Below, piece after piece: positions 1 through 64,000 of a DNA stretch of 64,000 bases. The notes below the pieces were generated by a model that did not search any database, was not told the DNA's origin, and worked only from the letters and a program-made list of their open reading frames with translations. Source of the stretch: Candidatus Poribacteria bacterium (GTDB lineage: Bacteria; Poribacteria; WGA-4E; WGA-3G); contig JAPPII010000092.1 of the NCBI GenBank assembly GCA_028820845.1, forward strand, positions 108,571-172,570, given 5' to 3'. The first letter of the stretch is position 1; each line of letters starts with the position of its first letter. The position numbers were made by a program, and so were the translations under genes.

Positions 1-254
1 GTTTGTAGTAGGGCAATTCATTGCCCGTTGTTAAGCGGAAGACGTGCGATAAATCGCACTACTACGAACCAAACCGTTTGTAGTAGGGCAATTCATTGCC
101 CGTTGTTAAGCGGAAGACGTGCGATAAATCGCACTACTACGAACCAAACCGTTTGTAGTAGGGCAATTCATTGCCCGTTGTTAAGCGGAAGACGTGCGAT
201 AAATCGCACTACTACGAACCAAACCGTTTGTAGTAGGGCAATTCATTACCCGTT
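1..254. repeat. 75-bp palindromic tandem repeat, 3.4 copies
   Basis: Three identical 75-bp units lie at 1-75, 76-150 and 151-225, followed by a partial fourth copy (226-254, one mismatch). Each unit contains two hairpins, one around GGGCAA/TTGCCC and one around GTGCGAT/ATCGCAC. Its outer ends are also complementary (GTAGTAG near one end, CTACTAC near the other), so a copy can fold as a large cruciform. The unit length is a multiple of three, which keeps a frame open into cas1, but nothing suggests this is translated. It may continue left of the window. Confidence 0.95.
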
Positions 255-273
255 AATCTTTAGGAGGCATCAA

Positions 274-1266
274 ATGGCAATCCTTTACATCACCCAACAA
301 GGCGCAATGCTCCACAAATCCGGAAACCAAATCCTCGTGAAAAAAGAACGCGAGGTCCTTCAGGAAATCCCAATTGTCCAATTGGATGAAGTCGTTATCT
401 TCGGCAATGGACACATCACAACACCGACGATGGGATACCTGCTTGATAAAAGCATCCCAGTCTCTTTTCTCTCCTCACGCGGAAAGTATAAAGGAAAACT
501 CCAACCCGCGTATGGCAAAGATACACGCGTACGCCAACAACAGTACGCCGTTGCTACAGATTCAAAGCATTGTGTGGCGTTAGCGAAGTGTTTCGTTCGC
601 GGCAAACTCACAAACGCCATCCGATTTTGCCAACGACAGCGCACCCAAAATGCCGAAATTAAGTCAGCAATCCGTTCTGTGCGTCAAACCGTGCAAAAAC
701 TTGAACGTGCGAAGAATTTGGAATCGCTGCTCGGATACGAAGGCACGGGCACAGCCGCCTATTACCGCGCATTCCGGCAACTGCTACGCCACGATTGGGG
801 CTTCACATCCCGACAATTCCGACCACCACCCGACCCAATTAACGCCATGCTTTCACTCGGTTATACACTCTTACACAACCATGTCTATACCTTCACCCAT
901 GTCGTCGGATTCGATCCATACTGCGGATATTTCCATCAACCCAAGCACGGACATGCAGCACTCGCATCGGACATGATGGAAGAGTTCCGCCAGATTATTG
1001 TTGACGGATATGTGCTTTCACTGATTAACAACAATCGGGTTAAACCCGAAGATTTTGAGCAAACTAACAAAGGCATCCGATTCACGAAAGAGGCATTGGA
1101 TCGCTTTCTGACTGGGTACTATGGACGGATGCAGCAGACGTTTCAGCACCCGATACGCAAGGAGAAAACGAACTACCTGCGTTGTGTTGAACTTCAGGTC
1201 AGGCATTTGGCACGTGTGATTATGGGCGAAGATGAGATCTATAGACCATTTCTCATTGATGTCTAA
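274..1266 (+). CDS. cas1: CRISPR-associated integrase Cas1
   Basis: Cas1 (330 aa) is the metal-dependent integrase that inserts new spacers at the leader end of a CRISPR array, normally as a complex with Cas2. The start at 274 is set by a strong ribosome site (AGGAGG, 262-267); the frame stays open further upstream only through non-coding tandem repeats. The N-terminal beta domain is followed by the helical catalytic domain. Likely metal ligands are E156 in GYEGTG, H221, and D233/E236 in the SDMMEEFR segment. Length is normal for the family. It lies just upstream of the leader of the array and in the same orientation. No cas2 follows it, and interference genes are not in the window; they may lie to the left. 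The repeat ending ATTGAAAC would suit a type III or I-D system, but subtype cannot be fixed from cas1 alone. Confidence 0.95.
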   Translation: MAILYITQQGAMLHKSGNQILVKKEREVLQEIPIVQLDEVVIFGNGHITTPTMGYLLDKSIPVSFLSSRGKYKGKLQPAYGKDTRVRQQQYAVATDSKHCVALAKCFVRGKLTNAIRFCQRQRTQNAEIKSAIRSVRQTVQKLERAKNLESLLGYEGTGTAAYYRAFRQLLRHDWGFTSRQFRPPPDPINAMLSLGYTLLHNHVYTFTHVVGFDPYCGYFHQPKHGHAALASDMMEEFRQIIVDGYVLSLINNNRVKPEDFEQTNKGIRFTKEALDRFLTGYYGRMQQTFQHPIRKEKTNYLRCVELQVRHLARVIMGEDEIYRPFLIDV

Positions 1267-1279
1267 AAACGCTTTACTT

Positions 1280-1314
1280 CATGCGTGGATGGCCCCCGTG
1301 CCCATCCACGCATG
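1280..1314. terminator. hairpin downstream of cas1
   Basis: A perfect 13-bp stem (1280-1292 with 1302-1314) encloses a 9-nt loop just after the cas1 stop codon. There is no T-run after it, so it is either a weak terminator or another of the many intergenic palindromes. It separates cas1 from the CRISPR leader. Confidence 0.55.
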
Positions 1315-1360
1315 ACCTTATGCTCAAAAGGCAGGCTCAGCTGAATTTTTCAGAAAAAAT

Positions 1361-1389
1361 TTGACATTTTTGCGGATTTAGTATAATAT
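1361..1389 (+). promoter_or_regulatory. CRISPR leader promoter
   Basis: A consensus TTGACA (1361-1366) is followed by TATAAT (1382-1387, 15-bp spacer) overlapping TAATAT (1384-1389, 17-bp spacer). It lies in the A/T-rich leader (about 1315-1628), some 240 bp before the first repeat and pointing into the array. It is the obvious candidate to drive the precursor crRNA. The rest of the leader has no ORF. The sequence just before repeat 1 (after about 1600) would be the integration-determining part. Confidence 0.75.
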
Positions 1390-1628
1390 TTAATACGGTA
1401 TTCCAAACGCGATTTATTGAGGGTGCGCGTGTGTATCACAAATTGCCCAAGAACCCATACTGCATTTGGATTCTCGATGGTTTTTTCAAAAAAACCGCGT
1501 TTGGATCAATGTTTACAAGGGTTCATGGGATTTTTGGGATAGAATTTTGAGGCAAAAAAGCCTCGCGCAGTTCGCGTTTGGTTTTGTGCCTACGGCTCCC
1601 CGTCTGGCCTGGATGCAAAAAGGGGTGA

Positions 1629-4600
1629 GTCTGAACACACTTTCCCGCTCGAAGGGAATTGAAACTAAGATTTTTAAGCTTCAACCAAAATATAAAATTC
1701 CGGTCTGAACACACTTTCCCGCTCGAAGGGAATTGAAACTTTTTTCAGGCGGGAGGTAAATTTTTAAGTTTCAAATTGTCTGAACACACTTTCCCGCTCG
1801 AAGGGAATTGAAACTTAATCCCAAAACGTCTACTTTCATTGCTTTTTCCTCCGTCTGAACACACTTTCCCGCTCGAAGGGAATTGAAACCCAATTTAGGC
1901 AAAGACACCTTGACCCGCTCGCTATCTGGTCTGAACACACTTTCCCGCTCGAAGGGAATTGAAACTATTTTCCCCTTGTTATGCGGGAACGATAATCCTG
2001 TCTGAACACACTTTCCCGCTCGAAGGGAATTGAAACAATTGAGCTTCCACAAAGCTGTAATAGGTTTCGGTCTGAACACACTTTCCCGCTCGAAGGGAAT
2101 TGAAACATTTCTCCAGAAGTTTCTCCAAAAGCGAGACAGCCGTCTGAACACACTTTCCCGCTCGAAGGGAATTGAAACTTTTTTGCGTGGATCGTTTGCC
2201 GTAAGGACATCTCCGTGTGTCTGAACACACTTTCCCGCTCGAAGGGAATTGAAACGCGATTCCAAAAAATCTTTTTAACATTTTATAGAAAATGTCTGAA
2301 CACACTTTCCCGCTCGAAGGGAATTGAAACAGTATTCTTCTTTTTTCCAGCGGATTGGTTGGTTATTGGTCTGAACACACTTTCCCGCTCGAAGGGAATT
2401 GAAACAGAACCTCTTCCACCGACGTCACCGTTGTCGTGCTGCCGAGTCTGAACACACTTTCCCGCTCGAAGGGAATTGAAACAAAACAAAAACCTCGAGC
2501 TTATTCTTCATTTTCAATTCGTCTGAACACACTTTCCCGCTCGAAGGGAATTGAAACATGGGACTCAATGATCGTGAGGCGGTACCATACAGTAGTCTGA
2601 ACACACTTTCCCGCTCGAAGGGAATTGAAACATTTATAAATCCGACTGTTTCGGGATCCGCCAACGCAATGTTGGCACGGAGTCTGAACACACTTTCCCG
2701 CTCGAAGGGAATTGAAACGGCGTTAAAAGAACGAGTTGTTGTTAAACAACCTCGTCTGAACACACTTTCCCGCTCGAAGGGAATTGAAACCAGTTCTGCC
2801 ACTTGGACCGCAATACTATCCCGTGTCTGAACACACTTTCCCGCTCGAAGGGAATTGAAACTAAGAATCGCCTCCCTAACCTTTAGAGGCAAGTCTGTCT
2901 GAACACACTTTCCCGCTCGAAGGGAATTGAAACGTGATTCCTAATTCACGCGCTGTGTAGTTCATCCCTATAGTCTGAACACACTTTCCCGCTCGAAGGG
3001 AATTGAAACATTCACATACCCGCCTACGTCAACCGCCGACATTTGTCTGAACACACTTTCCCGCTCGAAGGGAATTGAAACGTATCCCGTTGTCGTTCAG
3101 TTGAACGATTTCATTAACAGTCTGAACACACTTTCCCGCTCGAAGGGAATTGAAACGCGCCATCTAATTCTACTTTAAAGTAATGAGGATGTGTCTGAAC
3201 ACACTTTCCCGCTCGAAGGGAATTGAAACTTTGGATGCCCACGTTCGCCATGGTTTGTATTTATCAAGTCTGAACACACTTTCCCGCTCGAAGGGAATTG
3301 AAACCATCGGGGATGCCGATAGCGAGAAGTCCCGTGTATGTGGGTCTGAACACACTTTCCCGCTCGAAGGGAATTGAAACTGAGATGCCTCACGGCTACT
3401 TCGTGCGAAGCGCGGATTGGTCTGAACACACTTTCCCGCTCGAAGGGAATTGAAACATAAAGAGCTTGGTCTGGCAAACCATTACGCGGTCTTCCAGACA
3501 AGTCTGAACACACTTTCCCGCTCGAAGGGAATTGAAACTTAGGAGACGTCAGAAAACACTTCACGCATAGTGTTCTGTCTGAACACACTTTCCCGCTCGA
3601 AGGGAATTGAAACGCACAAAGGCCCGTGATTAACTTCATTTCTTTCCGGTCTGAACACACTTTCCCGCTCGAAGGGAATTGAAACGCGGACGGTATTTTA
3701 TATAAAAAACCTTGACACACTGTCTGAACACACTTTCCCGCTCGAAGGGAATTGAAACGTTCGGCGTCTCCGCCGGGCCCTGCATAGAAGGATTGTCTGA
3801 ACACACTTTCCCGCTCGAAGGGAATTGAAACAGGAACAGGAGGACATCCTCATTCTTGAGGCTTTTCGTCTGAACACACTTTCCCGCTCGAAGGGAATTG
3901 AAACTTACTGGTGTCGGAGGAACTTTGTCAGCCCATACTGGTCTGAACACACTTTCCCGCTCGAAGGGAATTGAAACTTATGAAGGTCGTCATGGCTCAT
4001 ACTCCCTAATTGGAGTCTGAACACACTTTCCCGCTCGAAGGGAATTGAAACTCGAAAAACGTGTTGCACTTTTAACCCATTTTCTTGGGCCAGTCTGAAC
4101 ACACTTTCCCGCTCGAAGGGAATTGAAACTTGGTCTAACATTCTAAACTCCTTTGTTTGAAGTGTGGGTCTGAACACACTTTCCCGCTCGAAGGGAATTG
4201 AAACAGGAAAGGTAAAAAGATTGCCATTGCGACAACCAGTCTGAACACACTTTCCCGCTCGAAGGGAATTGAAACTTATTGTTATTCCTTCGTCATAGAT
4301 GAAGCCGTTGACTTCGTCTGAACACACTTTCCCGCTCGAAGGGAATTGAAACACTCCACGACGGGAGCAGTAACGGAGTCGATTAAGAAGTCTGAACACA
4401 CTTTCCCGCTCGAAGGGAATTGAAACAGTCTAAGCTCGGTGGGACACATCCTCCTTACTGGTCTGAACACACTTTCCCGCTCGAAGGGAATTGAAACATC
4501 GCTCTGATCAAGCGTACTCCCTGGGACCTCATATAGTCTGAACACACTTTCCCGCTCGAAGGGAATTGAAACAGATGTCTACACTGTAGACGATGGTTCC

Positions 4601-6058
4601 TTGGAGTTGAAGTCTGAACACACTTTCCCGCTCGAAGGGAATTGAAACATATCCGTTAGATTCAAGTAAGTTAATTTTTTCTTGTCTGAACACACTTTCC
4701 CGCTCGAAGGGAATTGAAACCATTTTTGACTGCATTCAGCACTGCCTTTTTGTATAGTCTGAACACACTTTCCCGCTCGAAGGGAATTGAAACGAGTTCC
4801 TCGCGACCCCGCTCAAGAGCGGTGACGAACGGTCTGAACACACTTTCCCGCTCGAAGGGAATTGAAACCATTGCAAAAAGCAGTTAGAACTTCGTGCAGC
4901 ATGTCTGAACACACTTTCCCGCTCGAAGGGAATTGAAACACGATTGCCCCTTCCTCTATTATCGCATTTGCGGAAAGTCTGAACACACTTTCCCGCTCGA
5001 AGGGAATTGAAACTCCGTAAATTGTAAACCAGTATTCGCCATGTTCACAATTATAGTCTGAACACACTTTCCCGCTCGAAGGGAATTGAAACGAAATTTC
5101 AACCTCAATGGCCACCTCGCCACCTGGGAGGTCTGAACACACTTTCCCGCTCGAAGGGAATTGAAACTTATAACGTCCGAGAATACAGTTTACAATATCA
5201 AGTCTGAACACACTTTCCCGCTCGAAGGGAATTGAAACACACGGTGTGTCTCCTTCAATTTGAAGTGTGGCAGGTTGTCTGAACACACTTTCCCGCTCGA
5301 AGGGAATTGAAACAATGCTCCGTCAACAGACACCGGCAACCCGTCAGCGGCACCAGTCTGAACACACTTTCCCGCTCGAAGGGAATTGAAACTATTTTTT
5401 TGATTTCTTCAAAAGAATCATCATTCCAGTCTGAACACACTTTCCCGCTCGAAGGGAATTGAAACTATTTCAAAACCTTTTGTGTTAAATACTATAAAAA
5501 AAGTCTGAACACACTTTCCCGCTCGAAGGGAATTGAAACTTGTGTGAACCTCCATTAGATTGAAAGGAGCGAGTTGTGTCTGAACACACTTTCCCGCTCG
5601 AAGGGAATTGAAACTCATCGCGAACCGCAATTAGCGTACCGCAAACCGGTTTGAGCCCATTTCCCCAATCGAACCGGATGGAAACAAGAACGAATAGCGG
5701 TCCGCGGTACGCGATTCGCGAGAAAGTCTGAACACACTTTCCCGCTCGAAGGGAATTGAAACTCATCGCGAACCGCAATTAGCGTACCGCAAACCGGTTT
5801 GAGCCCATTTCCCCAATCGAACCGGATGGAAACAAGAACGAATAGCGGTCCGCGGTACGCGATTCGCGAGAAAGTCTGAACACACTTTCCCGCTCGAAGG
5901 GAATTGAAACTCATCGCGAACCGCAATTAGCGTACCGCAAACCGGTTTGAGCCCATTTCCCCAATCGAACCGGATGGAAACAAGAACGAATAGCGGTCCG
6001 CGGTACGCGATTCGCGAGAAAGTCTGAACACACTTTCCCGCTCGAAGGGAATGGGAAC
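1629..6058 (+). CRISPR. CRISPR array, 57 repeats of 37 bp
   Basis: The repeat is 37 bp, begins GTCTGAACACAC, has the short stem TTCCC/GGGAA in its centre, and ends ATTGAAAC, the usual 8-nt crRNA 5' handle of type I/III repeats. I count 54 repeats from 1629 to 5614 with 53 different spacers, mostly 33-42 bp; two are longer (2632-2681, 50 bp; 3457-3501, 45 bp). Three more repeats start at 5726, 5874 and 6022, separated by identical 111-bp blocks. The last one has a degenerate 3' end. Orientation is left to right: leader promoter and cas1 are on the left, the handle is at the repeat 3' end, and decay is on the right. Repeats elsewhere in the array appear uniform, suggesting an active leader end. 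I found no spacer that obviously matches another part of this window, though that was only checked by eye. Confidence 0.98.
5578..6058 (+). repeat. 148-bp triplicated CRISPR unit with internal degenerate repeat
   Basis: Repeats at 5578, 5726, 5874 and 6022 are separated by three identical 111-bp blocks. Each block divides exactly into 34 bp, a 37-bp sequence that matches the CRISPR repeat at 26 of 37 positions (it begins GTTTGAGCCC and ends TGGAAAC), and 40 bp. The original structure was therefore two spacer-like segments around a decayed repeat, and the 148-bp unit was then triplicated in tandem. The two spacer-like segments resemble each other in inverted orientation and look like intergenic repeat sequence rather than phage DNA. 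Confidence 0.9.
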
Positions 6059-6132
6059 CGCATATCGCATACCGCCAACCGCATACCGAAAAGCAAACAG
6101 CGGTAAACGGTCAGCGAAGAGCGATAAGCAAT

Positions 6133-6236
6133 TTTTGAACACACTTTCCCAATCGAAGGGAGGAGGGATATCCATCCCTCCTCCCTTCCATCTTCCAACC
6201 TTCGCCTACCCTTTCCCGATCGAAGGGAATGGAAAC
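6133..6236 (+). repeat. decayed CRISPR repeats of the array tail
   Basis: Two degenerate copies of the 37-bp repeat lie at about 6133-6169 and 6200-6236, separated by a 30-bp spacer-like stretch. They keep the central TTTCCC...CGAAGGGA core. A 74-bp stretch of GC-rich, low-complexity sequence (6059-6132) separates them from the last array repeat. Confidence 0.8.
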
Positions 6237-6559
6237 GAAAAGAAAAATAAACGACCTTGCTATAAAATCAGACCCCGAATCGGTTGCGGATGACGAATAT
6301 CTAAACATCCGCGTCAATCCGCGATTCAGACGAACAAATCTTATAATCATATAAATCACAGTTCTGACAACAAAATATCCAAAAATCCGCGTCATCCGTG
6401 TCATCCGCGAAAATCCGCCATTTGCGGCGTACTCGACCCCGGTTCATGCCACACGGCATGAATACCCGGTTCATGCCCTAAGGCATGAATACCGTTGATT
6501 CTGATTCATGCGACGTGCATTCAGACAATTCGACAATTGACTGCCGCTGTGCCTGCAGC
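6237..6559. other. intergenic region with short palindromic repeats
   Basis: No convincing gene. It contains several imperfect copies of a motif around ATCCGCG and TCATCCG (about 6318-6415), and two palindromes of the form GGTTCATGCC...GGCATGAATACC (about 6443-6493). These look like dispersed intergenic repeats lying between the CRISPR tail and the next gene. Confidence 0.6.
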
Positions 6560-6568
6560 AAATTCCGC

Positions 6569-6597
6569 TTGACCTCTCTTCTTTGATATGTTATCAT
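6569..6597 (+). promoter_or_regulatory. sigma70-type promoter of the small membrane gene
   Basis: TTGACC (6569-6574), 17-bp spacer, TATCAT (6592-6597). The surrounding 51 bp (6560-6610) are nearly the same as 9299-9349, the promoter and ribosome site of the PhyH-HEAT gene. The two copies support each other as a real promoter/leader cassette. Confidence 0.65.
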
Positions 6598-6618
6598 TGT
6601 TGTATTGGAGATATTGTT

Positions 6619-6849
6619 ATGACGACGATAGATGAACTATCCAAATTAATGAAAGAAGGTTTTGAAGCATTAAACAAACGGCTTAATCACATAGACATAC
6701 GACTCCGTTCTGTTGAAACCGATGTTGCGTGGATAAAAGGTAAGTTTGAAGGGAGACAAGAAGACAGAGCGAGTGTCTGGCAGGTTATCACGACTGCTAC
6801 TGCTGTTGGAGCAGCCATCATTGCACTTATTGCGCTCTTCTTGAAATAA
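6619..6849 (+). CDS. small coiled-coil protein with C-terminal membrane anchor
   Basis: A 76-aa protein. The N-terminal ~50 residues are charged and helical with heptad-like spacing (MKEGFEALNKRLNHIDIRL, then RSVETDVAWIKGKFEGRQE). A single hydrophobic segment near the C-terminus (about residues 54-75) ends in LFLK. The start is chosen from the TGGAG ribosome site 8 bases upstream and the promoter at 6569-6597; the frame is open slightly further upstream. It sits between decayed CRISPR repeats on both sides. The same architecture occurs in the 140-aa protein at 12173-12595. Function unknown; a membrane-tethered helical adaptor or scaffold is only a guess. Confidence 0.7.
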   Translation: MTTIDELSKLMKEGFEALNKRLNHIDIRLRSVETDVAWIKGKFEGRQEDRASVWQVITTATAVGAAIIALIALFLK

Positions 6850-6906
6850 CTGAAATAATCTAATGCCTTTCCCTCCAGCTGCTTGCCCGATTCTTCTTCA
6901 TTCGTT

Positions 6907-7010
6907 TCTTTGCTTCCCTTTTCACGCTCGAACGGAATGGAACTCTTAACCCACAACTCATAACCCAGCACCCATCTAAACACACTTTCCCGCTCGAAGG
7001 GAATTGAAAT
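6907..7010 (+). repeat. orphan CRISPR repeats beyond the small gene
   Basis: Two more copies of the 37-bp CRISPR repeat: a degenerate one at about 6907-6943 and a nearly perfect one at 6974-7010 (G to A at positions 1 and 5, C to T at the last). The 30-bp gap between them is low-complexity sequence like intergenic stretches elsewhere in the window. They lie 670-770 bp past the last tail repeat, so the array either once extended to here or has been split by inserted sequence. Confidence 0.85.
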
Positions 7011-7056
7011 CGACCGATACTTAATACGCACAACGCATCACAATTTGGAATGAACT

Positions 7057-9075
7057 ATGGAAATCCCTTTACTTTATGACATCTGCATCATATTCGGCTT
7101 ATCAATTGGCGTTCTACTCATCTGTCATAGATTGGGGGTGCCCTCGATCGTTGGCTTCCTCGTGACAGGATTGATTGCAGGGCCTCACGGATTGGAGCTA
7201 ATTCGGGCTGACCACGAAGTTGAAATCCTAGCCGAGATTGGGGTCATTTTACTGCTGTTCACCATCGGCATCGAATTTTCACTGAAACATCTGCTTCAGA
7301 TTAAGCAAGCAGTGTTGATAGGGGGATCATTACAGGTCGGATTGACGCTGCTCGCGGCGTTTGCACTCGCTTGGCACTTCGGACAGGCGATCAACGCATC
7401 GCTTTTTATCGGTTGCCTCGCCGCCCTTAGCAGCACGGCGATCGTGATGAAATTGCTACAAGAGCGTGATGAAACAAGAACGCCGCATGGAGGCACAGCA
7501 TTGGCAATCCTGATTTTTCAGGATATTGCCATCGTCCCGATGATCCTGATTACGCCAATCCTTGCCGGACACGCAGGAGACATGAGCAGGGCACTCATTT
7601 TACTGTTGGTAAAAGGTGTCGCGATGATTGCTGTGGTGTTTGTTGGGGCAAAATACATCGTGCCGCGCATTCTATCGCAAGTCCTGCGAACGCGCAGCCG
7701 AGAGATCTTCTTGTTGAGCGTTCTCGCAATCTGCCTCGCCGTCGTCTGGTTGACATCGCGTTTCGGCGTGTCTTTGGCACTTGGTGCCTTCCTCGCAGGA
7801 CTAATCGTCTCCGAATCGGAGTCGAGCCACGACGCACTCGGTCACATCTCACCGTTTCGGGATGTGTTCACCAGCTTCTTCTTTGTGTCAGTCGGGATGT
7901 TACTCGATTTTCACATACTCTTTGAAAAGCCATTGTTGATTGCAGGACTGACAATCGGTGTTCTCGTTGTAAAAAGCATCATTGCGGGCGGAGTAACCTC
8001 GATGCTCGGATACCCGCTACGCACGGCGATTCTGGCGGGACTCACACTCAGTCAGGTAGGAGAATTTGCGTTGATCCTCGCGAAATCGGGTATCGAACAC
8101 GGCTTGCTCAGTGACGCAAATTACAACCTGTTTCTCGCTGTTTCGGTTGTAACGATGGCTGTAACACCCTTTATCATCTCGGCAGCACCGCATGTCGCCG
8201 GTGGGATACTACGATTGCCGCTCCCAAGACGACTCGTGTCAGGATTAAAACCCATCGCTGCAACGCAAAATACTGAGCGGACGAACCATGTCATCATTAT
8301 TGGTTTCGGCGTCAACGGACGAAACGTCGCAAAAGCCGCCCGGGCGGCAGACATCCCGTATGTCATCGTCGAAATGAATCCCGAAATCGTCCGAACGGAA
8401 CAAGCCAATGGTGAGCCGATTTTCTACGGTGATGCTATTCACGACGCCGTACTTCACCATGCGAACATCAAAGCAGCGCGAGTTGTTGTCGTCGTCATTG
8501 CTGATGATGCCGCCTCGCGTCGAATCGTGGCAGCCGCCCACGCCTTGAATCCAACGGCGCACATTATCGCCAGAACGCGCCATCTTGCTGAAGTCGAACC
8601 GCTATATCGTATCGGGGCAAAAGAAGTGATTCCAGAGGAGTTCGAGACATCCGTCGAAATTTTCACGCGGGTGTTGATGGAATATCTCATCCCGCATGAT
8701 CAGATCGAACAGTTCATTGCCGAGGTCCGGGCTGATGGGTATAAGATGTTCCGTACACCGCCCGAGGACACATCATCCGCCTCCGACCTGAAGGTGCATT
8801 TCCCTGACTTTGAGATTGCAGTCCTATGGGTCGATCCGAAATCACCTTTTGTTGGGAAATCCTTGACAGAAATCGCTTTACGAGGGACCTCCGAGGTGAC
8901 GATCTTAGCAGTCCGACGCAATGAACAGATTTTAACGAATCCGCACGACGAACTACGGATTGAGCTTGATGACGAAGTTTATCTGCTCGGAAACCCTGAG
9001 AAAATCGCTCAGGTTGCCGATCTGTTCGATAACCCTGAAAACCAAGAACCAACACAAACGGATGTGGCGGATTAA
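7057..9075 (+). CDS. Kef-type cation/proton antiporter with RCK domains
   Basis: A 672-aa CPA2-family monovalent cation:proton antiporter of the inner membrane, probably K+/H+ or Na+/H+. Residues ~5-385 form the Na+/H+ exchanger domain with about 12 membrane segments (start LLYDICIIFGLSIGVLLI, then GFLVTGLIAGP). A cytosolic TrkA-N/RCK nucleotide-binding domain follows at ~410-530, with GFGVNG near residue 415 as the dinucleotide loop. A TrkA-C domain lies at ~575-660 and would bind a regulatory ligand. Length and order match KefB/KefC-like proteins, but no glutathione-responsive subclass can be assigned. No strong ribosome site precedes the ATG. It appears monocistronic. Confidence 0.92.
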   Translation: MEIPLLYDICIIFGLSIGVLLICHRLGVPSIVGFLVTGLIAGPHGLELIRADHEVEILAEIGVILLLFTIGIEFSLKHLLQIKQAVLIGGSLQVGLTLLAAFALAWHFGQAINASLFIGCLAALSSTAIVMKLLQERDETRTPHGGTALAILIFQDIAIVPMILITPILAGHAGDMSRALILLLVKGVAMIAVVFVGAKYIVPRILSQVLRTRSREIFLLSVLAICLAVVWLTSRFGVSLALGAFLAGLIVSESESSHDALGHISPFRDVFTSFFFVSVGMLLDFHILFEKPLLIAGLTIGVLVVKSIIAGGVTSMLGYPLRTAILAGLTLSQVGEFALILAKSGIEHGLLSDANYNLFLAVSVVTMAVTPFIISAAPHVAGGILRLPLPRRLVSGLKPIAATQNTERTNHVIIIGFGVNGRNVAKAARAADIPYVIVEMNPEIVRTEQANGEPIFYGDAIHDAVLHHANIKAARVVVVVIADDAASRRIVAAAHALNPTAHIIARTRHLAEVEPLYRIGAKEVIPEEFETSVEIFTRVLMEYLIPHDQIEQFIAEVRADGYKMFRTPPEDTSSASDLKVHFPDFEIAVLWVDPKSPFVGKSLTEIALRGTSEVTILAVRRNEQILTNPHDELRIELDDEVYLLGNPEKIAQVADLFDNPENQEPTQTDVAD

Positions 9076-9180
9076 TGTTACACTTTCTACCAAATTATTT
9101 TTTTCACAACAGAAAATCGGGAATGAAACATCAACAAACCCTTACGACCACTATGTTCTCTAACGTTACACACCCAACAC

Positions 9181-9206
9181 AAAATGTTACACCAGTGTAA
9201 CATTTT
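9181..9206. promoter_or_regulatory. perfect 12-bp dyad, ATGTTACAC half-sites
   Basis: AAAATGTTACAC (9181-9192) and its exact inverse (9195-9206) are separated by two bases. The arm is followed by TTT, so it could terminate the antiporter transcript. However, the half-site GTTACAC also occurs alone just after the antiporter stop (about 9077-9083) and near 9163, which fits a regulator-binding cluster upstream of the dioxygenase promoter. Confidence 0.5.
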
Positions 9207-9307
9207 TAAGGGAAATTACGAAGAAATATATCGTTAAGTTAAAACTATATTCACGTCCGTTTTCACGAAGAATAGACTGATTCAACATCGCCTCTGGTAA
9301 ATTCCGC

Positions 9308-9336
9308 TTGATCTCTTTTTTTTCCTATATTATCAT
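9308..9336 (+). promoter_or_regulatory. sigma70-type promoter of the PhyH-HEAT gene
   Basis: TTGATC (9308-9313), 17-bp spacer, TATCAT (9331-9336), then GGAGG at 9346-9350 before the ATG at 9359. It is almost the same cassette as at 6560-6610. Confidence 0.65.
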
Positions 9337-9358
9337 TGTTGTATTGGAGGTTTTAACT

Positions 9359-10870
9359 ATGCAAGCCAAGCCACTTATGAGCGAGCACAGCAAACTGACC
9401 GACGCGCAGCTGCGGGAGTTTATCGTGAATGGACATCTCACCGTCCAAACCGATCTGCCGCGGAGTTTTCATGAAACCATCTATCGTAAAACGCAGGAAT
9501 ACACAGAAAAAGAAGGGAATTTAGGGAACAACATCTTGCCGCGCGTCCCAGAGTTGCAAGCTGTTTTTGAAGATCCAGCCGTCCGAGGTGCGTTCACAAG
9601 TATTCTCGGCGAGAATTACGCCATGCATTCCCATCGGCATCCGCATCGCAACAATCCACACAGCGATGGACAAGGATTCCACAAGGATAGTTATTGGGGT
9701 TATCAGAAAGTCCGCCATCATTGTCCGCGTTGGGCAATGGCGTTCTACTACCCCCAAGATTCGCCGGTCGAAATCGGACCCTCAGCCGTTTTACCCGGAA
9801 CGCAGTACTATAGCACTCGCATCACGAAAAATAATGATGGTGAGTTAGCACTCAGTGGCGCAGCGGGGACGATAACGATTATCCACTTTGACCTGTGGCA
9901 TCGCGCCATGGCGAATCTGACCGACAAAACGCGCTACATGATGAAGTTCCAGTTCGTTCGGATGGACGCACCGCGGGCACCCGAATGGAACGTAACCAAT
10001 CCGCACTGGAGACTGGAAAACGGCGATCCGGCAATCCCGCGGCATCAAGGCACATGGCGGCACGTCTGGAACTGGATGGCAGGAGAATCCAACGGGCATG
10101 CAGCGCAGCCGGTTTCCAATGGAAATCTGTCAAAACACATCACAGCATTGGGTAATGAGGATACCTCTCTCCGTTCCGACGCCGCTGACGAAATAGGGAT
10201 GTTAGGTGAATCCGCAGCAGAAGCAATTCCACACCTCATTCAGGCACTGTGTGATGTTTATGAACCTGTTCGGTTGAATGCCGCGTACGCTCTCGGAGCT
10301 ATCGGCGCACCTGCTGTTCCCCAACTGATTGAAGTGCTTGGTGTTGAAGACCAAATCATGCGACGGATGGCTGCTTATGCATTAGCAGCAGTCGGGACAC
10401 CTGCTGTCTCCGCCTTGAGTGAGGCATTACAACACGCCGAGGATGCCGTTCGTGTTGAAGCCACCTACGCCTTAGCACAAATAGGTGTAGATGCCGAACC
10501 TGCTATCCCCGCCTTGATGGAACGGACAAAGGACAATTCCGTTGAAGTCCGTCGCTATCTCGCCGAAGCCTTCGGTGGTATCGGTCCGGCTGCAAGCCCC
10601 GCGCTCCCTGTGCTCTGCGACATGCTAATCAGTGATGGGGACGGACAGGCACGGTTTGAAGCGGCATTGGCATTGGCACAGATTGGACCCGCCGCAAGCG
10701 ATGCAATCCCCGTGCTGACAAAGGCATTTGCCGACGAGAATCGCTACGTCCGAGATAATGCCGTCCTCGCACTCAAACGGATTGACACACCCGAAGCCGA
10801 GTCGGCACTTTTTGATTACCTACTTATGACACGCTGGTGTCCGATTACAAACCGTGAAAGCACGCACTAA
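9359..10870 (+). CDS. PhyH-family Fe(II)/2OG dioxygenase fused to HEAT repeats
   Basis: A 503-aa protein. Residues ~15-235 are a phytanoyl-CoA dioxygenase-like double-stranded beta helix. Likely iron ligands are H108 and D110 (in GFHKDS) and H181 (in DLWHRAM), with R192 as the 2-oxoglutarate-binding arginine. Residues ~265-495 are five or six HEAT/PBS-lyase-type repeats of about 30-37 residues (for example AAYALGAIGAPAVPQLIEVL). The family hydroxylates small molecules or lipids with 2-oxoglutarate; the substrate here is unknown. The HEAT part could recruit a protein partner. The start is set by GGAGG 8 bases upstream. PhyH proteins are usually ~250-300 aa, so the C-terminal repeat array is the unusual part. 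No operon partner is evident. Confidence 0.88.
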   Translation: MQAKPLMSEHSKLTDAQLREFIVNGHLTVQTDLPRSFHETIYRKTQEYTEKEGNLGNNILPRVPELQAVFEDPAVRGAFTSILGENYAMHSHRHPHRNNPHSDGQGFHKDSYWGYQKVRHHCPRWAMAFYYPQDSPVEIGPSAVLPGTQYYSTRITKNNDGELALSGAAGTITIIHFDLWHRAMANLTDKTRYMMKFQFVRMDAPRAPEWNVTNPHWRLENGDPAIPRHQGTWRHVWNWMAGESNGHAAQPVSNGNLSKHITALGNEDTSLRSDAADEIGMLGESAAEAIPHLIQALCDVYEPVRLNAAYALGAIGAPAVPQLIEVLGVEDQIMRRMAAYALAAVGTPAVSALSEALQHAEDAVRVEATYALAQIGVDAEPAIPALMERTKDNSVEVRRYLAEAFGGIGPAASPALPVLCDMLISDGDGQARFEAALALAQIGPAASDAIPVLTKAFADENRYVRDNAVLALKRIDTPEAESALFDYLLMTRWCPITNRESTH

Positions 10871-10910
10871 CAAACCTCTATATTCACTCACCATTTTCCC
10901 CATGAAGGTA

Positions 10911-10963
10911 GGTGCGGTTTTGCGGCGTACTCGACCAAATGCGATGTGCATTCTAACCGCACC
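10911..10963. repeat. intergenic GGTGCGGTT/AACCGCACC inverted repeat
   Basis: GGTGCGGTT at 10911-10919 and its inverse at 10955-10963, with 35 bp between them that include GCGGCGTACTCGACC, also seen at about 6424. Tight versions of the same palindrome occur at 12933-12953 and 52926-52946. Confidence 0.75.
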
Positions 10964-10974
10964 GAACATTTATT

Positions 10975-12126
10975 ATGAACTACGACCTAATCATTAAAAA
11001 CGGAACCGTCGTCGATCCTGCCCAAGGCATCCATGCCCGCAAAGATGTCGGATTCGCCAACGGACGCGTCTCAGCAATCAGCGATGCGATGCCAACATCC
11101 GAAGCGAGAGAGGTACTGGATGCAGAAGGGTGTTTCGTTACACCCGGCCTCATCGACTTACACGTTCATGTCTTTTACGGTGTAAGCCACTTTGGAATCG
11201 AACCCGACCCGACCTGTCTGGCGCGTGGGGCAACGACAGTCGTTGATGCTGGGTCCGCAGGCGCGGATACATTCCCCGGTTTCCGTAAATACGTCATTGA
11301 TGTCAGCGACACACGTATCTTGGCGCAATTGAATATCTCTTCGCAAGGCATGCTCACGCAAGAGATTGGAGAGTTGGAAAATCCTGACTATGCCGATGTC
11401 GGAAAGGCGTGCCGAATGATAGAGCAGCATCGCGACATCATCTTAGGGGTCAAAGTCCGCTTGACGCGGGAGAGTATCGTCGGTGCAAGGGCACAGATGT
11501 TGCCGTTGCACAGGGCACGTGAAGCCGCTGACGCTGCAGGACTCCCTATAATGGTCCATCCGCAAGACGCTTGGTGTGAATCTATTGATGATATATTAGC
11601 ACTGATGGGAGCGCGTGATATTCTAACCCACTGCTTCCACGGTATGGAATGTGGTATTTTGGATGAAAACGGCAGGATTCGGGATGCCGTCCATGCCGCC
11701 ATAGAACGCGGTGTTATCTTTGATGTCGGACACGGGGCGGGGTCTTTCAGTTGGGATGTTGTTCAGAAAGCGATGGCGCAAGGCGTTGAACCCACAACAC
11801 TCTCATCGGATTTGCATACCTACAACGTTGACGGTCCCGTTTACGATCTCGTGAATGTCGTAAATAAATTCCTACATCTCGGCATGTCGCTTGACGACGC
11901 ACTTGCGAAGGTCACAAGCATTCCCGCTGAAACTATATTGATGCCGGGACAAGTGGGGACATTAGCTGTTGATGCCTGGGGGGATGCCGTGATTTTTGAA
12001 CTGCGAGAGGGCGAATTCCAACTCACAGATGCACACGATCAGGTGCGGATTGGGAAAAAGAAGTTAGAACCAATTGTCGTGGTCAAAGGTGGGCAAGTGT
12101 ATCGACAGAAAGGAGTAGGGAGATAA
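10975..12126 (+). CDS. amidohydrolase/deacetylase-family metallohydrolase
   Basis: A 383-aa member of the amidohydrolase superfamily (dihydroorotase/imidazolonepropionase fold), in the amidohydrolase/deacetylase branch. Binuclear metal-site residues are visible: H63 and H65 (DLHVHV), a probable carboxylated lysine K160 (GVKVR), H195 (MVHP), H219/H222 (HCFHG) and catalytic D279 (SSDLH). The N-terminal beta segment (DLIIKNGTVVDP) and the C-terminal strands form the usual composite domain. It should hydrolyse a cyclic amide, imide or N-acyl substrate; the actual substrate cannot be read from sequence. There is no clear ribosome site before the ATG. It is separated from the dioxygenase by about 100 bp of repeat, so co-regulation is unproven. 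Confidence 0.88.
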   Translation: MNYDLIIKNGTVVDPAQGIHARKDVGFANGRVSAISDAMPTSEAREVLDAEGCFVTPGLIDLHVHVFYGVSHFGIEPDPTCLARGATTVVDAGSAGADTFPGFRKYVIDVSDTRILAQLNISSQGMLTQEIGELENPDYADVGKACRMIEQHRDIILGVKVRLTRESIVGARAQMLPLHRAREAADAAGLPIMVHPQDAWCESIDDILALMGARDILTHCFHGMECGILDENGRIRDAVHAAIERGVIFDVGHGAGSFSWDVVQKAMAQGVEPTTLSSDLHTYNVDGPVYDLVNVVNKFLHLGMSLDDALAKVTSIPAETILMPGQVGTLAVDAWGDAVIFELREGEFQLTDAHDQVRIGKKKLEPIVVVKGGQVYRQKGVGR

Positions 12127-12172
12127 AATAATCGGGCAGCTGCTGGCGTGAAAGTTAACTATCGGGTCATAC

Positions 12173-12595
12173 CTACTGCCCAATTCTTGTGAGAATAGAG
12201 AGGATTAACGAAACAACAGCAATACCACACGAGACGATAATACCCCCGATTTTCCAACGCTCGTTTGCGTCTACTCTCCGGTCGCGCGTGTTTTCTATAA
12301 GACCATCAAGTTTAGTATTCAACGTCTGGAATTTACCATCCATTTTTGCCTCTAAAGTATGTAGATCCCCGGCATGTTTCGCTTGATTGATTTTCATTTC
12401 CGAGGCATCATCTCGTATCTCCCTGATCTCAGCATCTACGTCCTGTAACTTGGTGTCCATCTTGTCCATCCTATCATTCATCTCAGAACGGACGTCCTTT
12501 ATTTCGGAACGGACGTCCCTTATTTCGGAACGGACGTTTTTTAGTTCTGTGTCCATAGACTCAAGTTTTTGAAGAATTAAGTCTTCTTTATTCAC
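12173..12595 (-). CDS. coiled-coil protein with C-terminal membrane anchor
   Basis: A 140-aa protein starting at a GTG (12595), placed by AAGGAGG 8 bases upstream and a good promoter. Residues ~1-115 are a long charged coiled coil. Near residues 22-42 a heptad unit (VRSEIRD, VRSEIKD, VRSEMND) is encoded by three 21-bp tandem repeats (about 12487-12545). One hydrophobic segment at ~118-138 (IIVSCGIAVVSLILSIL) anchors the C-terminus. It resembles the 76-aa protein at 6619-6849 in plan. Function unknown; it may be a membrane-tethered spacer or scaffold. The tandem 21-bp units make the coiled-coil length prone to change by slippage. Confidence 0.75.
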   Translation of the reverse strand: MNKEDLILQKLESMDTELKNVRSEIRDVRSEIKDVRSEMNDRMDKMDTKLQDVDAEIREIRDDASEMKINQAKHAGDLHTLEAKMDGKFQTLNTKLDGLIENTRDRRVDANERWKIGGIIVSCGIAVVSLILSILTRIGQ

Positions 12596-12647
12596 TGTTC
12601 GATACCTCCTTTTAGCGGTGATAGTACTTGCTGATAGATGTATGGAA

Positions 12648-12676
12648 ATTATAACACAAATCGGGACGCATGACAA
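12648..12676 (-). promoter_or_regulatory. sigma70-type promoter, leftward
   Basis: Read on the minus strand: TTGTCA (12676-12671), 17-bp spacer, TATAAT (12653-12648), about 50 bases upstream of the GTG of the coiled-coil gene. Confidence 0.7.
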
Positions 12677-12713
12677 TCTTATTTTTTTCAGCACGGACAC
12701 AGGCACCTCTGCT

Positions 12714-12734
12714 GGCGAGGTTTCTAACCTCGCC
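12714..12734. repeat. GGCGAGGTT palindrome
   Basis: GGCGAGGTT (12714-12722), a 3-bp loop, then AACCTCGCC (12726-12734). A related arm pair occurs between hsdR and the phosphofructokinase gene at 63269-63314. Confidence 0.8.
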
Positions 12735-12768
12735 AATTTCCCAGTTACCGATAACTAATACCAATTCT

Positions 12769-12877
12769 AATTGAAATTGTAGCATAAACTTTAGTTTGTG
12801 CAGGCTTGTAGCATTATGCTTTAACCTTTGCATTAAAGGGCAGTTAATGCGATATAAACTTTTAGAAGTGGTATAAT
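12769..12877. repeat. dispersed ~109-bp intergenic repeat, copy A
   Basis: This stretch begins with ATTGAAATTGTAGCATAAAC, contains complementary GCATAAACTTTAG-like and CTTTAACC...TGC segments, and ends near GCGATATAAACTTTTAGAAG and GTATAAT. The same element is at 29616-29723. It is flanked on both sides by ACCAATTCTAATTGA (from about 12760 and 12879), possibly a target-site duplication. Confidence 0.75.
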
Positions 12878-12932
12878 ACCAATTCTAATTGATAATTCCT
12901 CTTAAAAGGTTGACTATTTTTCAGCACTGCTC

Positions 12933-12953
12933 GGTGCGGTTAGAAACCGCACC
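12933..12953. repeat. GGTGCGGTT/AACCGCACC palindrome
   Basis: Perfect 9-bp arms (12933-12941 and 12945-12953) with a 3-bp loop. It is the same family as 52926-52946 and 10911-10963. Confidence 0.85.
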
Positions 12954-12978
12954 TACCGGGTGTGGTGTGAGTGGGTTC

Positions 12979-13013
12979 GGTTAATGCGAGATAAACTTTT
13001 AGAAATGGTATAA
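12979..13013. repeat. partial copy of the dispersed intergenic repeat
   Basis: Matches the right-hand end of the 12769-12877 element (GGTTAATGCGA, then ATAAACTTTTAGAAATGGTA). It lies directly downstream of the membrane-protein gene on the minus strand. Confidence 0.7.
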
Positions 13014-13020
13014 CAATTAT

Positions 13021-14625
13021 CTATGGATGCGGTGCTCCCACTTTCGGTTTTTCTTTCGGGGCATTGGAATCCGGTCCAAAACGGATATGAAGCGACGCAC
13101 CCGGCGCATGTGTTTGTCCATAGAGCGCGTGCTTGATAACCCAGAAAATAACCGTCGTTCCTATCAGTGCTACTATCCCCCAGAGAGATGTCCGCAGCGT
13201 CCAATCGGTGAACGAAAAGACACTTCCGGTCTGTTTCGGAACCAACTGTGGACCCAGTACCATCAGCACGGTACAAATAATCCCATTGAGAATAATCACA
13301 CCTTCTGTTACCAAGCGATGTGGACTGAAACCGACCAGTGCGCGTTCAAAATTGAAAATAACCATCCACCAGAGAAGTACAAGGTAGAGGAGCTGCCCTT
13401 TTCCCAGCCAACTCGTCGGGATAAAGGCAAGCGGTTCTCGGAAATGTACTGTCAAAAGCCAGACACAAGCAACCCCGACACCGATATAGAAAAGTTCAAA
13501 CCACCCGATCCATCGGCGTGAGTGTCGGAACCATCCCACAACGGGCAGCCCAAAGAGTCGTTCTGGTAAGCCCTCAACCTGCTCCACCCATGTCCCCGCT
13601 GCCTTCCGATAATTGACGTACGTCAAGGCAACAAGTACGCAGAATACAGTAAATATTTCCATCCACTGTGGGAAATTTGGATCAACCTCTAAGGTGGGTG
13701 CTCGGTTCAGCAGCAAGCCGAACGTCACAGCAATCCCGATGCCGAACAAGAACCCTTGTGTCTGCTCCATAACGCTGTGCCAGTTCGTTTGGAGTCCTGT
13801 TCGGATATAGATGAGTTTCAATAATTGCCCAAATGAGAAGGCAACGCCGCCTGCAAACCCTGTCATCAGCGTAGCGAAAGCCACGCCGCCGAGTTCATAA
13901 CGCGAACAGTATCCCAAGATTCCGATAACCATACCGACACAACCCGCCCAGTTGTCCCCACGCGGTGGTGTCATACGGAGGCGACAAATGTTTACCAGCA
14001 GCAAAAACCCACCGAACCAACTGATGCCCAGATACAAGACGAGGTTCGTGCCCATGTCCAAACCACCACGGAAAAGCGCGACGATAATCGCAGCGACTAT
14101 GGCCACCAGTGCCGACACCCAATCCGTGTCATACCAGTAGAGCGGACTTTCGTGTCGCTGCATGCGTCTTGGTGTGAGAACCCAATCAATAATCACCGCT
14201 TGGAGCGACCAACCGATAAACACAGCAGCGATCGGCACAAAAAACAAGGATAACTGCGTGTGCGTCAAAAACGCTGGCAGCGCAGTGCCTGCGCCCCCCA
14301 GAGCCGCCCACAAAAAACCGATGGCGAATAGATTCGCAAATCCGTAAAGGACAGTCGGTGAGTGTGAAGAGTGACTGTACCCGACGACCATCATATAGGA
14401 CATACTGCCGCCGAAAGACCAGCCTATCGCACCAAACAACGCGAAGTAATGGACATGCCGCCACCAATCCTCCCGCCCAGAGAGCAAGACGATTGCCATT
14501 GCAGCGAGCGCGCCGGGAAGTGCCGCACCGTATTCATGTCCAAAGTTGCCACGTATTCCCCATCCAACGCACAGAGACAAACCACACAAGAGCACCATTT
14601 CCCACGGGATCATTGCCATGTCCAT
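13021..14625 (-). CDS. polytopic inner-membrane protein, unknown function
   Basis: A 534-aa, very hydrophobic protein with about 13-14 predicted membrane segments and tryptophan-rich loops (WFGGFLLL, WWMVIFNFERAL). Conserved-looking features are a glycine-rich N-terminal part (CVGWGIRGNFGHEYGAALPG) and a helix with charged residues (GCVGMVIGILGYCSRYELGG). The C-terminal ~30 residues are a hydrophilic tail. I do not recognise a transporter family. The start at 14625 has an AAGGTGG-like ribosome site upstream; two more in-frame ATGs follow within five codons. It is a single gene with repeat DNA on both sides, transcribed divergently from the next oxidoreductase. Confidence 0.75.
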   Translation of the reverse strand: MDMAMIPWEMVLLCGLSLCVGWGIRGNFGHEYGAALPGALAAMAIVLLSGREDWWRHVHYFALFGAIGWSFGGSMSYMMVVGYSHSSHSPTVLYGFANLFAIGFLWAALGGAGTALPAFLTHTQLSLFFVPIAAVFIGWSLQAVIIDWVLTPRRMQRHESPLYWYDTDWVSALVAIVAAIIVALFRGGLDMGTNLVLYLGISWFGGFLLLVNICRLRMTPPRGDNWAGCVGMVIGILGYCSRYELGGVAFATLMTGFAGGVAFSFGQLLKLIYIRTGLQTNWHSVMEQTQGFLFGIGIAVTFGLLLNRAPTLEVDPNFPQWMEIFTVFCVLVALTYVNYRKAAGTWVEQVEGLPERLFGLPVVGWFRHSRRWIGWFELFYIGVGVACVWLLTVHFREPLAFIPTSWLGKGQLLYLVLLWWMVIFNFERALVGFSPHRLVTEGVIILNGIICTVLMVLGPQLVPKQTGSVFSFTDWTLRTSLWGIVALIGTTVIFWVIKHALYGQTHAPGASLHIRFGPDSNAPKEKPKVGAPHP

Positions 14626-14854
14626 ATCTATAGTTCCACCTTATTGCTGGTTTTACTGCTCTATTATGTAGGTTTTCGCATTTATTGTCAACTTCTCTGC
14701 AACACAAACTTAACTCCTACCTTCCGCCCTTCCTATAGGCGCAACCGTTACTGACCACCCACAACCCATAACCCAAAACTATAATTTGCCTCTATTTCCT
14801 GTCCGTGATACGATAAACGCAATAGAACGCGTTATTAACTGGAGGCTATAAACT

Positions 14855-15982
14855 ATGAGTCGTATACGGATAGGTGTTATCGGGTGTGGCGCGATTGCAC
14901 AGGTACATCACCTTCCCAACCTCACCGCACTTCATCGGGAATTCGAGGTGCCAATCGTTTGTGATCTCTCTCGCGGTGCGGCGCGCGCCGTCGCAAAACG
15001 GTTCCACGTTCCACAATATGTTACAGACTATAACGAGTTACTCGCTACAGATGTGGATGCCGTGCTGCTTTGCCACGGCGATCCGAAGACGGAAGTCGCA
15101 CTCGCTGCATTTGAAGCAGGAAAGCATGTATTTATCGAAAAACCTGTCTGTTTTTCGCTTCAAGAAATCGACGGGATGCTCACCGCACAACGTAAAGCCG
15201 GTACCGTGGCACAAGCCGGTTATATGAAGGTGCATGACCCCGCTTTTCAACTCGCCAAGCGCGAAGTCGATACAATGGAGAGTTATCGCTTCGTTCAGAT
15301 TAATCACCTCCATCCAAATAACAACTTACATCTGAGTCAGTTTGATGTGGAACGGTTTAACGACTTACCACCCGACGCGTTTAAACCGGCAGGTGCGGCG
15401 CGTGAAAAAGCACAGGCAGAAGCCATCGGAGACGTGTTATCACAAGCCGGGCTTGAGAGCCATGTCCACAGCAAAGCACAGCGGGTGTTCTACCTGCTTG
15501 CAGGCAGCATGATCCACGACATCTATAGTTTACGGGTGATGCTCGGTTCACCGAGTAAAGTTATTAGCGCGGAGGTCTGGGCTGATGGACGTGGGGTGAC
15601 AATCGTTTTTGCCTATCCGAACGGCGCACGCTGCGTCGCAACGTGGGTAGACCTTCCAGATCTGTGGGACTTTAGAGAGACATTGGAAATCTACGGGGAT
15701 AACAAGCGCGTGATTGTATCCTATCCGACGGGTTTTTCACGAGGCATCCTATCAGAGGTAACAATACACGGCATAGATGCAGATGGCACGACCTATAGCA
15801 AGACACCTGCAGTTGAATGGGAGGGCGCGTTCGTGCGGGAGTTGCGGCACTTCCACGCCTGTATTACAGAAGGTGAGACGTGCTATACCTCACTGGAATC
15901 CGCGCGGCACGATATTTCGCTTATTATTGATATTGTGCGGTGTTATGTGCAACGAAAACCCGTTGCCTGTACACCAGCATAA
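14855..15982 (+). CDS. Gfo/Idh/MocA-family NAD(P)-dependent oxidoreductase
   Basis: A 375-aa protein with the N-terminal Rossmann fold (GVIGCGAIA at 7-15), the family hallmark EKP at 95-97, and a C-terminal alpha/beta domain at ~125-370. Such enzymes oxidise or reduce a hydroxyl/keto group on sugars, inositols or related compounds, with NAD(P). The specific substrate cannot be inferred. The ribosome site GGAGG lies 10 bases before the ATG. It is cytosolic with no signal peptide. It converges on the S55-like gene, with a shared hairpin terminator between them. Confidence 0.9.
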   Translation: MSRIRIGVIGCGAIAQVHHLPNLTALHREFEVPIVCDLSRGAARAVAKRFHVPQYVTDYNELLATDVDAVLLCHGDPKTEVALAAFEAGKHVFIEKPVCFSLQEIDGMLTAQRKAGTVAQAGYMKVHDPAFQLAKREVDTMESYRFVQINHLHPNNNLHLSQFDVERFNDLPPDAFKPAGAAREKAQAEAIGDVLSQAGLESHVHSKAQRVFYLLAGSMIHDIYSLRVMLGSPSKVISAEVWADGRGVTIVFAYPNGARCVATWVDLPDLWDFRETLEIYGDNKRVIVSYPTGFSRGILSEVTIHGIDADGTTYSKTPAVEWEGAFVRELRHFHACITEGETCYTSLESARHDISLIIDIVRCYVQRKPVACTPA

Positions 15983-16005
15983 TGAGCTGCCTATACAAAT
16001 TGAAA

Positions 16006-16031
16006 AAGGGCAGGTTCGATGACCTGCCCTT
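16006..16031. terminator. bidirectional hairpin terminator
   Basis: A perfect 10-bp stem (16006-16015 with 16022-16031), a 6-nt loop, and a run of T on the minus-strand side, between two convergent genes. It most clearly terminates the leftward S55-like transcript. Confidence 0.8.
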
Positions 16032-16047
16032 GTAATTGGCTTCGGAA

Positions 16048-18180
16048 TTATTCCTCTTCCACAGGTTCAGCGGGCTCCATAGGTGCTTCACCTTCCATCG
16101 GCGGAAGCATACCCGCATCCATCTCTTCACCTTTTATCATAACAGTCGTATCTCTCGAACCCGTTACAACAAACCCGTCGATAGTGAGCTCCGCTTCAAT
16201 AGGTTCCGGTGGTTCAACGTCTTCTGGAATCCCTAATGCATCTAACCCCGGAAAACCTTCAGGGAATGGAAAATCTCCGGGCATCTCATTACCATCACCG
16301 TCTTCTTCACCATCGTCTGGCATTTCGCCATCATCCCCGTCTTCCTCACCATCGTCTGGCATATCACCGTCATCCGGTGGTAGCAAACCGTCTAATGGTG
16401 GAAAGCCATCTGGTGGCAGCAAGTCTGGCGGTAATCCCGGGAAACCAGAACCCGGTGGCGTTAGCGTTACTGTGATTAAACCGGGATCTATCTGATCTTC
16501 CTCCATCTGTTTGATGAGTTCGTCGAGCGTTTGGGGGACAGGTCTTTCCTCTTCATCCCCGAAACCGCCAAACCCGAAATCAACAATAGCACCCGGCGGG
16601 GGTCCAATAGGTCCAAGGTCTCCGAAGAAGTCGAAAGAACTGGCAGAAACATTGATATTCGCCTCGCCAGCGGGGAAATCTTCAGGAATCTCAAGAACGA
16701 CCTCTCTCTGAATCGTCCGCGCTGCCCCAGCAGTGCTCCAGTGCGGGACTAAGGTGATGCCAACCGTGATACTCTCACCCGGCATTATCTCCTCAGGCGC
16801 GATAACCTCTGCAATCTCTGCCTTCGCGATTTGCGGTTTGTCCGTGAGGGATATCGACACCGCTTTTAACGTCGCTTTGCCTGCACTGTTTGAGAGTGTA
16901 TCGGCGAAGGACCTGACAATCTGGTCTACGTTTAGCAACACATCTAAGAACGCAACTGGAGAAGTTCGCCGGAACGGCTCTGTATAGACCGCGTTGGTCT
17001 CTTCAAACTGCAGCGTGACAGTCCCTTCTATCGTGCTGTTGCTCAACTCCATCCGAAGGGAGTCGAGTGTAATCGCAGCGACCAGCGAGATAAACGATTC
17101 TTGACCATAAGCCACCTGATGATGTTTTTCTATCGCTGTTTCACTGTTGGCAGGATGGTAAGAAACCTTGACAGGAATCATTGAAGGCGGTGCCCCAAGT
17201 TCACCAACGATTGCTGGTGTCAAATCTTTTGTTATCGTCCCAATGGGGTTACCATAAGCTGAGACGGATTTATAGGAGATTTGATAGTTCGGAACGATGC
17301 CGTTGACAACGGCTCTGTATACCGGCAGTGCGGATTGACCATCATAAAAAAATGGATGTCCGAACGCTACAAATTTGTCGTCATAAACTTGCGTCACGGT
17401 TCCAAAGCCTATTGAGTTGACAATATCCCCTGTTGCTATGGCTGCCCCTATCATATCCCCGGGAGCAAGTCCCCGTGAAGACCCTGCCGGCGGTGCCGCA
17501 GGCGCGTTACCGATATCGGCAAACAATTCAATGAAATTGTAGCGTGAATCAGAGAGATGTGAGGAGAGTTCTTGAATCCTATGGGACTGTATGCCTGTAA
17601 CCATTACAGGTGTTTTAACCGGGACGTAGGTCGCATTAATGCCCACACCAGGGGCAGCAGGCGCAGGTTCTGCATCAAGGAGTCCACCTAATGTTTGATG
17701 ATCTATTGTCGCTTCCATCGCGTCAATAGATGTTACCCAGAACCGAGTTGGTGTCTTTGGGAACGCATTACCATAAGCGAGCGCGCCCATGATACGTCCA
17801 GGCGGACCGACAGGACTGCCAGACATGCCTTGCGCAATGCCCCCCATAGCCTCAGCCGATGCGTCCATCAGTTCGCATTCGTAGAGCGGAAATCCGAAAC
17901 CGAAATCTCGAACGCCACGGAACCGCGCCTCAAGCACGACTCTGCTTGTACCTTCAAGGACTGTAACGATTTGAACGGGAGTTTTATCTGTGAGTTTTCG
18001 GGCTTCATCTTCATACATATTTTCTAAGACGACATCGCCCAAGAGTGGTGCTGCGTTTAATCCTGTGATGAGTTCACTCGTAACAGGGTTTTCAATTTCT
18101 GTCTGTTCTTCGTCAGGAGAGCAACTCAATTGGCAGAGAATCAAAAGAGCGATACCTGTCATCAGAAAAAAACTTCTCAT
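16048..18180 (-). CDS. exported SpoIVB/S55-like serine peptidase
   Basis: A 710-aa protein. The start at 18180 is set by GGAGG 8 bases upstream. The N-terminus MRSFFLMTGIALLILCQLSC looks like an export signal, with C20 as possible lipidation site although the -3 residue (Q) is atypical. Residues ~50-300 match the S55 (SpoIVB) peptidase signature: GMSGSPV at 118-124 holds the likely nucleophile, and AFGHPF (H275) the likely histidine. The order is serine motif first. In Bacillus SpoIVB the histidine comes first, so this looks like the permuted form found outside Firmicutes, from family recall. Residues ~480-560 resemble an Ig-like domain. The C-terminal part (~565-680) is rich in Pro, Asp and Glu, with a repeated DDGEEDGD-type unit. 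Role unknown. Confidence 0.75.
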   Translation of the reverse strand: MRSFFLMTGIALLILCQLSCSPDEEQTEIENPVTSELITGLNAAPLLGDVVLENMYEDEARKLTDKTPVQIVTVLEGTSRVVLEARFRGVRDFGFGFPLYECELMDASAEAMGGIAQGMSGSPVGPPGRIMGALAYGNAFPKTPTRFWVTSIDAMEATIDHQTLGGLLDAEPAPAAPGVGINATYVPVKTPVMVTGIQSHRIQELSSHLSDSRYNFIELFADIGNAPAAPPAGSSRGLAPGDMIGAAIATGDIVNSIGFGTVTQVYDDKFVAFGHPFFYDGQSALPVYRAVVNGIVPNYQISYKSVSAYGNPIGTITKDLTPAIVGELGAPPSMIPVKVSYHPANSETAIEKHHQVAYGQESFISLVAAITLDSLRMELSNSTIEGTVTLQFEETNAVYTEPFRRTSPVAFLDVLLNVDQIVRSFADTLSNSAGKATLKAVSISLTDKPQIAKAEIAEVIAPEEIMPGESITVGITLVPHWSTAGAARTIQREVVLEIPEDFPAGEANINVSASSFDFFGDLGPIGPPPGAIVDFGFGGFGDEEERPVPQTLDELIKQMEEDQIDPGLITVTLTPPGSGFPGLPPDLLPPDGFPPLDGLLPPDDGDMPDDGEEDGDDGEMPDDGEEDGDGNEMPGDFPFPEGFPGLDALGIPEDVEPPEPIEAELTIDGFVVTGSRDTTVMIKGEEMDAGMLPPMEGEAPMEPAEPVEEE

Positions 18181-18232
18181 TAACGTTCCTCCATGATAGA
18201 TGTTCTTCCATCGGTTTTGATATTTGTCAGAA

Positions 18233-18997
18233 TTACCATGCAACCCAACCGCCATCAACGGCGATTGTTTGTCCGGTTACCCAGTTCGCTGCCTCCGAGG
18301 CCAGGAACAACACCGCACCGACAACCTCGTCTACCTCACCGACCCGTCCCATCGGAATGCGACGGACGACATCTTCATAGAATTCTTTGCGTTGTAAGAG
18401 GACATCGGCAAGTGGGGTGCGCGTAAACGCCGGTGCCACAGCATTCACCGTGACGTTATGGGGTGCCCATTCAACAGCGAGACCTTTCGTCAGCAGGACG
18501 ACACCGCCTTTACTCCCCGAATACGCCGTCCTTAGCGGACCACCGACCAGACCCATCGTCGAAGAGATATTGATAATCTTTCCGTTCTCCCGCTCTATCA
18601 TCGGCTTGACAAGCGTCTGTGTCAAGAAGAACAGTCCCTTCAAGTTGAGATCATAGATTGCATCCCAATCCTCTTCAGTGAGTTCAAGTGCCGGTTTTGG
18701 GCGGTTGGTACCGGCGTTGTTGACGAGGACATCCACACGTCCCCATACATCAATCGCCGCTTGTGCACCCTCGGCGACTTGTGCCATATCACTAACATCG
18801 AATACAACAGATGCCGCTTCACCACCGTTGGCTCGAATTTCGCTTGCAACCTCCTCAAGGTCAGACGGTGTGCGACTGTTCAAAATAACTTTTGCCCCCA
18901 TTTGCGCAGCCGCTATCGCTATCCCTCTGCCGATACCTTTACCGGAACCGGTCACTAACATCACTTTATCTTTCAACTCAAATCCTGGAAATGCCAC
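18233..18997 (-). CDS. short-chain dehydrogenase/reductase
   Basis: A 254-aa classical SDR with the glycine-rich TGSGKGIGRG motif near residues 16-25, NNAG around 94-97, and the catalytic Y-x3-K in AYSGSKGG. The GTG start at 18997 is chosen because GGAGG lies 9 bases upstream; a longer frame has no ribosome site. NAD(P)-dependent oxidation or reduction of an alcohol/keto substrate is expected. The C-terminal GQTIAVDGG segment is typical of the FabG-like/glucose dehydrogenase branch. It lies 52 bp upstream of the S55-like gene and 55 bp after folD on the same strand. Confidence 0.9.
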   Translation of the reverse strand: MAFPGFELKDKVMLVTGSGKGIGRGIAIAAAQMGAKVILNSRTPSDLEEVASEIRANGGEAASVVFDVSDMAQVAEGAQAAIDVWGRVDVLVNNAGTNRPKPALELTEEDWDAIYDLNLKGLFFLTQTLVKPMIERENGKIINISSTMGLVGGPLRTAYSGSKGGVVLLTKGLAVEWAPHNVTVNAVAPAFTRTPLADVLLQRKEFYEDVVRRIPMGRVGEVDEVVGAVLFLASEAANWVTGQTIAVDGGWVAW

Positions 18998-19028
18998 TAT
19001 GCTAACCTCCAATCGCTTAAAAGTAGTA

Positions 19029-19046
19029 GGCACACTCCTGTGTGCC
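19029..19046. repeat. GGCACAC/GTGTGCC hairpin
   Basis: 7-bp arms with a 4-nt loop preceded by AGTAGTA, between folD and the SDR gene. The same sequence, AGTAGTAGGCACAC...GTGTGCC, is at 24378-24400, so it is a dispersed repeat that may also act as a weak terminator. Confidence 0.7.
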
Positions 19047-19052
19047 GAAACT

Positions 19053-19883
19053 CTATCTACACGCCAATTTCAAAGTATTTTCTAATAACATTGCGCGCGT
19101 CATGGGACCCACACCACCCGGAACAGGCGTAATAAATCCTGCAACTTCCTGAACTTCCTCAAATTTGACATCCCCGACAGCGCGACCCTCTCTGTGATTA
19201 ATGCCCACATCAATAACCGTAGCACCCGGTTTCACCATATCCGCAGTGATAAATTCAGGTCTACCAATCGCCACAATGAGGAGATCCGCCTTTCGCGTCT
19301 GCGCTGCGAGGTCTGGGGTTCGAGAGTGGCAATACGTAACAGTCGCATTGCGGTTGAGGAGCATCAACCCAACAGGTTTGCCAACAAGCGGGCTTCTGCC
19401 AACGCATACGGCATGTTTGCCCTCAATCGCTTCACCTGTCAGTTCAATCAGACGAATAATGCCAGTCGGCGTACAAGGTGTAACGCCTTCGCGGTTGATG
19501 AGTAAATTTCCTAAATTGACAGGATTTAAACCGTCCGCGTCTTTATCTGGACGGATACTATCAATAACAGTCTCTTTGTCGATGCCTTCGGGTAGCGGCA
19601 TTTGCACCAACATCCCGTGAATATCGGAGCGAGCGTTCAACGTTTCAATTTGTTGGATGAGCGCGCTTTGGCTGACATCTGCTGATAGATGGTGGACTTC
19701 AGAATGGAAATGAACTTTCTCACAATCACGTTGTTTATGTTTGATGTAGAGTGTTGATGCCGGATTGTCTCCTACTTGGACAACTGCAAGACCCGGGGTG
19801 AATGTGAGTTTTTTAAGCTTCCGCCGGATCTGGCTCCGGATCTGCTTTGCAAGACGAGTGCCATTAAGGAGTTCGGCTGACAA
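19053..19883 (-). CDS. folD: bifunctional methylene-THF dehydrogenase/cyclohydrolase FolD
   Basis: FolD (276 aa) converts 5,10-methylene-tetrahydrofolate to 10-formyl-tetrahydrofolate in one-carbon metabolism, using NADP. Visible family features are the catalytic Y46/K50 pair in LYIKHK, the PDKDADG loop, the NADP loop VGRSPLVGKP and the C-terminal TPVPGGVGPMT signature. The start is placed at a TTG (19883): TGGAGG precedes it by 9 bases and the encoded N-terminus (SAELLNGTRLAKQI) aligns with the usual FolD start. An upstream in-frame ATG at 19934 would add 17 unusual residues. Length is normal. Cytosolic. Confidence 0.93.
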   Translation of the reverse strand: MSAELLNGTRLAKQIRSQIRRKLKKLTFTPGLAVVQVGDNPASTLYIKHKQRDCEKVHFHSEVHHLSADVSQSALIQQIETLNARSDIHGMLVQMPLPEGIDKETVIDSIRPDKDADGLNPVNLGNLLINREGVTPCTPTGIIRLIELTGEAIEGKHAVCVGRSPLVGKPVGLMLLNRNATVTYCHSRTPDLAAQTRKADLLIVAIGRPEFITADMVKPGATVIDVGINHREGRAVGDVKFEEVQEVAGFITPVPGGVGPMTRAMLLENTLKLACR

Positions 19884-20086
19884 ATCCGTTTTCCTCCAGT
19901 TTACGGGTATTAGATTCACTGAATTGTAGCGCAAGGCAATTTAATGAATCCTTATAAATTCAGTTTCGGGTTTCATAACAACAACTATTATAGCATATAT
20001 CTCCCTTCAGCGCATGTTTTTTTATTTCTCTGCTGACAATTAACTAACAACCAATTATCAATAGCCAACAGCTAACAACCAATATA

Positions 20087-20115
20087 TTGACTTTTTCTCG
20101 TAGATACTATATGAT
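20087..20115 (+). promoter_or_regulatory. sigma70-type promoter of the FIST operon
   Basis: TTGACT (20087-20092), 17-bp spacer, TATGAT (20110-20115), about 26 bp before the FIST start codon. Confidence 0.65.
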
Positions 20116-20140
20116 ATGTCACAAAAAGCGGAGGGACAAA

Positions 20141-21316
20141 ATGATACATGTAGGTGTAGGACATTCGCAAAGCCTCTCCACTACGGAAGCAGCGGAACGG
20201 GCAACACGCCTGGCTATGGGGAACGCAGGTATTGCGAAAGCCGATCTTGCCATTGTGTTCGCAACCATTAATTACCAAGCAGAATATCACGAGTTATATC
20301 AAGCCGTTCAGGCGAACTCCAGTTGTGATGAACTTATCGGCTGCAGTGGGATGAGCGTCTTAACCTCGGCAGGCGAGTTTGAAGGTGAACCCGCTATCGC
20401 TGTAATGGTCATCCGCGCCGAGGAACTTTCTGCTATATCGTTCGCTGCACAAGGTACAGAATCAGAGATTAGTGCCCAAATTCAGGAGCATATCCAACCT
20501 GAAATAGGCGACGACGCACTTCTCGTAATTTTTCCAGATATCCGCGCAATAAATCCAGCAGAACTCGTCAGTCACATTGGCAGTGATGGTGCCGCACTTC
20601 CTATCGTCGGAGCTGCCGTTTCTGGCGATGCAACCGGCGCACAGATGTACCACTGGAAAGGTGAGCAAGCGACGGAACGCGGTGTCACGGGAGTACTGCT
20701 GACAGGGAATCTCACCACAGAGATTGGCGTTGCACAAGGGTGTCAGCCCATTGGGAAGCCACGAGAGGTTACGAAAGCCGAAGGGCGCATCATCTTTGAA
20801 TTAGACGGTGAACCGGCGTTGGAAAACTTCAAGGGAACCCTGCAACTCCTAACACAAGACGATATTCGTAAATCAGGAGGCACGGTTTTCGTCGGTATCG
20901 CAATGGATGCTGAAAACAGAAACCCGACACGGGGTGATTTTCTAATTCGTAATCTGGTCGGTATTAACGAGGAACACGCCGCAATCGCTGTTTCTGAGGA
21001 AGTGACAGAAGGACAGTTAGTGCAGTTCCACCTTCGGAATCCAGCCGCCGCCGCTGAAGAAATTCGGGTGATTATCGCACAATTGGCTGAAAAAACGCAG
21101 TCCCAACCGCCTGCATTCGGACTCTATTTTAATTGCCTCGGGCGCGGGAAAGGACTCTACGGCGCAGCGAATCACGACATCAGTGTTATCCAAGATAAAT
21201 TCCCTGGACTCCCGATTATAGGATTCTTCGGAAACTCAGAATTCGCACCAATTGGTGGACGTAACTTTGCACACGCCTATACCGGTGTTTTCGTGCTCTG
21301 TTCCGCTGTAAGGTAA
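20141..21316 (+). CDS. FIST-domain sensor protein
   Basis: A 391-aa protein with a FIST-N domain (about 30-215) followed by a FIST-C domain (about 225-370). FIST domains occur in signal-transduction proteins and are thought to bind small ligands such as amino acids; here there is no attached kinase or other output domain. The N-terminal segment VGVGHSQSLSTTEAAE and the internal GCSGMSVLTSAGEFEG are typical. The start at 20141 has GGAGG 6 bases upstream. It is cytosolic, with no signal peptide. It shares a transcript with the SMP-30-like gene 17 bp downstream, and the pair may sense and process a common small molecule (inference). Confidence 0.85.
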   Translation: MIHVGVGHSQSLSTTEAAERATRLAMGNAGIAKADLAIVFATINYQAEYHELYQAVQANSSCDELIGCSGMSVLTSAGEFEGEPAIAVMVIRAEELSAISFAAQGTESEISAQIQEHIQPEIGDDALLVIFPDIRAINPAELVSHIGSDGAALPIVGAAVSGDATGAQMYHWKGEQATERGVTGVLLTGNLTTEIGVAQGCQPIGKPREVTKAEGRIIFELDGEPALENFKGTLQLLTQDDIRKSGGTVFVGIAMDAENRNPTRGDFLIRNLVGINEEHAAIAVSEEVTEGQLVQFHLRNPAAAAEEIRVIIAQLAEKTQSQPPAFGLYFNCLGRGKGLYGAANHDISVIQDKFPGLPIIGFFGNSEFAPIGGRNFAHAYTGVFVLCSAVR

Positions 21317-21333
21317 AAAACCAAGGAGAAAAA

Positions 21334-22170
21334 ATGAACGAAGAAATTTTTGTCGCTCAGGAATTTACACAGGTCAACGGATTTACATCTGGTATCGAAG
21401 GACCCGCCTGCGACGCAGCTGGCAACTTATATGCCGTCAATTATGCCAGACAACACACCATCGGCAAAGTTACACCTGATGGCACTGCAAGCGTTTTCGT
21501 CGAGCTACCAACCGGTAGTATTGGTAACGGTATCCGCTTTGACAGCAAAGGTTTTATGTTCATCGCTGATTACACCAACCATAACGTCTTAAAAGTGGAT
21601 ATGGACACGCTCGAAATTAGCGTCCATGCACACGAACCGACAATGAATCAGCCTAACGATCTTGCTATCGGCGCAAACGATATTCTCTACGTCAGCGATC
21701 CGAATTGGGCGGAGTTCACCGGACAAATCTGGCGAGTGGATACCGATGGAAAGGTAACCCTCTTAGAACCAGACATGGGAACCACAAACGGGATTGAGGT
21801 AAGTCCTGATGAACAAGTGCTGTATGTCAACGAATCGGTGCAACGTAACATCTGGGCTTATGACCTCTCGCCTGAAGGTGAGATTGGCAATAAACGCTTG
21901 CTGATTCAGTTTCCAGATTTCAATATGGACGGAATGCGGTGCGATATTGAGGGCAACCTCTATGTCACTCGATACGGAAAAGGGACGGTCGCAAAACTCT
22001 CACCCGCAGGTGAGGTGTTGTTAGAGGTGAAGTTGACAGGGAAGCGCTGCTCAAATATTGCATTCGGCGGTCCAGACGGACGCACCTGCTACGTCACAAT
22101 GGCAGACCGAGGCAATGTGGAAGTGTTCCGCACCGATGTCCCCGGTAGAAGCTGGCAGCTATGCCAGTGA
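21334..22170 (+). CDS. SMP-30/gluconolactonase-like beta-propeller hydrolase
   Basis: A 278-aa six-bladed propeller of the SMP-30/LRE family, Ca2+-dependent lactonases. Expected metal ligands are visible: E22 (GIEGPACD), N108 or N152 (QPNDL; TTNGIEVSPD) and D199 (MDGMRCD). No signal peptide, so probably cytosolic. The ribosome site AAGGAG is 7 bases before the ATG. It is translated from the same transcript as the FIST gene. The natural lactone is unknown. Confidence 0.87.
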   Translation: MNEEIFVAQEFTQVNGFTSGIEGPACDAAGNLYAVNYARQHTIGKVTPDGTASVFVELPTGSIGNGIRFDSKGFMFIADYTNHNVLKVDMDTLEISVHAHEPTMNQPNDLAIGANDILYVSDPNWAEFTGQIWRVDTDGKVTLLEPDMGTTNGIEVSPDEQVLYVNESVQRNIWAYDLSPEGEIGNKRLLIQFPDFNMDGMRCDIEGNLYVTRYGKGTVAKLSPAGEVLLEVKLTGKRCSNIAFGGPDGRTCYVTMADRGNVEVFRTDVPGRSWQLCQ

Positions 22171-22228
22171 TTCAGCATTTCTCCGCTGACTGCTGACGGC
22201 TGATGGCTGACAGCCATCATAAACATAT

Positions 22229-22257
22229 TTGACACCTACCACGATTTGTGGTATTAT
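22229..22257 (+). promoter_or_regulatory. promoter with dyad between -35 and -10
   Basis: TTGACA (22229-22234), 17-bp spacer, TATTAT (22252-22257), upstream of the first LamG gene. A perfect dyad, TACCAC (22237-22242) and GTGGTA (22248-22253), fills the spacer and overlaps the -10 box. It is a plausible operator. Confidence 0.65.
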
Positions 22258-22289
22258 TATACATATAAGTATCTACATGGAGGTAACTC

Positions 22290-23072
22290 ATGAAACGACT
22301 TTCTATTCTCTTGTTTTGTATTTTGGTATGTAATCCTCTCGCGACTGCCGATTTACTCGAAGGCCTTGTGTTGTATATGCCACTTGACGAGGGTGCTGGA
22401 AACGCAACTGAGGACTTCTCAGAAAACGGATTTGAAGGTGAACTCAACGGTGGTGCTAAATGGGTTGACGGTAAATTCGGAAAGGCACTGGAATTCTCCG
22501 CATCCAGCGATTTCGTGGCGGTGGAAGACGATGCAGCCTTTCACATTGAAGATGAAATCACGCAAGCCGCCTGGATTAATCTCGACCGACTCCCAAGCGC
22601 ACACGCTATTGTCTTTGGCACGCGTATGGGTGGCGGCGGAAGACACATCGGGTTCGGATACGGCATGAACCCCCAAAACGGGATAAAGGTCTGGACGAAC
22701 GGTGCTGGTGGTGGATTCCTTGACATTAATGATAACAAAACCCCCCTTGATACCGGTAAGTGGTACTATCTCTCCTATACACACACTTCTGATAACAAGG
22801 GTAAGGTGAAAATTTATGTCGATGGTGAAGTCACGCACGAACAGGACTCCAACAACCCTGTTGCACCCGCAGGTGCTACGAGCCGCGTTCAGATCGGCAC
22901 ATGGTCTGGTGAAGCATGGCCCGGCATTGTTGATGAGGTTCGCCTCTGGAACCGTGCCCTCTCTGACGATGAGATGAAACAGAGCATGGAGATGGGAGCA
23001 GAGGAGTTCTTGGCTGTCGATCCGAAGGATAAACTCACTACATCTTGGGCGCATATTAAGAGACTGCGCTAA
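22290..23072 (+). CDS. secreted LamG/concanavalin-like protein with TTSWA tail
   Basis: A 260-aa exported protein. A signal peptide (MKRLSILLFCILVCNPLATA) precedes a LamG/concanavalin A-like lectin domain at ~25-235 (FVAVEDDAAFHIEDEITQAA; GKWYYLSYTHTSDNKGKVKI; VDEVRLWNRALSDDE). Such domains bind carbohydrate or cell-surface ligands. The last ~20 residues (DPKDKLTTSWAHIKRLR) resemble the tails of the proteins at 26689-27531 and 30009-31205. GGAGG precedes the ATG by 7 bases. It is monocistronic, with its own promoter and a terminator at 23080-23102. Confidence 0.88.
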   Translation: MKRLSILLFCILVCNPLATADLLEGLVLYMPLDEGAGNATEDFSENGFEGELNGGAKWVDGKFGKALEFSASSDFVAVEDDAAFHIEDEITQAAWINLDRLPSAHAIVFGTRMGGGGRHIGFGYGMNPQNGIKVWTNGAGGGFLDINDNKTPLDTGKWYYLSYTHTSDNKGKVKIYVDGEVTHEQDSNNPVAPAGATSRVQIGTWSGEAWPGIVDEVRLWNRALSDDEMKQSMEMGAEEFLAVDPKDKLTTSWAHIKRLR

Positions 23073-23079
23073 CTGAAAT

Positions 23080-23102
23080 GAGGCGGCAATTTTTGTCGCC
23101 TC
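23080..23102 (+). terminator. rho-independent terminator
   Basis: A 10-bp stem with one G:T pair (23080-23089 with 23093-23102), then a pyrimidine/T-rich stretch, directly after the LamG stop codon. It argues against an aminotransferase start at 23078, inside the hairpin. Confidence 0.8.
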
Positions 23103-23140
23103 TCTCCTTTTACGATGAAACTCACCGAACACTACACACT

Positions 23141-24373
23141 ATGCAAAAATACCAACCCCTTTTAAAACGGCTCGAAAAAACAGCAAAACAATCCAAACTC
23201 TCAGACAAATCCACACGTTTCACGGAATCTGTCATCCGAGGTATGACGCAGCTCTGCTTGCGCCACAACGCGATTAACCTATCCCAAGGCACCCCTGCAT
23301 ATCAACCACCTCCCGAAGTCAAAGCCGCCGCAATTAAAGCAATTCAAGAGGGATATAATCAGTATAGCATTACATGGGGCGCGCCGGTGTTCCGTGAAGC
23401 AATCGCACAAAAGATGACAGCATTTAACGGCATTCCCACGGATCCCGACAGAAATGTTACCGTCACCTGTGGTTCAACCGAAGGCATGCTCTCCGCACTC
23501 CTCGCAATTATCAATCCGAACGACGAAATTATCATCTTTGAACCCTTTTATGAAAACTACGGACCCGATACCATCATCTCCGGAGCAACGCCTGTCTATG
23601 TCGCATTGCAAGAGACACCTGCCTCTGATGGCACTATCCGCTTTACCTACGATACCTCCGAACTGCGGGCGGCTTTTTCTCCCAACACAAAGGCGATTGT
23701 CATAAATACCCCTAACAATCCGCTTGGCAAAGTCTTTACACGCGATGAACTTCAACAGATTGCCGACCTCTGCTGTGAATACGATTGCCTCGCAATCACT
23801 GACGAAATATACGAACACATGATTTATGATGAGAAACCGCATATCAGCATCGGTTCTCTACCAGAGATGCGGGAACGAACGATTACGGTATCAGGGTTAA
23901 GCAAGGCGTATTCAATGACAGGTTGGCGGTTGGGATACGTCATTGCACCACAAACACTGACCGATGCGATTCGTAAGATGCACGACTTCCTCACCGTCGG
24001 TGCCCCACATCCGCTTCAGCGTGCGGGAGTCGTTGCCCTTAACTTACCGCAGAGTTACCACCAAGAACTCGTTGCGAAATATGACAAGAATCGTAAACGT
24101 CTTCTGAAAAATCTTACGGAAGCAGGATTTCGATGTCATCAACCAGAAGGCGCGTATTACATTATGACAGACATCACAGACTTTGGTTTCCCGGACGATA
24201 CAGCCTTCGCACACTGGCTGGTGAAGGAAATTGGTGTCGGCGGCGTGCCGGGATCCAGTTTCTATAGTCGTCCGCACCTCGGCAAGACAAAGTTTAGGTT
24301 TATGTTTAGTATGGCAGATGACATCCTCGCGGAAGCCGGTGAACGCTTGATGCAGATCAAAACGAAAATTTGA
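23141..24373 (+). CDS. class I/II PLP-dependent aminotransferase
   Basis: A 410-aa fold-type I aminotransferase of the aspartate/kynurenine aminotransferase branch. K255 in SGLSKAYSMTGWRLGY should form the Schiff base with PLP. D221 (TDEIYEH) should contact the pyridine nitrogen, and the NTPNNPLGK segment around residue 190 binds the cofactor/substrate. A C-terminal arginine in KFRFMFSMA likely binds the substrate carboxylate. It transfers an amino group between an amino acid and a 2-oxo acid; the donor is not assignable. The start at 23141 avoids the upstream terminator hairpin; no strong ribosome site is visible. Confidence 0.9.
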   Translation: MQKYQPLLKRLEKTAKQSKLSDKSTRFTESVIRGMTQLCLRHNAINLSQGTPAYQPPPEVKAAAIKAIQEGYNQYSITWGAPVFREAIAQKMTAFNGIPTDPDRNVTVTCGSTEGMLSALLAIINPNDEIIIFEPFYENYGPDTIISGATPVYVALQETPASDGTIRFTYDTSELRAAFSPNTKAIVINTPNNPLGKVFTRDELQQIADLCCEYDCLAITDEIYEHMIYDEKPHISIGSLPEMRERTITVSGLSKAYSMTGWRLGYVIAPQTLTDAIRKMHDFLTVGAPHPLQRAGVVALNLPQSYHQELVAKYDKNRKRLLKNLTEAGFRCHQPEGAYYIMTDITDFGFPDDTAFAHWLVKEIGVGGVPGSSFYSRPHLGKTKFRFMFSMADDILAEAGERLMQIKTKI

Positions 24374-24383
24374 CAAAGTAGTA

Positions 24384-24400
24384 GGCACACGCCGTGTGCC
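24384..24400. repeat. GGCACAC/GTGTGCC hairpin
   Basis: 7-bp arms with a 3-nt loop after AGTAGTA. It is the second copy of the repeat at 19029-19046, placed between the aminotransferase and the next gene. Confidence 0.7.
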
Positions 24401-24436
24401 GTTCACCCCTTTTCTCCGCACCAGAGAGGCACAAAT

Positions 24437-24643
24437 ATGGACATCTCCCTTGAGAACGAAACACTGAATGTGTACAGAAAAGAAATTGAAACACTTATTC
24501 AGAGCGATGAGAAGTATAGAGACTTAGGTCCTGATGAACTTGAGGTCATTGTGCGTGCATTTGAATTTACTTTGACAAATGGGCGCGAGAAAGTCCGAGC
24601 CCAAATGCTTTATGACCTCATTCATGAGAAAAGGGATAGCTAA
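24437..24643 (+). CDS. 68-aa protein paired with the Rad50-like ATPase
   Basis: A small acidic helical protein with no recognised domain; it contains DEKYRDLGPDELEVIVRAFE. Its stop codon is 1 bp before the ATG of the SbcC/Rad50-like gene, so the two are very probably translationally coupled. That placement suggests a partner or regulator of the ATPase, but function is unknown. Confidence 0.65.
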   Translation: MDISLENETLNVYRKEIETLIQSDEKYRDLGPDELEVIVRAFEFTLTNGREKVRAQMLYDLIHEKRDS

Positions 24644-24644
24644 T

Positions 24645-26513
24645 ATGCGCTTAGAGCGAATTCGCCTTAAAACTTTCGGATGCTTCCAGCAGCGTGATTT
24701 TGAACTTCATAACGGTATCAATCTCATTTTTGGTCCCAACTTCAGTGGAAAAAGCACGCTCGTCAACGCCATCTTTTTCACATTAACCGGTAAACCGATT
24801 GTGCCGCGCGTGGATAGCTCAGCCATAAAGAACGCCAAAGCCTATAGCGGTACAGCAGGACTCCAATTCGTCGCCGATGGTGATCGCTATCAACTCTACC
24901 GGGCAACCGAAAAACGCCTCCAACTCCGTGCTGAGAAAAGCGACGGGTGGCATGTCCTTTTTGATGATAAGCGTATCAAAGCAACTGAAACAATGCTGCA
25001 GGAGCGATTTGGGATTAGGCACGAGCAGCTTGCACTCACCACCTTTCTCCGCGAAGGCGAAATCTTTGAATTCCTCGCACGTCAATCCACGACTCGACGA
25101 GATGTGCTTCATACACTCCTCGGCATCGACAGGTTAATAGAGGTACGGGAACGATTCATTGATACCCGTCGTATCGCTAAACGTGAACAAGGCAGAATCC
25201 GTGCGCACCAAAACAGTCTCCGCTTCAATGCACGGAACGACCATAAAACTGAGATCGCGCGCATCGAAGAAAAATTAAGAGGCTTGGAAGCAGCTTACGG
25301 TGCCGACACAGGAGATGCCGAACTCATCGCGGAATGGACGCAGAACCAGAATCGCTTACAAACTCAGTTAGACGCGTTGACACGCCAGCAAAGTGAAGCT
25401 TTAAGGGGTGTCAACGATATTGCACATCTCCACAAGGTAATAGCCAAAATTGAGACTGCCATTCAGGAGGCTGCAGGGTTAGAGACAAAACGTGAGGAAC
25501 TTATACAGCAAATCGGACGTCTTGAGTCCCAAATCACGGCACTGACAAACGTCTGTTATACCCTCCGATCGCTCATTGAAAGCGAAGAGCCACACTGTCC
25601 AACCTGTTATCAAGAGGTTGAACAAGAAGTCGTCCAACGGATTATTGACGAGAAGGAAAAAGAAAAAACGAAATACTCCGCTGAACTTGAGGCGCACAAG
25701 AAATCGCTGGAGACAGAAACCCGAAATTTGGAAAGTAGGCATGCCCTGGAGCAACGCCTTGAGACTTTACAGACCCGCGCAACTCAATTTCAACAACGCA
25801 CACAGGAAATTGAGGGCGTTCAGAACGGACTTACTACACTCGCAGCACGCTTGAACCAAAAAGGTGTCCAACAAAGTAAATCGCAGGCTTCTGAAACCAC
25901 CGTAAGCCTTGACAAATCTAAATTGAAAGTCCAGATTGATCGCGAACGGAAACAACTTGACAAACTCAAGCGAGAAGAGGCTGTTCGTTTAGATAGGTTG
26001 GGCGCGCTTCAACGCGTCAACAGAGACGCATCGCATACTGAGAAGACCCTCCTCAGCTTAGAACTCGCCTGTGCAGGTGTTGACAAAACCATCGCGACCC
26101 TGCAAAAACAGATTCTCAAACCTGCTGAGGAAGAACTCCATCGGTGGCTCGAAAAGATGCAACTTTTTTCTTCTTCTCGCCAGAACGGTGGAGAGACCCG
26201 CATCGACTTACAACGCCAACACCTCCTCCCGTCCCTTACCATAGATGGTGTTGACCGGAGTCTCATGTTACTCAGTGGTAGTGAGAAGATGTTCCTCTAT
26301 CTCTGCTTCAAAGTCGCACTCGCCAATGTATTAGGCAATCCCGGTTTCTTTGTATTTGATGACCCAACGCTCCATTTAGATCGTGAACGGAAGGTCTTGA
26401 TGGTGGACTTTATCCGTCAACTTGCTGAGGAGCATCAGATCGTCGTGACGAGTTATGATGAAGATGTACGTGCCGGATTAGAAGGCGCGCACCTCATTGA
26501 AATGCGGCGATAA
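24645..26513 (+). CDS. short SbcC/Rad50-like ATPase with zinc hook
   Basis: A 622-aa SMC-family ATPase. Walker A (GPNFSGKS) is at 30-37. A coiled coil follows, broken by a CPTC zinc hook near 318-321. The returning coil leads to the ABC signature (LLSGSEK, near 540) and Walker B (FFVFDDPTLHLD, ~567-578). Rad50/SbcC tethers and processes DNA ends with the Mre11/SbcD nuclease. Here both coils are short compared with the usual ~850-1050 aa, and no SbcD gene is adjacent. The neighbour is instead a 68-aa ORF ending 1 bp upstream. It could be a repair ATPase whose nuclease lies elsewhere or a defence-type SMC-like ATPase. The start at 24645 is chosen over a longer frame with no ribosome site. Confidence 0.83.
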   Translation: MRLERIRLKTFGCFQQRDFELHNGINLIFGPNFSGKSTLVNAIFFTLTGKPIVPRVDSSAIKNAKAYSGTAGLQFVADGDRYQLYRATEKRLQLRAEKSDGWHVLFDDKRIKATETMLQERFGIRHEQLALTTFLREGEIFEFLARQSTTRRDVLHTLLGIDRLIEVRERFIDTRRIAKREQGRIRAHQNSLRFNARNDHKTEIARIEEKLRGLEAAYGADTGDAELIAEWTQNQNRLQTQLDALTRQQSEALRGVNDIAHLHKVIAKIETAIQEAAGLETKREELIQQIGRLESQITALTNVCYTLRSLIESEEPHCPTCYQEVEQEVVQRIIDEKEKEKTKYSAELEAHKKSLETETRNLESRHALEQRLETLQTRATQFQQRTQEIEGVQNGLTTLAARLNQKGVQQSKSQASETTVSLDKSKLKVQIDRERKQLDKLKREEAVRLDRLGALQRVNRDASHTEKTLLSLELACAGVDKTIATLQKQILKPAEEELHRWLEKMQLFSSSRQNGGETRIDLQRQHLLPSLTIDGVDRSLMLLSGSEKMFLYLCFKVALANVLGNPGFFVFDDPTLHLDRERKVLMVDFIRQLAEEHQIVVTSYDEDVRAGLEGAHLIEMRR

Positions 26514-26559
26514 ACCTCTCAGGAAGCACCTTAAAATCTCAAAGCTCAGATATTTTTTC

Positions 26560-26588
26560 TTGATCTCTTGCGGGAAAAAGGTTATTAT
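26560..26588 (+). promoter_or_regulatory. sigma70-type promoter of the second LamG operon
   Basis: TTGATC (26560-26565), 17-bp spacer, TATTAT (26583-26588), about 100 bp before the GTG at 26689. Confidence 0.6.
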
Positions 26589-26688
26589 ATCTACAATAGG
26601 TCGCGAGATTACGCGCTTCAGAAGATACCAGGCAGTTGGTGCAATATCACTAATTGGAGAAAACTCTAAAAAAAAGGAAAATTCGACA

Positions 26689-27531
26689 GTGCGATATCTA
26701 ACAACAATTTTGATTTTAACTTGCTTAGCAAATATTGCTATTGCTGGTCTTGATGCTGATAGTAAATACGATGATACTATTGCCGTGTATTATTTTAACA
26801 ATAATCAGGATAGTGGGCCCAGAGGGTTTCATTTGAACTTCGGCGGGAACTCCGAATTGGCCGGGGGGAACGATGAAATAACAGCCACTATATCTGACAA
26901 AGGTAGGATTGGCAATGCCTTACAACTTACAGACACGGGATGCTTGTGTGGTTATTACGAAGATGAATCACTGAGTATTGTAGGTGCCGAATTCTCCATA
27001 GTCGCTTGGGTGAAAATGCGAAAGCAGAAATACCAATTCTCCATGTCCGCAGAGGGATGGGGCAGCAACGATTCCCAACACCGATCTGGCATGGTGGCAC
27101 TTACGGTAAATACAGACGGCAATTTGATCGGAACGCTTGAAAGAGGTTTGACTCGGGCAAATATGTCCACAAACGCATGGGACAACACCCAACAAGATGT
27201 CGCAAACAACAGATGGCACCATATCGCTTTCACGCAATATGCAAACTATCTCAACCTATTCGTAGATGGAAAACTCGTCAAAAGAGAGAAATTTGATTCA
27301 TACTTGGGATTTATCGGGAACTCCGCACTGATCCGCGTACATTATCATGGTGAAATCAAAGGAAGTATCATGATGGACGATCTCGGATTCTTTGAAACTG
27401 GATTCAGCCCTTATGAGATAAAAGCACTCCGTAATTCCAAAATGGGCTTGAAAGAATTTCTGGAAGTCATGCCTGTCGACCCAACTGACAAAATGGCGAC
27501 AACCTGGGGATCCATGAAATCCCGGAGATAA
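26689..27531 (+). CDS. secreted LamG/concanavalin-like protein with TTWG tail
   Basis: A 280-aa exported protein. The start is placed at GTG 26689: AAGGAAA lies 9-10 bases upstream and the encoded N-terminus (RYLTTILILTCLANIAIAG) is a clean signal peptide. The longer frame gives a basic, unlikely leader. A LamG-like domain covers ~35-250 (FSIVAWVKMRKQKYQ; RWHHIAFTQYANYLNLFVDG; DDLGFFETGFSPYEIKAL). The C-terminus, DPTDKMATTWGSMKSRR, is the same kind of tail as in two other secreted proteins here. It probably shares a transcript with the LRR/propeller gene 25 bp downstream. Confidence 0.85.
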   Translation: MRYLTTILILTCLANIAIAGLDADSKYDDTIAVYYFNNNQDSGPRGFHLNFGGNSELAGGNDEITATISDKGRIGNALQLTDTGCLCGYYEDESLSIVGAEFSIVAWVKMRKQKYQFSMSAEGWGSNDSQHRSGMVALTVNTDGNLIGTLERGLTRANMSTNAWDNTQQDVANNRWHHIAFTQYANYLNLFVDGKLVKREKFDSYLGFIGNSALIRVHYHGEIKGSIMMDDLGFFETGFSPYEIKALRNSKMGLKEFLEVMPVDPTDKMATTWGSMKSRR

Positions 27532-27556
27532 TAAGAATCAACTTGGAGATACATAC

Positions 27557-29605
27557 GTGAAAACAAAACTATTTGCGCTCTTCATACTTTTTATTTTTCA
27601 GATCTCACCATTTTTGCCTAAGAGTATTGCCCAAACAACCCAACCGGATACCAATGAAAAGCCTACGACACCCGTATCCATACCGGATGCCACTTTAGCA
27701 GCAATCGTGCGTGAAACCCTTAATCTATCAGCGCAATCTCCAATTACCCAAGGGGATATGCTACAGTTGACTGAACTGGGGCTTTCGAGACCGGTGAGCA
27801 GCCTAACCGGCATAGAGCATGCAAGAAATCTAACATATTTAAAACTGGTTACAAAACAGGTTTCCGACTTCACACCCCTCACCGAATTGGGAAATCTAAC
27901 GGGATTAATGCTTTCATCACAGGGCCCCAATGCCATACTGGATCTGGATGCAATTACACAATTGACGCAGTTACAACGTTTAAGTTTATTCGGTTATCAA
28001 GTCCGAGACCTCTCCATACTCACAAGGTTAAAGGATTTAATCAGTCTTGATTTCTGGTACAGTCACATTAACGATATCACACCCCTGGGGGAATTGACAC
28101 AACTCAGACGCTTAATCCTCCCAAGTAACCAAATTCGCAACATCACACCCCTCAGGAAATTAACGAATTTGGAGCTTTTAAAACTGGATAATAACCAAAT
28201 TCGCAACATCACACCCCTCAGGAAATTAACGCAATTATCAACCTTAGGTCTTACTGATAATCAGATTCGCGACTTCACGCCTCTTACACAGTTAAGCAAT
28301 CTTACCGACTTGCGCGTCGCTGGGAATCCAATTGTGGACAAAACCCCACTGCAAACACTCCTTGACCAGAACCCAAGGTTAAAAATTGATATTGACCCGA
28401 CACAGCTCACCCCTATCTTGCACCGTGTGGGACCTGAACTACCATCGATATACTGGATAGACAGCGAAACCAGCGGCTTGTATCATCTCGTCAGTGCCAA
28501 ACATGGCACGGAGATGTCCGTGAATATTCTTGATCCGAGCGGCTTCTATCGTCCTGCTAGTGCCAAACAGACAGCAGAAAATGTCGCTTTGGGCGTTCTG
28601 AACATGACCAGCCTCGCTATTGATACGCGCGCAGGCAGAATCTACTGGATAGAACAGAGCCGAAAGAAACGCGGTGAAATCGGATCCGCGAACCTCGACG
28701 GTTCCGATGTACAACAAGTTAGATGGATTTATAGCTTGCCCCTTGACATCGCAATTGACCCCATAGACAGAAACCTATATGCCACGAACACAAACGGCAA
28801 AATCCTGAGACTAAGCCTGGATGGCGCGAACTTCAATGCTAATTTTATAACAAACTTGGAGGATCCCAGACACATCGCTCTGGATGCCGTTGGTAGGAAA
28901 CTCTACTGGACAGAGGCAGACAAACGCATCCGACGGGCAAACCTCAACGGTTCAAACGTTCAAACTGTTATCACCGGTTTACAAACACCCGGCGCACTCA
29001 CCGTCGCTGCAGACAAACTTTATTGGACAGAACAGACAAGCGAGAATGCAGGGAAAATCCAACGCGCGAACCTTGATGGCACAAACCTTCAAACGCTTGC
29101 TACATTAAAAAGCGTACCCCTGGGAATCGCTGTGGATATTAATGGAAGGAAAGTGTACTGGACGAACGCCGCAGGGAAAATCCAACGGGCAAATCTCAAC
29201 GGGAAGAATATCCAAAACGTCGTTACGGGTTTAGCACATCCGATAGAACTGGTACTCGCGACAGATATAGGCATGACACCAGGCACTGCCGCACCCGCTG
29301 CCATCCTTCCAACCACCACTAACTTACTACCGAATTACCCCAACCCCTCTAATCCAGAAACGTGGATACCCTATCAACTCGCGGCACCCGCCAAAGTCAC
29401 ATTACACATTTATGCCACAAATGGGCAGTTAATTCAAACTTTAGCCTTAGGATACCAACCCGCAGGTATCTATCAAAGTCGGAGCCGCGCAGCCTATTGG
29501 GATGGTAGAAACCAAAACGGAGAGCCTGTTGCAAGTGGAGTCTATTTTTACACCCTCACCGCAGGCGACTTCGCTGCTACCCGAAAAATGCTGATAAGGA
29601 AGTAA
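27557..29605 (+). CDS. secreted LRR/YWTD beta-propeller protein with FlgD-like tail
   Basis: A 682-aa exported protein. After a signal peptide (to about residue 25) come internalin-like leucine-rich repeats of 22 residues (about 75-265; units such as NQIRNITPLRKLTNLELLKL). A six-bladed LDL-receptor/YWTD-type propeller follows at ~290-570 (IYWIEQ, RIRRANLNGSNVQ, KVYWTNAAGKIQRANLNG). The last ~90 residues (NYPNPSNPETWIPYQL through WDGRNQNGEPVASGVYFY to RKMLI) are a FlgD-like Ig/secretion-type C-terminal domain. Such proteins usually mediate surface protein-protein contact. Two adjacent LRR segments are nearly identical in DNA (about 28130-28235). The 3' half closely matches the gene at 31241-34357. 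Confidence 0.88.
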   Translation: MKTKLFALFILFIFQISPFLPKSIAQTTQPDTNEKPTTPVSIPDATLAAIVRETLNLSAQSPITQGDMLQLTELGLSRPVSSLTGIEHARNLTYLKLVTKQVSDFTPLTELGNLTGLMLSSQGPNAILDLDAITQLTQLQRLSLFGYQVRDLSILTRLKDLISLDFWYSHINDITPLGELTQLRRLILPSNQIRNITPLRKLTNLELLKLDNNQIRNITPLRKLTQLSTLGLTDNQIRDFTPLTQLSNLTDLRVAGNPIVDKTPLQTLLDQNPRLKIDIDPTQLTPILHRVGPELPSIYWIDSETSGLYHLVSAKHGTEMSVNILDPSGFYRPASAKQTAENVALGVLNMTSLAIDTRAGRIYWIEQSRKKRGEIGSANLDGSDVQQVRWIYSLPLDIAIDPIDRNLYATNTNGKILRLSLDGANFNANFITNLEDPRHIALDAVGRKLYWTEADKRIRRANLNGSNVQTVITGLQTPGALTVAADKLYWTEQTSENAGKIQRANLDGTNLQTLATLKSVPLGIAVDINGRKVYWTNAAGKIQRANLNGKNIQNVVTGLAHPIELVLATDIGMTPGTAAPAAILPTTTNLLPNYPNPSNPETWIPYQLAAPAKVTLHIYATNGQLIQTLALGYQPAGIYQSRSRAAYWDGRNQNGEPVASGVYFYTLTAGDFAATRKMLIRK

Positions 29606-29615
29606 CACCCTTTCT

Positions 29616-29723
29616 GATTGAAATTGTAGCATAAACTTTAGTGTCTGCAGGCGCGTCGCACTATGCTTTAGCCTGTGCATGAAACGGCAATTAATGCGAT
29701 ATAAACTTTTAGAAATGGTATAA
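29616..29723. repeat. dispersed ~109-bp intergenic repeat, copy B
   Basis: The second copy of the element at 12769-12877. It starts with ATTGAAATTGTAGCATAAAC and ends at ATAAACTTTTAGAAATGGTA plus TAAC. It lies directly after the propeller gene. Confidence 0.75.
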
Positions 29724-29809
29724 CACGCGTTCAGAGCCTGCGGGTTATAGAGACCCTCACAGATCGTCTCGTTTGAAACCCAACCTCTCTCGCTAACGTT
29801 TTTACCTAT

Positions 29810-29933
29810 ATAGGACTTACGCATGCTGCGCTTTTGTAGCACAAACTTCCCAGTTTGTGGCAGGAGAACGCTCTGTTTTCGGAAAGTTCTCATCTAACAG
29901 AACGGACTGCAGTCAAAATTGCGTAAGTCCTAT
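29810..29933. mobile_element. MITE-like element with 14-bp terminal inverted repeats
   Basis: A 124-bp sequence bounded by ATAGGACTTACGCA (29810-29823) and its exact inverse (29920-29933), with no coding capacity. GGACTTACGCA-type ends with TA at the edge are known from insertion sequences in several phyla, so this is probably a non-autonomous derivative mobilised by a transposase elsewhere. Inside is a smaller palindrome (TTGTAGCACAAACTTCCCAG, then TTTGTGGCA). The rest of 29724-30008 shows no gene. Confidence 0.8.
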
Positions 29934-30008
29934 GTAGAAAATAGTCAAAAGGAAAATCCAACAATGCGATATTTAACAACAATTATAACGGCTGAAGGAT
30001 CACTCAAA

Positions 30009-31205
30009 ATGAATCATTATGAAAAAAGAAACACCTATTTGCTCTCAGTGTTGTGCATGCTGCTGGGGGCATCATTTATCATAAGTGAACCGAGTTATTC
30101 TCACGATATACCCGTCCCGTTTGATATAACATCTTCAGATGGTACAATTGTTGAACTCGTTACCCACAAGGATCTTTATGATAGTGACGGAAATTTCGTC
30201 GCACATATCCATGACTATTCAACCTCAAGCTATACACAAGCAGAAGTCGATGAGATTCACGCGAACAACCCGCATACGCGTCAAAGTGTAATAGACGGGC
30301 TGCCTAAAGCAGGTGACGTTAAAGGGGTTCATGGGCGTAGTTATAACAATCCAGGTTTTACGGAGCCGGATGATCTGAGTGCGGTTGGTACGCCAGATCC
30401 AACCTATGAGGACTATGGAATTGCCGGTCATTTACCTGATCCACCAAATAGTCAGGGGGATGCACAATCTCCGCAAAATGCACAAGCCGATCCACTATCT
30501 CCTCAAGCAACGCCTATATCTATTCAAGAGAGCCAGGAAAATCCACCTGCTATCCAAAATCAAGAGCAAACAATAACGGCTACCCATAACGGACAGCAGC
30601 AAAATTTTGTGGAGATAGCAGAACCGGAATCCTCAGAAGACGGGTTGTACGCGATCATTGAAGGTGAAGCTATCGAGGAAAGCCAGCTCACGCCTCAGTC
30701 TCAGGACGATGGAAGACGGTACAGATTGCTCTCAAGTTTAGCAGTCCGAGGGCCCACACGCCAATTAGAGATTGTCGGTGTCGTTGAATTGAGAGGACCC
30801 CGCCGATTAGTCGTTACACTCCGCAATCATAGACAACGTTTCATTGATGTGACGCAAGGCTGGGCTCTATCTTTGGCACGTACCGATGGTAGTTCCGCAT
30901 TCGTGAACATGAAGAGTCGGGAAAGTTTATTAATCACGCCGCAAAAAGCGCGGGGTGAAAAATACGCCGACACAGAGATTGCCCTGCTGCCGAGAAAATT
31001 GTTTAGAAGGTTGGGGAATCAGGTGCGTTTTGCCTTAGATTTTCAGTACTTCTACGGCACACAGAGCGGATATAAAACCGGCGATGTCCTCATTCTCTCA
31101 TACCAAGGTGAAGAAATGAGTCGCTATCCTGAAGCGGTGCAGTTTGCACCACGCTTGCAAAGAAGCATAACGACGACCTGGGGTTCGATGAAAAAACCGA
31201 AATAG
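30009..31205 (+). CDS. secreted protein of unknown function with TTWG tail
   Basis: A 398-aa protein starting with MNHYEKRNTYLLSVLCMLLG, an export signal cleaved around residue 31. It has an N-terminal part around HDIPVPFDITSSDG and VAHIHDYSTSSYTQAEVD, a Q/P-rich linker (~125-185), and a C-terminal beta-rich domain (~210-380). It ends in RSITTTWGSMKKPK, matching the tails of the two LamG proteins. No known family was recognised. Upstream (about 29948-29985) lies an almost exact copy of the ribosome site and first codons of the gene at 26689, in frame with this one but lacking the rest of that signal peptide. I therefore start at 30009, preceded by GAAGGA. Confidence 0.75.
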   Translation: MNHYEKRNTYLLSVLCMLLGASFIISEPSYSHDIPVPFDITSSDGTIVELVTHKDLYDSDGNFVAHIHDYSTSSYTQAEVDEIHANNPHTRQSVIDGLPKAGDVKGVHGRSYNNPGFTEPDDLSAVGTPDPTYEDYGIAGHLPDPPNSQGDAQSPQNAQADPLSPQATPISIQESQENPPAIQNQEQTITATHNGQQQNFVEIAEPESSEDGLYAIIEGEAIEESQLTPQSQDDGRRYRLLSSLAVRGPTRQLEIVGVVELRGPRRLVVTLRNHRQRFIDVTQGWALSLARTDGSSAFVNMKSRESLLITPQKARGEKYADTEIALLPRKLFRRLGNQVRFALDFQYFYGTQSGYKTGDVLILSYQGEEMSRYPEAVQFAPRLQRSITTTWGSMKKPK

Positions 31206-31240
31206 TTCGGATCATCGTAAACCCTCAAAACCGATAAATC

Positions 31241-34200
31241 ATGAAAATAAAGTTCCTTTCCGCGTTATGTCTATCTGTTTTAGGGATGTTGCTGTTTGTA
31301 CCTAATACTGCTGCACAAGGAACTGACCCTCACAATATTGTACGACTGGTGTATTTCGTCCCTTACCGCCGTCAACCGCAATCAGACATCGATGTAAAAT
31401 TGGATACGCTTATAAAAAACGTGCAGGCGTTTTTTGCCGACGAGATGGAACGCCACGGATTCGGTAGAAAAACATTCCAATTTGAAATCGATAGGCACGG
31501 TAATGCCGTCGTGCATCGCGTGACCGGGAAATTCCTTGATACGCACTATCATGAGGACACTGTGTCTAAAGTCGTTGCAGAGGTCCCCCAACGATTCGAC
31601 TTCCTAAAAAATGTCTATCTCGTGGTCGTTGACGTGAGTACAGGATTGATTGATAGCGTCTGTGGAAGGGGTGGAGATGTTTGGAATACTGCCGGAGATT
31701 GGGGAGGACGCGCCTTCATTCCAGCGTCCGGAGATTGTTTAAATACACGTTTAGGGTTTGAACTCACCGCCCACGAACTCGGACACGCCTTCGGCTTAGC
31801 CCATGATTTCAGGAAAAGTGCCTATATCATGTCTTATGGGCAGAACCCAGACCAATTGGCACGCTGTACCGCTGAATGGTTGCATGCCAATCGCTATTTT
31901 AATGATCACCGAACGCATGCTAACAATCACGAAACGACAATTGAGATGCTCGCGGCCGAGGCGGACCCAGACTATACGATCCGCTTCCGATTCAAGATAA
32001 GTGATGCCGACGGACTCCGGCACGTACACTTGATGACCCCCGCAACTTCTATCTATGAGGATCCCGGGTCATCGAAATTGATCGACTGTAAAAAATTGGA
32101 AGGCAACAGTCAGAACGTAGAGTTTGCTACGAATCAACTCACACCAGAGTCCCAGTCTATCACAGTGCGCGTTGTGGATGCTGCTGGTAATCTTTCATCG
32201 CAAGACTATCCGATTGACATCAACGCGATCCTGCCGACTCCGCGAGTTGTCTCGATTCCTGATGTCAATTTGGCAGCAGCCATCCGCAATGAACTCAGGT
32301 TGACACGGAGCAGTCATATCACAGAACTGGATATGTTAAACTTGACAGCCCTCAGTGCTAACCATAAACAAATCATTGAACTCACCGGGCTTGAATATGC
32401 CAAGAATCTGAAACATCTCGCTCTTGGATTCAATCAGATTACTGATGTCTCTACACTGGCACAATTGACAAATTTGGAGGAACTGTCTATCCCCTATAAT
32501 CCTGTAGAGGATTTAACGCCAATCAAAGCACTAACCGGATTGCGAGCATTAGAGGTGCGTGGGTATAATCTCCTAAATGTTACGTTAGATGCTAACCTCT
32601 TTACAACTTTTCCTGACTTAGTCCACCTCGCAATCGGTTCTAATGGAATTACGGACATTACGCCGCTTACACAACTCAAACGGCTGAGGTACTTGTCCGC
32701 AATAAGTAATCAGATTCGAGACCTCACACCCATCGCACAAATGCCGAATTTGGTGTTCTTAGAACTTTGGTACAATCAGGTCAACGACCTCACGCCCTTC
32801 ACCGGATTGACAAACCTACAATTTTTGTATCTTCCTGGCAATCCGCTGGCTGACCTCACCCCGCTCAGTGGATTAAAGAACCTAAAACATTTAGACATCT
32901 CTGGCGATATAAACGGCGGTGCAATTACGGATTTGACACCCCTCGCTACCCTAACAAACTTAGAGGCCTTGCGCGCCGATCGCAATAAGATTCGTAGTAT
33001 TAGACCGCTCCGGAAATTGGAGCACTTGGAAATTCTGTCACTTGAAGATAATCAGATTAGCGATATGCGTCCATTCACAAAACTTGTGAAACTCAGCACG
33101 TTACGCCTCGCAAGAAACCCGATTTCCGACATAACCCCGCTTCAGACGCTCTCAAATCGAAACCCCAGATTGGAAGTGGATATTGATCTCACACAACTCT
33201 CGCCTATTTTAGAAATCATAGACCCGCAACTTCCGCCTCTCTATTGGACAGACACAGAGACCAGCGGATTCCATCGCTTCATTCGCTCCCAAACATCCGT
33301 AGAGCACACAGCACTGGGGGTCCTGAATATAACAGCACTTGTCGTAGATACAGAGGGTGGTAAAATCTATTGGACCGAACAGACAGGCAATTTACGGGGT
33401 GATATAGGATGTGCAAACCTTGATGGTTCAAATGCTCAAGTTCTTAAGAGCTTCTTTAGTTTGCCTCGCGACATTGCAATTGACACACGGAACGGAAAGA
33501 TATACTGCACAAACGCGATTGGCAAGATCCAGCGATTGAACTTTAACGGTTCAAAATTTGAAGCCAACCTTATCACAAACTTAGATACCCCCGAACACAT
33601 CACCTTGGATATTGCAAATGGCAAGATCTACTGGACAGCAGCAGCTGAACGCATCCAACAGGCAAACCTTGACGGTTCAAATGTTCAAACTGTTATCATC
33701 GGACTGGAAACACCCGGCGGACTTACCGTCGCTGCGGACAAACTTTATTGGACAGAACAGACAGGCAAGAATGCCGGTAAAATCCAGCGCGCGAACCTCG
33801 ACGGCACAAACCTTCAAACGCTTGCTACATTAAAAAGCTCACCGATCGGAATCGCTGTGGATACTCACGGACGGAAAGTGTACTGGACGAACGCCGCAGG
33901 CAGAATCCAACGGGCAAACCTCAACGGGAAGAACATCCAAAACGTCGTTACGGGTTTAGCACATCCGATAGACCTCGTGCTCCGGACAGATACAGACACG
34001 ACACCTGTTGCCGCCGCACCCGCTGTCGTCCGTCCAGCCACCACAAACTTACTACCGAACTACCCCAACCCCTCTAATCCAGAGACATGGATACCTTATC
34101 AGTTAGCAAGCCCGGCGGATGTCACATTGACTATCTATGCCATAAACGGACAGTTGATTCGCACCTTAGCCTTAGGACACCAACCCACAGGTATCTATCA

Positions 34201-34357
34201 AAGTCGGAGCCGCGCAGCCTATTGGGATGGTAGAAACCGACACGGAGAGCCTGTTGCAAGTGGCATCTATTTCTATACATTGTCCACGGAGGCCACACGC
34301 GACTCCGTTCCCGCAGGCAATTTCACAGCAACGCGGAAGATGCTCATTGTGAAGTAG
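31241..34357 (+). CDS. secreted metzincin-LRR-propeller protein with FlgD-like tail
   Basis: A 1038-aa exported protein: signal peptide (1-25), then a metzincin-type metallopeptidase domain (~30-240). H178, E179, H182 and H188 (HELGHAFGLAHD) bind and activate zinc, and M197 in YIMSYG forms the Met-turn. Residues ~330-640 carry internalin-like LRRs, ~655-935 a YWTD-type propeller, and the last ~95 a FlgD-like C-terminal domain with the same NYPNPSNPETWIPYQL motif as the gene at 27557. The two proteins are paralogues over the LRR-to-C-terminus part; long stretches near 29000-29600 and 33680-34340 are almost identical in DNA. Probably a cell-surface protease with adhesion modules. It follows the TTWG-tail gene by 35 bp. 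Confidence 0.88.
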   Translation: MKIKFLSALCLSVLGMLLFVPNTAAQGTDPHNIVRLVYFVPYRRQPQSDIDVKLDTLIKNVQAFFADEMERHGFGRKTFQFEIDRHGNAVVHRVTGKFLDTHYHEDTVSKVVAEVPQRFDFLKNVYLVVVDVSTGLIDSVCGRGGDVWNTAGDWGGRAFIPASGDCLNTRLGFELTAHELGHAFGLAHDFRKSAYIMSYGQNPDQLARCTAEWLHANRYFNDHRTHANNHETTIEMLAAEADPDYTIRFRFKISDADGLRHVHLMTPATSIYEDPGSSKLIDCKKLEGNSQNVEFATNQLTPESQSITVRVVDAAGNLSSQDYPIDINAILPTPRVVSIPDVNLAAAIRNELRLTRSSHITELDMLNLTALSANHKQIIELTGLEYAKNLKHLALGFNQITDVSTLAQLTNLEELSIPYNPVEDLTPIKALTGLRALEVRGYNLLNVTLDANLFTTFPDLVHLAIGSNGITDITPLTQLKRLRYLSAISNQIRDLTPIAQMPNLVFLELWYNQVNDLTPFTGLTNLQFLYLPGNPLADLTPLSGLKNLKHLDISGDINGGAITDLTPLATLTNLEALRADRNKIRSIRPLRKLEHLEILSLEDNQISDMRPFTKLVKLSTLRLARNPISDITPLQTLSNRNPRLEVDIDLTQLSPILEIIDPQLPPLYWTDTETSGFHRFIRSQTSVEHTALGVLNITALVVDTEGGKIYWTEQTGNLRGDIGCANLDGSNAQVLKSFFSLPRDIAIDTRNGKIYCTNAIGKIQRLNFNGSKFEANLITNLDTPEHITLDIANGKIYWTAAAERIQQANLDGSNVQTVIIGLETPGGLTVAADKLYWTEQTGKNAGKIQRANLDGTNLQTLATLKSSPIGIAVDTHGRKVYWTNAAGRIQRANLNGKNIQNVVTGLAHPIDLVLRTDTDTTPVAAAPAVVRPATTNLLPNYPNPSNPETWIPYQLASPADVTLTIYAINGQLIRTLALGHQPTGIYQSRSRAAYWDGRNRHGEPVASGIYFYTLSTEATRDSVPAGNFTATRKMLIVK

Positions 34358-34391
34358 ATTTTGTAGAAACCTTTTATAGCACTCACATTAT

Positions 34392-35786
34392 CTAAAACCG
34401 CTCAAGATAAATATCACCTTTATCTTCCTGCATGTTGCTCCAGACAACAGCCCACTGTCCGTCTCCAATCGAAACCACAAACGGTGGATGATGTTCTCCT
34501 TTGCTGGTAGAGATAGGAACACCTGTTTCTTCCCATAGCAATGTACCCGATAAATCAATTTGCTGTCCATAGATAGCATCTCTACTCTCTTCACCGAAGT
34601 CCTCTCGATAGTCTACCCATGCCACGAAAAACCGATCCTTCTCCGTTTCCACAATGAACGGCTTGTCTTGATGACCACCGGCGGTACAGATAGGAATACC
34701 ATCTTTTTCCCAGGCGAGTGTCCCGTCTCCACGGACACGTTGTGCATATAGGTCGGAATAGACATCGCGCTCATCACGCCACACTGCAATAAACCCACCA
34801 CTCCCATCACTAACAACCGAAGCGTGTTTTTGGATGCCGACAGCAGTGCATACAGGGATACCGTCTTCGTTCCACATTTTGCTACCATCAGGGGTAATCC
34901 GTTGTGCATAGAGTTGATCGTTGATAAAATTTTCATACACCTGCCACAAAACGATAACCCCGCCTTCGCCATCGGCAATCACCCGCGGTTCGCCTTGCAT
35001 GCCACGCGTCGGTGTAACAAAGATTGGAGCCTCCCACAACGGTTCCGCATCCAGACTCAGTCGATATGCCTTTAGATGCCACGCCTCGTAACCGATAACG
35101 TCCCACCAAACAATATAGAACCCACCGGTTGCATCTCTAATCGGGATAGGATTGCTTTGCAACGATTCTGAAGGAAAAACAGAGATCCCATCAACCTTCC
35201 ATATCGGTTCCCCTGCAGCATTAATCCGCTGGATGTAAAGGTCCTGAAATTCAGAACTCCGGCGTTCATCTTCCCAGACACAGATAGCACCCCCTTCACC
35301 ATCACTCATAATCGCCTGGGTTGACTGATCGGCAGCATCCACACAGACTGGAATCCCATCTGTTTGCCAGAGAACATTACCCTCCAGACTCACCGCTTGT
35401 GCATAGATGTCCCAGTTGCTTCTATCCCGTCTATCGTTCCAGACAACAATCGCGTGATTGTCGTGTCGAATCATTCGCAATCGACGCTGGTTTCTGTCTG
35501 CTGTGCATATTGCTAATCCGTTGAGTTCCCAACGCGCTTTTTCAGCACTATCAACACGTTGCGCATAGACATCCCAATCCTTCCCTGTCCGATAATCCTC
35601 CCACATAACAATGACACCGCCCTCACCGTCGTCTACAACCCACGGCAGGAATTGCCCATCTACCGCAGTCGAAACGGCGACTTCAGCCGATGCGGTGCTA
35701 CATAGAAAACAAGCACCTACAAAGAAGAAAAACGTTAACCTTGCAAACGATTTGATTAATCCGTGAAAAGCGTTTTCGGAGTCCAT
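34392..35786 (-). CDS. exported repeat beta-propeller protein
   Basis: A 464-aa exported protein. A hydrophobic signal segment (about 13-34, LTFFFFVGACFLCSTASA) is followed by at least seven repeats of ~50 residues. Each contains a strand such as GGVIVMWEDYR and the phrase DVYAQRV or DIYAQAV, then a WELNGLAICTA-like strand. The repeats suggest a seven- or eight-bladed propeller. No enzymatic motif is visible. Its start codon lies inside the 3' end of the histidine phosphatase gene (31-bp overlap), so the two are likely co-transcribed. Role unknown. Confidence 0.8.
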   Translation of the reverse strand: MDSENAFHGLIKSFARLTFFFFVGACFLCSTASAEVAVSTAVDGQFLPWVVDDGEGGVIVMWEDYRTGKDWDVYAQRVDSAEKARWELNGLAICTADRNQRRLRMIRHDNHAIVVWNDRRDRSNWDIYAQAVSLEGNVLWQTDGIPVCVDAADQSTQAIMSDGEGGAICVWEDERRSSEFQDLYIQRINAAGEPIWKVDGISVFPSESLQSNPIPIRDATGGFYIVWWDVIGYEAWHLKAYRLSLDAEPLWEAPIFVTPTRGMQGEPRVIADGEGGVIVLWQVYENFINDQLYAQRITPDGSKMWNEDGIPVCTAVGIQKHASVVSDGSGGFIAVWRDERDVYSDLYAQRVRGDGTLAWEKDGIPICTAGGHQDKPFIVETEKDRFFVAWVDYREDFGEESRDAIYGQQIDLSGTLLWEETGVPISTSKGEHHPPFVVSIGDGQWAVVWSNMQEDKGDIYLERF

Positions 35787-36253
35787 AAGTTGACTAAAGT
35801 TCCTTTTGTATACAAATCAAGTGCGTCCCAACGTTCGATAGGAAGTTCGATATGGGCGAGTGCTGCTGTCGGCATCCGCTTGATATATCCTGTCAAATGA
35901 TTCACGAGTTGTTCCATTGTTGGATTATGTCCAACAACCATGACGCGTTGATATTTCTTAGATAGGTTCTGTAGCGTTTCAAAGTAAACACCAGGAACAC
36001 TGGCGTAAAACGCCTCCAGTTTTTTTACTTTTCCCGTGTAACCGGACGCTTTCGCCACTTTGTTCGCTGTTTTTCGAGCACGTTTCGCCGATGAGGTAAG
36101 AATCCGATCTGGAAGCAATCCTTCCTGACGCAAGTGTTCCCCCATACGCGGTGCATCCTGTTTACCGCGTTTGTTAAGGGGTCGGTCGTAATCAGAGAGT
36201 GCTGGATACTTCCAACTCGATTTTGCGTGTCGCAGAATAAGAAGTGTTTTCAT
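35756..36253 (-). CDS. SixA-like histidine phosphatase
   Basis: A 165-aa histidine-phosphatase superfamily protein. The RHG-type motif is RHAK at 8-11 with H9 as the phosphoryl acceptor, and the second histidine is H109 in VGHNPT. Size and motifs match SixA, which removes phosphate from phosphohistidine in Hpt domains of phosphorelays. The true substrate here is not known. AAGGTGA precedes the ATG. Cytosolic. Confidence 0.88.
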   Translation of the reverse strand: MKTLLILRHAKSSWKYPALSDYDRPLNKRGKQDAPRMGEHLRQEGLLPDRILTSSAKRARKTANKVAKASGYTGKVKKLEAFYASVPGVYFETLQNLSKKYQRVMVVGHNPTMEQLVNHLTGYIKRMPTAALAHIELPIERWDALDLYTKGTLVNLWTPKTLFTD

Positions 36254-36603
36254 GATGTCACCTTATCTTGCTTTTGTATTTATTCCCCATCCTACCATAA
36301 TCAGAACACAATGTCAATTGTTGATGCCTTTTCTCCAGGGCTGTTTAGTTTTAAGAGATAAGTTTACTTACGTAAAGGATTTCTCTTGATGGATGCCCGA
36401 ATTTATTCGGGGCAGCACACTTTTCCCGAACAAGAATGTAATACAAGGAATGGATTTAGTCTATTCCCAGACTAAATCCGGGCTTCCGGACCTAAATTAT
36501 CGGAAAACTGAATGGCCCTGCCTTTTCTCTGTAGGAGCGACCTCCGGATCGCGACTCTTGCCAATCACCATCTGCTAATAGCCATCTTCAGAAATATTTT
36601 GTC
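36254..36603. other. intergenic region with palindromic repeats
   Basis: No gene seen. It contains TGCCCGAAT/ATTCGGGGCA (36394-36414), a perfect 11-bp hairpin GGATTTAGTCT/AGACTAAATCC (36452-36479), and a GGAGCGACCTCCGGATCGCGACTC-like segment near 36533 resembling a degenerate palindrome. These look like short dispersed repeats between divergent genes. Confidence 0.65.
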
Positions 36604-36632
36604 TTGCATTCCCGCCCCTTTTGTGATATTAT
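36604..36632 (+). promoter_or_regulatory. sigma70-type promoter of the envelope cluster
   Basis: TTGCAT (36604-36609), 17-bp spacer, TATTAT (36627-36632), about 85 bp before the lipoprotein start. Confidence 0.6.
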
Positions 36633-36715
36633 TTAATGAAAAGTCTGTCAACGTTTTCAGAGGTATATCCGTTACAGAGTTCAAATGTAATACAAACTCT
36701 GGAGGATATAGACCC

Positions 36716-37513
36716 ATGTTGTTCAAAATTAACAGAATTCTCTCGACCCTACTTTTCACAACACTAATTGCAGGTATCAGTGGATGTTATATTGATACCA
36801 ATGAAAGCGATCGTGAACCGCCAGCGATTCCACGCGGTGTCCGCACTACCACTGGCGACGAGCAGGTTGTCATTGAATGGTATCCGAATGGAGAATTCGA
36901 CTTGGCAGGCTATAGAGTCTGGCGTGGCAGAGATGATGTCAATTTTAACGATCTGCTGGTAGACGTATCCGAAAATACGACACACTACATAGATACAGAT
37001 GTACGAAACGGGGAAACTTATTATTACGCCGTCTCCGCCTATGACACTGAAGGTAATGAGAGTGAACTGAGTCCTGAAAATGCTTGGGATACCCCACGAC
37101 CAGAAGGGCGAAATATTACGCTGGATGACTATCTCCTTTTTCCGGGAAGGAGCGGGTTCGATTTCTCACAGCCATACAAAGGGAGTATCCACTGGGACAC
37201 AGCGGAGACAGATATCTATTTCGGGCTTGATACGGAAGTTGGCGTTACCTACCTCTATTCAGACAATGAAACCCTTATGCAAGATTTAGGGTATCACGAG
37301 GACTTCGAGTCAGTTGACTTCGTTCCAGAGTTCGGATATACAACGGTGTTCGTCGAACTCATAGAAGGACATATCTATGCCTTCTATACACCCGATGGAA
37401 ACTTCGCAAAAATTCAGGTGCGCGAGCTTTTTGATGATGCCGTCATTTTTGACTGGGCATACCAAACCGATCCCGATAATATCCAATTAGCTCCACCTCT
37501 TAATAGACCTTGA
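36716..37513 (+). CDS. lipoprotein with fibronectin type III domain
   Basis: A 265-aa lipoprotein. The start at 36716 has GGAGGATA 9 bases upstream. The signal ends in a lipobox, GISGC at ~20-24. Residues ~35-130 form a fibronectin type III domain (PPAIPRGVRTTTGDEQVVIE; YYYAVSAYDTEGNESELSP). The C-terminal half (~135-265) has no recognised domain. Envelope-anchored; the function is probably structural or in binding. It begins a same-strand series of envelope genes; the next start is 15 bp downstream. Confidence 0.82.
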   Translation: MLFKINRILSTLLFTTLIAGISGCYIDTNESDREPPAIPRGVRTTTGDEQVVIEWYPNGEFDLAGYRVWRGRDDVNFNDLLVDVSENTTHYIDTDVRNGETYYYAVSAYDTEGNESELSPENAWDTPRPEGRNITLDDYLLFPGRSGFDFSQPYKGSIHWDTAETDIYFGLDTEVGVTYLYSDNETLMQDLGYHEDFESVDFVPEFGYTTVFVELIEGHIYAFYTPDGNFAKIQVRELFDDAVIFDWAYQTDPDNIQLAPPLNRP

Positions 37514-37528
37514 CAAGGAGTACCTCGC

Positions 37529-38194
37529 ATGCAAAAAAGTCGGGGGGCGGTGCAGATGTCGCCTCTATACATAATCCTTCCATTTTTGCTTTTTCTTATC
37601 ACTGGCTCTATTTCCGCAATCGCCGAAACTTCAGAGACAGACACAAATGCTTCCGCAGCGGAATCTGATGCCGAAACTCAGGATATCCTACCTCTTTTCC
37701 GTAATTACATGGCGGAAACGGAGCGCGAAACGGAATCTACTTATCCACTATTCCGTTCGCACGCAGAGCGGTACTACCCGGAATTAGATGTCAAAAAAGC
37801 AACGCAACTGTCAACTCTTATGCCCGGTTTAGGACAGGCTTACGCAGGTAATTACATGAAGGCGACGCTTTTCCTCAGTTCGGAATTAGGTGCTTTCGCA
37901 CTCGCTGGCTACAACGTCGCGCGCGCCTTACACTACAATAAACAAAACGTTTTTGAGACAGGATTCTTGGACGCTCGCACGGGTGAATTCCTAACCTACG
38001 AACAAGGACGCACCCGGATGTGGAACCATACCTTTTTCAGTGGCATGTTTCTCGCAACCGGTATCGGACTACACATCTGGAATATCCTCGATGCACCCAA
38101 GACAGCTGAGGCATATAATAGTCGAAGATTTTCTGTAGAGATGCAACAAACAGATAGCGGCGTTCAATCTCTGATGTTTACACATAGGTTTTAG
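37529..38194 (+). CDS. DUF5683-like membrane protein
   Basis: A 221-aa protein with an N-terminal signal/anchor (SPLYIILPFLLFLITGSISA), a polar stretch, then the PGLGQAYAGNYMKATLFL motif (~95-115) typical of DUF5683/small membrane proteins. Two further hydrophobic segments follow (~113-128 and ~168-185). AAGGAG lies 8 bases before the ATG, 15 bp after the lipoprotein stop. Function unknown; probably an envelope protein acting with its neighbours. Confidence 0.75.
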   Translation: MQKSRGAVQMSPLYIILPFLLFLITGSISAIAETSETDTNASAAESDAETQDILPLFRNYMAETERETESTYPLFRSHAERYYPELDVKKATQLSTLMPGLGQAYAGNYMKATLFLSSELGAFALAGYNVARALHYNKQNVFETGFLDARTGEFLTYEQGRTRMWNHTFFSGMFLATGIGLHIWNILDAPKTAEAYNSRRFSVEMQQTDSGVQSLMFTHRF

Positions 38195-38288
38195 TGTCTG
38201 GTTCATAAACCGCATTCAAACCAGAATATAGACCCATTCGCCTATCCACCTTCGGATTTGATTAAATACCGATCGCGAGGACAATAGT

Positions 38289-39056
38289 GTGCATTATGCG
38301 AAGCACCTAATTTTTATCTATCTTCTGTTTGGATGTGTTACCGTAAACGGTATGTCTACCTCTCTTGTTGAAAGTCCGGACATCTCACCTCAACCGTTGC
38401 GGATTGGTGAAAAATTAACTTACGATATTAGTTGGAGAAGATTACCCGCAGGAAGAAGAACAGACCGGATCGCTAAAGCAGAGACGTTGAATGGCGTCCC
38501 TGTTTATCATATCCGTTCTGAAATGAAGACCCGTGCGCTTTTCAGATTTTATAGTTTCCAAAGTCAACAAGAGACATTTCTAAATCCGTCTACACTTGCC
38601 CCTGTCCGTTTTCGGAATCATGTACAGGATCGGAAATTTCTTGCCACCGTCGCAATCGATTTCCGAGAAGGCGAAGCAGAATATAAAAGAATCTCCCAAC
38701 GAGACCGGAAGTCAGATCAAAAACATGAAGTAAAAACCTTAACGATACCGGTCGGTACACAGGATGAATTATCGACACTCTACTTTCTACGTTCTAAACA
38801 ACTCGCGCTCGGTGAAACCTATTTCTTCCCTGTTGTCGTTAAAGGAGAAGTACAGAAGGTTACACTCACTGTTGAACGCAGAGAAGTTATTAAGAACAAG
38901 GCGTTAGGACGTGTTCAAACACTTGTGTTGGGAACCTCAAAAGGCGACCGTTTCTGGCTCACGGATGATGAACGGCGGCTACCCGTCAAGATGGAAGCAA
39001 AGAGTAAAATGGGAGCATTCAAGGCGGCTTTAGCAGGTATTGAATTCCTAAACTAA
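38289..39056 (+). CDS. DUF3108 envelope protein
   Basis: A 255-aa protein with an N-terminal signal (HLIFIYLLFGCVTVNG) and a DUF3108 beta-rich domain (~35-250; RIGEKLTYDISWRRLPAGR, SFQSQQETFLNP, RFWLTDDERRLPVKMEAK). DUF3108 proteins are exported and structurally relate to lipid-transport/OMP-assembly-associated folds; exact role unknown. The start is taken as GTG 38289 with GAGG upstream. It precedes mfd by 59 bp of low-complexity AACC-rich sequence. Confidence 0.8.
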   Translation: MHYAKHLIFIYLLFGCVTVNGMSTSLVESPDISPQPLRIGEKLTYDISWRRLPAGRRTDRIAKAETLNGVPVYHIRSEMKTRALFRFYSFQSQQETFLNPSTLAPVRFRNHVQDRKFLATVAIDFREGEAEYKRISQRDRKSDQKHEVKTLTIPVGTQDELSTLYFLRSKQLALGETYFFPVVVKGEVQKVTLTVERREVIKNKALGRVQTLVLGTSKGDRFWLTDDERRLPVKMEAKSKMGAFKAALAGIEFLN

Positions 39057-39115
39057 GACGTGGCAATTGGCAAATAACCATTAACCATCAACTATCAACC
39101 AACAACCAATACACC

Positions 39116-42100
39116 GTGATAGAATTTTTACGTCAAACAGAAAATTACCAAACACTCGTATCACGCCTCAAAGATGGTAAAAAACTTCCATGGCTCAGAG
39201 GATTAGTGAACGCATCGACTGCTTATCTTTTAGCAGCACTGATTGACGATTTCTCAGACAGATCCTTCCTGATTGTGCTACCTTCGCAACGCGAAGCCGA
39301 ACAGATCCTCGAAGAAATCTGTACATATCGTGCCTATCCGGCGTTAGAAAATTCACCGACCCCAGATGCTTATCCTGAACTCAATCTCTTCCCCGGTTGG
39401 CATCGGAAATTCGTTGAAGGCATCGCGCCCCCTAAAAACATCGTCGCTGATCGGATGCGATGTCTCGATCGCTTGCTACATGGCGAACGGAACGTCGTTG
39501 TCACGACCAGTCAGGCACTGATTTACAAACTCCCTTCGCGAGCACGTTTGGCTGCCGCGTGTCGCGTCGTAAATCTCGGCGATGAAATTGATCCAGACGA
39601 CATCGCCGTCATGCTCATGGACGGTGGCTACCAAAACGTTGAACTCGTAGAAGTCAAAGGCGAATTTGCCCGTAGAGGCGATATTTTGGATGTCTTCCCA
39701 CTTACGGCTGATACGCCTGTGCGCCTCGAATTCTTTGGAGATGAAGTTGATGCGATCCGCGCTTTCGATCCCATATCGCAACGTTCCATAGAATCCCTTG
39801 AATCTGTCACACTCACACCACTCCGCGAAATCTTTGCTGCTGATCTGTCAATGGATTACTGGCAAACACAAACGGATGCTTTCATTCAGGAACACGCGAC
39901 ACCACAACTCATAAATGCTATCCGAGAGATAACGCGAGACCTAACAGAAGGCGAGTCATCTCCGCATGGGCTTGCCGCCTGTACGGAAAATAATGGACTT
40001 GACGCATTCTTGCCAATGCTCACATCTGAAGTTGAACTCCTTACAGATTACCTCTCCGACGATACGATTGTCTGTCTGATTGAACTGCAATGGCAGAAAC
40101 GAGAAGCAGCGCGCCTACACGAACGGATGCAGGAAATCTATCAACAAAAGCTCGATGAATCTCATTTTGTTGTGCCGCCAGATAAACTCTTAGTTCCCTT
40201 TGAAACCCTTACCACACAGATAGAGCAGTATCCCATCGTCTCTTCGTCTTTAGCACCGCCACGTGAAATTTCAGATAACAAATTGGCACCGATGCCCTTT
40301 GGAATGGAAGCACTCGCTTTACCATCAGGGAACTATCAAACAGTTATCAATCAGATTAAAACCTGGGCTCAGCAAGGGAAACAAGTTCATCTCTTCTGCG
40401 AAACCCCACAGCAGTCCAAGCGGGTCTCGGAAATCTTAGCCGAACGCGACTTGTCGCCACCGGATATAGATATCAGCGTTGGTGCAATCAGTCAGGGTTT
40501 CTTCAACAAATCACTAAACCTTGTTGTTATCTCCGAAGATGAACTCTTCGGAAACCGGCACCATCGTCCAATCCGCCGCCGTCCACCCACAGATGGGACT
40601 CCTATTCTCAGCCTTATCGATCTCAAAGTTGGGGACTATGTTGTTCACGTCTCCCACGGTATTGCCGTCTATGATGGTATACGTCGATTGGATATTGATG
40701 GCAAGCCTCAAGATTTTCTGGTGCTCAAATACAATGACGATAACACGCTCTATGTGCCTACTTATCAGGTCGATCTCGTGCAAAAATACATCGGTAGTAA
40801 GGATGAAACCTATAAACCGCGTCTCGACCGTCTCGGCGGTCCTGCGTGGCACCGTCGAAAGGCGCGTGTCAAAGCAGCCATACAGGAGATGGCAGATGAA
40901 CTCCTGAACTTATACGCGCTCCGACAAGCCCGAAAGGGGTACAGTTTCCCGGCTGAAGTCCCTTGGCAAACCGAGTTTGAAGCCCTTTTCCCGTACCAAG
41001 AAACTAACGATCAACTCCAAGCCATTGAGGACGTTAAAGTCGACATGGAAAATGAACGCCCGATGGATCGACTCGTTTGTGGTGATGTCGGATACGGCAA
41101 AACAGAGGTCGCCCTCCGTGCCGCCTTCAAAGCCGTCATGTCAGAAAAGCAGGTCGCAATTCTCGTCCCAACGACTATCCTCGCCCTCCAGCATTACGAC
41201 ACTTTTGAAAAACGTTTTCAGGATTTTCCAGTCCATGTCGAGATGCTAAACCGTTTTCGGACACCAAAAGAGATAAAGCAGATTAAGGAAGGATTGGCGA
41301 AAGGCACGATTGATGTTGTTATCGGGACGCATAGTTTGCTTTCTAAAACGGTGACATTTAACAATCTTGGACTCCTCATCGTTGATGAGGAGCACCGATT
41401 CGGTGTTAAGCACAAGGAAAAAATCAAACAGTTTAAAGAGACGATTGATGTGCTTACGTTGACTGCAACCCCAATCCCACGGACACTCCACATGTCGCTC
41501 GTCGGTATCCGAGATTTCAGTGTTATTAATACACCTCCCGCAGATCGATTGCCGATTCAGACGCATGTTATGCCTTACGACTCCGAAGTCATTCGTGAAG
41601 CAATCACTGCAGAATTGAGTCGCAGCGGTCAGGTGTTCTTTGTCCACAATCGCGTTCAAGATATTCAGAGTATCGCCTTAACTGTCCAACAGCTGGTTCC
41701 TGAGGCACGGGTCGCTGTCGCACATGGGCAGATGCCTGAGCGTGAATTGGAAAGCGTGATGCTTGAGTTTGTCCGCCATAAGCACGATATCCTCGTCTGT
41801 ACAATGATTATTGAGTCTGGACTCGATATACCGAATGTGAATACGATCTTGATTAATCGAGCAGACGCCCTGGGTTTGGCGCAACTCTATCAGTTACGCG
41901 GACGGGTGGGTAGGGCTACCACACAGGCTTACGGGTATCTATTCTATCCACAACACCACGCAATTACCGAAGGCGCGCAGAAACGACTTCGGGTCATTGA
42001 GGAATTCACTGACCTCGGTTCGGGCTTTAAAATAGCACTCCGAGATCTTGAAATTCGCGGTACAGGGAACATCCTCGGTGCCGAACAACACGGACATATT

Positions 42101-42619
42101 GTTACCATTGGTTATGAACTCTACTGTAAACTCCTTGAAGAGGCGGTAATGGCACTAAAAGGAGAAAAGGTCGAAGAAACACTTGATACACGTATTAGTT
42201 TGCCAGTTGAAGCCTATTTACCCGATGATTATGTCCCTGACAGTCGGCAAAAGGTCTCTGTCTACAAAAAAATTGCTGGATTGAAAGACGATACGGCTCT
42301 CAAAGAACTTCGCGAGGAACTGCAGGATAGGTACGGACCTATTCCTGAGCCGGTCGAGATGTTACTCGAAATTGCGAACCTTAAGCAACAGAGCAACCAA
42401 CTCGGCATTAGTGCTATTGTTGCTGGAAAGGAACAGGTAAAGGTCACCTTTGATGAGCAGAACCCGCGAATTAATGTGAAGAAATTCATTGAAATAGTAC
42501 ACAAAAATAAGAACCTTCAGTTGCAACCACCTGCACAACTTAAAATTCGCATGCCGGGTATGACTGGCGCGAATATGTTAACCGAATTGCAGCAAACCCT
42601 GAAGTTGTTTGTTGTGTAA
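39116..42619 (+). CDS. mfd: transcription-repair coupling factor Mfd
   Basis: Mfd (1167 aa) displaces RNA polymerase stalled at DNA lesions and recruits UvrA for excision repair. Order: UvrB-homology N-terminal domains (~1-350), the RNA polymerase-interaction domain (~480-560; DLKVGDYVVHVSHGIAVYDG), SF2 translocase domains with Walker A GDVGYGKTE near 655 and DEEH near 755, then the TRG-type segment and the C-terminal TRCF domain (~1010-1150). Length is normal (E. coli 1148). It starts at GTG with no strong ribosome site. It is followed on the same strand by envelope-folding genes, which may be read from it. Confidence 0.96.
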   Translation: MIEFLRQTENYQTLVSRLKDGKKLPWLRGLVNASTAYLLAALIDDFSDRSFLIVLPSQREAEQILEEICTYRAYPALENSPTPDAYPELNLFPGWHRKFVEGIAPPKNIVADRMRCLDRLLHGERNVVVTTSQALIYKLPSRARLAAACRVVNLGDEIDPDDIAVMLMDGGYQNVELVEVKGEFARRGDILDVFPLTADTPVRLEFFGDEVDAIRAFDPISQRSIESLESVTLTPLREIFAADLSMDYWQTQTDAFIQEHATPQLINAIREITRDLTEGESSPHGLAACTENNGLDAFLPMLTSEVELLTDYLSDDTIVCLIELQWQKREAARLHERMQEIYQQKLDESHFVVPPDKLLVPFETLTTQIEQYPIVSSSLAPPREISDNKLAPMPFGMEALALPSGNYQTVINQIKTWAQQGKQVHLFCETPQQSKRVSEILAERDLSPPDIDISVGAISQGFFNKSLNLVVISEDELFGNRHHRPIRRRPPTDGTPILSLIDLKVGDYVVHVSHGIAVYDGIRRLDIDGKPQDFLVLKYNDDNTLYVPTYQVDLVQKYIGSKDETYKPRLDRLGGPAWHRRKARVKAAIQEMADELLNLYALRQARKGYSFPAEVPWQTEFEALFPYQETNDQLQAIEDVKVDMENERPMDRLVCGDVGYGKTEVALRAAFKAVMSEKQVAILVPTTILALQHYDTFEKRFQDFPVHVEMLNRFRTPKEIKQIKEGLAKGTIDVVIGTHSLLSKTVTFNNLGLLIVDEEHRFGVKHKEKIKQFKETIDVLTLTATPIPRTLHMSLVGIRDFSVINTPPADRLPIQTHVMPYDSEVIREAITAELSRSGQVFFVHNRVQDIQSIALTVQQLVPEARVAVAHGQMPERELESVMLEFVRHKHDILVCTMIIESGLDIPNVNTILINRADALGLAQLYQLRGRVGRATTQAYGYLFYPQHHAITEGAQKRLRVIEEFTDLGSGFKIALRDLEIRGTGNILGAEQHGHIVTIGYELYCKLLEEAVMALKGEKVEETLDTRISLPVEAYLPDDYVPDSRQKVSVYKKIAGLKDDTALKELREELQDRYGPIPEPVEMLLEIANLKQQSNQLGISAIVAGKEQVKVTFDEQNPRINVKKFIEIVHKNKNLQLQPPAQLKIRMPGMTGANMLTELQQTLKLFVV

Positions 42620-42764
42620 TCGTAAAGATGAAAGGCAAACGAAAAAAGACGTGCTGCGCGCACTATCCAAAGCGCGTAAGCCTAACCAACGGGCAGGCTG
42701 GATATACGGAAAAGTACTGTATTCCCTAAACCGACCTGACCGAACCGCAAGGAACATTAAAAAT

Positions 42765-43733
42765 ATGAAAAAAACGATTACTGTTTTTGTAATTGTCGCT
42801 GTGACCTGTCTACTCACGTGGCGATTTGTTCAGTCTGACGGGCATGAGGAATCTATGCCTGCTCTCGACGAAAACCAAGTGATTTTGGCAGAGTACAAAT
42901 GGAACGACAAAACTTATCAGATCTCGCTGGCAGATTTGAACGCCGCGATTGCAGAATTGCCGGTCTACCGGCAGCAGAACTATGACAACAGAGCGGATAA
43001 AGCCGAGTATCTTGAGGAATTAATAGAGGAACGGCTCAAAATCCTTCGTGCGACAGATGACGGATTTGATATACTTCCTGAACACCTCAAGAAACTTGAG
43101 GATTACACGCATCAACTCATGGTGGAAAAATTAACCGAGGCTGAAGTCGATGCCAAAATCGTCCATACCGACGAGGATCTCATGGCACATTATCAGGCAA
43201 ATCTCAGCGAGTACGTTGAGGAAGCAAAAGTCCGCGCAATCTGTATCACACTTGATGACGAAGACTTTGCTTATGAGACACTCGATGCCATTAAAGCCGG
43301 TAAAGACATCGTTGAGATGGCGAAGGAGCTCTCTGAAGCTGGCAAACTTGGTGCTGGACCCGGCACGAATCAGGATGATCCGGGAAATACCTATCTCTTC
43401 TCGAAGGGTGCTTCCGCGCGTTGGTCAGAATTCATTGACGCTGTTTTCGAGATGGAAGTTGGCGAACGGACGGATGCCGTCTTTGAAACCGAAGTTAACG
43501 ATGCGGTCTTTTACCTCATTTTCCGTAAAGAGGAGCACCAGCCAGAACGGCAGCAGGAATTCGAGGAAGTGAAAGATGACATCAAACGGACGGTTGAGCG
43601 TGAAAAGAAACGCGCCCGCATCAATGAATGGGTCGCCGAGATCTCTGAAAAAGGTAAATTGAAAACCTATCCTGAAAATATCCCAGAACCGCCGCAACCT
43701 GAGGAAGCGGAGACTGAGGAGTCAGACGAATAG
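42765..43733 (+). CDS. parvulin-like (PpiC) periplasmic protein 1
   Basis: A 322-aa exported or membrane-anchored protein. MKKTITVFVIVAVTCLLTW is a signal or anchor. An N-terminal helical SurA-like part follows (~35-145), then a degenerate PpiC domain (~145-265; EEAKVRAICITLDDEDFAYE, ending DAVFYLIFRKEE) and a charged C-terminus. The usual parvulin GGDLG loop is poorly kept, so it may be a chaperone rather than an active prolyl isomerase. The start at 42765 has AAGGAA upstream; a longer frame overlaps mfd without a ribosome site. It is paralogous to the next gene (both have EFxWN/EYKWN near the start and YRQQNY/YKQRQY). Confidence 0.83.
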   Translation: MKKTITVFVIVAVTCLLTWRFVQSDGHEESMPALDENQVILAEYKWNDKTYQISLADLNAAIAELPVYRQQNYDNRADKAEYLEELIEERLKILRATDDGFDILPEHLKKLEDYTHQLMVEKLTEAEVDAKIVHTDEDLMAHYQANLSEYVEEAKVRAICITLDDEDFAYETLDAIKAGKDIVEMAKELSEAGKLGAGPGTNQDDPGNTYLFSKGASARWSEFIDAVFEMEVGERTDAVFETEVNDAVFYLIFRKEEHQPERQQEFEEVKDDIKRTVEREKKRARINEWVAEISEKGKLKTYPENIPEPPQPEEAETEESDE

Positions 43734-43803
43734 CCTATTCCCATTTTGTGGAAACAACCCCTTAGTCATAGCACTAAGTGGAAAAAAGGAGTTAGAAGAA
43801 ATA

Positions 43804-44835
43804 ATGCTCACAAGAATTATCCCCTTTATCGGCAAAATGGATAGCCAGGTCCGACTTCCGGTTATCCCTCTATTTTTACTTGCGATGATTGCTATACACC
43901 CGGTTTTTTACGGTTGTAGTGACAAAGCAATCGGGGCAGATGGTACTGTCATCGCGGAATTTGAATGGAACGGTAAACAGCATATCACCTTGGAAGAGAT
44001 GCAGCAGGAGATTAGCGAGCTCCCTGAGTACAAGCAACGCCAATATCAGGACAAAGAGGGACTCGAAACCTATATGCTCCTCATGGCGGAAAGTCGCTTG
44101 ATTCTCAACCTCGCTCGCGACCAAAAACTCAATGAAGACCCCGAAATTCTCAAGAAAGTCCAAGACTATCTTCACGAGTTGATGGTTAAGCGGATTACCA
44201 CTCAGGAAGTTGACGATAAACTCACTTTGACTGAGCAGGACTATCTCGGTTACTACGAGTCGCATAAGGAAGACTATGTCCGTCCAGCACAGGTTAGGCT
44301 TATGTGTATCACTATGACCGATAAAGTGCGGGCAGATGAAACTTACGCCCAAATCCAAGAGGGCAGCGACATCGCTGAACTCGCTCAGGAACTTTCGGAT
44401 AAGGGTGAACTCGTCGGTCCCGGTGCGAATCCAGCGAGTCCGGGCGACACTGACTATATTAGTCGGGAATCTTTCCCCGCTGGAACGGAGCCTTTCTTAG
44501 ATGCAGCTTTCGCCGCAGAAATCGGAACACTGCATGATGGCGTTATCGAAGTTGATGTCCAAGGACAGAAATATTACATGATCTTCCGTAAAGATGAGGC
44601 GCGTGATGCGTATCAGAAGCCTTTTGAGGAAGAGGATGTTCGTAGAAATGTAGAGCGGAAGGTCGAGCGTGAAAAGCGGCAGGCACTTATGGATGAATGG
44701 ATCCTCCAACTCCGCGAGCGCGCTGAAGTTAAAACTTACACTGATCGCATTCCAGAGGCACCCGCTGAAGAGGAACCAACTGAGGATCAACCCGAAGCAG
44801 AGGAAGCCCCTGCTGAGGCGCAACCCGAAGAATAG
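43804..44835 (+). CDS. parvulin-like (PpiC) lipoprotein 2
   Basis: A 343-aa paralogue of the preceding protein. The hydrophobic N-terminus ends near VFYGCSD, so lipidation at that cysteine is likely (long n-region). The helical part (~45-150) and PpiC-like domain (~155-275; PAQVRLMCITMTDKVRADET, KYYMIFRKDEA) are followed by an acidic Glu/Pro/Ala-rich tail (~315-343). The GGDLG loop is again degenerate. AAGGAG lies upstream of the ATG. It probably acts on outer-membrane or exported clients alongside SurA. Confidence 0.83.
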   Translation: MLTRIIPFIGKMDSQVRLPVIPLFLLAMIAIHPVFYGCSDKAIGADGTVIAEFEWNGKQHITLEEMQQEISELPEYKQRQYQDKEGLETYMLLMAESRLILNLARDQKLNEDPEILKKVQDYLHELMVKRITTQEVDDKLTLTEQDYLGYYESHKEDYVRPAQVRLMCITMTDKVRADETYAQIQEGSDIAELAQELSDKGELVGPGANPASPGDTDYISRESFPAGTEPFLDAAFAAEIGTLHDGVIEVDVQGQKYYMIFRKDEARDAYQKPFEEEDVRRNVERKVEREKRQALMDEWILQLRERAEVKTYTDRIPEAPAEEEPTEDQPEAEEAPAEAQPEE

Positions 44836-44960
44836 CGATTAGCGAACGGTTGTTAGTTTATAGTTGTTGGTTGTTGGTTAAGAGGGTCCCTTGTGAGGAC
44901 AGATTCTTAACTAATAACCATTAACCAAGAACCCTTATTGCCTAAATAGGAGGTATGGAC

Positions 44961-46265
44961 ATGATGCGCCATGTAGGTGCCTATCTAACCATCTGTCTGC
45001 TACTCCTTACCAGTGGACTTACAAACGCGACGGCTCGTACTTTCGACAAAATCGTCGCTTATGTCAATGACGACATCGTAACCAAGCGAGAGTTGGATGT
45101 TTTAGTGAACCAGCGCGCAATTGAACTCCAGCAGGTCTACCGTTTCAGCGAACGCGAAGCCCGCAACGAGGCTGAACGACAACGAAGTGAACTCCTTGAT
45201 CGTCTTATCCGTCAGATGCTACTTCTGGAGGCGGCGTTAACATTGCAACTCACTGTCAGCGATGCTGAAGTGGAGCAGTACGTCCGAGAATTTAAAAATA
45301 GATACCAGATTGAAACCGACGAGGAATTTAAAAAACAGTTAAATAGAGAAGGCATGACAGTCGTCGCTTTTCGTGAACAGGCAGAACGGAACCTTAAAGC
45401 CGAAAAACTTGTTATGGGCAGAATTGTCCCGCGGTTGCAGGTACGAGACAGCGAGATCCGAAAGTTCTTTGAGGAAAATCAGGATCAATTGCCGGTTAAG
45501 GCGGATAAAGTCCATTTACGGCATATCTTTATCGCTTATGAACCAACCGAAATTGACCGCAATGCCGCTTATGAGAAGGCTGGAAAAGCGCGCGAAGAAA
45601 TCTTGGCAGCGGGTTCTAATTTTGAAGAGATTGCAAAACGCTATACCTCAAAGCAGAATACGACTTCACAAGCGGGTATCCTTATCGAAGCCACAACTGA
45701 AGAACTCAACAGATTTCCAGAGGTATTTCAGAACGTCTTGACGAATTTAGCAGCCGGTGAGCTGAGTGAATCGATTGAAGGGAATGAAGGACTTTACCTT
45801 TTTAAAGTCGAAACAAAAGACGATAAAATGATTGCGTTTCGCTATCTCATTGTGCCTCTCGAAATTAGTGCCGAAGCGATGCAAGTGGCACGCGAGCGAA
45901 GTGTCGAGATTTTCAAAAAATTGGAAGATGGAGAAGATTTTAGCACACTCGCCACAACTTATTCCGACGACACTGAGACGCGAGCAAACGGTGGCGACCT
46001 CGGAGTTAGATCCCTAACTGAACTCAACCCTAAAACCCGTACAATCATTGAACCGCTCGCAGCAGGGACTTACAGCAATCCACATGAAACTGAGTCTGGC
46101 GTTCACATCTTCAAAGTCGATGCGCGAAATACCCCGGACCTCACTGAAGCCGAGAAACAACAGATTACTGCGATACTCCGTCAACAGCGTTTTCAAGAAG
46201 AGTGGGACGTATACACCGACAACCTCATCTCGAACGCTTACATCCAGATCAAATTGAAAGAGTAA
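44961..46265 (+). CDS. surA: SurA-type periplasmic chaperone/prolyl isomerase
   Basis: A 434-aa SurA homologue. After a signal peptide (to about residue 25, LTNATARTFD) comes the SurA N-terminal helical domain (~25-165; IVAYVNDDIVTKREL), then two PpiC domains: ~170-290 (VHLRHIFIAY) and ~290-400 (FRYLIVPLEI ... RANGGDLGV ... GVHIFKVD). The second keeps the GGDLG loop. SurA escorts outer-membrane proteins, notably LptD, to the BAM complex. AGGAGG at 44948-44953 is 7 bases before ATG 44961; an ATG at 44955 would be only 1 base away. The next gene, LptD, starts 8 bp after the stop, matching the known SurA-LptD partnership. Confidence 0.9.
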   Translation: MMRHVGAYLTICLLLLTSGLTNATARTFDKIVAYVNDDIVTKRELDVLVNQRAIELQQVYRFSEREARNEAERQRSELLDRLIRQMLLLEAALTLQLTVSDAEVEQYVREFKNRYQIETDEEFKKQLNREGMTVVAFREQAERNLKAEKLVMGRIVPRLQVRDSEIRKFFEENQDQLPVKADKVHLRHIFIAYEPTEIDRNAAYEKAGKAREEILAAGSNFEEIAKRYTSKQNTTSQAGILIEATTEELNRFPEVFQNVLTNLAAGELSESIEGNEGLYLFKVETKDDKMIAFRYLIVPLEISAEAMQVARERSVEIFKKLEDGEDFSTLATTYSDDTETRANGGDLGVRSLTELNPKTRTIIEPLAAGTYSNPHETESGVHIFKVDARNTPDLTEAEKQQITAILRQQRFQEEWDVYTDNLISNAYIQIKLKE

Positions 46266-46272
46266 GAGATAC

Positions 46273-49200
46273 GTGAGAAAAAGCCACCCCGATCTGCCTA
46301 CCTATCACCAACACCGATGCTCCAACAAGAAACGCGTAGGTACAGGAAACGCTGTATCGCGCCGTCGTTCTATTTTTGCAGAAGCCGCTTCAATTGCGGT
46401 TATAGGCATAGGTGTTTTGGTTATTGCCTATCTCTTCTGTCCTCCACAGATGCTTATCGCCCAAGATGCCCCGCCACAGGAACAAATACCGACTGATGGG
46501 GAACAGACACCTGACACTCCAGACGAAACGCCTACTGATGGAGAACAGCCCCCTGATACCGCAGATGAAGCACCGACTGATGCGGAACAACCCCCTGATG
46601 CCACAGACGAAACGCCGACTGATGCGGAACAGCCTCCCGATGCAACGGATGAGACGGAAGCGGAAGGCGAAACTGCCTCTGAACGTTTGAATCCAGAAAC
46701 CGACGTTCCTGAGGAAGGCATGGTGATTGGTGATGGTGACAGTGTGTCGATGGTGGAGAATTTTGTTCAAATTCACGGCAACGCCCTCGTCAAATTTGAA
46801 GATGTCATCCTGCGTGCTGATCATGTCTGGGCTGACTTTGATGAAAATCTGATGCGTGCTTCTGGAAACGTTCACCTTAAGGTCGGCGACGAAGAAACCT
46901 ATTCCGATGAACTCGTCTTTAACCTTGAAACCAAAAAGGGAATCGCCAGAAATGGATTTACTTATAGCGATCCTTGGTATTTTGGCGGTAGCGAAATCTT
47001 TAAAATAGAGGAAGATAAATCTTATGTCCGTGGCGCGACCCTGACGACCTGTTCTCTGGAACATCCACACTACTATTTCAGTGTCTCTGAAGTGATTGTC
47101 CGAATGAATCAGGAACTGATTGCCAAGAACATCGTCCTGCGCATCGGCGGATTTCCCTTGTTCTACTTTCCAGCCATCCGTCGCGACTTACGCAAAGGGA
47201 AAATTGCCAAGATTATCGTCAAAGTCGGAACCGACAGCTACCAAGGACCCTACCTCAGCATTATCCAACCCCTTGTTCGTAAAAGACGCTACGATGCCGC
47301 ACTCCTTTATGACAGAAGCGCGCGGCGAGGACAAGGTTACGGGTTTGAGGGAAAGTATCGTTTTCGTGATACAAAGTATAAAGAGATACATATCGCTATT
47401 CCGGAGGATGCAACGCCGAACCAACGCACCAAATTGGAAGAGAAGGCGAACGAGTTACAAGAACGACTTGACGGTGAATATGATCGTTATTGGCTGAGGC
47501 AACTATTCCTTGAATATAAGATTACGGATGAGGATATCGCCCGCGCGAAAGAGAGTGCCGAGGAAGTCCGAACGCAGGCTTTAGAAGAAGGCACGGACTT
47601 TGCCCAACTCGCACAAAGCAACTCTGACCACTCTGACACCCGTTATGAGGGCGGCGATATAGGGTTCCTCGTTCCCGGCGAAACGGATGAAGATGGAAAT
47701 CCAAAACTCGATCCCGCTTTGGAGGCAGCCGCCTTTGCACTACAAGAAGGCGAAGTGAGTTCGATTATACAGACGGAGTCCGCTTTTCATATTCTCAAAG
47801 CCGATCGCGTGATTGACGTTTATGGCGAGCGTGAAGTCAGACTTCGCCGCATCGACATCAATATTACTGCAAGCGATGATACCGAAGCGATGCTCCGGGA
47901 ATTAGCTGACGATCTCCTACAACAGGCACATGAGGGTGAATCCTTTGAACAACTCCTACAACGCGCCGATGTTCTCTCTGACTATATCCAAGCGACGCTT
48001 TCCGAAATTAATGAAGGCAAAGGGATGCTGCTAAATGAGATGGATACCGCTTGGCAATATTCTGTTAGGCGTATGGAAAACCCGGGTGATGTTACAGAGC
48101 GTCGTCCTGTTTCTACGCCAGAAGGATTTTACATCTTCCAATTAATTGAAAAAGAGGAAACACCTACTTTTGAGGCACTCGCTGAAGAATTCGAGGCGGA
48201 ATGGGAGACTTTTTACGAAGGCATAATGAATCCAGTACCAGAGGGCAGCGAAGAAAATGGAGATGCCCCAGAGACACAAAAGACCGATGAAATGGATGTA
48301 GAAGGGACGGATGTGCCACCTACAGTTCCAGAACCGACAGAAGAAATTGAAACCAGCGATGCAGAAGAAGAAATCCAAGATGCTGAAACGACTGAACCGG
48401 AAGACCTCCAAGAAATGGAGTCTCAAGAGGAAAGTCAAGAGACGGAGGCAATTGAACCGGAAGGCGACCAAGAAGAAAGCCAAGACGCTGAAGCGATTGA
48501 ACCGGAAGGCGATCAAGACGGTGAGACAGAAGACGAAGATGTAGTCGACTCAGACGAAGAAACGGAAGAAGAAGACACGGAAGAGGGAGTCTACAGGCAA
48601 CACGACTTTCGCGGAAGGTGGGAAGACCCAAGTGCTGTCGCCTCGGAAGCGCAGAGCTTGTACGCTGGCGAACATAGCCGTCGCCCGATTAGAACACGGA
48701 GATCCTTCCGTCTTATCAAAGTCGATAGAAAGCGGGCGTATCGAGGGGATATCTACTTCTACGGCGCGGATCGCTACTCTTATGAACGACAGAACGCTAC
48801 TCGGATTGGTAGAAGCTGGATTATGCGATGGGCACATACCCAATCGTTCTTTACCCCGTGGGACAGCCGAGAAGCCGGCAGACGCCCCATCAGCTTTAAC
48901 GGTAGGACAGAGTTACGCGCCCTTAATTATAAAGAGGATTTGCAACTTCCGGGTGAATCGACGCTCAACTCTTTCGGCATACTCACCTACGGTACCGCCT
49001 TCTCTGCCTCCAGTCGAGACGATCTTGATGAGAACGGGAATCTCAGGTTTTCACGAGAAACTATTGGGGACTTCACAGGTAGGGTTGAAGTCCGCCACAT
49101 TCACGATTTCACGGGTGAGGGTACAAACTCATTGCAAAAACTCCCACAACTCACTTTGAACTTCTCACGAATGCGTGTGAATGCATTCCCACTCTTTGAA

Positions 49201-50418
49201 ACCCTCAACGATGGTATGGTATCCATTGCTGAGAAATTCAAAACGGAAACACCGTTTCTCTCAATGTTTACAGTTCCCACACTGGACAGTACGAGTCTTG
49301 ACCTGGATGTTGAACTTGGAAATTTCTTTAGAGAGGTTTATCGTGGTAAGGGCGGTGAGGAGCGGGATGTGTACCTACAGACAATGGATCTCGGATTCGA
49401 TGTCCGAAAGCAATCAACGCTTCTGATTACACCGCTCCGTGAACTCCAGCTGAGTCTCTATCTTAACACAAACGCGATTTGGCACGACCGGGATCAAAGC
49501 CAAAATAGGAACATTATACGCGGTGTTTACAGTATCAATGCAACCGCGACGAATACACTCTTCCGTATCTTTGATGTCAGTTACATCCCCGGATTGCGGA
49601 AATTGCGGCACGAGATACAATCCTCGCTCCGATTTGATTATCAGCCGCCTGTTGATGAGGACGAAAGTCTCTATCCGTTCGGACCGAGTACCTATTTCTT
49701 TGAGCGGAAGATGCTTTCCTATAACTTCAGCACAAGTTTTGAGATTAAAACCCGACGGAGCCAATCGGCGCATCGTGTTTTCTATTATGATACACGGCTT
49801 ACCGCTGATTTCACTGAATTTGACCCGTTATATAAGCGTAAATACACACCTGTTGAGAGTGATCTTACATTTGTACCTCTCCCGAGTCGAAACCTAAATG
49901 TTACCGTTCGGTTCACCCACGATCCGAATCCGCATCCGGTTGACGGACAAATTTTCAAAATGGTCGGTTTCCGTTCTAATATCCGCTATACGCGACAGAC
50001 GTGGAACGTGAGCCTTGGGAACTCCTTTAGTAAACGCCACACTTCAAGGCAAGCGTCCCGGGCAATCACTGCTACCGGACGCTACCGCCTCAGTCGAAAC
50101 CTTGAATTTGATATCAGTCTCATCTACTATCCGATTGAGCGGCAGTTTTATTCTCAGCGCATTACGATGACTCGGAATCTTCACGACTGGAATCTCCGCA
50201 TCTCATGGAACCGGATTGGTATCAAGCGACAAGACTCGGTCTACAACAACGTCCGCCAAGATTTCACATTCCAAGTTAGTCTAATTCAGGAACCTGCGAT
50301 TTCAATGGGGGTCGGCTATGACGCTACAACTGAAACTTGGGGTGTCCGCACCGTACCTGCAGGCATGCCTTACAACGCCTTCGGTACCGGGAGCTCGCTC
50401 GGTAGGTCATATTTCTAA
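46273..50418 (+). CDS. lptD: LptD-like outer-membrane LPS transporter with inserted parvulin domain
   Basis: A 1381-aa protein, far longer than usual LptD (~780-1000). It starts at GTG. A basic leader and hydrophobic segment (~37-60) direct export. Residues ~65-130 are acidic tandem repeats of about 16 residues (PTDGEQPPDTADEAP-like). The OstA/LptA-type periplasmic domain (~145-320; VQIHGNALVKFEDVILRAD, YSDELVFNLETKKG) carries the CSLEHPHYYF motif. Residues ~385-520 are a parvulin PpiC domain with canonical RYEGGDIGF and FHILKAD, followed by a second SurA-like helical segment to ~650. A Glu-rich linker (~670-772) precedes the LptD beta-barrel (~790-1381). LptD inserts LPS into the outer leaflet; here an isomerase seems built in. 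The sequence is continuous with no frameshift. Confidence 0.87.
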   Translation: MRKSHPDLPTYHQHRCSNKKRVGTGNAVSRRRSIFAEAASIAVIGIGVLVIAYLFCPPQMLIAQDAPPQEQIPTDGEQTPDTPDETPTDGEQPPDTADEAPTDAEQPPDATDETPTDAEQPPDATDETEAEGETASERLNPETDVPEEGMVIGDGDSVSMVENFVQIHGNALVKFEDVILRADHVWADFDENLMRASGNVHLKVGDEETYSDELVFNLETKKGIARNGFTYSDPWYFGGSEIFKIEEDKSYVRGATLTTCSLEHPHYYFSVSEVIVRMNQELIAKNIVLRIGGFPLFYFPAIRRDLRKGKIAKIIVKVGTDSYQGPYLSIIQPLVRKRRYDAALLYDRSARRGQGYGFEGKYRFRDTKYKEIHIAIPEDATPNQRTKLEEKANELQERLDGEYDRYWLRQLFLEYKITDEDIARAKESAEEVRTQALEEGTDFAQLAQSNSDHSDTRYEGGDIGFLVPGETDEDGNPKLDPALEAAAFALQEGEVSSIIQTESAFHILKADRVIDVYGEREVRLRRIDINITASDDTEAMLRELADDLLQQAHEGESFEQLLQRADVLSDYIQATLSEINEGKGMLLNEMDTAWQYSVRRMENPGDVTERRPVSTPEGFYIFQLIEKEETPTFEALAEEFEAEWETFYEGIMNPVPEGSEENGDAPETQKTDEMDVEGTDVPPTVPEPTEEIETSDAEEEIQDAETTEPEDLQEMESQEESQETEAIEPEGDQEESQDAEAIEPEGDQDGETEDEDVVDSDEETEEEDTEEGVYRQHDFRGRWEDPSAVASEAQSLYAGEHSRRPIRTRRSFRLIKVDRKRAYRGDIYFYGADRYSYERQNATRIGRSWIMRWAHTQSFFTPWDSREAGRRPISFNGRTELRALNYKEDLQLPGESTLNSFGILTYGTAFSASSRDDLDENGNLRFSRETIGDFTGRVEVRHIHDFTGEGTNSLQKLPQLTLNFSRMRVNAFPLFETLNDGMVSIAEKFKTETPFLSMFTVPTLDSTSLDLDVELGNFFREVYRGKGGEERDVYLQTMDLGFDVRKQSTLLITPLRELQLSLYLNTNAIWHDRDQSQNRNIIRGVYSINATATNTLFRIFDVSYIPGLRKLRHEIQSSLRFDYQPPVDEDESLYPFGPSTYFFERKMLSYNFSTSFEIKTRRSQSAHRVFYYDTRLTADFTEFDPLYKRKYTPVESDLTFVPLPSRNLNVTVRFTHDPNPHPVDGQIFKMVGFRSNIRYTRQTWNVSLGNSFSKRHTSRQASRAITATGRYRLSRNLEFDISLIYYPIERQFYSQRITMTRNLHDWNLRISWNRIGIKRQDSVYNNVRQDFTFQVSLIQEPAISMGVGYDATTETWGVRTVPAGMPYNAFGTGSSLGRSYF

Positions 50419-50432
50419 TTTTTCTTTTTGTA

Positions 50433-50453
50433 GCATAGACTGTTAGTCTGTGC
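50433..50453. repeat. GCATAGACT/AGTCTGTGC palindrome
   Basis: 9-bp arms with one mismatch and a GTT loop, after a T-rich stretch just downstream of the LptD stop. A sibling lies at 55164-55184. It might act as a terminator. Confidence 0.65.
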
Positions 50454-50508
50454 CTGTGTAACCGACAAAAAACCTAAATCGAATCGCCCGAATGCATCTC
50501 AGAAAGTG

Positions 50509-50538
50509 TTGCAAGGATTTTGGAGGATACAGTATAAT
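50509..50538 (+). promoter_or_regulatory. sigma70-type promoter of the toxin-antitoxin pair
   Basis: TTGCAA (50509-50514), 18-bp spacer, TATAAT (50533-50538), just before the toxin gene. Confidence 0.6.
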
Positions 50539-50567
50539 ATCAGCGGAGTGAGGTTTTGAATGAAATC

Positions 50568-50912
50568 ATGAGAGATGTGAAATGGATTGGAGATTCCCGT
50601 GAACAGGTGCAGCGTTTCCCCAAGCCTGTAAGAAGAATAGTAGGACAAGCGTTAAATGCTGCTCAATCCAGACTTAAGCACATTAATGCCAAACCTTTAC
50701 GAGGAGTGGGTTCTGGTGTATTAGAAATTACGGCTCGTTATGATACGAACACCTACCGTGCCGTTTATGCTATTAGAATTGGCAAGAGCATCTATGTGCT
50801 TCATGCATTTCAAAAGAAATCTACTCGTGGTGTTAGGACCCCGAAAAAGGAAATTGACTTAATTAAACAACGTCTGAAGGTAGCGCAAGAGATGGAGGAA
50901 AAAAATGAGTGA
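50568..50912 (+). CDS. HigB/Gp49-like toxin
   Basis: A 114-aa RelE-superfamily toxin of the phage-derived Gp49/HigB type. It begins MRDVKWIGDSREQVQRFP and contains the conserved AKPLRGVGSGVLEITARY and YRAVYAIRIGKSIYVLHAFQKK segments. Such toxins cleave mRNA on the ribosome. The start at 50568 fits the family; a TTG at 50556 would add four residues. It overlaps the antitoxin gene by 8 bp (toxin first, as in higBA). Confidence 0.88.
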   Translation: MRDVKWIGDSREQVQRFPKPVRRIVGQALNAAQSRLKHINAKPLRGVGSGVLEITARYDTNTYRAVYAIRIGKSIYVLHAFQKKSTRGVRTPKKEIDLIKQRLKVAQEMEEKNE

Positions 50913-51231
50913 AGAAATCAAAATTGAGGAGAGTTCTGGAAACGTATTCTTAGACATCGGTTTCTCGAAAGAAGAAGCTGAACGTGAGCAGTTACGGGTG
51001 GATCTTGTGATTAAAATCTATCAACTTTTTGAGGAACTTGAGTTGACTCCTGCAAAGGCATCAACACACTTTGGACTTGATCCATCCGACGTATCCCGAA
51101 TACAAAATGGGGATTTTGATTTTAACGTTGATAAACTATTTACAATCCTCAGTCAGTTGAATCGAAACGTGGAGATTCGCATCACACCTTCCGACGAGAA
51201 AATCGGGTACCTACGAGTCGTTGCAACTTAA
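50905..51231 (+). CDS. HigA-type XRE-family antitoxin
   Basis: A 108-aa antitoxin with a helix-turn-helix (~40-80; LTPAKASTHFGLDPSDVSRI) and C-terminal strand. It pairs with the upstream toxin, neutralises it and probably represses the shared promoter. GGAGG precedes the ATG within the toxin gene. The N-terminal 20 residues (KIEESSGNVFLDIGF) are typical of HigA2-like proteins. Confidence 0.88.
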   Translation: MSEEIKIEESSGNVFLDIGFSKEEAEREQLRVDLVIKIYQLFEELELTPAKASTHFGLDPSDVSRIQNGDFDFNVDKLFTILSQLNRNVEIRITPSDEKIGYLRVVAT

Positions 51232-51242
51232 GGAAAAGCTTC

Positions 51243-52016
51243 ATGGTACTTAAGGATCGGATCGCTATCATAACCGGCGGAAGTTCAGGCATCGGACGCG
51301 GCATCGCCCTCGAATATGCCCGTGAAGGTGCGCGGATCGTCATCGCCGATAAGCAAGAGACACCGCTTCGGGGCAAGTACCACGAAACCGATACCACAAC
51401 ACCAACCGTTGAAGAAATTGAGAAACTCGGTGCGCAAGGAATATTCGTCCAGACCGATGTCTCTGACGCATCGCAAATTGCGGACTTAATCCAGCAGACT
51501 GTCGAACACTTCGGAGGGCTCGATGTCCTCGTCAACAACGCCGGTATCCACATTCCCGGTGGCGCGCAAGAGATCTCCATCGCCGACTGGGACAAAGTCG
51601 TCAGTGTAAACCTCCGCGGCATCTTCGTCGCAACGAAACTCGCACTCCCTCATCTAAAGCGGTCAAAATTTGGAAGGATTATCCAGATCGCCTCTGTCCA
51701 TGCCTACGGCGGCGGTGCGGGACCTGCGTATGCACCGGCGAAAGCGGCTGTCGTCAACATGGTTCGAGATACAGCATTAGAAATCGGTCAATTCGGTATA
51801 ACTGTCAACGCCATCTGTCCGGGATATATTGAAACAGCCATTCAGGACTACCTCACCCCCGAACAAATTGAAGAGGCATTGGAGAAAACCGCTTTGCCAC
51901 GTTTCGGGCTGCCGAGAGACATCGGACGCGCCGCTGTGTTCCTCGCCTCCGACGATGCCGAGTGGGTCACGGGTGCCTCCCTCCTCGTGGATGGTGGATT
52001 CGCCGCTGGTGTGTAG
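51243..52016 (+). CDS. short-chain dehydrogenase/reductase
   Basis: A 257-aa classical SDR: TGGSSGIGRG at ~10-19, NNAG around 98-101, and the catalytic Y-x3-K in AYAPAKAA. It contains a longer loop after the second strand (ETPLRGKYHETDTTTPTVEE) than most. The C-terminal GASLLVDGG is typical. The substrate is unknown. It follows the antitoxin by only 11 bp, so it could be read with it, but its function does not suggest a link. Confidence 0.9.
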   Translation: MVLKDRIAIITGGSSGIGRGIALEYAREGARIVIADKQETPLRGKYHETDTTTPTVEEIEKLGAQGIFVQTDVSDASQIADLIQQTVEHFGGLDVLVNNAGIHIPGGAQEISIADWDKVVSVNLRGIFVATKLALPHLKRSKFGRIIQIASVHAYGGGAGPAYAPAKAAVVNMVRDTALEIGQFGITVNAICPGYIETAIQDYLTPEQIEEALEKTALPRFGLPRDIGRAAVFLASDDAEWVTGASLLVDGGFAAGV

Positions 52017-52079
52017 GATAAACCGTTAGTTTGTGACTTTGAAACAGTACTTTAAAAAATTGACCAGGAGTAACAACAG

Positions 52080-52883
52080 ATGCAAGCAAACCCATGGGGA
52101 ACAATCCGTTTTACAGATAAAGTCGCTTTAATAACAGGCGGTGCTTCTGGCATCGGCAGAGCAACGGCAAATCGTCTGGCAGCCGAAGGGGCACACGTTA
52201 TCATCGCTGACATCAACGCAGATATGGCAAACAAGGTTGTCTCGGAAATCCAAGAAGCAGGCGGGAAGGCACTCTTTGTAGAAGTGGATCTCGCTGATGA
52301 TGAAAGTGTCATCGCAGCAGCACAAGTCGTCTCAGAAAAATTTTCCGCACTCCATAGCCTCGTCAATAATGCCGCTATCGCGGGTGGTGGCGCAATTGAA
52401 GATGGCACGTGGCAACAAACGTGGGGCCCCGAAACGTCTATCGGTCTTCGAGGGTGGGTAATGATCACGCAGCACCTATTACCCCTCTTAAAACAGGAAG
52501 GTGGCGCGATTGTCAACCTCTCATCAGAGGGCGGCTACCTCGGCAGACCCGGCGGATGGGTCTACGATGCCATTAAGTCCGCATGGGTCTCTGCCACGAA
52601 AACGATGGCGTACGAATTCGTCGAATACGGGATTCGAGTTAACGCCGTTGCACCCGGTTGGGTTGTCACAGAGATGCACTTCGGGAGAGCATCCGACCCC
52701 GCGGCTCGGAAAAAGGAGTTAGAGGAGACACCTATCAGGTCCTGCATCATGAAACGCCGCTGTGGCCCCGAAGAGATAGCATCAGCCATCACCTTTCTCC
52801 TCAGTGACGACGCTTCCTATATCACAGGGCAGACAATACACGTTGACGGCGGGCGTTGGGGAATGTCTGTTAGCAGAGATTGA
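52080..52883 (+). CDS. short-chain dehydrogenase/reductase
   Basis: A 267-aa classical SDR with TGGASGIGRA (~19-28), NNAA, and Y-x3-K in YDAIK. GQTIHVDGG closes the domain. It is 63 bp after the previous SDR, on the same strand, and may work in the same pathway; the two are not close copies. AGGAG lies upstream of the ATG. Confidence 0.9.
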   Translation: MQANPWGTIRFTDKVALITGGASGIGRATANRLAAEGAHVIIADINADMANKVVSEIQEAGGKALFVEVDLADDESVIAAAQVVSEKFSALHSLVNNAAIAGGGAIEDGTWQQTWGPETSIGLRGWVMITQHLLPLLKQEGGAIVNLSSEGGYLGRPGGWVYDAIKSAWVSATKTMAYEFVEYGIRVNAVAPGWVVTEMHFGRASDPAARKKELEETPIRSCIMKRRCGPEEIASAITFLLSDDASYITGQTIHVDGGRWGMSVSRD

Positions 52884-52925
52884 TCTATATCCAATGGAAG
52901 CGTGTGTTCACTTTCGTGACTGGTA

Positions 52926-52946
52926 GGTGCGGTTTCCAACCGCACC
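52926..52946. repeat. GGTGCGGTT/AACCGCACC palindrome
   Basis: Perfect 9-bp arms (52926-52934 and 52938-52946) with a TCC loop. It is the third copy of a dispersed intergenic repeat, followed by AACC-rich low-complexity sequence up to the next gene. Confidence 0.85.
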
Positions 52947-52993
52947 GAGCCTTTCTGACAATCAACCGTTAACCGATAACCGACAACTAAAAT

Positions 52994-53542
52994 ATGCCAA
53001 GCAAAACCCACACAACCGCCGTTGTCCTAATCCCGCCAGAATCCGCACAACCACCGATCCAAGCCATCCGCAGAGTCCACGACCGAAACTTCGTGCGATG
53101 GATGCCACACATAACGCTGCTCTATCCGTTCGCTGAACGCCGCGATTTCAGAGATGTTACCGCTGCACTCGCAAAAGCCGCACAGCAGATAATACCCTTT
53201 TCTCTTCAACTGAAACGTTTTGACGCTTTCAAACATCGCAGATCGTGTACGATGTTCCTCGTTCCTGAACCGGCAGATGAAATCGTGCGGTTACACGACA
53301 CACTCCTACAGCATCTGCCTAACTACGATGACACGGCACGGTTCGCAGGCGGATTCCACCCACACCTCTCCGTTGGGCAATTCCAACACCGATCCCTTGA
53401 GAGTGAACAACACCGACTCCAGACAGAATGGCAACCGATACGGTGTGAAATAGTATCTCTTAGCCTTATCTACCGCTCGCCAGAGACGAATGACCGATTC
53501 GTCGTTGCCGAGCAATTCCCCTTTCAAATAGGAAACGCCTAA
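52994..53542 (+). CDS. 2H phosphoesterase / 2'-5' RNA ligase-like protein
   Basis: A 182-aa LigT-like protein with the two HxT/S motifs of the 2H phosphoesterase family: HIT in WMPHITLLYPF (~39) and HLS in GFHPHLSVGQF (~123). The family includes 2'-5' RNA ligase and cyclic phosphodiesterases acting on RNA ends. The actual substrate is not known. It lies 33 bp before hsdM on the same strand, so it may be co-transcribed with the restriction island. Confidence 0.85.
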   Translation: MPSKTHTTAVVLIPPESAQPPIQAIRRVHDRNFVRWMPHITLLYPFAERRDFRDVTAALAKAAQQIIPFSLQLKRFDAFKHRRSCTMFLVPEPADEIVRLHDTLLQHLPNYDDTARFAGGFHPHLSVGQFQHRSLESEQHRLQTEWQPIRCEIVSLSLIYRSPETNDRFVVAEQFPFQIGNA

Positions 53543-53575
53543 TGAAAGCAAAAATTTTATTAATAAGGAAATATC

Positions 53576-55141
53576 ATGGACGCTAACCTCGCCGAGATCG
53601 AAAATCGGCTCTGGAGTGCCGCCGATGAACTCAGAGCCAATTCACGCCTCCGCGCCTCAGAATACTCTACACCCGTACTTGGGCTAATCTTTTTGAGATA
53701 CGCCGATCATAAATTCACACAAGTCGCACAAGCGATTGGCAGCGAAACCGCTGCGGGTAAGCGAAGTAGAACGGATCCGCGAACGCAGTATCAAGCGCGC
53801 GGCGCATTTTACCTACCCGATACCGCACGATTTCAATACCTCCTCAATCTGCCGGAGAGTGAAAACATCGGACAAGCGATCACTGACGCGATGAAGGCAA
53901 TTGAAGCAGAAAATCCGCAGGTCAACGGAGTCCTGCCTAAGACTTACAATCGCCTTGAAAAAAGTACACTCCTTGAACTCCTACGCATCATGGAACAGAT
54001 TCCCATGGATATTGAGGGAGATGCCTTCGGAAAAGTCTACGAGTACTTTCTCGGCAATTTCGCCATGAGCGAAGGACAGCGCGGGGGTGAATTCTTCACG
54101 CCTACCTCCCTCGTGAAACTTATCGTTGAGGTTATCCAACCCTTTCACGGTCGTATTCTCGATCCCGCATGCGGTTCCGGTGGCATGTTCGTCCAGAGTG
54201 CAGCGTTCATCCGCAACCATCAGCAAAACGGAAAGCAAGGACAAATCAGTATTCACGGGGTAGAGCGCGTCGCCGAAACGATTCGATTGTGTAAGATGAA
54301 CCTCGCTGTCCATGCGCTTGAAGGTGATGTCAAACAGGCAAATAGTTACTACGAAGATCCACATAACTGTTTGGATAGGTTCGATTTCGTCATGGCAAAT
54401 CCGCCTTTCAATGTCGATCGCGTGGATAGGGAACGCATCAAAGACGATCCTCGGTTCCCTTTCGGCATGCCTCGTGTCGATAACGCCAATTACGTCTGGA
54501 TTCAGTTATTCTATAGCTCGCTTTCCGAGTCTGGACGGGCAGGCTTTGTCATGGCAAACTCCGCCGCCGATGCCCGCGCCTCTGAACTCGACATCCGCCG
54601 TCAAATTATCGAATCCGGTGCAGTCGATATCATTGTTAGCATCGCCTCAAACTTCTTTTATACGGTCACCTTGCCCTGTACCCTCTGGTTTTTCGACAAA
54701 TCTAAACGCCATACCGATAGACACGATAAAGTGCTATTTATTGATGCGCGACACCTCTATCAACAGGTGAGTCGCGCCCATCGGCAGTTCACACCCAAGC
54801 AACTCGAATTCCTGTCTAATATTGTCAGACTTTATCGGAGTGAATCCCCTGAAAACCGACACGACAGTGCAGATTTCCTCACGACGAAATTCCCTGATGC
54901 AGCATACATTGATGTTCCCGGACTTTGTAAGGTCTCCACGGTTGCCGAAATTGAAGCACAAGGGTGGAGTCTCAACCCTGGACGTTATGTCGGTGTTGCC
55001 GAACAGCGCGCAGACGATTTTGACTTCACCGAGCGGTTTACAGAACTCAATGAGGAATTAGCAGTTCTGAACGCGGAAGCACATCAACTCGAAGAACGCA
55101 TCGCTGAAAATGTTGTAAAGATTCTGGAGGATACGGTATAA
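53576..55141 (+). CDS. hsdM: type I restriction-modification DNA methyltransferase HsdM
   Basis: HsdM (521 aa) is the adenine methyltransferase subunit of a type I RM system. The N12-type helical domain spans ~1-140. The SAM-binding motif [10 protein letters not shown] is near 196 and the catalytic NPPF near 274. The C-terminal helical part contacts HsdS. AAGGAAA precedes the ATG. It heads the hsdM-hsdS-...-hsdR island and needs HsdS for sequence specificity. Confidence 0.96.
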
Positions 55142-55163
55142 TAACCTAAGTTGCCACTATGTA

Positions 55164-55184
55164 GCATAGCCTGTTAGGCTGTGC
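55164..55184. repeat. GCATAGCCT/AGGCTGTGC palindrome
   Basis: 9-bp arms with one mismatch and a GTT loop, matching the type at 50433-50453. It lies after hsdM. Confidence 0.65.
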
Positions 55185-55256
55185 AATGTGTCTGCGATCT
55201 GGCTTTATTTTTTTATGAAGTAAATCGGGAATAAACACTTAGAGGAGCAGGTTGAA

Positions 55257-55589
55257 ATGATTCAAATTTCTGAACCGATAACTCTCGAAAAACTATTGCC
55301 ACTAATACAAAAACTACCGAAAATTGAGCGCGAGCGACTCCGTGAATCCCTTGAAAAGGAATCACAACTTGATGCCGCGATTTTGCTCTATCAAGAAGAT
55401 CAGGTAACGCTCGGGAGAGCTGCTGAGTTGGCTGGCATCCATCGTTTTGAGTTTGAAGAGGCTTTGGCAGCAAAAGGTATTTTGAAAATTGTTGAAGTGG
55501 ATTCAGCAGAAACACTGAAAACGCGGATTGCCCCCATCAAACGCCTCCACAAATCAAAAAGGGATAAGAGAAGATCGCACGAACTATGA
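55257..55589 (+). CDS. UPF0175-like antitoxin/HTH protein
   Basis: A 110-aa protein with a UPF0175-type central region (AILLYQEDQVTLGRAAELAG through FEFEEALAAKGI), which in other bacteria belongs to small DNA-binding antitoxin-like proteins usually paired with a PIN toxin. No PIN gene follows; instead the stop codon overlaps the ATG of the chimeric hsdS gene (ATGA, 55586-55589). The N-terminal third (EKLLPLIQKLPKIERERLRE) and basic C-terminus are less typical. It may regulate the restriction operon or be a remnant of a toxin-antitoxin locus. Confidence 0.78.
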   Translation: MIQISEPITLEKLLPLIQKLPKIERERLRESLEKESQLDAAILLYQEDQVTLGRAAELAGIHRFEFEEALAAKGILKIVEVDSAETLKTRIAPIKRLHKSKRDKRRSHEL

Positions 55590-56953
55590 AAATAAAAAAT
55601 AAAAAGCGAGATCCAATGCCACCTCCCGAGGCTACTCCAGAGGAGATCGGAAAATTTTGGGACACACATAGCCTTGCTGATTATTGGGATGAAACCCACG
55701 AAGTGAAATTTCAAGTCACGCTAAACATCCAGAAACAAAAAGACATCATGAGAGATACAATTCGTTTTGGTGATTTCGTTGAGATTAATCCACGCATCCA
55801 ATTGGAAAAAGGCAGAGAATATCCTTATGTTGAAATGGCTGATGTTAGCCCTGGCAACGCTTTTGTTTTCCCTGAAAAACAACGTACTTACAAAGGTGGC
55901 GGCTCACGATTCCAAGCTGGAGACACGCTTTTTGCCCGCATTACACCGTGTTTAGAAAATGGAAAAATCGTCAGACTCAAAAATACCGGTAATCAACCCT
56001 GTTTTGGATCTACAGAGTTCTTCGTCTTTCGTGGCAAGCCCAATGTGTCAGATCCAACGTATATTTTCTATCTGGCTCTGAGCCCTACAATTCGGGATCC
56101 TGCAGTAAAGAGTATGACGGGTGCTTCAGGACGACAGCGCGCTATTTTATCCTCGGTTGAAAATATTCTAATTCCGCTGCTGCCTCTCTCAACCCAACGC
56201 AAAATCGCCGCTATCCTCTCCGCCTACGACGACCTCATCGAAAACAACACCCGCCGTATCAAAATCCTTGAAGACATGGCACAGACCCTTTACCGAGAAT
56301 GGTTCGTCCACTTCCTATTTCCCGGACATGCGGATGTGCCGATGGTGGAATCGCCGTTGGGTCCGATACCGGAAGGGTGGAAGGTTAAGAATTTCGGCGA
56401 AGTCTCTCTTAACTTTGATCGCCAGCGTAAACCGTTATCAGGAAAAGTAAGGTCAACAATGCAAGGGGAATATCCATATTATGGTGCTGCTAAAGTTTTG
56501 GACCATATTAATGATTATCTATTTGATGGAAGGTATTTATTGATTGGAGAAGATGGTAGCGTTGTTACTGAACACGGAAAACCTGTGCTACAATTAGTAA
56601 CCGGTAAATTCTGGGTAAACAATCATACGCACGTTGTTCAAGGGAAAGCACCAATCTCAACAAACTTCCTTTACTTGTTTATGTCTAATGTAGTTATTTC
56701 GGGCCATGTTACAGGCACCGCACAGCCAAAGATTAACCAGCAGAACTTAAACAGAATTCCTGTCATTTCGCCTCCACAGAGTGTGTTGGAAAAATTTAAC
56801 CAGATGATTGAACCAAATTTTAACAACATCGTTGCCTTAAACCTTAAAAACGTTAACCTTCAACAAACCCGCGACCTCCTCCTCCCCAAACTCATCTCTG
56901 GCGAGATTGACGTATCCAAACTTGATATTGAGACTGATCCCAAAAGCAATTGA
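55586..56953 (+). CDS. hsdS: type I RM specificity subunit HsdS with antitoxin-like N-terminus
   Basis: A 455-aa HsdS. Two target-recognition domains (~58-200 and ~255-400) are separated by helical spacers (~200-245 and ~400-440) and determine the DNA site; the motif LPLSTQRKIAAILSAYDDLI ends the first. Residues ~10-50 (ATPEEIGKFWDTHSLADYWD) do not belong to HsdS but match the N-terminus of CopG-type antitoxins. Normal HsdS would begin near M55 (55748), before which no ribosome site is seen. The only good start is 55586, overlapping the UPF0175-like gene. So an antitoxin 5' end appears fused in frame to hsdS. Confidence 0.88.
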   Translation: MKIKNKKRDPMPPPEATPEEIGKFWDTHSLADYWDETHEVKFQVTLNIQKQKDIMRDTIRFGDFVEINPRIQLEKGREYPYVEMADVSPGNAFVFPEKQRTYKGGGSRFQAGDTLFARITPCLENGKIVRLKNTGNQPCFGSTEFFVFRGKPNVSDPTYIFYLALSPTIRDPAVKSMTGASGRQRAILSSVENILIPLLPLSTQRKIAAILSAYDDLIENNTRRIKILEDMAQTLYREWFVHFLFPGHADVPMVESPLGPIPEGWKVKNFGEVSLNFDRQRKPLSGKVRSTMQGEYPYYGAAKVLDHINDYLFDGRYLLIGEDGSVVTEHGKPVLQLVTGKFWVNNHTHVVQGKAPISTNFLYLFMSNVVISGHVTGTAQPKINQQNLNRIPVISPPQSVLEKFNQMIEPNFNNIVALNLKNVNLQQTRDLLLPKLISGEIDVSKLDIETDPKSN

Positions 56954-57347
56954 CAGATACAACGCGACGGTGTATAATTTACAGAAAGGCGATTGGGAAA
57001 AAACTTTTCTCGGTGGGTTAGCACACGACTCGCGAACCATTCGCGATATAATATCGGAGGAAATCGTGCAAGAATCTTCTATCATCCAATACTTCACTGA
57101 GAAAGGTATCGAACAAGGCATAGAACAAGGTATTGAGCAAGGTATTGAACAAGGCAAAAAACAGCACGCTGTTGAAGCGATACTCACAGTACTGGAGGTC
57201 CGATTTCAGACTGATGTCGCGGAGAAACTCAAGCCTTTTCTTGCTGCCATTGACGATCTACAACGTCTGGATCAGTTACACCGCGTCGCCGCCCGCGCAT
57301 CAAACATTGATGAGTTTACGCATGATCTTTTGAACCTTGAAAACTGA
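56907..57347 (+). pseudogene. truncated Rpn/DUF4351-like protein fragment
   Basis: A 146-aa frame that begins at a TTG inside hsdS and reads into the C-terminal part of a DUF4351/Rpn transposase-like nuclease protein: helical RYNATVYNLQKGDWEKTF, a repeated GIEQ unit encoded by 12-bp tandem repeats (~57105-57160), then AILTVLEVRFQTDVAEKLK. The N-terminal PD-(D/E)XK nuclease part is missing, so it is probably a remnant brought in by rearrangement. Expression is unlikely to give an active nuclease. Confidence 0.7.
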
Positions 57348-57388
57348 GAGACTCTGAAGATTTAACAAATAAGTAGAGGTAAATAATT

Positions 57389-58570
57389 ATGTCTGAACAA
57401 AAAGCGTTCTTGGAAAAAATTTATATAAAAAATTTTTTGAGTTTGCAGGATGTTGAACTTTCGCTAAAACCACTGACAGTTCTTGTTGGAGCGAATGCAA
57501 GCGGAAAGTCAAATGTCTTACATGCGTTGAGTCTGCTTCGAACTATGATGACTGCTGATAATCTCCCGCCAGTTGAATTCGTCAAAGATCGCCTTTGGGC
57601 CGGAGGAGCAAGTCACATCACTTTCCAATTACATGCAGCGGTAGAAACCACCCTTACTACTTACCAACTGGAATTCACGGCAGACCCTAATAATCCGTTT
57701 GTTTCTGAACAATTATCGATTAATGATGTAAAGGTTATAGCAATTCAGAGCGGACAAGGCGTAGTTCGTGATGAAGATAGCGAAAATGAAACGAAATATA
57801 CATCTAATAAACTCGCTTTGCAGTCCGCGGGTGCTTATGGAAACAAACCTATCACGGGTGCCCTAACAGAGTTTGTTAAAGAATGGAAATTTTATAACTT
57901 TCGACCAGATGTCATCCGAGATAGTCTCGCTATATTTTCATCTGATATAAAAGATGTTTCTGAATCTCCAAAGTTGGATAGTTATGGTTTTAGATTACCG
58001 GCGGTGCTCTCGGATTGGCACGAAAATATGCCAGAGGGTTTTCGCAGCGTTAGTGAATCTCTGGCAGATAGTATGAATATAGGTATTGATTGTCGTACAA
58101 TTAACGGCGATAACCAATTATACCTTTTAGAAGGTTACGAGAATCCAGTGCCTTTGAAGATGGCATCCGATGGCACATTACGACTCGTGGCATATTATAC
58201 CTTGCTCAATCAACCAGAATTACCGCCACTCGTTGCTATCGAAGAACCGGAGAGAAATCTGCATCCGGGTGCATTGGCGAATATTGCTGGTGTCCTTGAG
58301 CAACTTGCTGAACGGACACAAGTGATTATTACAACTCATAGTTCGCAGCTCCTTGATGCGTTTAGTTTTGATAAGTTAACGAATTTTCTCGGTGTTTTGT
58401 TCTTACATAATCAGCCCGGAATAGGCACAGAAGTAATTAACCTTGAGGATCAGCGTGGGAGTGATGAATCACTGAATGGGTGGCTCGCGGACTTTGGGAT
58501 TGGCAGTGCAATCTTTCATAATGAGATTCTTCAAGACATGATGGAGGATCAATCTGCATGCCGCGAGTAA
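57389..58570 (+). CDS. AAA-family ATPase (AAA_15/AAA_21, RloA/OLD-like)
   Basis: A 393-aa ABC/SMC-type ATPase: Walker A GANASGKS at 34-41, a signature-like MASDGTLRL near 262, Walker B VAIEEPERNLHPGA near 284-297, and ITTHSSQLLDAF (H-loop region) near 312. No zinc hook or TOPRIM domain is attached. Stop and start codons overlap the next gene by 13 bp, so the ATPase and the TOPRIM-like protein are made together. Such ATPase/nuclease pairs (RloA-RloB, Gabija-, Septu- or retron-like) commonly act in anti-phage defence, here placed inside a type I RM island. The exact family assignment is open. Confidence 0.86.
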   Translation: MSEQKAFLEKIYIKNFLSLQDVELSLKPLTVLVGANASGKSNVLHALSLLRTMMTADNLPPVEFVKDRLWAGGASHITFQLHAAVETTLTTYQLEFTADPNNPFVSEQLSINDVKVIAIQSGQGVVRDEDSENETKYTSNKLALQSAGAYGNKPITGALTEFVKEWKFYNFRPDVIRDSLAIFSSDIKDVSESPKLDSYGFRLPAVLSDWHENMPEGFRSVSESLADSMNIGIDCRTINGDNQLYLLEGYENPVPLKMASDGTLRLVAYYTLLNQPELPPLVAIEEPERNLHPGALANIAGVLEQLAERTQVIITTHSSQLLDAFSFDKLTNFLGVLFLHNQPGIGTEVINLEDQRGSDESLNGWLADFGIGSAIFHNEILQDMMEDQSACRE

Positions 58571-59301
58571 GGATATGGACATTGGAATCAACCAATGATG
58601 CCAAAGTTGTCAGGCATTTGGTTAGTAAGTTGGTGACACATTTGCAACTCGGGAATCTATCTATTCACACAGCTGGCGGCACGGAATTCCTGATGTATAA
58701 TAAAAAAGGGCAATCTTTGGGCGACAGACTAAGACGGACAATCCAGCAATACCTTAAGAAGGATGACTATATCATTTTTGTCATTGACAGCGACAGTTCA
58801 ATGTCCATGCACCAGCGAAGACAAGAGCCAAATTCGCTGATTAATCAAATTAAACGAATCATTGGAGATCAAAGTTTTGCTGGTAAGGCATTTTTCGCTC
58901 CAGCTGTTCATGAACTTGAAGCGTGGTTGTTGATTGACTGTCTCGGTATTTTCTGTTATTTTGCTAGTCGGCGCGCACAATATAGAAATAATTGCCGTGA
59001 TAAAGTATCGGCAAACCAATCCTTCATACGACTGCTCAGGCACTATCAGAAGGGCAATACGGAACACGTTGTTGAAACGGTAGTAGGAGGCAACGGTCCC
59101 AAAGAGTATTTGGAAAAGTTTTCTGAGCAGGTCCTGCTTGCACTCAATCCGAATATGCCTCAAAGGAATGTCCGCCGCGATCGGTATCATGAAAGAATGT
59201 CCCCTGATATGGCTAAACACATAATCATCAACCAAGAAACATTACGACGTAACAATTCTCTCAGGGATCTTGGAAATGTGCTCACACAAGCAAGTAAGTA
59301 A
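58558..59301 (+). CDS. TOPRIM/DUF4276/RloB-like partner of the ATPase
   Basis: A 247-aa protein. The fold signals are an N-terminal RVRIWTLESTNDAKVV, a central DDYIIFVIDSDSS (~70-82; TOPRIM-like acidic DxD) and VHELEAWLLID (~116-126), the ELEAW motif of DUF4276/RloB-like proteins. It is most likely the nuclease or effector partner of the upstream ATPase. The C-terminal ~100 residues are basic and helical. Overlap with the ATPase gene implies coupled translation. Function is inferred from context and motifs only. Confidence 0.75.
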   Translation: MPRVRIWTLESTNDAKVVRHLVSKLVTHLQLGNLSIHTAGGTEFLMYNKKGQSLGDRLRRTIQQYLKKDDYIIFVIDSDSSMSMHQRRQEPNSLINQIKRIIGDQSFAGKAFFAPAVHELEAWLLIDCLGIFCYFASRRAQYRNNCRDKVSANQSFIRLLRHYQKGNTEHVVETVVGGNGPKEYLEKFSEQVLLALNPNMPQRNVRRDRYHERMSPDMAKHIIINQETLRRNNSLRDLGNVLTQASK

Positions 59302-59344
59302 ATTGAATACACATGTCAATTCTTTGGAGAGTGAGGAAAATAAA

Positions 59345-59539
59345 ATGAATGTGACGACTGAATTAGCAACTGATGCCGTGGAAGTAGAAACCCAGCAAAT
59401 ATCCCTTAGAGAGTATGCTTACATCCAATTTCGGAAACTATGTACCTCGCGAGGGTTGAATTTTGATAAAATGACTGAAGATGAACTCATGAATTTCATT
59501 GATGACCTTATTCATGAGGATCGTGAGTGCGGCTTGTAA
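59345..59539 (+). CDS. 64-aa small protein
   Basis: A 64-aa protein with an N-terminal polar strand region, then REYAYIQFRKLCTSRGLNFD and KMTEDELMNFIDDLIHEDRE, a helical acidic C-terminus. GGAAAA lies upstream of the ATG. It sits between the two TOPRIM-like paralogues, 43 bp after the first and 34 bp before the second. It could be an antitoxin or immunity-type partner; no family is recognised. Confidence 0.6.
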   Translation: MNVTTELATDAVEVETQQISLREYAYIQFRKLCTSRGLNFDKMTEDELMNFIDDLIHEDRECGL

Positions 59540-59573
59540 TGGTTTATGATCCACTACCATTGGGGAGAGCGGC

Positions 59574-60110
59574 ATGCTAAGCGTAAGAGTCTGGAATTTA
59601 CAATCGGACTGCAAGGCCGAAGCAGTCAAATTTTTGGAAAACGAATTCTTGAGATTTAGGCAGCTTGAATATCTCGCTATCCGCACAGCTGGCAGAAGTG
59701 CACTTCGCAAGTGCCACAGAAAAGGCGTACCGCTAAGGGGCAGTCTCCGGAAGGCAATTCAGCACTACCTCAAGCAAGACAACTATATTGTTTTCGTCAT
59801 TGACCCCGATTCGCAACGACAGCAAGCGTCAAAATCGCTTGTGAATCAACTCAGACAGGTTGTCACAGATTGCAATTTTTCCGACAAAGTCTTTTCCTTC
59901 TCCGATCTTCAAGAATCAGAATCCACCGTACCGGCACAGTGGCAGAATATCGTTTCACATTTGCGCGCTGAGGTTGAGAGTGCGCGCAAACGGTTTCGGG
60001 AAGAATGGAATAGGGCCATAGCACCCTTCCACAATGCTTTTGCCGATATACCAGAGGAGGAAGTGATACGTCATTTTGAGGAAGCACTTGCAGAGGTGAG
60101 GCGTGGATGA
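59574..60110 (+). CDS. chimeric paralogue of the TOPRIM/RloB-like protein
   Basis: A 178-aa protein. Residues 1-~110 are clearly related to the first TOPRIM-like protein (SVRVWNLQSDCKAEAV; YLAIRTAGRSALRKC; QDNYIVFVIDPDSQRQQ). The ELEAW region is lost, and from ~115 on the sequence is different: a helical segment (WQNIVSHLRAEVESARKRF) and an acidic end (EEEVIRHFEEALAEVRRG). It looks like a duplicated gene fused to another small ORF. Its stop overlaps the hsdR start (ATGA, 60107-60110), so it is translationally coupled to hsdR. Function unknown; it could be a regulator, decoy or immunity partner. Confidence 0.7.
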   Translation: MLSVRVWNLQSDCKAEAVKFLENEFLRFRQLEYLAIRTAGRSALRKCHRKGVPLRGSLRKAIQHYLKQDNYIVFVIDPDSQRQQASKSLVNQLRQVVTDCNFSDKVFSFSDLQESESTVPAQWQNIVSHLRAEVESARKRFREEWNRAIAPFHNAFADIPEEEVIRHFEEALAEVRRG

Positions 60111-63100
60111 ACCCTTACAGCGAAGATGAACTCATAGAACAACCTACCCTTGCAATTCTTGCCGAAATAGGATGGGAAACACGCAACTGCCACAGCGAAT
60201 TTAACCAACAGGATGGTAGCTCACTCGGTAGACACACCAAAGCCGAAGTTATCCTCGCCTCCCGACTCCAGCCCGCATTACAAAAACTTAACCCCAATGC
60301 AACCCAAGATGCCATTAACGAGGCAGTCGAGGAACTCACTCAATCCCGCGCACTTTTGGATCCTGTCGAAGCGAATCGCGAGATTTACAGCCTCCTCAAA
60401 GACGGTGTGAAGGTTGCCGTCACCGATCCAAACGGCGAAGGCGAAACTGTTGAAGTACTTCGGGTCATTGACTGGGAAAATCCGAAAAATAACGATTTCT
60501 TTGCTGCATCCCAATTCACGATTACTGGAGAGATGTACACCAGACGGCCAGATATCGTCTGTTTCGTCAACGGAATTCCACTCATCCTTATGGAGTTCAA
60601 ACGGATTGATGTGGACCTCTACGCTGCCTACAACGATAACCTCCGAGACTACAAAAGGACCATCCCACATCTCTTTTGGTACAACACCTTTATTCTCCTC
60701 TCTAACGGCACACAGAGCAAGGTCGGAAGCCTCACTGCCAGTTGGGAACACTTTGCCGAGTGGAAGCGAATTCACAGTGAAGATGAACCACCTAACGTCT
60801 CTTTACAGACAATCCTACATGCCCTCTGCACACCCGAACGACTGCTTGATATTGTCGAGAACTTTATCCTGTTTATGGAGGTGCAGGGTGGATTAATCAA
60901 AATTCTCGCCAAAAACCATCAATACCTCGGTGTCAACAGGACTGTTGGTGCTTTGAAGCAAATTGAAGACAATCACGGCAAACTCGGTGTGTTCTGGCAT
61001 ACGCAAGGTAGTGGGAAAAGCATCTCAATGCTCCTCTTTGCACAGAAAGTCTTGAGGAAAGTGCCGGGAAACTGGACATTCGTTGTTGTAACTGATCGTA
61101 AGGAATTGGACGACCAAATCTATAAAACCTTCGCCAGTACAGTCGGTGTCTTGACCCAGCAGGAGGTACATGCAGAGAGTGTCGTCCATCTCCGCCAACT
61201 CTTAAGTGAAGACCATCGCTATATCTTTACCCTCATTCACAAGTTCCAGACGCAAGGTAGCGAAAGGCACCCTGTTCTTTCGGAGCGGTCAGACATCGTT
61301 GTCATCACTGATGAGGCACATCGCAGTCAATACGATACACTCGCCTTGAACATGCGTACTGCGCTTCCCAACGCCGCATTTGTCGCATTTACCGGTACGC
61401 CCCTCATGACTGGCGAAGAAAAGACGAAATCCGTATTCGGTGATTATGTGAGTGTTTACAACTTTAATCAATCTATCGTTGACGGTGCAACCGTTCCACT
61501 CTATTATGAAAACCGTGTGCCGACCCTACACTTGATGAACGAAGACTTTAACGCAGATATCGAACAGATTCTTGACGAAGCCGAGCTTGATGAGGCACAA
61601 GAGGCGAGGCTTGAACACGAATTCGCCAGAGAGTATCATCTCATCACACGAGAGGAACGCTTAGAAACCATCGCTGAAGATATTGTTGAGCACTTTATGG
61701 GCAGGGGTTACCAAGGTAAAGCAATGGTCATCTCAATTGACAAAGCCACTGCCGTTAAGATGTTCGACAAGGTTCAGAAACATTGGAAGCGGCACATTAA
61801 GCGTCTAAAATCGAAGATAGCCACACAGACGGGTAGCGAACGGATCTTCTTAGAGGAAAGAATTAACTACATGGAAGAAACCGATATGGCAGTTGTCGTT
61901 TCTCCGGGACAAAACGAGATTGATGACCTTAGAGAAAGAGGCGTTGATATCGAACCCCACCGCCGCCGTATGAACGCTGAAGATTTAGATACCAAGTTCA
62001 AAGACGCGGACGATCCCTTCCGAATCGTCTTCGTTTGTGCGATGTGGATTACAGGTTTCGATGTTCCTTCCTGTTCCACAATCTACCTCGACAAGCCCCA
62101 GCGAAATCATACCTTGATGCAGACCATCGCCAGAGCCAACCGCGTCTTCGGCGATAAAAATAATGGTTTAATTGTTGACTACATCGGGGTTTTCCGAGAC
62201 CTTGAAAAAGCGTTGGCGATTTATGCCACAGGTGCCGATGTTGAAGGAGACCAAACGCCAATCGCGGATAAGTCGAAACTGGTCGAAAAACTCAGAAAGG
62301 CGATCGCTGAAATCTCCGAATTCTGCGAAGGTCTCGGTGTTGACTTGGCGGAAGCCCAAACGGATCACGCTCTGCAAAACATCAGCCAAATCAATGATGC
62401 GGTGGAACGCATCTTGATTAACGATGAAACGAAAAAGAATTACCTACAGTTAGCAGGGAACGCCACTAAACTATACAAAGCGATTCTGCCCGACCCCGAT
62501 GCACACGAGTTCACCAGAATTTGCCAACTGATCAATGTCATCGCACAGAAAATCAGGAATTTAACACCACCGGCTAACATCTCCGGTGTGATGACAGAAG
62601 TCGAAACCCTACTCGATCAATCAATCGCACCTGAAGGCTATCGTATTGAGATACCGCCTGATAGTTATGATATGAATCAGATAGATTTAAGCCAAATCGA
62701 CTTCGAGCAGTTAAGCGAACAATTCAATACACAACACAAACGCATTGAGGCAGAGAGACTCAGAGGCGCGATTAACACGAAACTCACTGTGATGGTTCGC
62801 CTCAACAGGAGCCGCATGGATTATCAGGCGAAATTTGAACAGATGATTGCGGAATACAACGCAGGAATTATTGGTGTTGAGGATTATTTTGAGAGGCTTT
62901 TTGACTTTGTGGGTGACCTCAATCAAGAAGACCAACGCTCCAGTACGGAAGACCTCTCTGAAGAGGAACTGGCGGTATTTGACCTGCTGACACGACGGGA
63001 GCCGCATCTAACTGTCCCTGAGCGAGACGAAGTGAAGACTGCAGTACGGAAATTGCTTGAGACGCTCAAACAGGAAAAATTGGAGTTGGATTGGCGGAAA

Positions 63101-63268
63101 CGGACCCAGTCGAGAGCGGAAGTCAAGGAAACCGTTAACGGCATACTTGATGAGGGACTACCGCAACCTTACACACGAGAACTATTTGGTCAGAAGTCCG
63201 AGGCGGTTTATCAGCACATCTACGATTCTTACTACGGCGAGGGAAAAAGCGTTTATAGCGAGAATTAA
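60107..63268 (+). CDS. hsdR: type I restriction endonuclease HsdR
   Basis: HsdR (1053 aa) is the translocating endonuclease subunit. A PD-(D/E)xK nuclease core spans RPDIVCF near 147 to LMEFK near 164. Walker A GSGKS is near 301, DEAH near 401 (VITDEAHRSQ), and FTGTPL near 427 is a helicase motif. The C-terminal helical domain (~830-1053) contacts the MTase core. It cleaves unmethylated DNA after translocation. It is coupled to the gene before it by a 4-bp overlap. It completes the island begun at hsdM, with six intervening frames instead of the usual direct hsdM-hsdS-hsdR order. Confidence 0.96.
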   Translation: MNPYSEDELIEQPTLAILAEIGWETRNCHSEFNQQDGSSLGRHTKAEVILASRLQPALQKLNPNATQDAINEAVEELTQSRALLDPVEANREIYSLLKDGVKVAVTDPNGEGETVEVLRVIDWENPKNNDFFAASQFTITGEMYTRRPDIVCFVNGIPLILMEFKRIDVDLYAAYNDNLRDYKRTIPHLFWYNTFILLSNGTQSKVGSLTASWEHFAEWKRIHSEDEPPNVSLQTILHALCTPERLLDIVENFILFMEVQGGLIKILAKNHQYLGVNRTVGALKQIEDNHGKLGVFWHTQGSGKSISMLLFAQKVLRKVPGNWTFVVVTDRKELDDQIYKTFASTVGVLTQQEVHAESVVHLRQLLSEDHRYIFTLIHKFQTQGSERHPVLSERSDIVVITDEAHRSQYDTLALNMRTALPNAAFVAFTGTPLMTGEEKTKSVFGDYVSVYNFNQSIVDGATVPLYYENRVPTLHLMNEDFNADIEQILDEAELDEAQEARLEHEFAREYHLITREERLETIAEDIVEHFMGRGYQGKAMVISIDKATAVKMFDKVQKHWKRHIKRLKSKIATQTGSERIFLEERINYMEETDMAVVVSPGQNEIDDLRERGVDIEPHRRRMNAEDLDTKFKDADDPFRIVFVCAMWITGFDVPSCSTIYLDKPQRNHTLMQTIARANRVFGDKNNGLIVDYIGVFRDLEKALAIYATGADVEGDQTPIADKSKLVEKLRKAIAEISEFCEGLGVDLAEAQTDHALQNISQINDAVERILINDETKKNYLQLAGNATKLYKAILPDPDAHEFTRICQLINVIAQKIRNLTPPANISGVMTEVETLLDQSIAPEGYRIEIPPDSYDMNQIDLSQIDFEQLSEQFNTQHKRIEAERLRGAINTKLTVMVRLNRSRMDYQAKFEQMIAEYNAGIIGVEDYFERLFDFVGDLNQEDQRSSTEDLSEEELAVFDLLTRREPHLTVPERDEVKTAVRKLLETLKQEKLELDWRKRTQSRAEVKETVNGILDEGLPQPYTRELFGQKSEAVYQHIYDSYYGEGKSVYSEN

Positions 63269-63314
63269 AGGCGAGGTGTTTTTGCTTGGGTGTTTCCCCT
63301 AGGAAACCTCGCCT
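63269..63314. terminator. convergent hairpin between hsdR and pfk
   Basis: AGGCGAGG (63269-63276) and its inverse (63307-63314) bracket a 30-bp loop, between the convergent stop codons. It is a relative of the palindrome at 12714-12734 and may terminate both transcripts. Confidence 0.6.
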
Positions 63315-63334
63315 ACCGGAAATAGGTCTGTGTA

Positions 63335-64000
63335 TCACCCAATCTCGCCAACCTCAATCAATCGGTCGTCTAAGGTCCTGTCTGGACGCGGTAGGTCCCC
63401 AAAAAGCGGACGGAAATAACCCACACCCGCCGGAGAAATCTGATACCGTTCCGCGTCGTAGAACCGAAGATCGAGATCCCTGCGAATCACATGCCCCGTC
63501 TCATCGCGCTTGAGCACCTGTTCTAACGGCAAGAGTGTCGGCTCAATACCGGTATCTGTTCGCGTGATAGTCGCAACACCGTTGAACATCCCCTCTGAGA
63601 GTGCCTGTACCGCGATCGCGCCTGCTTTCATAGCAGTGTCCCTATCCAATGGAATCGGGCTACCACATCGTTGGAGATAGCCGAGAATCAACGCACGAAA
63701 CGCTGAACTTGGAATTTCTGGGAGCAGTTTCTTCATCGCTTTAACGATGATTTCTGAACATCCCCCCGGTTTCGTATGCCCAAAAGCATCGAGTTCCGCT
63801 TGAGAACTAATCATCAATTCCCCGGCATCGTTCCGAATCCCCTCCGACACGACAACAATGACGTTCCCTTGTGCTGCGTGTTTTTCACGAATCGCTTCCG
63901 CCAGTCTCTCAGGTTGATATGGGATCTCTGGGACAACAATAAGGTCTGCCTGCCCATAAGCTGCGGAGAGTGTTAACCACCCCGCATCTCTACCCATCGC
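63335..64000 (-). CDS. 6-phosphofructokinase (partial, C-terminal part)
   Basis: The C-terminal ~222 residues of a PfkA-family kinase, continuing off the right edge. The MGRDAGWLTL motif at the visible N-terminus and VIVVVSEGI (~45) are family hallmarks; RALILGYLQRCGSPIPLDRD is also typical. It phosphorylates fructose 6-phosphate with ATP or pyrophosphate; which donor is used cannot be decided from this part. The 5' end lies beyond 64000. Confidence 0.88.
   Translation of the reverse strand, partial: AMGRDAGWLTLSAAYGQADLIVVPEIPYQPERLAEAIREKHAAQGNVIVVVSEGIRNDAGELMISSQAELDAFGHTKPGGCSEIIVKAMKKLLPEIPSSAFRALILGYLQRCGSPIPLDRDTAMKAGAIAVQALSEGMFNGVATITRTDTGIEPTLLPLEQVLKRDETGHVIRRDLDLRFYDAERYQISPAGVGYFRPLFGDLPRPDRTLDDRLIEVGEIG

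Follow-up and report, generated by a model that had tools for sequence, protein, structure and literature searches.

Decayed repeats of two types, a small gene and heptad hairpins in the tail of a Candidatus Poribacteria CRISPR array

The terminal repeat of CRISPR1 in Streptococcus agalactiae is described as differing from the typical repeat, mostly at its 3' end, and as conserved within lineages (PMC4466440), and the sharing of trailer ends between strains is likewise already in print (PMC4004331). The array analysed here is similar in that its trailer-end content is common to strains, but differs from CRISPR1 as described in that several tail repeats match the active types of other species, with genes and hairpins between them (PMC4466440). 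In Haloquadratum walsbyi, a relic CRISPR with a MITE inside one of its spacers has been described (PMC3119063); our locus shares with it a dispersed genomic element inside a gap of a decaying array, and is unlike it in that heptads adjoin tail repeats in several species and complete genes occur as well. Heptanucleotide intergenic direct repeats are documented in marine Beggiatoaceae and others (PMC4679880), to which we liken the heptads found here by description; ours are degenerate and, in the DNA analysed, arranged as hairpins. Additionally, type III CRISPR-Cas systems with a reverse transcriptase (RT) beside Cas1 are known (PMC5513706), and cas6, cas2, a group II-like RT and cas1 lie beside the present array in the same manner.

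Each of these ingredients is known singly, and the cross-species record of repeats in array tails is a new variation on them. Our search of the literature for tails holding the active repeat type of another species found none, which is not proof of absence. We know of nothing in RT-associated type III biology that accounts for genes in an array tail. Integron gene cassettes consist of a gene bounded by repeated sites. The intervals described below resemble such cassettes in this arrangement of gene and repeats, and are unlike them in that the repeats are CRISPR repeats and each interval holds one gene. We think that this array, which has an RT-associated adaptation module, probably ends in a fossil trailer.

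Array, leader and adaptation genes

The DNA analysed is a stretch of 64,000 nt (hereafter the window). Close relatives of the locus are titled Candidatus Poribacteria MAGs, and we read the host as a sponge symbiont and the array as a sponge-symbiont CRISPR array. Its body and what precedes it are as follows.

274-1266, plus strand: cas1 (Pfam Cas_Cas1, E 1.9e-93)
1429-1628, plus strand: presumed leader, its 200-nt extent set by eye; stretches that look alike on reading stand before the arrays of relatives
1629-5910, plus strand: array body, with 56 exact copies of the 37-nt repeat GTCTGAACACACTTTCCCGCTCGAAGGGAATTGAAAC

The direct repeats are identical and the spacers unique and of similar lengths, as in a CRISPR array; of the gaps, 53 are 33-50 nt long and two are 111 nt. 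The adjoining cas genes are cas1 and, upstream of it on the same contig, those for a CARF protein (Csx1-type matches), Cas6, Cas2 and the group II-like RT, the last standing beside cas1 and cas2 as in an RT-associated adaptation module. The RT matches the group II RT model at 2.6e-79, which is below the model cut-off, and the PADLOC RT model at 1.2e-97. The match of RT models to this gene (L053:8403-9791) is split in two, and the roughly 110-130 residues that separate the parts contain a hydrophobic stretch. Two ORFs of locus L058 carry a GGDD motif, read by eye, and are putatively Cas10-like. A REP-associated tyrosine transposase lies among the cas genes (L053:3127-3729, minus strand), and the 75-nt tandem repeats ahead of cas1 (window 1-254) may be REP-like elements of this transposase. 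Rfam at gathering thresholds gave no match in window 1-12000.

Repeats of the tail and their types

Beyond the body, the repeats depart to varying degrees from the array repeat; mismatches below are to that repeat and out of 37.

5578-6021, plus strand: three tandem copies of a 148-nt unit (repeat, gap S1, variant repeat R', gap S2)
5649-5685, also 5797-5833 and 5945-5981, plus strand: variant repeat R', three identical copies ahead of R0, 11 mismatches each, sitting in 111-nt gaps
6022-6058, plus strand: repeat R0, 2 mismatches, with a heptad hairpin directly after it
6133-6169, plus strand: decayed repeat D1, 10 mismatches
6200-6236, plus strand: decayed repeat D2, 9 mismatches; nearest repeat type that of the second array of genome G025
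6908-6944, plus strand: decayed repeat D3, 13 mismatches; nearest repeat type likewise that of the second array of G025
6974-7010, plus strand: terminal repeat D4, with 3 mismatches; it corresponds to the terminal repeat of genome G002

The original prediction had placed decayed or near-perfect repeats at about 6133, 6200, 6907 and 6974. All four are present, the third starting at 6908, and the copies of R' in 111-nt gaps (5649, 5797, 5945) and the 2-mismatch copy at 6022 are additional to it. The gaps of 30 bp claimed within each pair hold for the first; the second is 29 nt here, but 30 nt in the same-species genome G060. A first-order Markov null (3 x 55 kb) produced a single match at 15 mismatches and no closer one, and no other copy at 14 or fewer mismatches was found in the rest of the window. 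When 13 repeat types were compared with 140 kb of real control DNA, none matched at 12 or fewer mismatches, two did at 13 and three at 14; a Markov null of 51 kb had none at 14 or fewer. D3, at 13 mismatches to its own array repeat, has 8 to its nearest type. The likeness of the tail copies to the repeats is far beyond chance. Dispersed CRISPR-like elements were ruled out, since a 25-nt core pattern (3 or fewer mismatches) occurs at 64 places in the 5.69-Mb genome, of which 63 are in the array or tail and one elsewhere, with 0 for the reversed control.

Repeats are decayed at the end distal to the leader, as in a degenerate trailer, although the decay is not monotonic, the outermost D4 (6974) being better kept than D1-D3. 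Nor is it throughout a decay from the array's own repeat. R0, D1, D4 and R' are nearest their own type, and D2 and D3 are nearer the type CTTTGCCTACCC... of G025, a sister species that has this type in use in its second array. D2 has 3 mismatches to it, against 9 to its own array, and D3 has 8 against 13 (6 against 11 in G060). Across 38 genomes the type is found within 3 mismatches in three: G025, and G000 and G060 by D2 itself.

Tails of other loci also hold foreign types. We surveyed 47 tail copies from 17 sources, leaving out G060; four array-less loci contributed five of the copies. A foreign type is clear in D2, D3, two copies of G005 (locus L131), one of G002 (L135) and one of L156, and weaker in copies of L124, L118 and L139, these nine having been chosen after viewing the survey table. 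Simulated random decay reached the margin in none of 20,000 runs for D2, for either G005 copy, for G002 or for L156, in one run for D3, and in 80, 95 and 143 runs for the weaker copies in L124, L118 and L139. Among the other tail copies that have an array of their own, most are nearest the type of that array, with a few tied or one mismatch nearer another. As most of the 47 are nearest their own type or lack an array, a foreign type in the tail is recurrent and not the rule.

Ordinary end decay of one repeat type, with chance similarity at 6200 and 6908, would draw on a process already known for terminal repeats (PMC4466440), but we consider it highly improbable given how seldom simulated decay (0 runs for D2, 1 for D3) came as near to the foreign type. 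It is also possible, though in our judgement unlikely, that a second array, of the other repeat type, supplied from its tail the segment running from D2 through the gene to D3, which was spliced in through the common repeat core. D2 and D3 are of one type, unlike D1 and D4 at their flanks, and G025 carries both types in two arrays; yet a second array of that type was not found in this genome, and the 10-kb stretch of the second array of G025 has no match to the small gene.

For the fossil trailer that we prefer, the second genome of the species is informative about age. The G060 contig (3574 nt) runs from the leader end through one ordinary spacer, one R-S1-R'-S2 unit, R0, the 74-nt hairpin, D1, D2, the gene, D3 and D4. 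Its tail aligns to that of the window with a few substitutions and indels of 9, 27 and 1 nt, and its copy of the 76-aa gene has 99% protein identity. The array body is different, with one ordinary spacer against 53 in the window. Thus, the tail predates the strain split unless the G060 array was collapsed by assembly, which is possible as the named relatives are MAGs. The 148-nt unit (window 5578-6021) is present in three copies in the window and in one in G060.

The site in relatives and the gaps of the tail

The gaps between the tail repeats, and the genes downstream of them, comprise the following.

6059-6132, plus strand: 74-nt 7-nt-periodic hairpin in a spacer position; its lag-7 excess of 0.41 exceeds that of all 53 spacers, it folds at -26.3 kcal/mol with z -5.5, and a 79% relative lies at C101
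6155-6188, plus strand: 15-pair hairpin of the end of D1 and the next gap (fold z -6.3 for 6150-6199)
6237-6907, plus strand: 671-nt insert between D2 and D3
6569-6597, plus strand: sigma-70-like site TTGACC-17-TATCAT (promoter scan)
6619-6849, plus strand: 76-aa gene of a multicopy Poribacteria family, nine matches in the genome including itself
6945-6973, plus strand: 29-nt 7-nt-periodic gap (lag-7 periodicity)
7057-9075, plus strand: cation/proton antiporter gene in the flank (Pfam); DNA similarity to nine relatives starts between 7001 and 7052
9353-10870, plus strand: PhyH-HEAT gene (Pfam), marker of the array site in relatives' loci

The best 80 of 105 PhyH-HEAT loci were retrieved and the first 46 (L116-L161) examined, with up to 7 kb upstream covered and less than 1 kb in six of them. 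Array-family repeats lie upstream of PhyH-HEAT on the same strand in 15 of the 40 readable loci, four of the 15 having one or two relic repeats only. The window's 76-aa gene is absent from all 15, and a member of its family was detectable among the 46 loci, within the same upstream reach, in L124 only, where a different paralogue (43% identity) stands between tail repeats. On comparison at this locus, G060 has nearly the same tail with the gene, and the 15 relatives keep the repeats without it. The result that would have refuted the original prediction, a relative with the gene in the same flanks but without repeats, was not seen; six close homologues in other species (L072-L077, with about 1.5 kb of flank or less each) have only gene sequence in common with window 5500-7100.

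In G002 (L103/L135) the tail consists of a repeat, a heptad stretch, a decayed repeat, a spacer and the terminal repeat GTTTAAACACAC..., with no gene between. The terminal repeat has TAAACACAC in common with D4, and the G002 array itself uses GTTCAGATACGC. Because D4 matches this repeat at the same site, where there is no gene, we read D4 as the probable old outer limit of the array, with the gene and the intergenic-type hairpins inside it. The 94 nt beyond the G002 terminal repeat are related to antiporter-upstream DNA in genomes G046 and G047. The antiporter (window 7001-9078) is 91% identical to one in G026, of the same genus. Five genomes from a different family of the order have it at 85-89% identity, yet none of the other 34 same-genus genomes compared gives a full-length match, a distribution that suggests horizontal transfer.

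The 76-aa protein has, by reading, a coiled-coil and one C-terminal hydrophobic stretch. It gave no Pfam match at E 0.1 and no usable name from PADLOC, from NCBIfam, whose best match (E 0.033) is below cut-off, or from PHROGs, whose best match (E 0.0013) is of unknown function. Its family is present in 35 of the 38 genus genomes, with near homologues in other places, and no CRISPR role for it is needed. Around 200 nt of the insert (6337-6543) match dispersed repeats with many genomic copies. The small gene between the repeat pairs had been predicted to have its own promoter; the gene is there, and the promoter amounts to a promoter-like site, whose match is weak evidence because the region holds three such sites against 1.8 expected. 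Window 6551-6615 is 82% identical to 9290-9354 (upstream of the 76-aa and PhyH-HEAT genes, respectively), in this species only among the loci compared. A viral origin of the tail genes was set aside, as neither the 76-aa gene nor the G005 gene had a relative among viral contigs; an exact search there for 27 nt of the repeat also found nothing.

One account of the insert would have the tail once end at D2, before the PhyH-HEAT promoter, until a block carrying the small gene, D3, D4 and the antiporter came in downstream and the promoter stretch was duplicated. A 51-nt stretch around 6569-6597, upstream of the small gene, is indeed 88% identical to one upstream of PhyH-HEAT, in this species only among the loci compared, and none of the 46 loci examined, with up to 7 kb covered, has the antiporter upstream of PhyH-HEAT. 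However, an identity of 88% indicates no recent duplication, and the junction of repeat and antiporter looks older because G002 keeps an antiporter-upstream remnant beside its terminal repeat; we regard this account as improbable.

Genes in tails are not confined to the window. Counting the window and 15 relatives, a gene stands between two tail repeats in four of 16 loci: the 76-aa gene in the window, another paralogue of the same broad family in L124, a DUF805 gene in L123 and a 90-aa gene without a Pfam family in L131 (G005). The longest ATG ORF of each of the four gaps is on the array strand, with shorter ORFs on the opposite strand. The likely start codon follows the repeat by 40-57 nt in L123, L124 and L131 and by 382 nt in the window. 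The 836-nt gap of L118 has no plus-strand ORF of at least 60 aa and one 76-aa ORF on the minus strand. We rejected the L124 gene as a sister of the window gene, as it groups with another paralogue of this genome in a tree with long branches and weak forks; L123 was left out of the reading of this tree, having entered by a match at E 0.22 and not by its coiled-coil gene. The family of the G005 gene occurs in two of the 38 genus genomes, both times at an array tail: in G005 it is flanked by repeats, and in G014 it comes immediately behind the last one (90-93 aa, no Pfam match; L099 reverse strand 9871-10180 and L105 reverse strand 2803-3084).

Such repeat-bounded genes might be oversized spacers captured as cassettes by the Cas1-Cas2-RT machinery, and their place on the array strand in the four loci, with a start codon close behind the repeat in all but the window, would fit. 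We find this scarcely credible, because the window insert has more than 300 nt ahead of the promoter, some 200 of them dispersed intergenic repeats, unlike a captured transcript, and because the inserts lie among decayed trailer-end repeats and not at the leader, where units get added.

The remaining gaps set the tail apart in another way. In lag-7 periodicity, each of the five tail gaps of the window exceeds at least 52 of the 53 ordinary spacers. The S1-R'-S2 stretch folds with z -4.2, the folding covering the hairpins of the window. In nine of the 16 loci at least one tail-repeat end is followed by a heptad stretch (p 0.008 or less), and such stretches (p 0.01 or less) follow 13 of 33 tail-repeat ends chosen by the author; the null was random windows of coding and non-coding DNA mixed, so that enrichment is not measured against intergenic DNA alone. 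Thus, heptad stretches after tail repeats are common at this site and no local accident. The predicted resemblance of the gaps to intergenic repeats is supported by this 7-nt periodicity, unlike nearly all ordinary spacers, and by partial relatives of two gaps elsewhere in the genome: that of the 74-nt hairpin at C101, and one of gap S2 at C96 (89% over 35 nt). Alignment of the gaps to the genome gave these relatives, but blast against 165 kb of the genome's own DNA did not set tail gaps apart, 44 of the 53 ordinary spacers also matching at E<1.

How the tail may have formed and what it means

If the tail is a fossil trailer, as we favour, the array body would be replaced from the leader side, by new units and occasionally by a new repeat type, and the distal end would be neither copied nor used any longer. 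That end would retain repeats of predecessor arrays, one type at 6974 and the other at 6200 and 6908. It would decay neutrally and take in heptad hairpins native to the genome and, in this case, 671 nt of intergenic DNA including the small gene, which may have arrived by insertion or recombination at a spacer position. A point against plain neutrality is that genes are bounded by repeats in four of 16 loci, with the longest ORF on the array strand each time. The uneven decay, with D4 better kept than D1-D3, and the minority of tail copies that are of a foreign type also speak against the fossil reading.

The original prediction, that the trailer was invaded by or recombined with repeat sequence and a gene cassette, keeps its core, in that a gene and intergenic-type hairpins lie inside the array limit. 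The history is more than the decay of a single repeat and one invasion, because the repeats flanking the gene are nearer another type and heptads recur at nine of 16 loci.

A bolder proposal is that array tails in this clade's RT-associated loci act as a capture site, where whole genes lodge as repeat-bounded, co-oriented cassettes, with at least one family (G005 and G014, among the 38 genus genomes) found in tails only. We hold this to be very doubtful; if true, array ends would be small integron-like shelters that move with the locus. The findings also carry a caution, that genes within array limits need not be CRISPR genes.

If tails keep the repeat types of predecessors, they would form a layered record of CRISPR-locus turnover at one site, readable across species. 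Such a record would make testable whether repeat types change by drift or by a swap of leader and repeat. As the old tail described here keeps repeat types now used by other species, the ends of arrays can record earlier versions of an immune locus.

Follow-up and report, generated by a model that had tools for sequence, protein, structure and literature searches.

The question raised by this locus is what parvulin domains, normally found in periplasmic folding factors, are doing inside an open reading frame that otherwise resembles the LPS translocon LptD, and whether their presence there is a trait of the organism or an accident of assembly. LptD and the parvulins are both textbook families. 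In E. coli, LptD is essential, slow to fold and dependent on SurA, BAM, LptE, LptM and disulfide rearrangement. The reading frame lies in a window of 64,000 nucleotides (the whole stretch of DNA analysed) from a member of the Poribacteria, a sponge-associated bacterial phylum, and it follows three further genes of parvulin type. Coordinates of all features are collected in Table 1.

Identity of the reading frame

An earlier note on this DNA had taken the reading frame for an LptD with a covalently attached parvulin, and this was borne out by domain search (Pfam Rotamase PF00639 at aa 418–511 of the full protein, E=1.2e-23), by Foldseek and by profile links. The Pfam LptD model PF04453 does not match the window protein and NCBIfam gives just a weak chlamydial LptD-like match, so that profiles, intermediates and structure were needed to identify it. 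A profile of 43 homologues matches single-domain proteins of 660–760 aa from other phyla with E=1.6e-40 (hhalign), and these LptD-like outgroup proteins match E. coli LptD with E=1e-13 when profiles are aligned; direct hhalign of the Poribacterial family against E. coli LptD gives a weak match. One of the outgroup proteins (L124) matches PF04453, and one of the homologues (L101) matches Pfam LptD_2 above the cut-off. AlphaFold2 (AF2) was used to model aa 186–1381 of the window protein, with a pLDDT of 74, and L063, a diverged homologue, with a pLDDT of 78; at a pTM of only 0.54–0.57 the placement of domains relative to the barrel is uncertain in both. The top Foldseek matches against the PDB are all LptD (E=5e-15 for the window protein and 5e-17 for L063), the next being parvulin chaperones, and the match to SurA P1 (2pv1) has a TM of 0.76 by target length.

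The N-terminus carries a signal sequence, recognised by eye, followed by a Pro/Glu/Asp-rich repeat stretch at aa ~70–140. As in E. coli LptD (PDB 4q35, 5iv9, 8h1r) there is a predicted jellyroll with the TTC region (Cys260 is kept in 37 of 43 aligned sequences) and a barrel of ~26 strands, the gene is single copy, and LPS genes are present in the genome. The latter encodes LpxC and LptF/LptG, and LPS export is the predicted role of the protein. A search of the same genome for the N-terminal part of LptD found no second LptD without the insert. Matches of predicted models, together with sequence links via intermediates, thus identify the product of this reading frame as an LptD. Promoter and terminator scans gave results at chance level.

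Table 1. Features of the lptD locus; positions are counted from the first nucleotide of the window.
Feature	Position	Strand	Residues (aa)	Basis or remark
ppiA, parvulin-family	42765..43733	+		Rotamase_2
ppiB, parvulin-family	43804..44835	+		Rotamase_2; weak Rotamase_3 match too
surA	44955..46265	+		Pfam: SurA_N and two rotamase domains; 7 bases upstream of lptD
lptD with parvulin insert	46273..50418	+	1381 in all	One open frame, GTG start
LptD periplasmic jellyroll/beta-taco domain	46720..47187	+	~150–305	AF2 strands; hhalign; TTC motif
LptD barrel strands b1–b4, beside lateral gate	47215..47370	+	315–366	
Outer parvulin (split), N half (b1-a1)	47371..47475	+	367–401	Strand prolongs barrel b4
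Parvulin P1, best conserved parvulin	47476..47820	+	402–516	Rotamase E=1.8e-18, 67.7 bits, piece scanned alone
Parvulin P2, degenerate in this genus	47821..48162	+	517–630	Rotamase_3, aa 516–634 scanned alone: 25.4 bits, E=2.3e-5, above cut-off
Outer parvulin, helix a2 region	48163..48240	+	631–656	AF2 helix, model residues 448–467; 'TPTFEELA' motif conserved
Glu/Asp-rich disordered linker, within outer parvulin	48241..48582	+	657–770	pLDDT ~27
Outer parvulin, C half	48583..48738	+	771–822	Last strand prolonged as barrel b5
Remaining LptD barrel, b5 to C-terminal strand	48739..50415	+	823–1381	AF2; Foldseek; C-terminal matches with other LptDs

Position and anatomy of the insert

The parvulin had at first been placed after the periplasmic domain and ahead of the barrel. 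This placement is wrong, as four barrel strands precede the insert, the rest of the barrel follows it, and the strands on either side run on into the parvulin fold. Homology to insert-free LptDs extends over the jellyroll and barrel strands b1–b4 and ends at aa 367 (hhalign). On E. coli LptD the insert site maps to residues ~279–285, i.e., the b4/b5 interval counted along the alignment, and the count agrees with the published positions of Gly227 in b1 and Tyr248 in b2 (PMC12644819). The b24–b25 turn of LptD is periplasmic (PMC12644819) and the turn that holds the insert has the same parity. In both AF2 models b4 passes unbroken into strand b1 of the outer parvulin (model residues 168–190), and the last parvulin strand passes into b5 (626–650 in the window protein and 487–511 in L063). 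An extracellular insert, after b5, is ruled out by the hhalign end point, the strand count and this continuity of strands. The insert is therefore predicted to occupy T2 (b4–b5), one of the periplasmic turns of LptD named T1–T12 (PMC4353691), within the barrel wall and beside the lateral gate. Periplasmic turns usually comprise 2–5 residues (PMC13067283), and T2 has few residues in other LptDs, unlike the ~400 residues with three parvulins found in Poribacteria.

A single PpiC domain followed by a further SurA-like segment had been described. The first part stands, the parvulin being P1, but the segment comprises P2, another parvulin, and one half of a third parvulin that begins ahead of P1. 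That the insert has a parvulin fold was confirmed by domain search and by AF2 modelling, with parvulin chaperones among the Foldseek matches. The arrangement is best read from relatives. P2 is canonical in L063 and L101, three parvulin stretches are recognised by Pfam in L061 and L063, and homologues that are free of the linker have the order b1-a1, whole P1, whole P2, a2-a3-b2-a4-b3-b4. The C half of the outer parvulin scores 41.3, 45.0 and 56.9 bits against Rotamase in L063, L062 and L061, respectively, when scanned alone, and 53.1, 61.1 and 74.8 bits when joined to its N half, a gain of 12–18 bits. As the joined halves make a complete Rotamase match, they are the two parts of one outer parvulin that is split by the nested P1 and P2, and domain matches and models agree in predicting an insert of three nested parvulins, ~400 residues in one uninterrupted frame with LptD. 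Alignments and models likewise show T2 as replaced by the outer parvulin, the end strands of which would prolong the barrel hairpin with the P1–P2 pair nested inside. Set in the T2 hairpin in this way, the module would hang below b1–b5 in the periplasm, with the lateral gate and the jellyroll next to it. Across the phylum, the segment aligned to aa 646–795 is between 29 and 204 residues long, and such variability in length suggests that the acidic linker is a later, lineage-specific addition.

Distribution, gene neighbourhood and origin

The fusion was suspected to be a lineage trait, and a search of related genomes upheld this: of the 85 Poribacteria genomes, 82 carry the fusion, among them all 56 of high quality, and it extends to a second class, at identities down to 34%. 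The three genomes without a strong match are 78, 81 and 90% complete. The data are mostly MAGs and a few members are split (G058 in two frames, G060 on two contigs, and G067 by an in-frame TGA), which might point to an artefact of assembly or gene calling that fused lptD to a parvulin gene. This explanation is already refuted and retains practically no probability: dozens of independent assemblies have the one-frame architecture, six of them single-contig genomes (G005, G010, G022, G029, G044, and G082), so that an assembly join, which the earlier note had wished to see excluded, is excluded, and the insert is under purifying selection (see below). The fusion is a stable, phylum-wide trait. 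Among the matches listed for ~200 genomes of other families and ~40 more, LptD N-parts or separate parvulin genes were found, and never both in one gene; as only matches listed were considered and the best candidate places scored in this sample of ~240 non-Poribacteria genomes, restriction to Poribacteria is a statement about the sampled genomes. Two long non-Poribacterial LptDs of 1074 and 1090 aa (G189 and G093, respectively) were considered as fusions and rejected, as they have a longer N-terminal region before the jellyroll and no parvulin match.

Three parvulin-type genes were reported upstream of lptD and all three were recovered, two by Rotamase_2 and the last, a full surA, by SurA_N and two rotamase domains. 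The last does lie directly upstream, with a gap of 7 bases (surA stop at 46265) in place of the 8 bp reported, and it starts at 44955 and not at 44961. Throughout the main class lptD comes last in a conserved gene order, mfd-ppiA-ppiB-surA-lptD. The order is mfd-ppiB-surA-lptD in the second class, and a single long ppi gene replaces the two in some families.

The P1–P2 pair has the tandem arrangement and the order of the two parvulins of E. coli SurA (PDB 1m5y; P1 2pv1), with a profile match of E=6e-15. Unlike SurA it is without the N-domain/core, is part of a barrel and is nested in a third, split parvulin, and the adjacent gene encodes a complete SurA. Multi-parvulin folding factors of the periplasm are also found among the Foldseek matches, i.e., the two-parvulin PPIase 8hm4/8hm3 and PpiD-YfgM 8zht; these are free-standing or anchored in the inner membrane, unlike the outer-membrane barrel of LptD. 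In a tree of single domains, built on 106 columns, P1 of the insert groups with Poribacterial SurA P1, the SurA P1 of two second-class genomes falling within the LptD P1 clade (98/88), while P2 of the insert groups with the SurA P2 of the same two genomes (92/84, 91/92) and the outer domain forms its own clade (100/98). The kinship of P1 and P2 with their Poribacterial SurA counterparts in deep branches is suggestive but falls short of proof. By the simplest reading of the domain sequences, the P1–P2 pair was copied from the adjacent surA into a parvulin already present in lptD. The second class (G060, G061) has a further parvulin in another barrel turn, predicted to be b10/b11 and periplasmic by parity, which brings the total to four. 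Counting this extra domain, LptD has probably acquired parvulins on at least two occasions.

Active sites, cysteines and possible function

A complete parvulin active site, with double His, Asp/Cys and hydrophobic pocket, was found in none of P1, P2 and the outer domain. P1 comes closest: among 43 aligned homologues the ligand-site residues Asp452 and Phe488 are each conserved in 38 and His506 in 35, and Gly461 and Gly464 are conserved. Of the double-His pair of parvulins, the histidine in the first strand is replaced in all 43, by Gln410 in 34 and otherwise by Arg or Glu, and His506 is absent in eight. As one of the two usual histidines is missing, isomerase activity of P1 is uncertain. In P2 of the window protein the GGDxG motif is lost, and in P2 and the outer domain most active-site residues are gone. 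Judged from these residues only P1 could be an isomerase, and this is not assured; binding of peptides is the safer guess. The ratio dN/dS was computed for each segment in six pairs of relatives, and was 0.10–0.21 for P1, 0.06–0.12 for P2, 0.00–0.23 for the outer halves (short segments, hence noisy), 0.13–0.38 for the linker and 0.04–0.08 for the barrel. The folded parts of the insert, mostly at 0.02–0.2, are near the values of the barrel, and the insert is under purifying selection.

No LptE was matched by Pfam in the window's own genome, where a too diverged LptE may escape the model, and the barrel-side cysteine is lost in the main class. To our knowledge the interdomain Cys pair is not universal in LptD, so that its loss concerns how the protein works and not whether it is an LptD. 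The barrel-side LHCW cysteine (C173–C725 type pair) is absent in 42 of 43 aligned sequences, the window protein included, and the LHC motif is conserved in eight aligned outgroup LptDs. In E. coli the disulfides tie the jellyroll to the b24–b25 turn (PMC12644819). Both cysteines of the interdomain pair are kept in L101, and LHCW in G060. As the second class has the Cys pair together with the insert, the cysteine was lost after the insertion; such an order would follow if the module had rendered the disulfide unnecessary, and is a correlation only.

SurA is a chaperone that hands OMPs to BAM, and LptD levels fall when it is lost (PMC11366764); assembly of LptD is slow, taking ~20 min (PMC13067283). 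That the attached module folds or gates LptD, as the earlier note proposed, is plausible and fits the anatomy. The most likely reading of sequence and models, to which an even chance is given, is that the module acts in cis as a SurA-like clamp for assembly and gate geometry of LptD and later as a brace of the jellyroll-barrel junction. As a peptide-binding clamp the module would bind extended segments of LptD. As BAM takes up OMP strands beginning with the C-terminal ones, b1–b5 come late, and during slow, BAM-assisted folding the module might keep these N-terminal strands, which insert late, in register together with the jellyroll. After assembly it would stay as a brace at the junction, near the gate, which would fit a lineage without a detected LptE and, in the main class, without the barrel-side cysteine. 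Prolyl isomerisation by P1 may contribute and would not be required. A separate SurA is kept in the genome, so the insert is not a simple SurA replacement. Besides this separate SurA, the uncertain domain placement in the models and an LptE that may have escaped the Pfam model, further observations count against the in-cis clamp: the insert is without the core (N-domain) to which E. coli SurA is considered to owe most of its chaperone activity; active sites are mostly lost in P2 and the outer domain, with one His missing in P1; and in the second class the Cys pair exists together with the insert.

The main rival holds that the parvulin folds are purely structural, a static brace at the jellyroll-barrel junction or the gate that replaces the disulfide and LptE/LptM without any chaperone or isomerase action. 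The loss of active sites in P2 and the outer domain, partial in P1, the unmatched LptE, the lost cysteine and the continuity of outer parvulin strands with barrel strands all agree with a brace. On the other hand, most ligand-site residues of P1 are kept in most sequences, three complete folds are retained without shrinkage, and one class has a fourth parvulin, and a purely static role is considered rather unlikely. If isomerisation of specific LptD prolines by P1 were instead required for folding catalysis, retention of Asp452, Phe488 and His506 in most sequences would be explained, but hardly the Gln, Arg or Glu found throughout in place of the first-strand His, nor the sequences that have lost His506, which leaves a required in-cis isomerase very improbable. 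The module could also work in trans, by holding other clients (OMPs or surface lipoproteins) or by docking SurA or BAM by the LPS exit, so that delivery of OMPs and LPS is coupled. The three additional parvulin genes of the operon and the similarity to SurA P1 speak for such docking; LptD is normally a low-copy protein, a poor site for a general chaperone, and docking in trans appears improbable.

Returning to the in-cis clamp, it is tempting to speculate that Poribacterial LptD is self-chaperoned, i.e., that SurA-derived parvulins moved into its periplasmic turns on two or more occasions (T2 phylum-wide and a second turn in one class), joined the barrel hairpin and took over steps of LptE, LptM, disulfide rearrangement or free SurA. 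This wider view is tentative and held with some doubt. What is new is the architecture, a multi-domain SurA-like module in a barrel turn that is fixed in a phylum. No report of an LptD–parvulin fusion, nor any that treats LptD and Poribacteria together, was found in the literature searched, a search from which subscription papers were mostly out of reach. The finding bears on how an outer-membrane barrel that carries a folded insert of ~400 residues in a periplasmic turn is assembled, and on what the PPIase domains of SurA do, the role of which is debated. With parvulins in the barrel wall by the lateral gate of its LptD, the phylum offers a natural test of the helpers that the translocon requires.

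Cysteine pair of LptD in two Poribacteria classes, and a fourth parvulin in the second

In the main Poribacteria class, which includes the lineage of the window, half of the interdomain cysteine pair of LptD is gone, LHCW having become LHDW; the pair is retained in the second, diverged class. LptD of the second class also carries a fourth parvulin, which is set into a different barrel turn from the insert of the window, between predicted strands b10 and b11, at a point equivalent to about residue 995 of the window protein. The equivalent turn in the window's lineage holds a helix only.

Positions of the features (aa, residues of LptD; other numbers, nucleotides of the window)
Feature	Position	Genome or source
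Cysteine-pair site RNLHDW	aa 1301-1306	window
Cysteine-pair site LTTCSL	aa 257-262	window
Fourth parvulin	L101 aa ~766-879; L133 aa ~263-378	G061, G060
Helix in equivalent turn	aa 973-988	window
Rotamase_2-type parvulin genes	42765-43733; 43804-44835	window
Acidic linker, outer parvulin	48241-48582	window
Type I restriction-modification HsdM	53576-55141	window; Pfam
Type I restriction-modification HsdS	55586-56953	window; Pfam

Neighbouring genes

Two Rotamase_2-type parvulin genes occupy the interval between mfd and surA and are kept in most of the phylum, while some families have a single gene of 650-740 aa in place of the pair (loci L060, L064, and L066-L068). Elsewhere in the window, the HsdM and HsdS genes come after two genes for short-chain dehydrogenases and one of the 2'-5' RNA ligase family.

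Enlargement of LptD and possible ancestors of the module

Within the inserted module the acidic linker of the outer parvulin evolves fast, and the nested parvulin P1 of the homologue L102 has a separate, independent expansion of about 60 residues, rich in Ala, Pro, and Glu. The LptDs L134 and L135 (genomes G093 and G189) reach 1074-1090 aa and contain no parvulin; their jellyroll match begins only at residue ~410-510, and the long region that precedes it is another route to a larger LptD. Three free-standing proteins of 607-647 aa from non-Poribacteria genomes (L126, L127, and L128) have a parvulin run that aligns, in order, to P1, to P2, and to the C half of the outer parvulin, and they are possible models for the ancestor of the module inserted in LptD.
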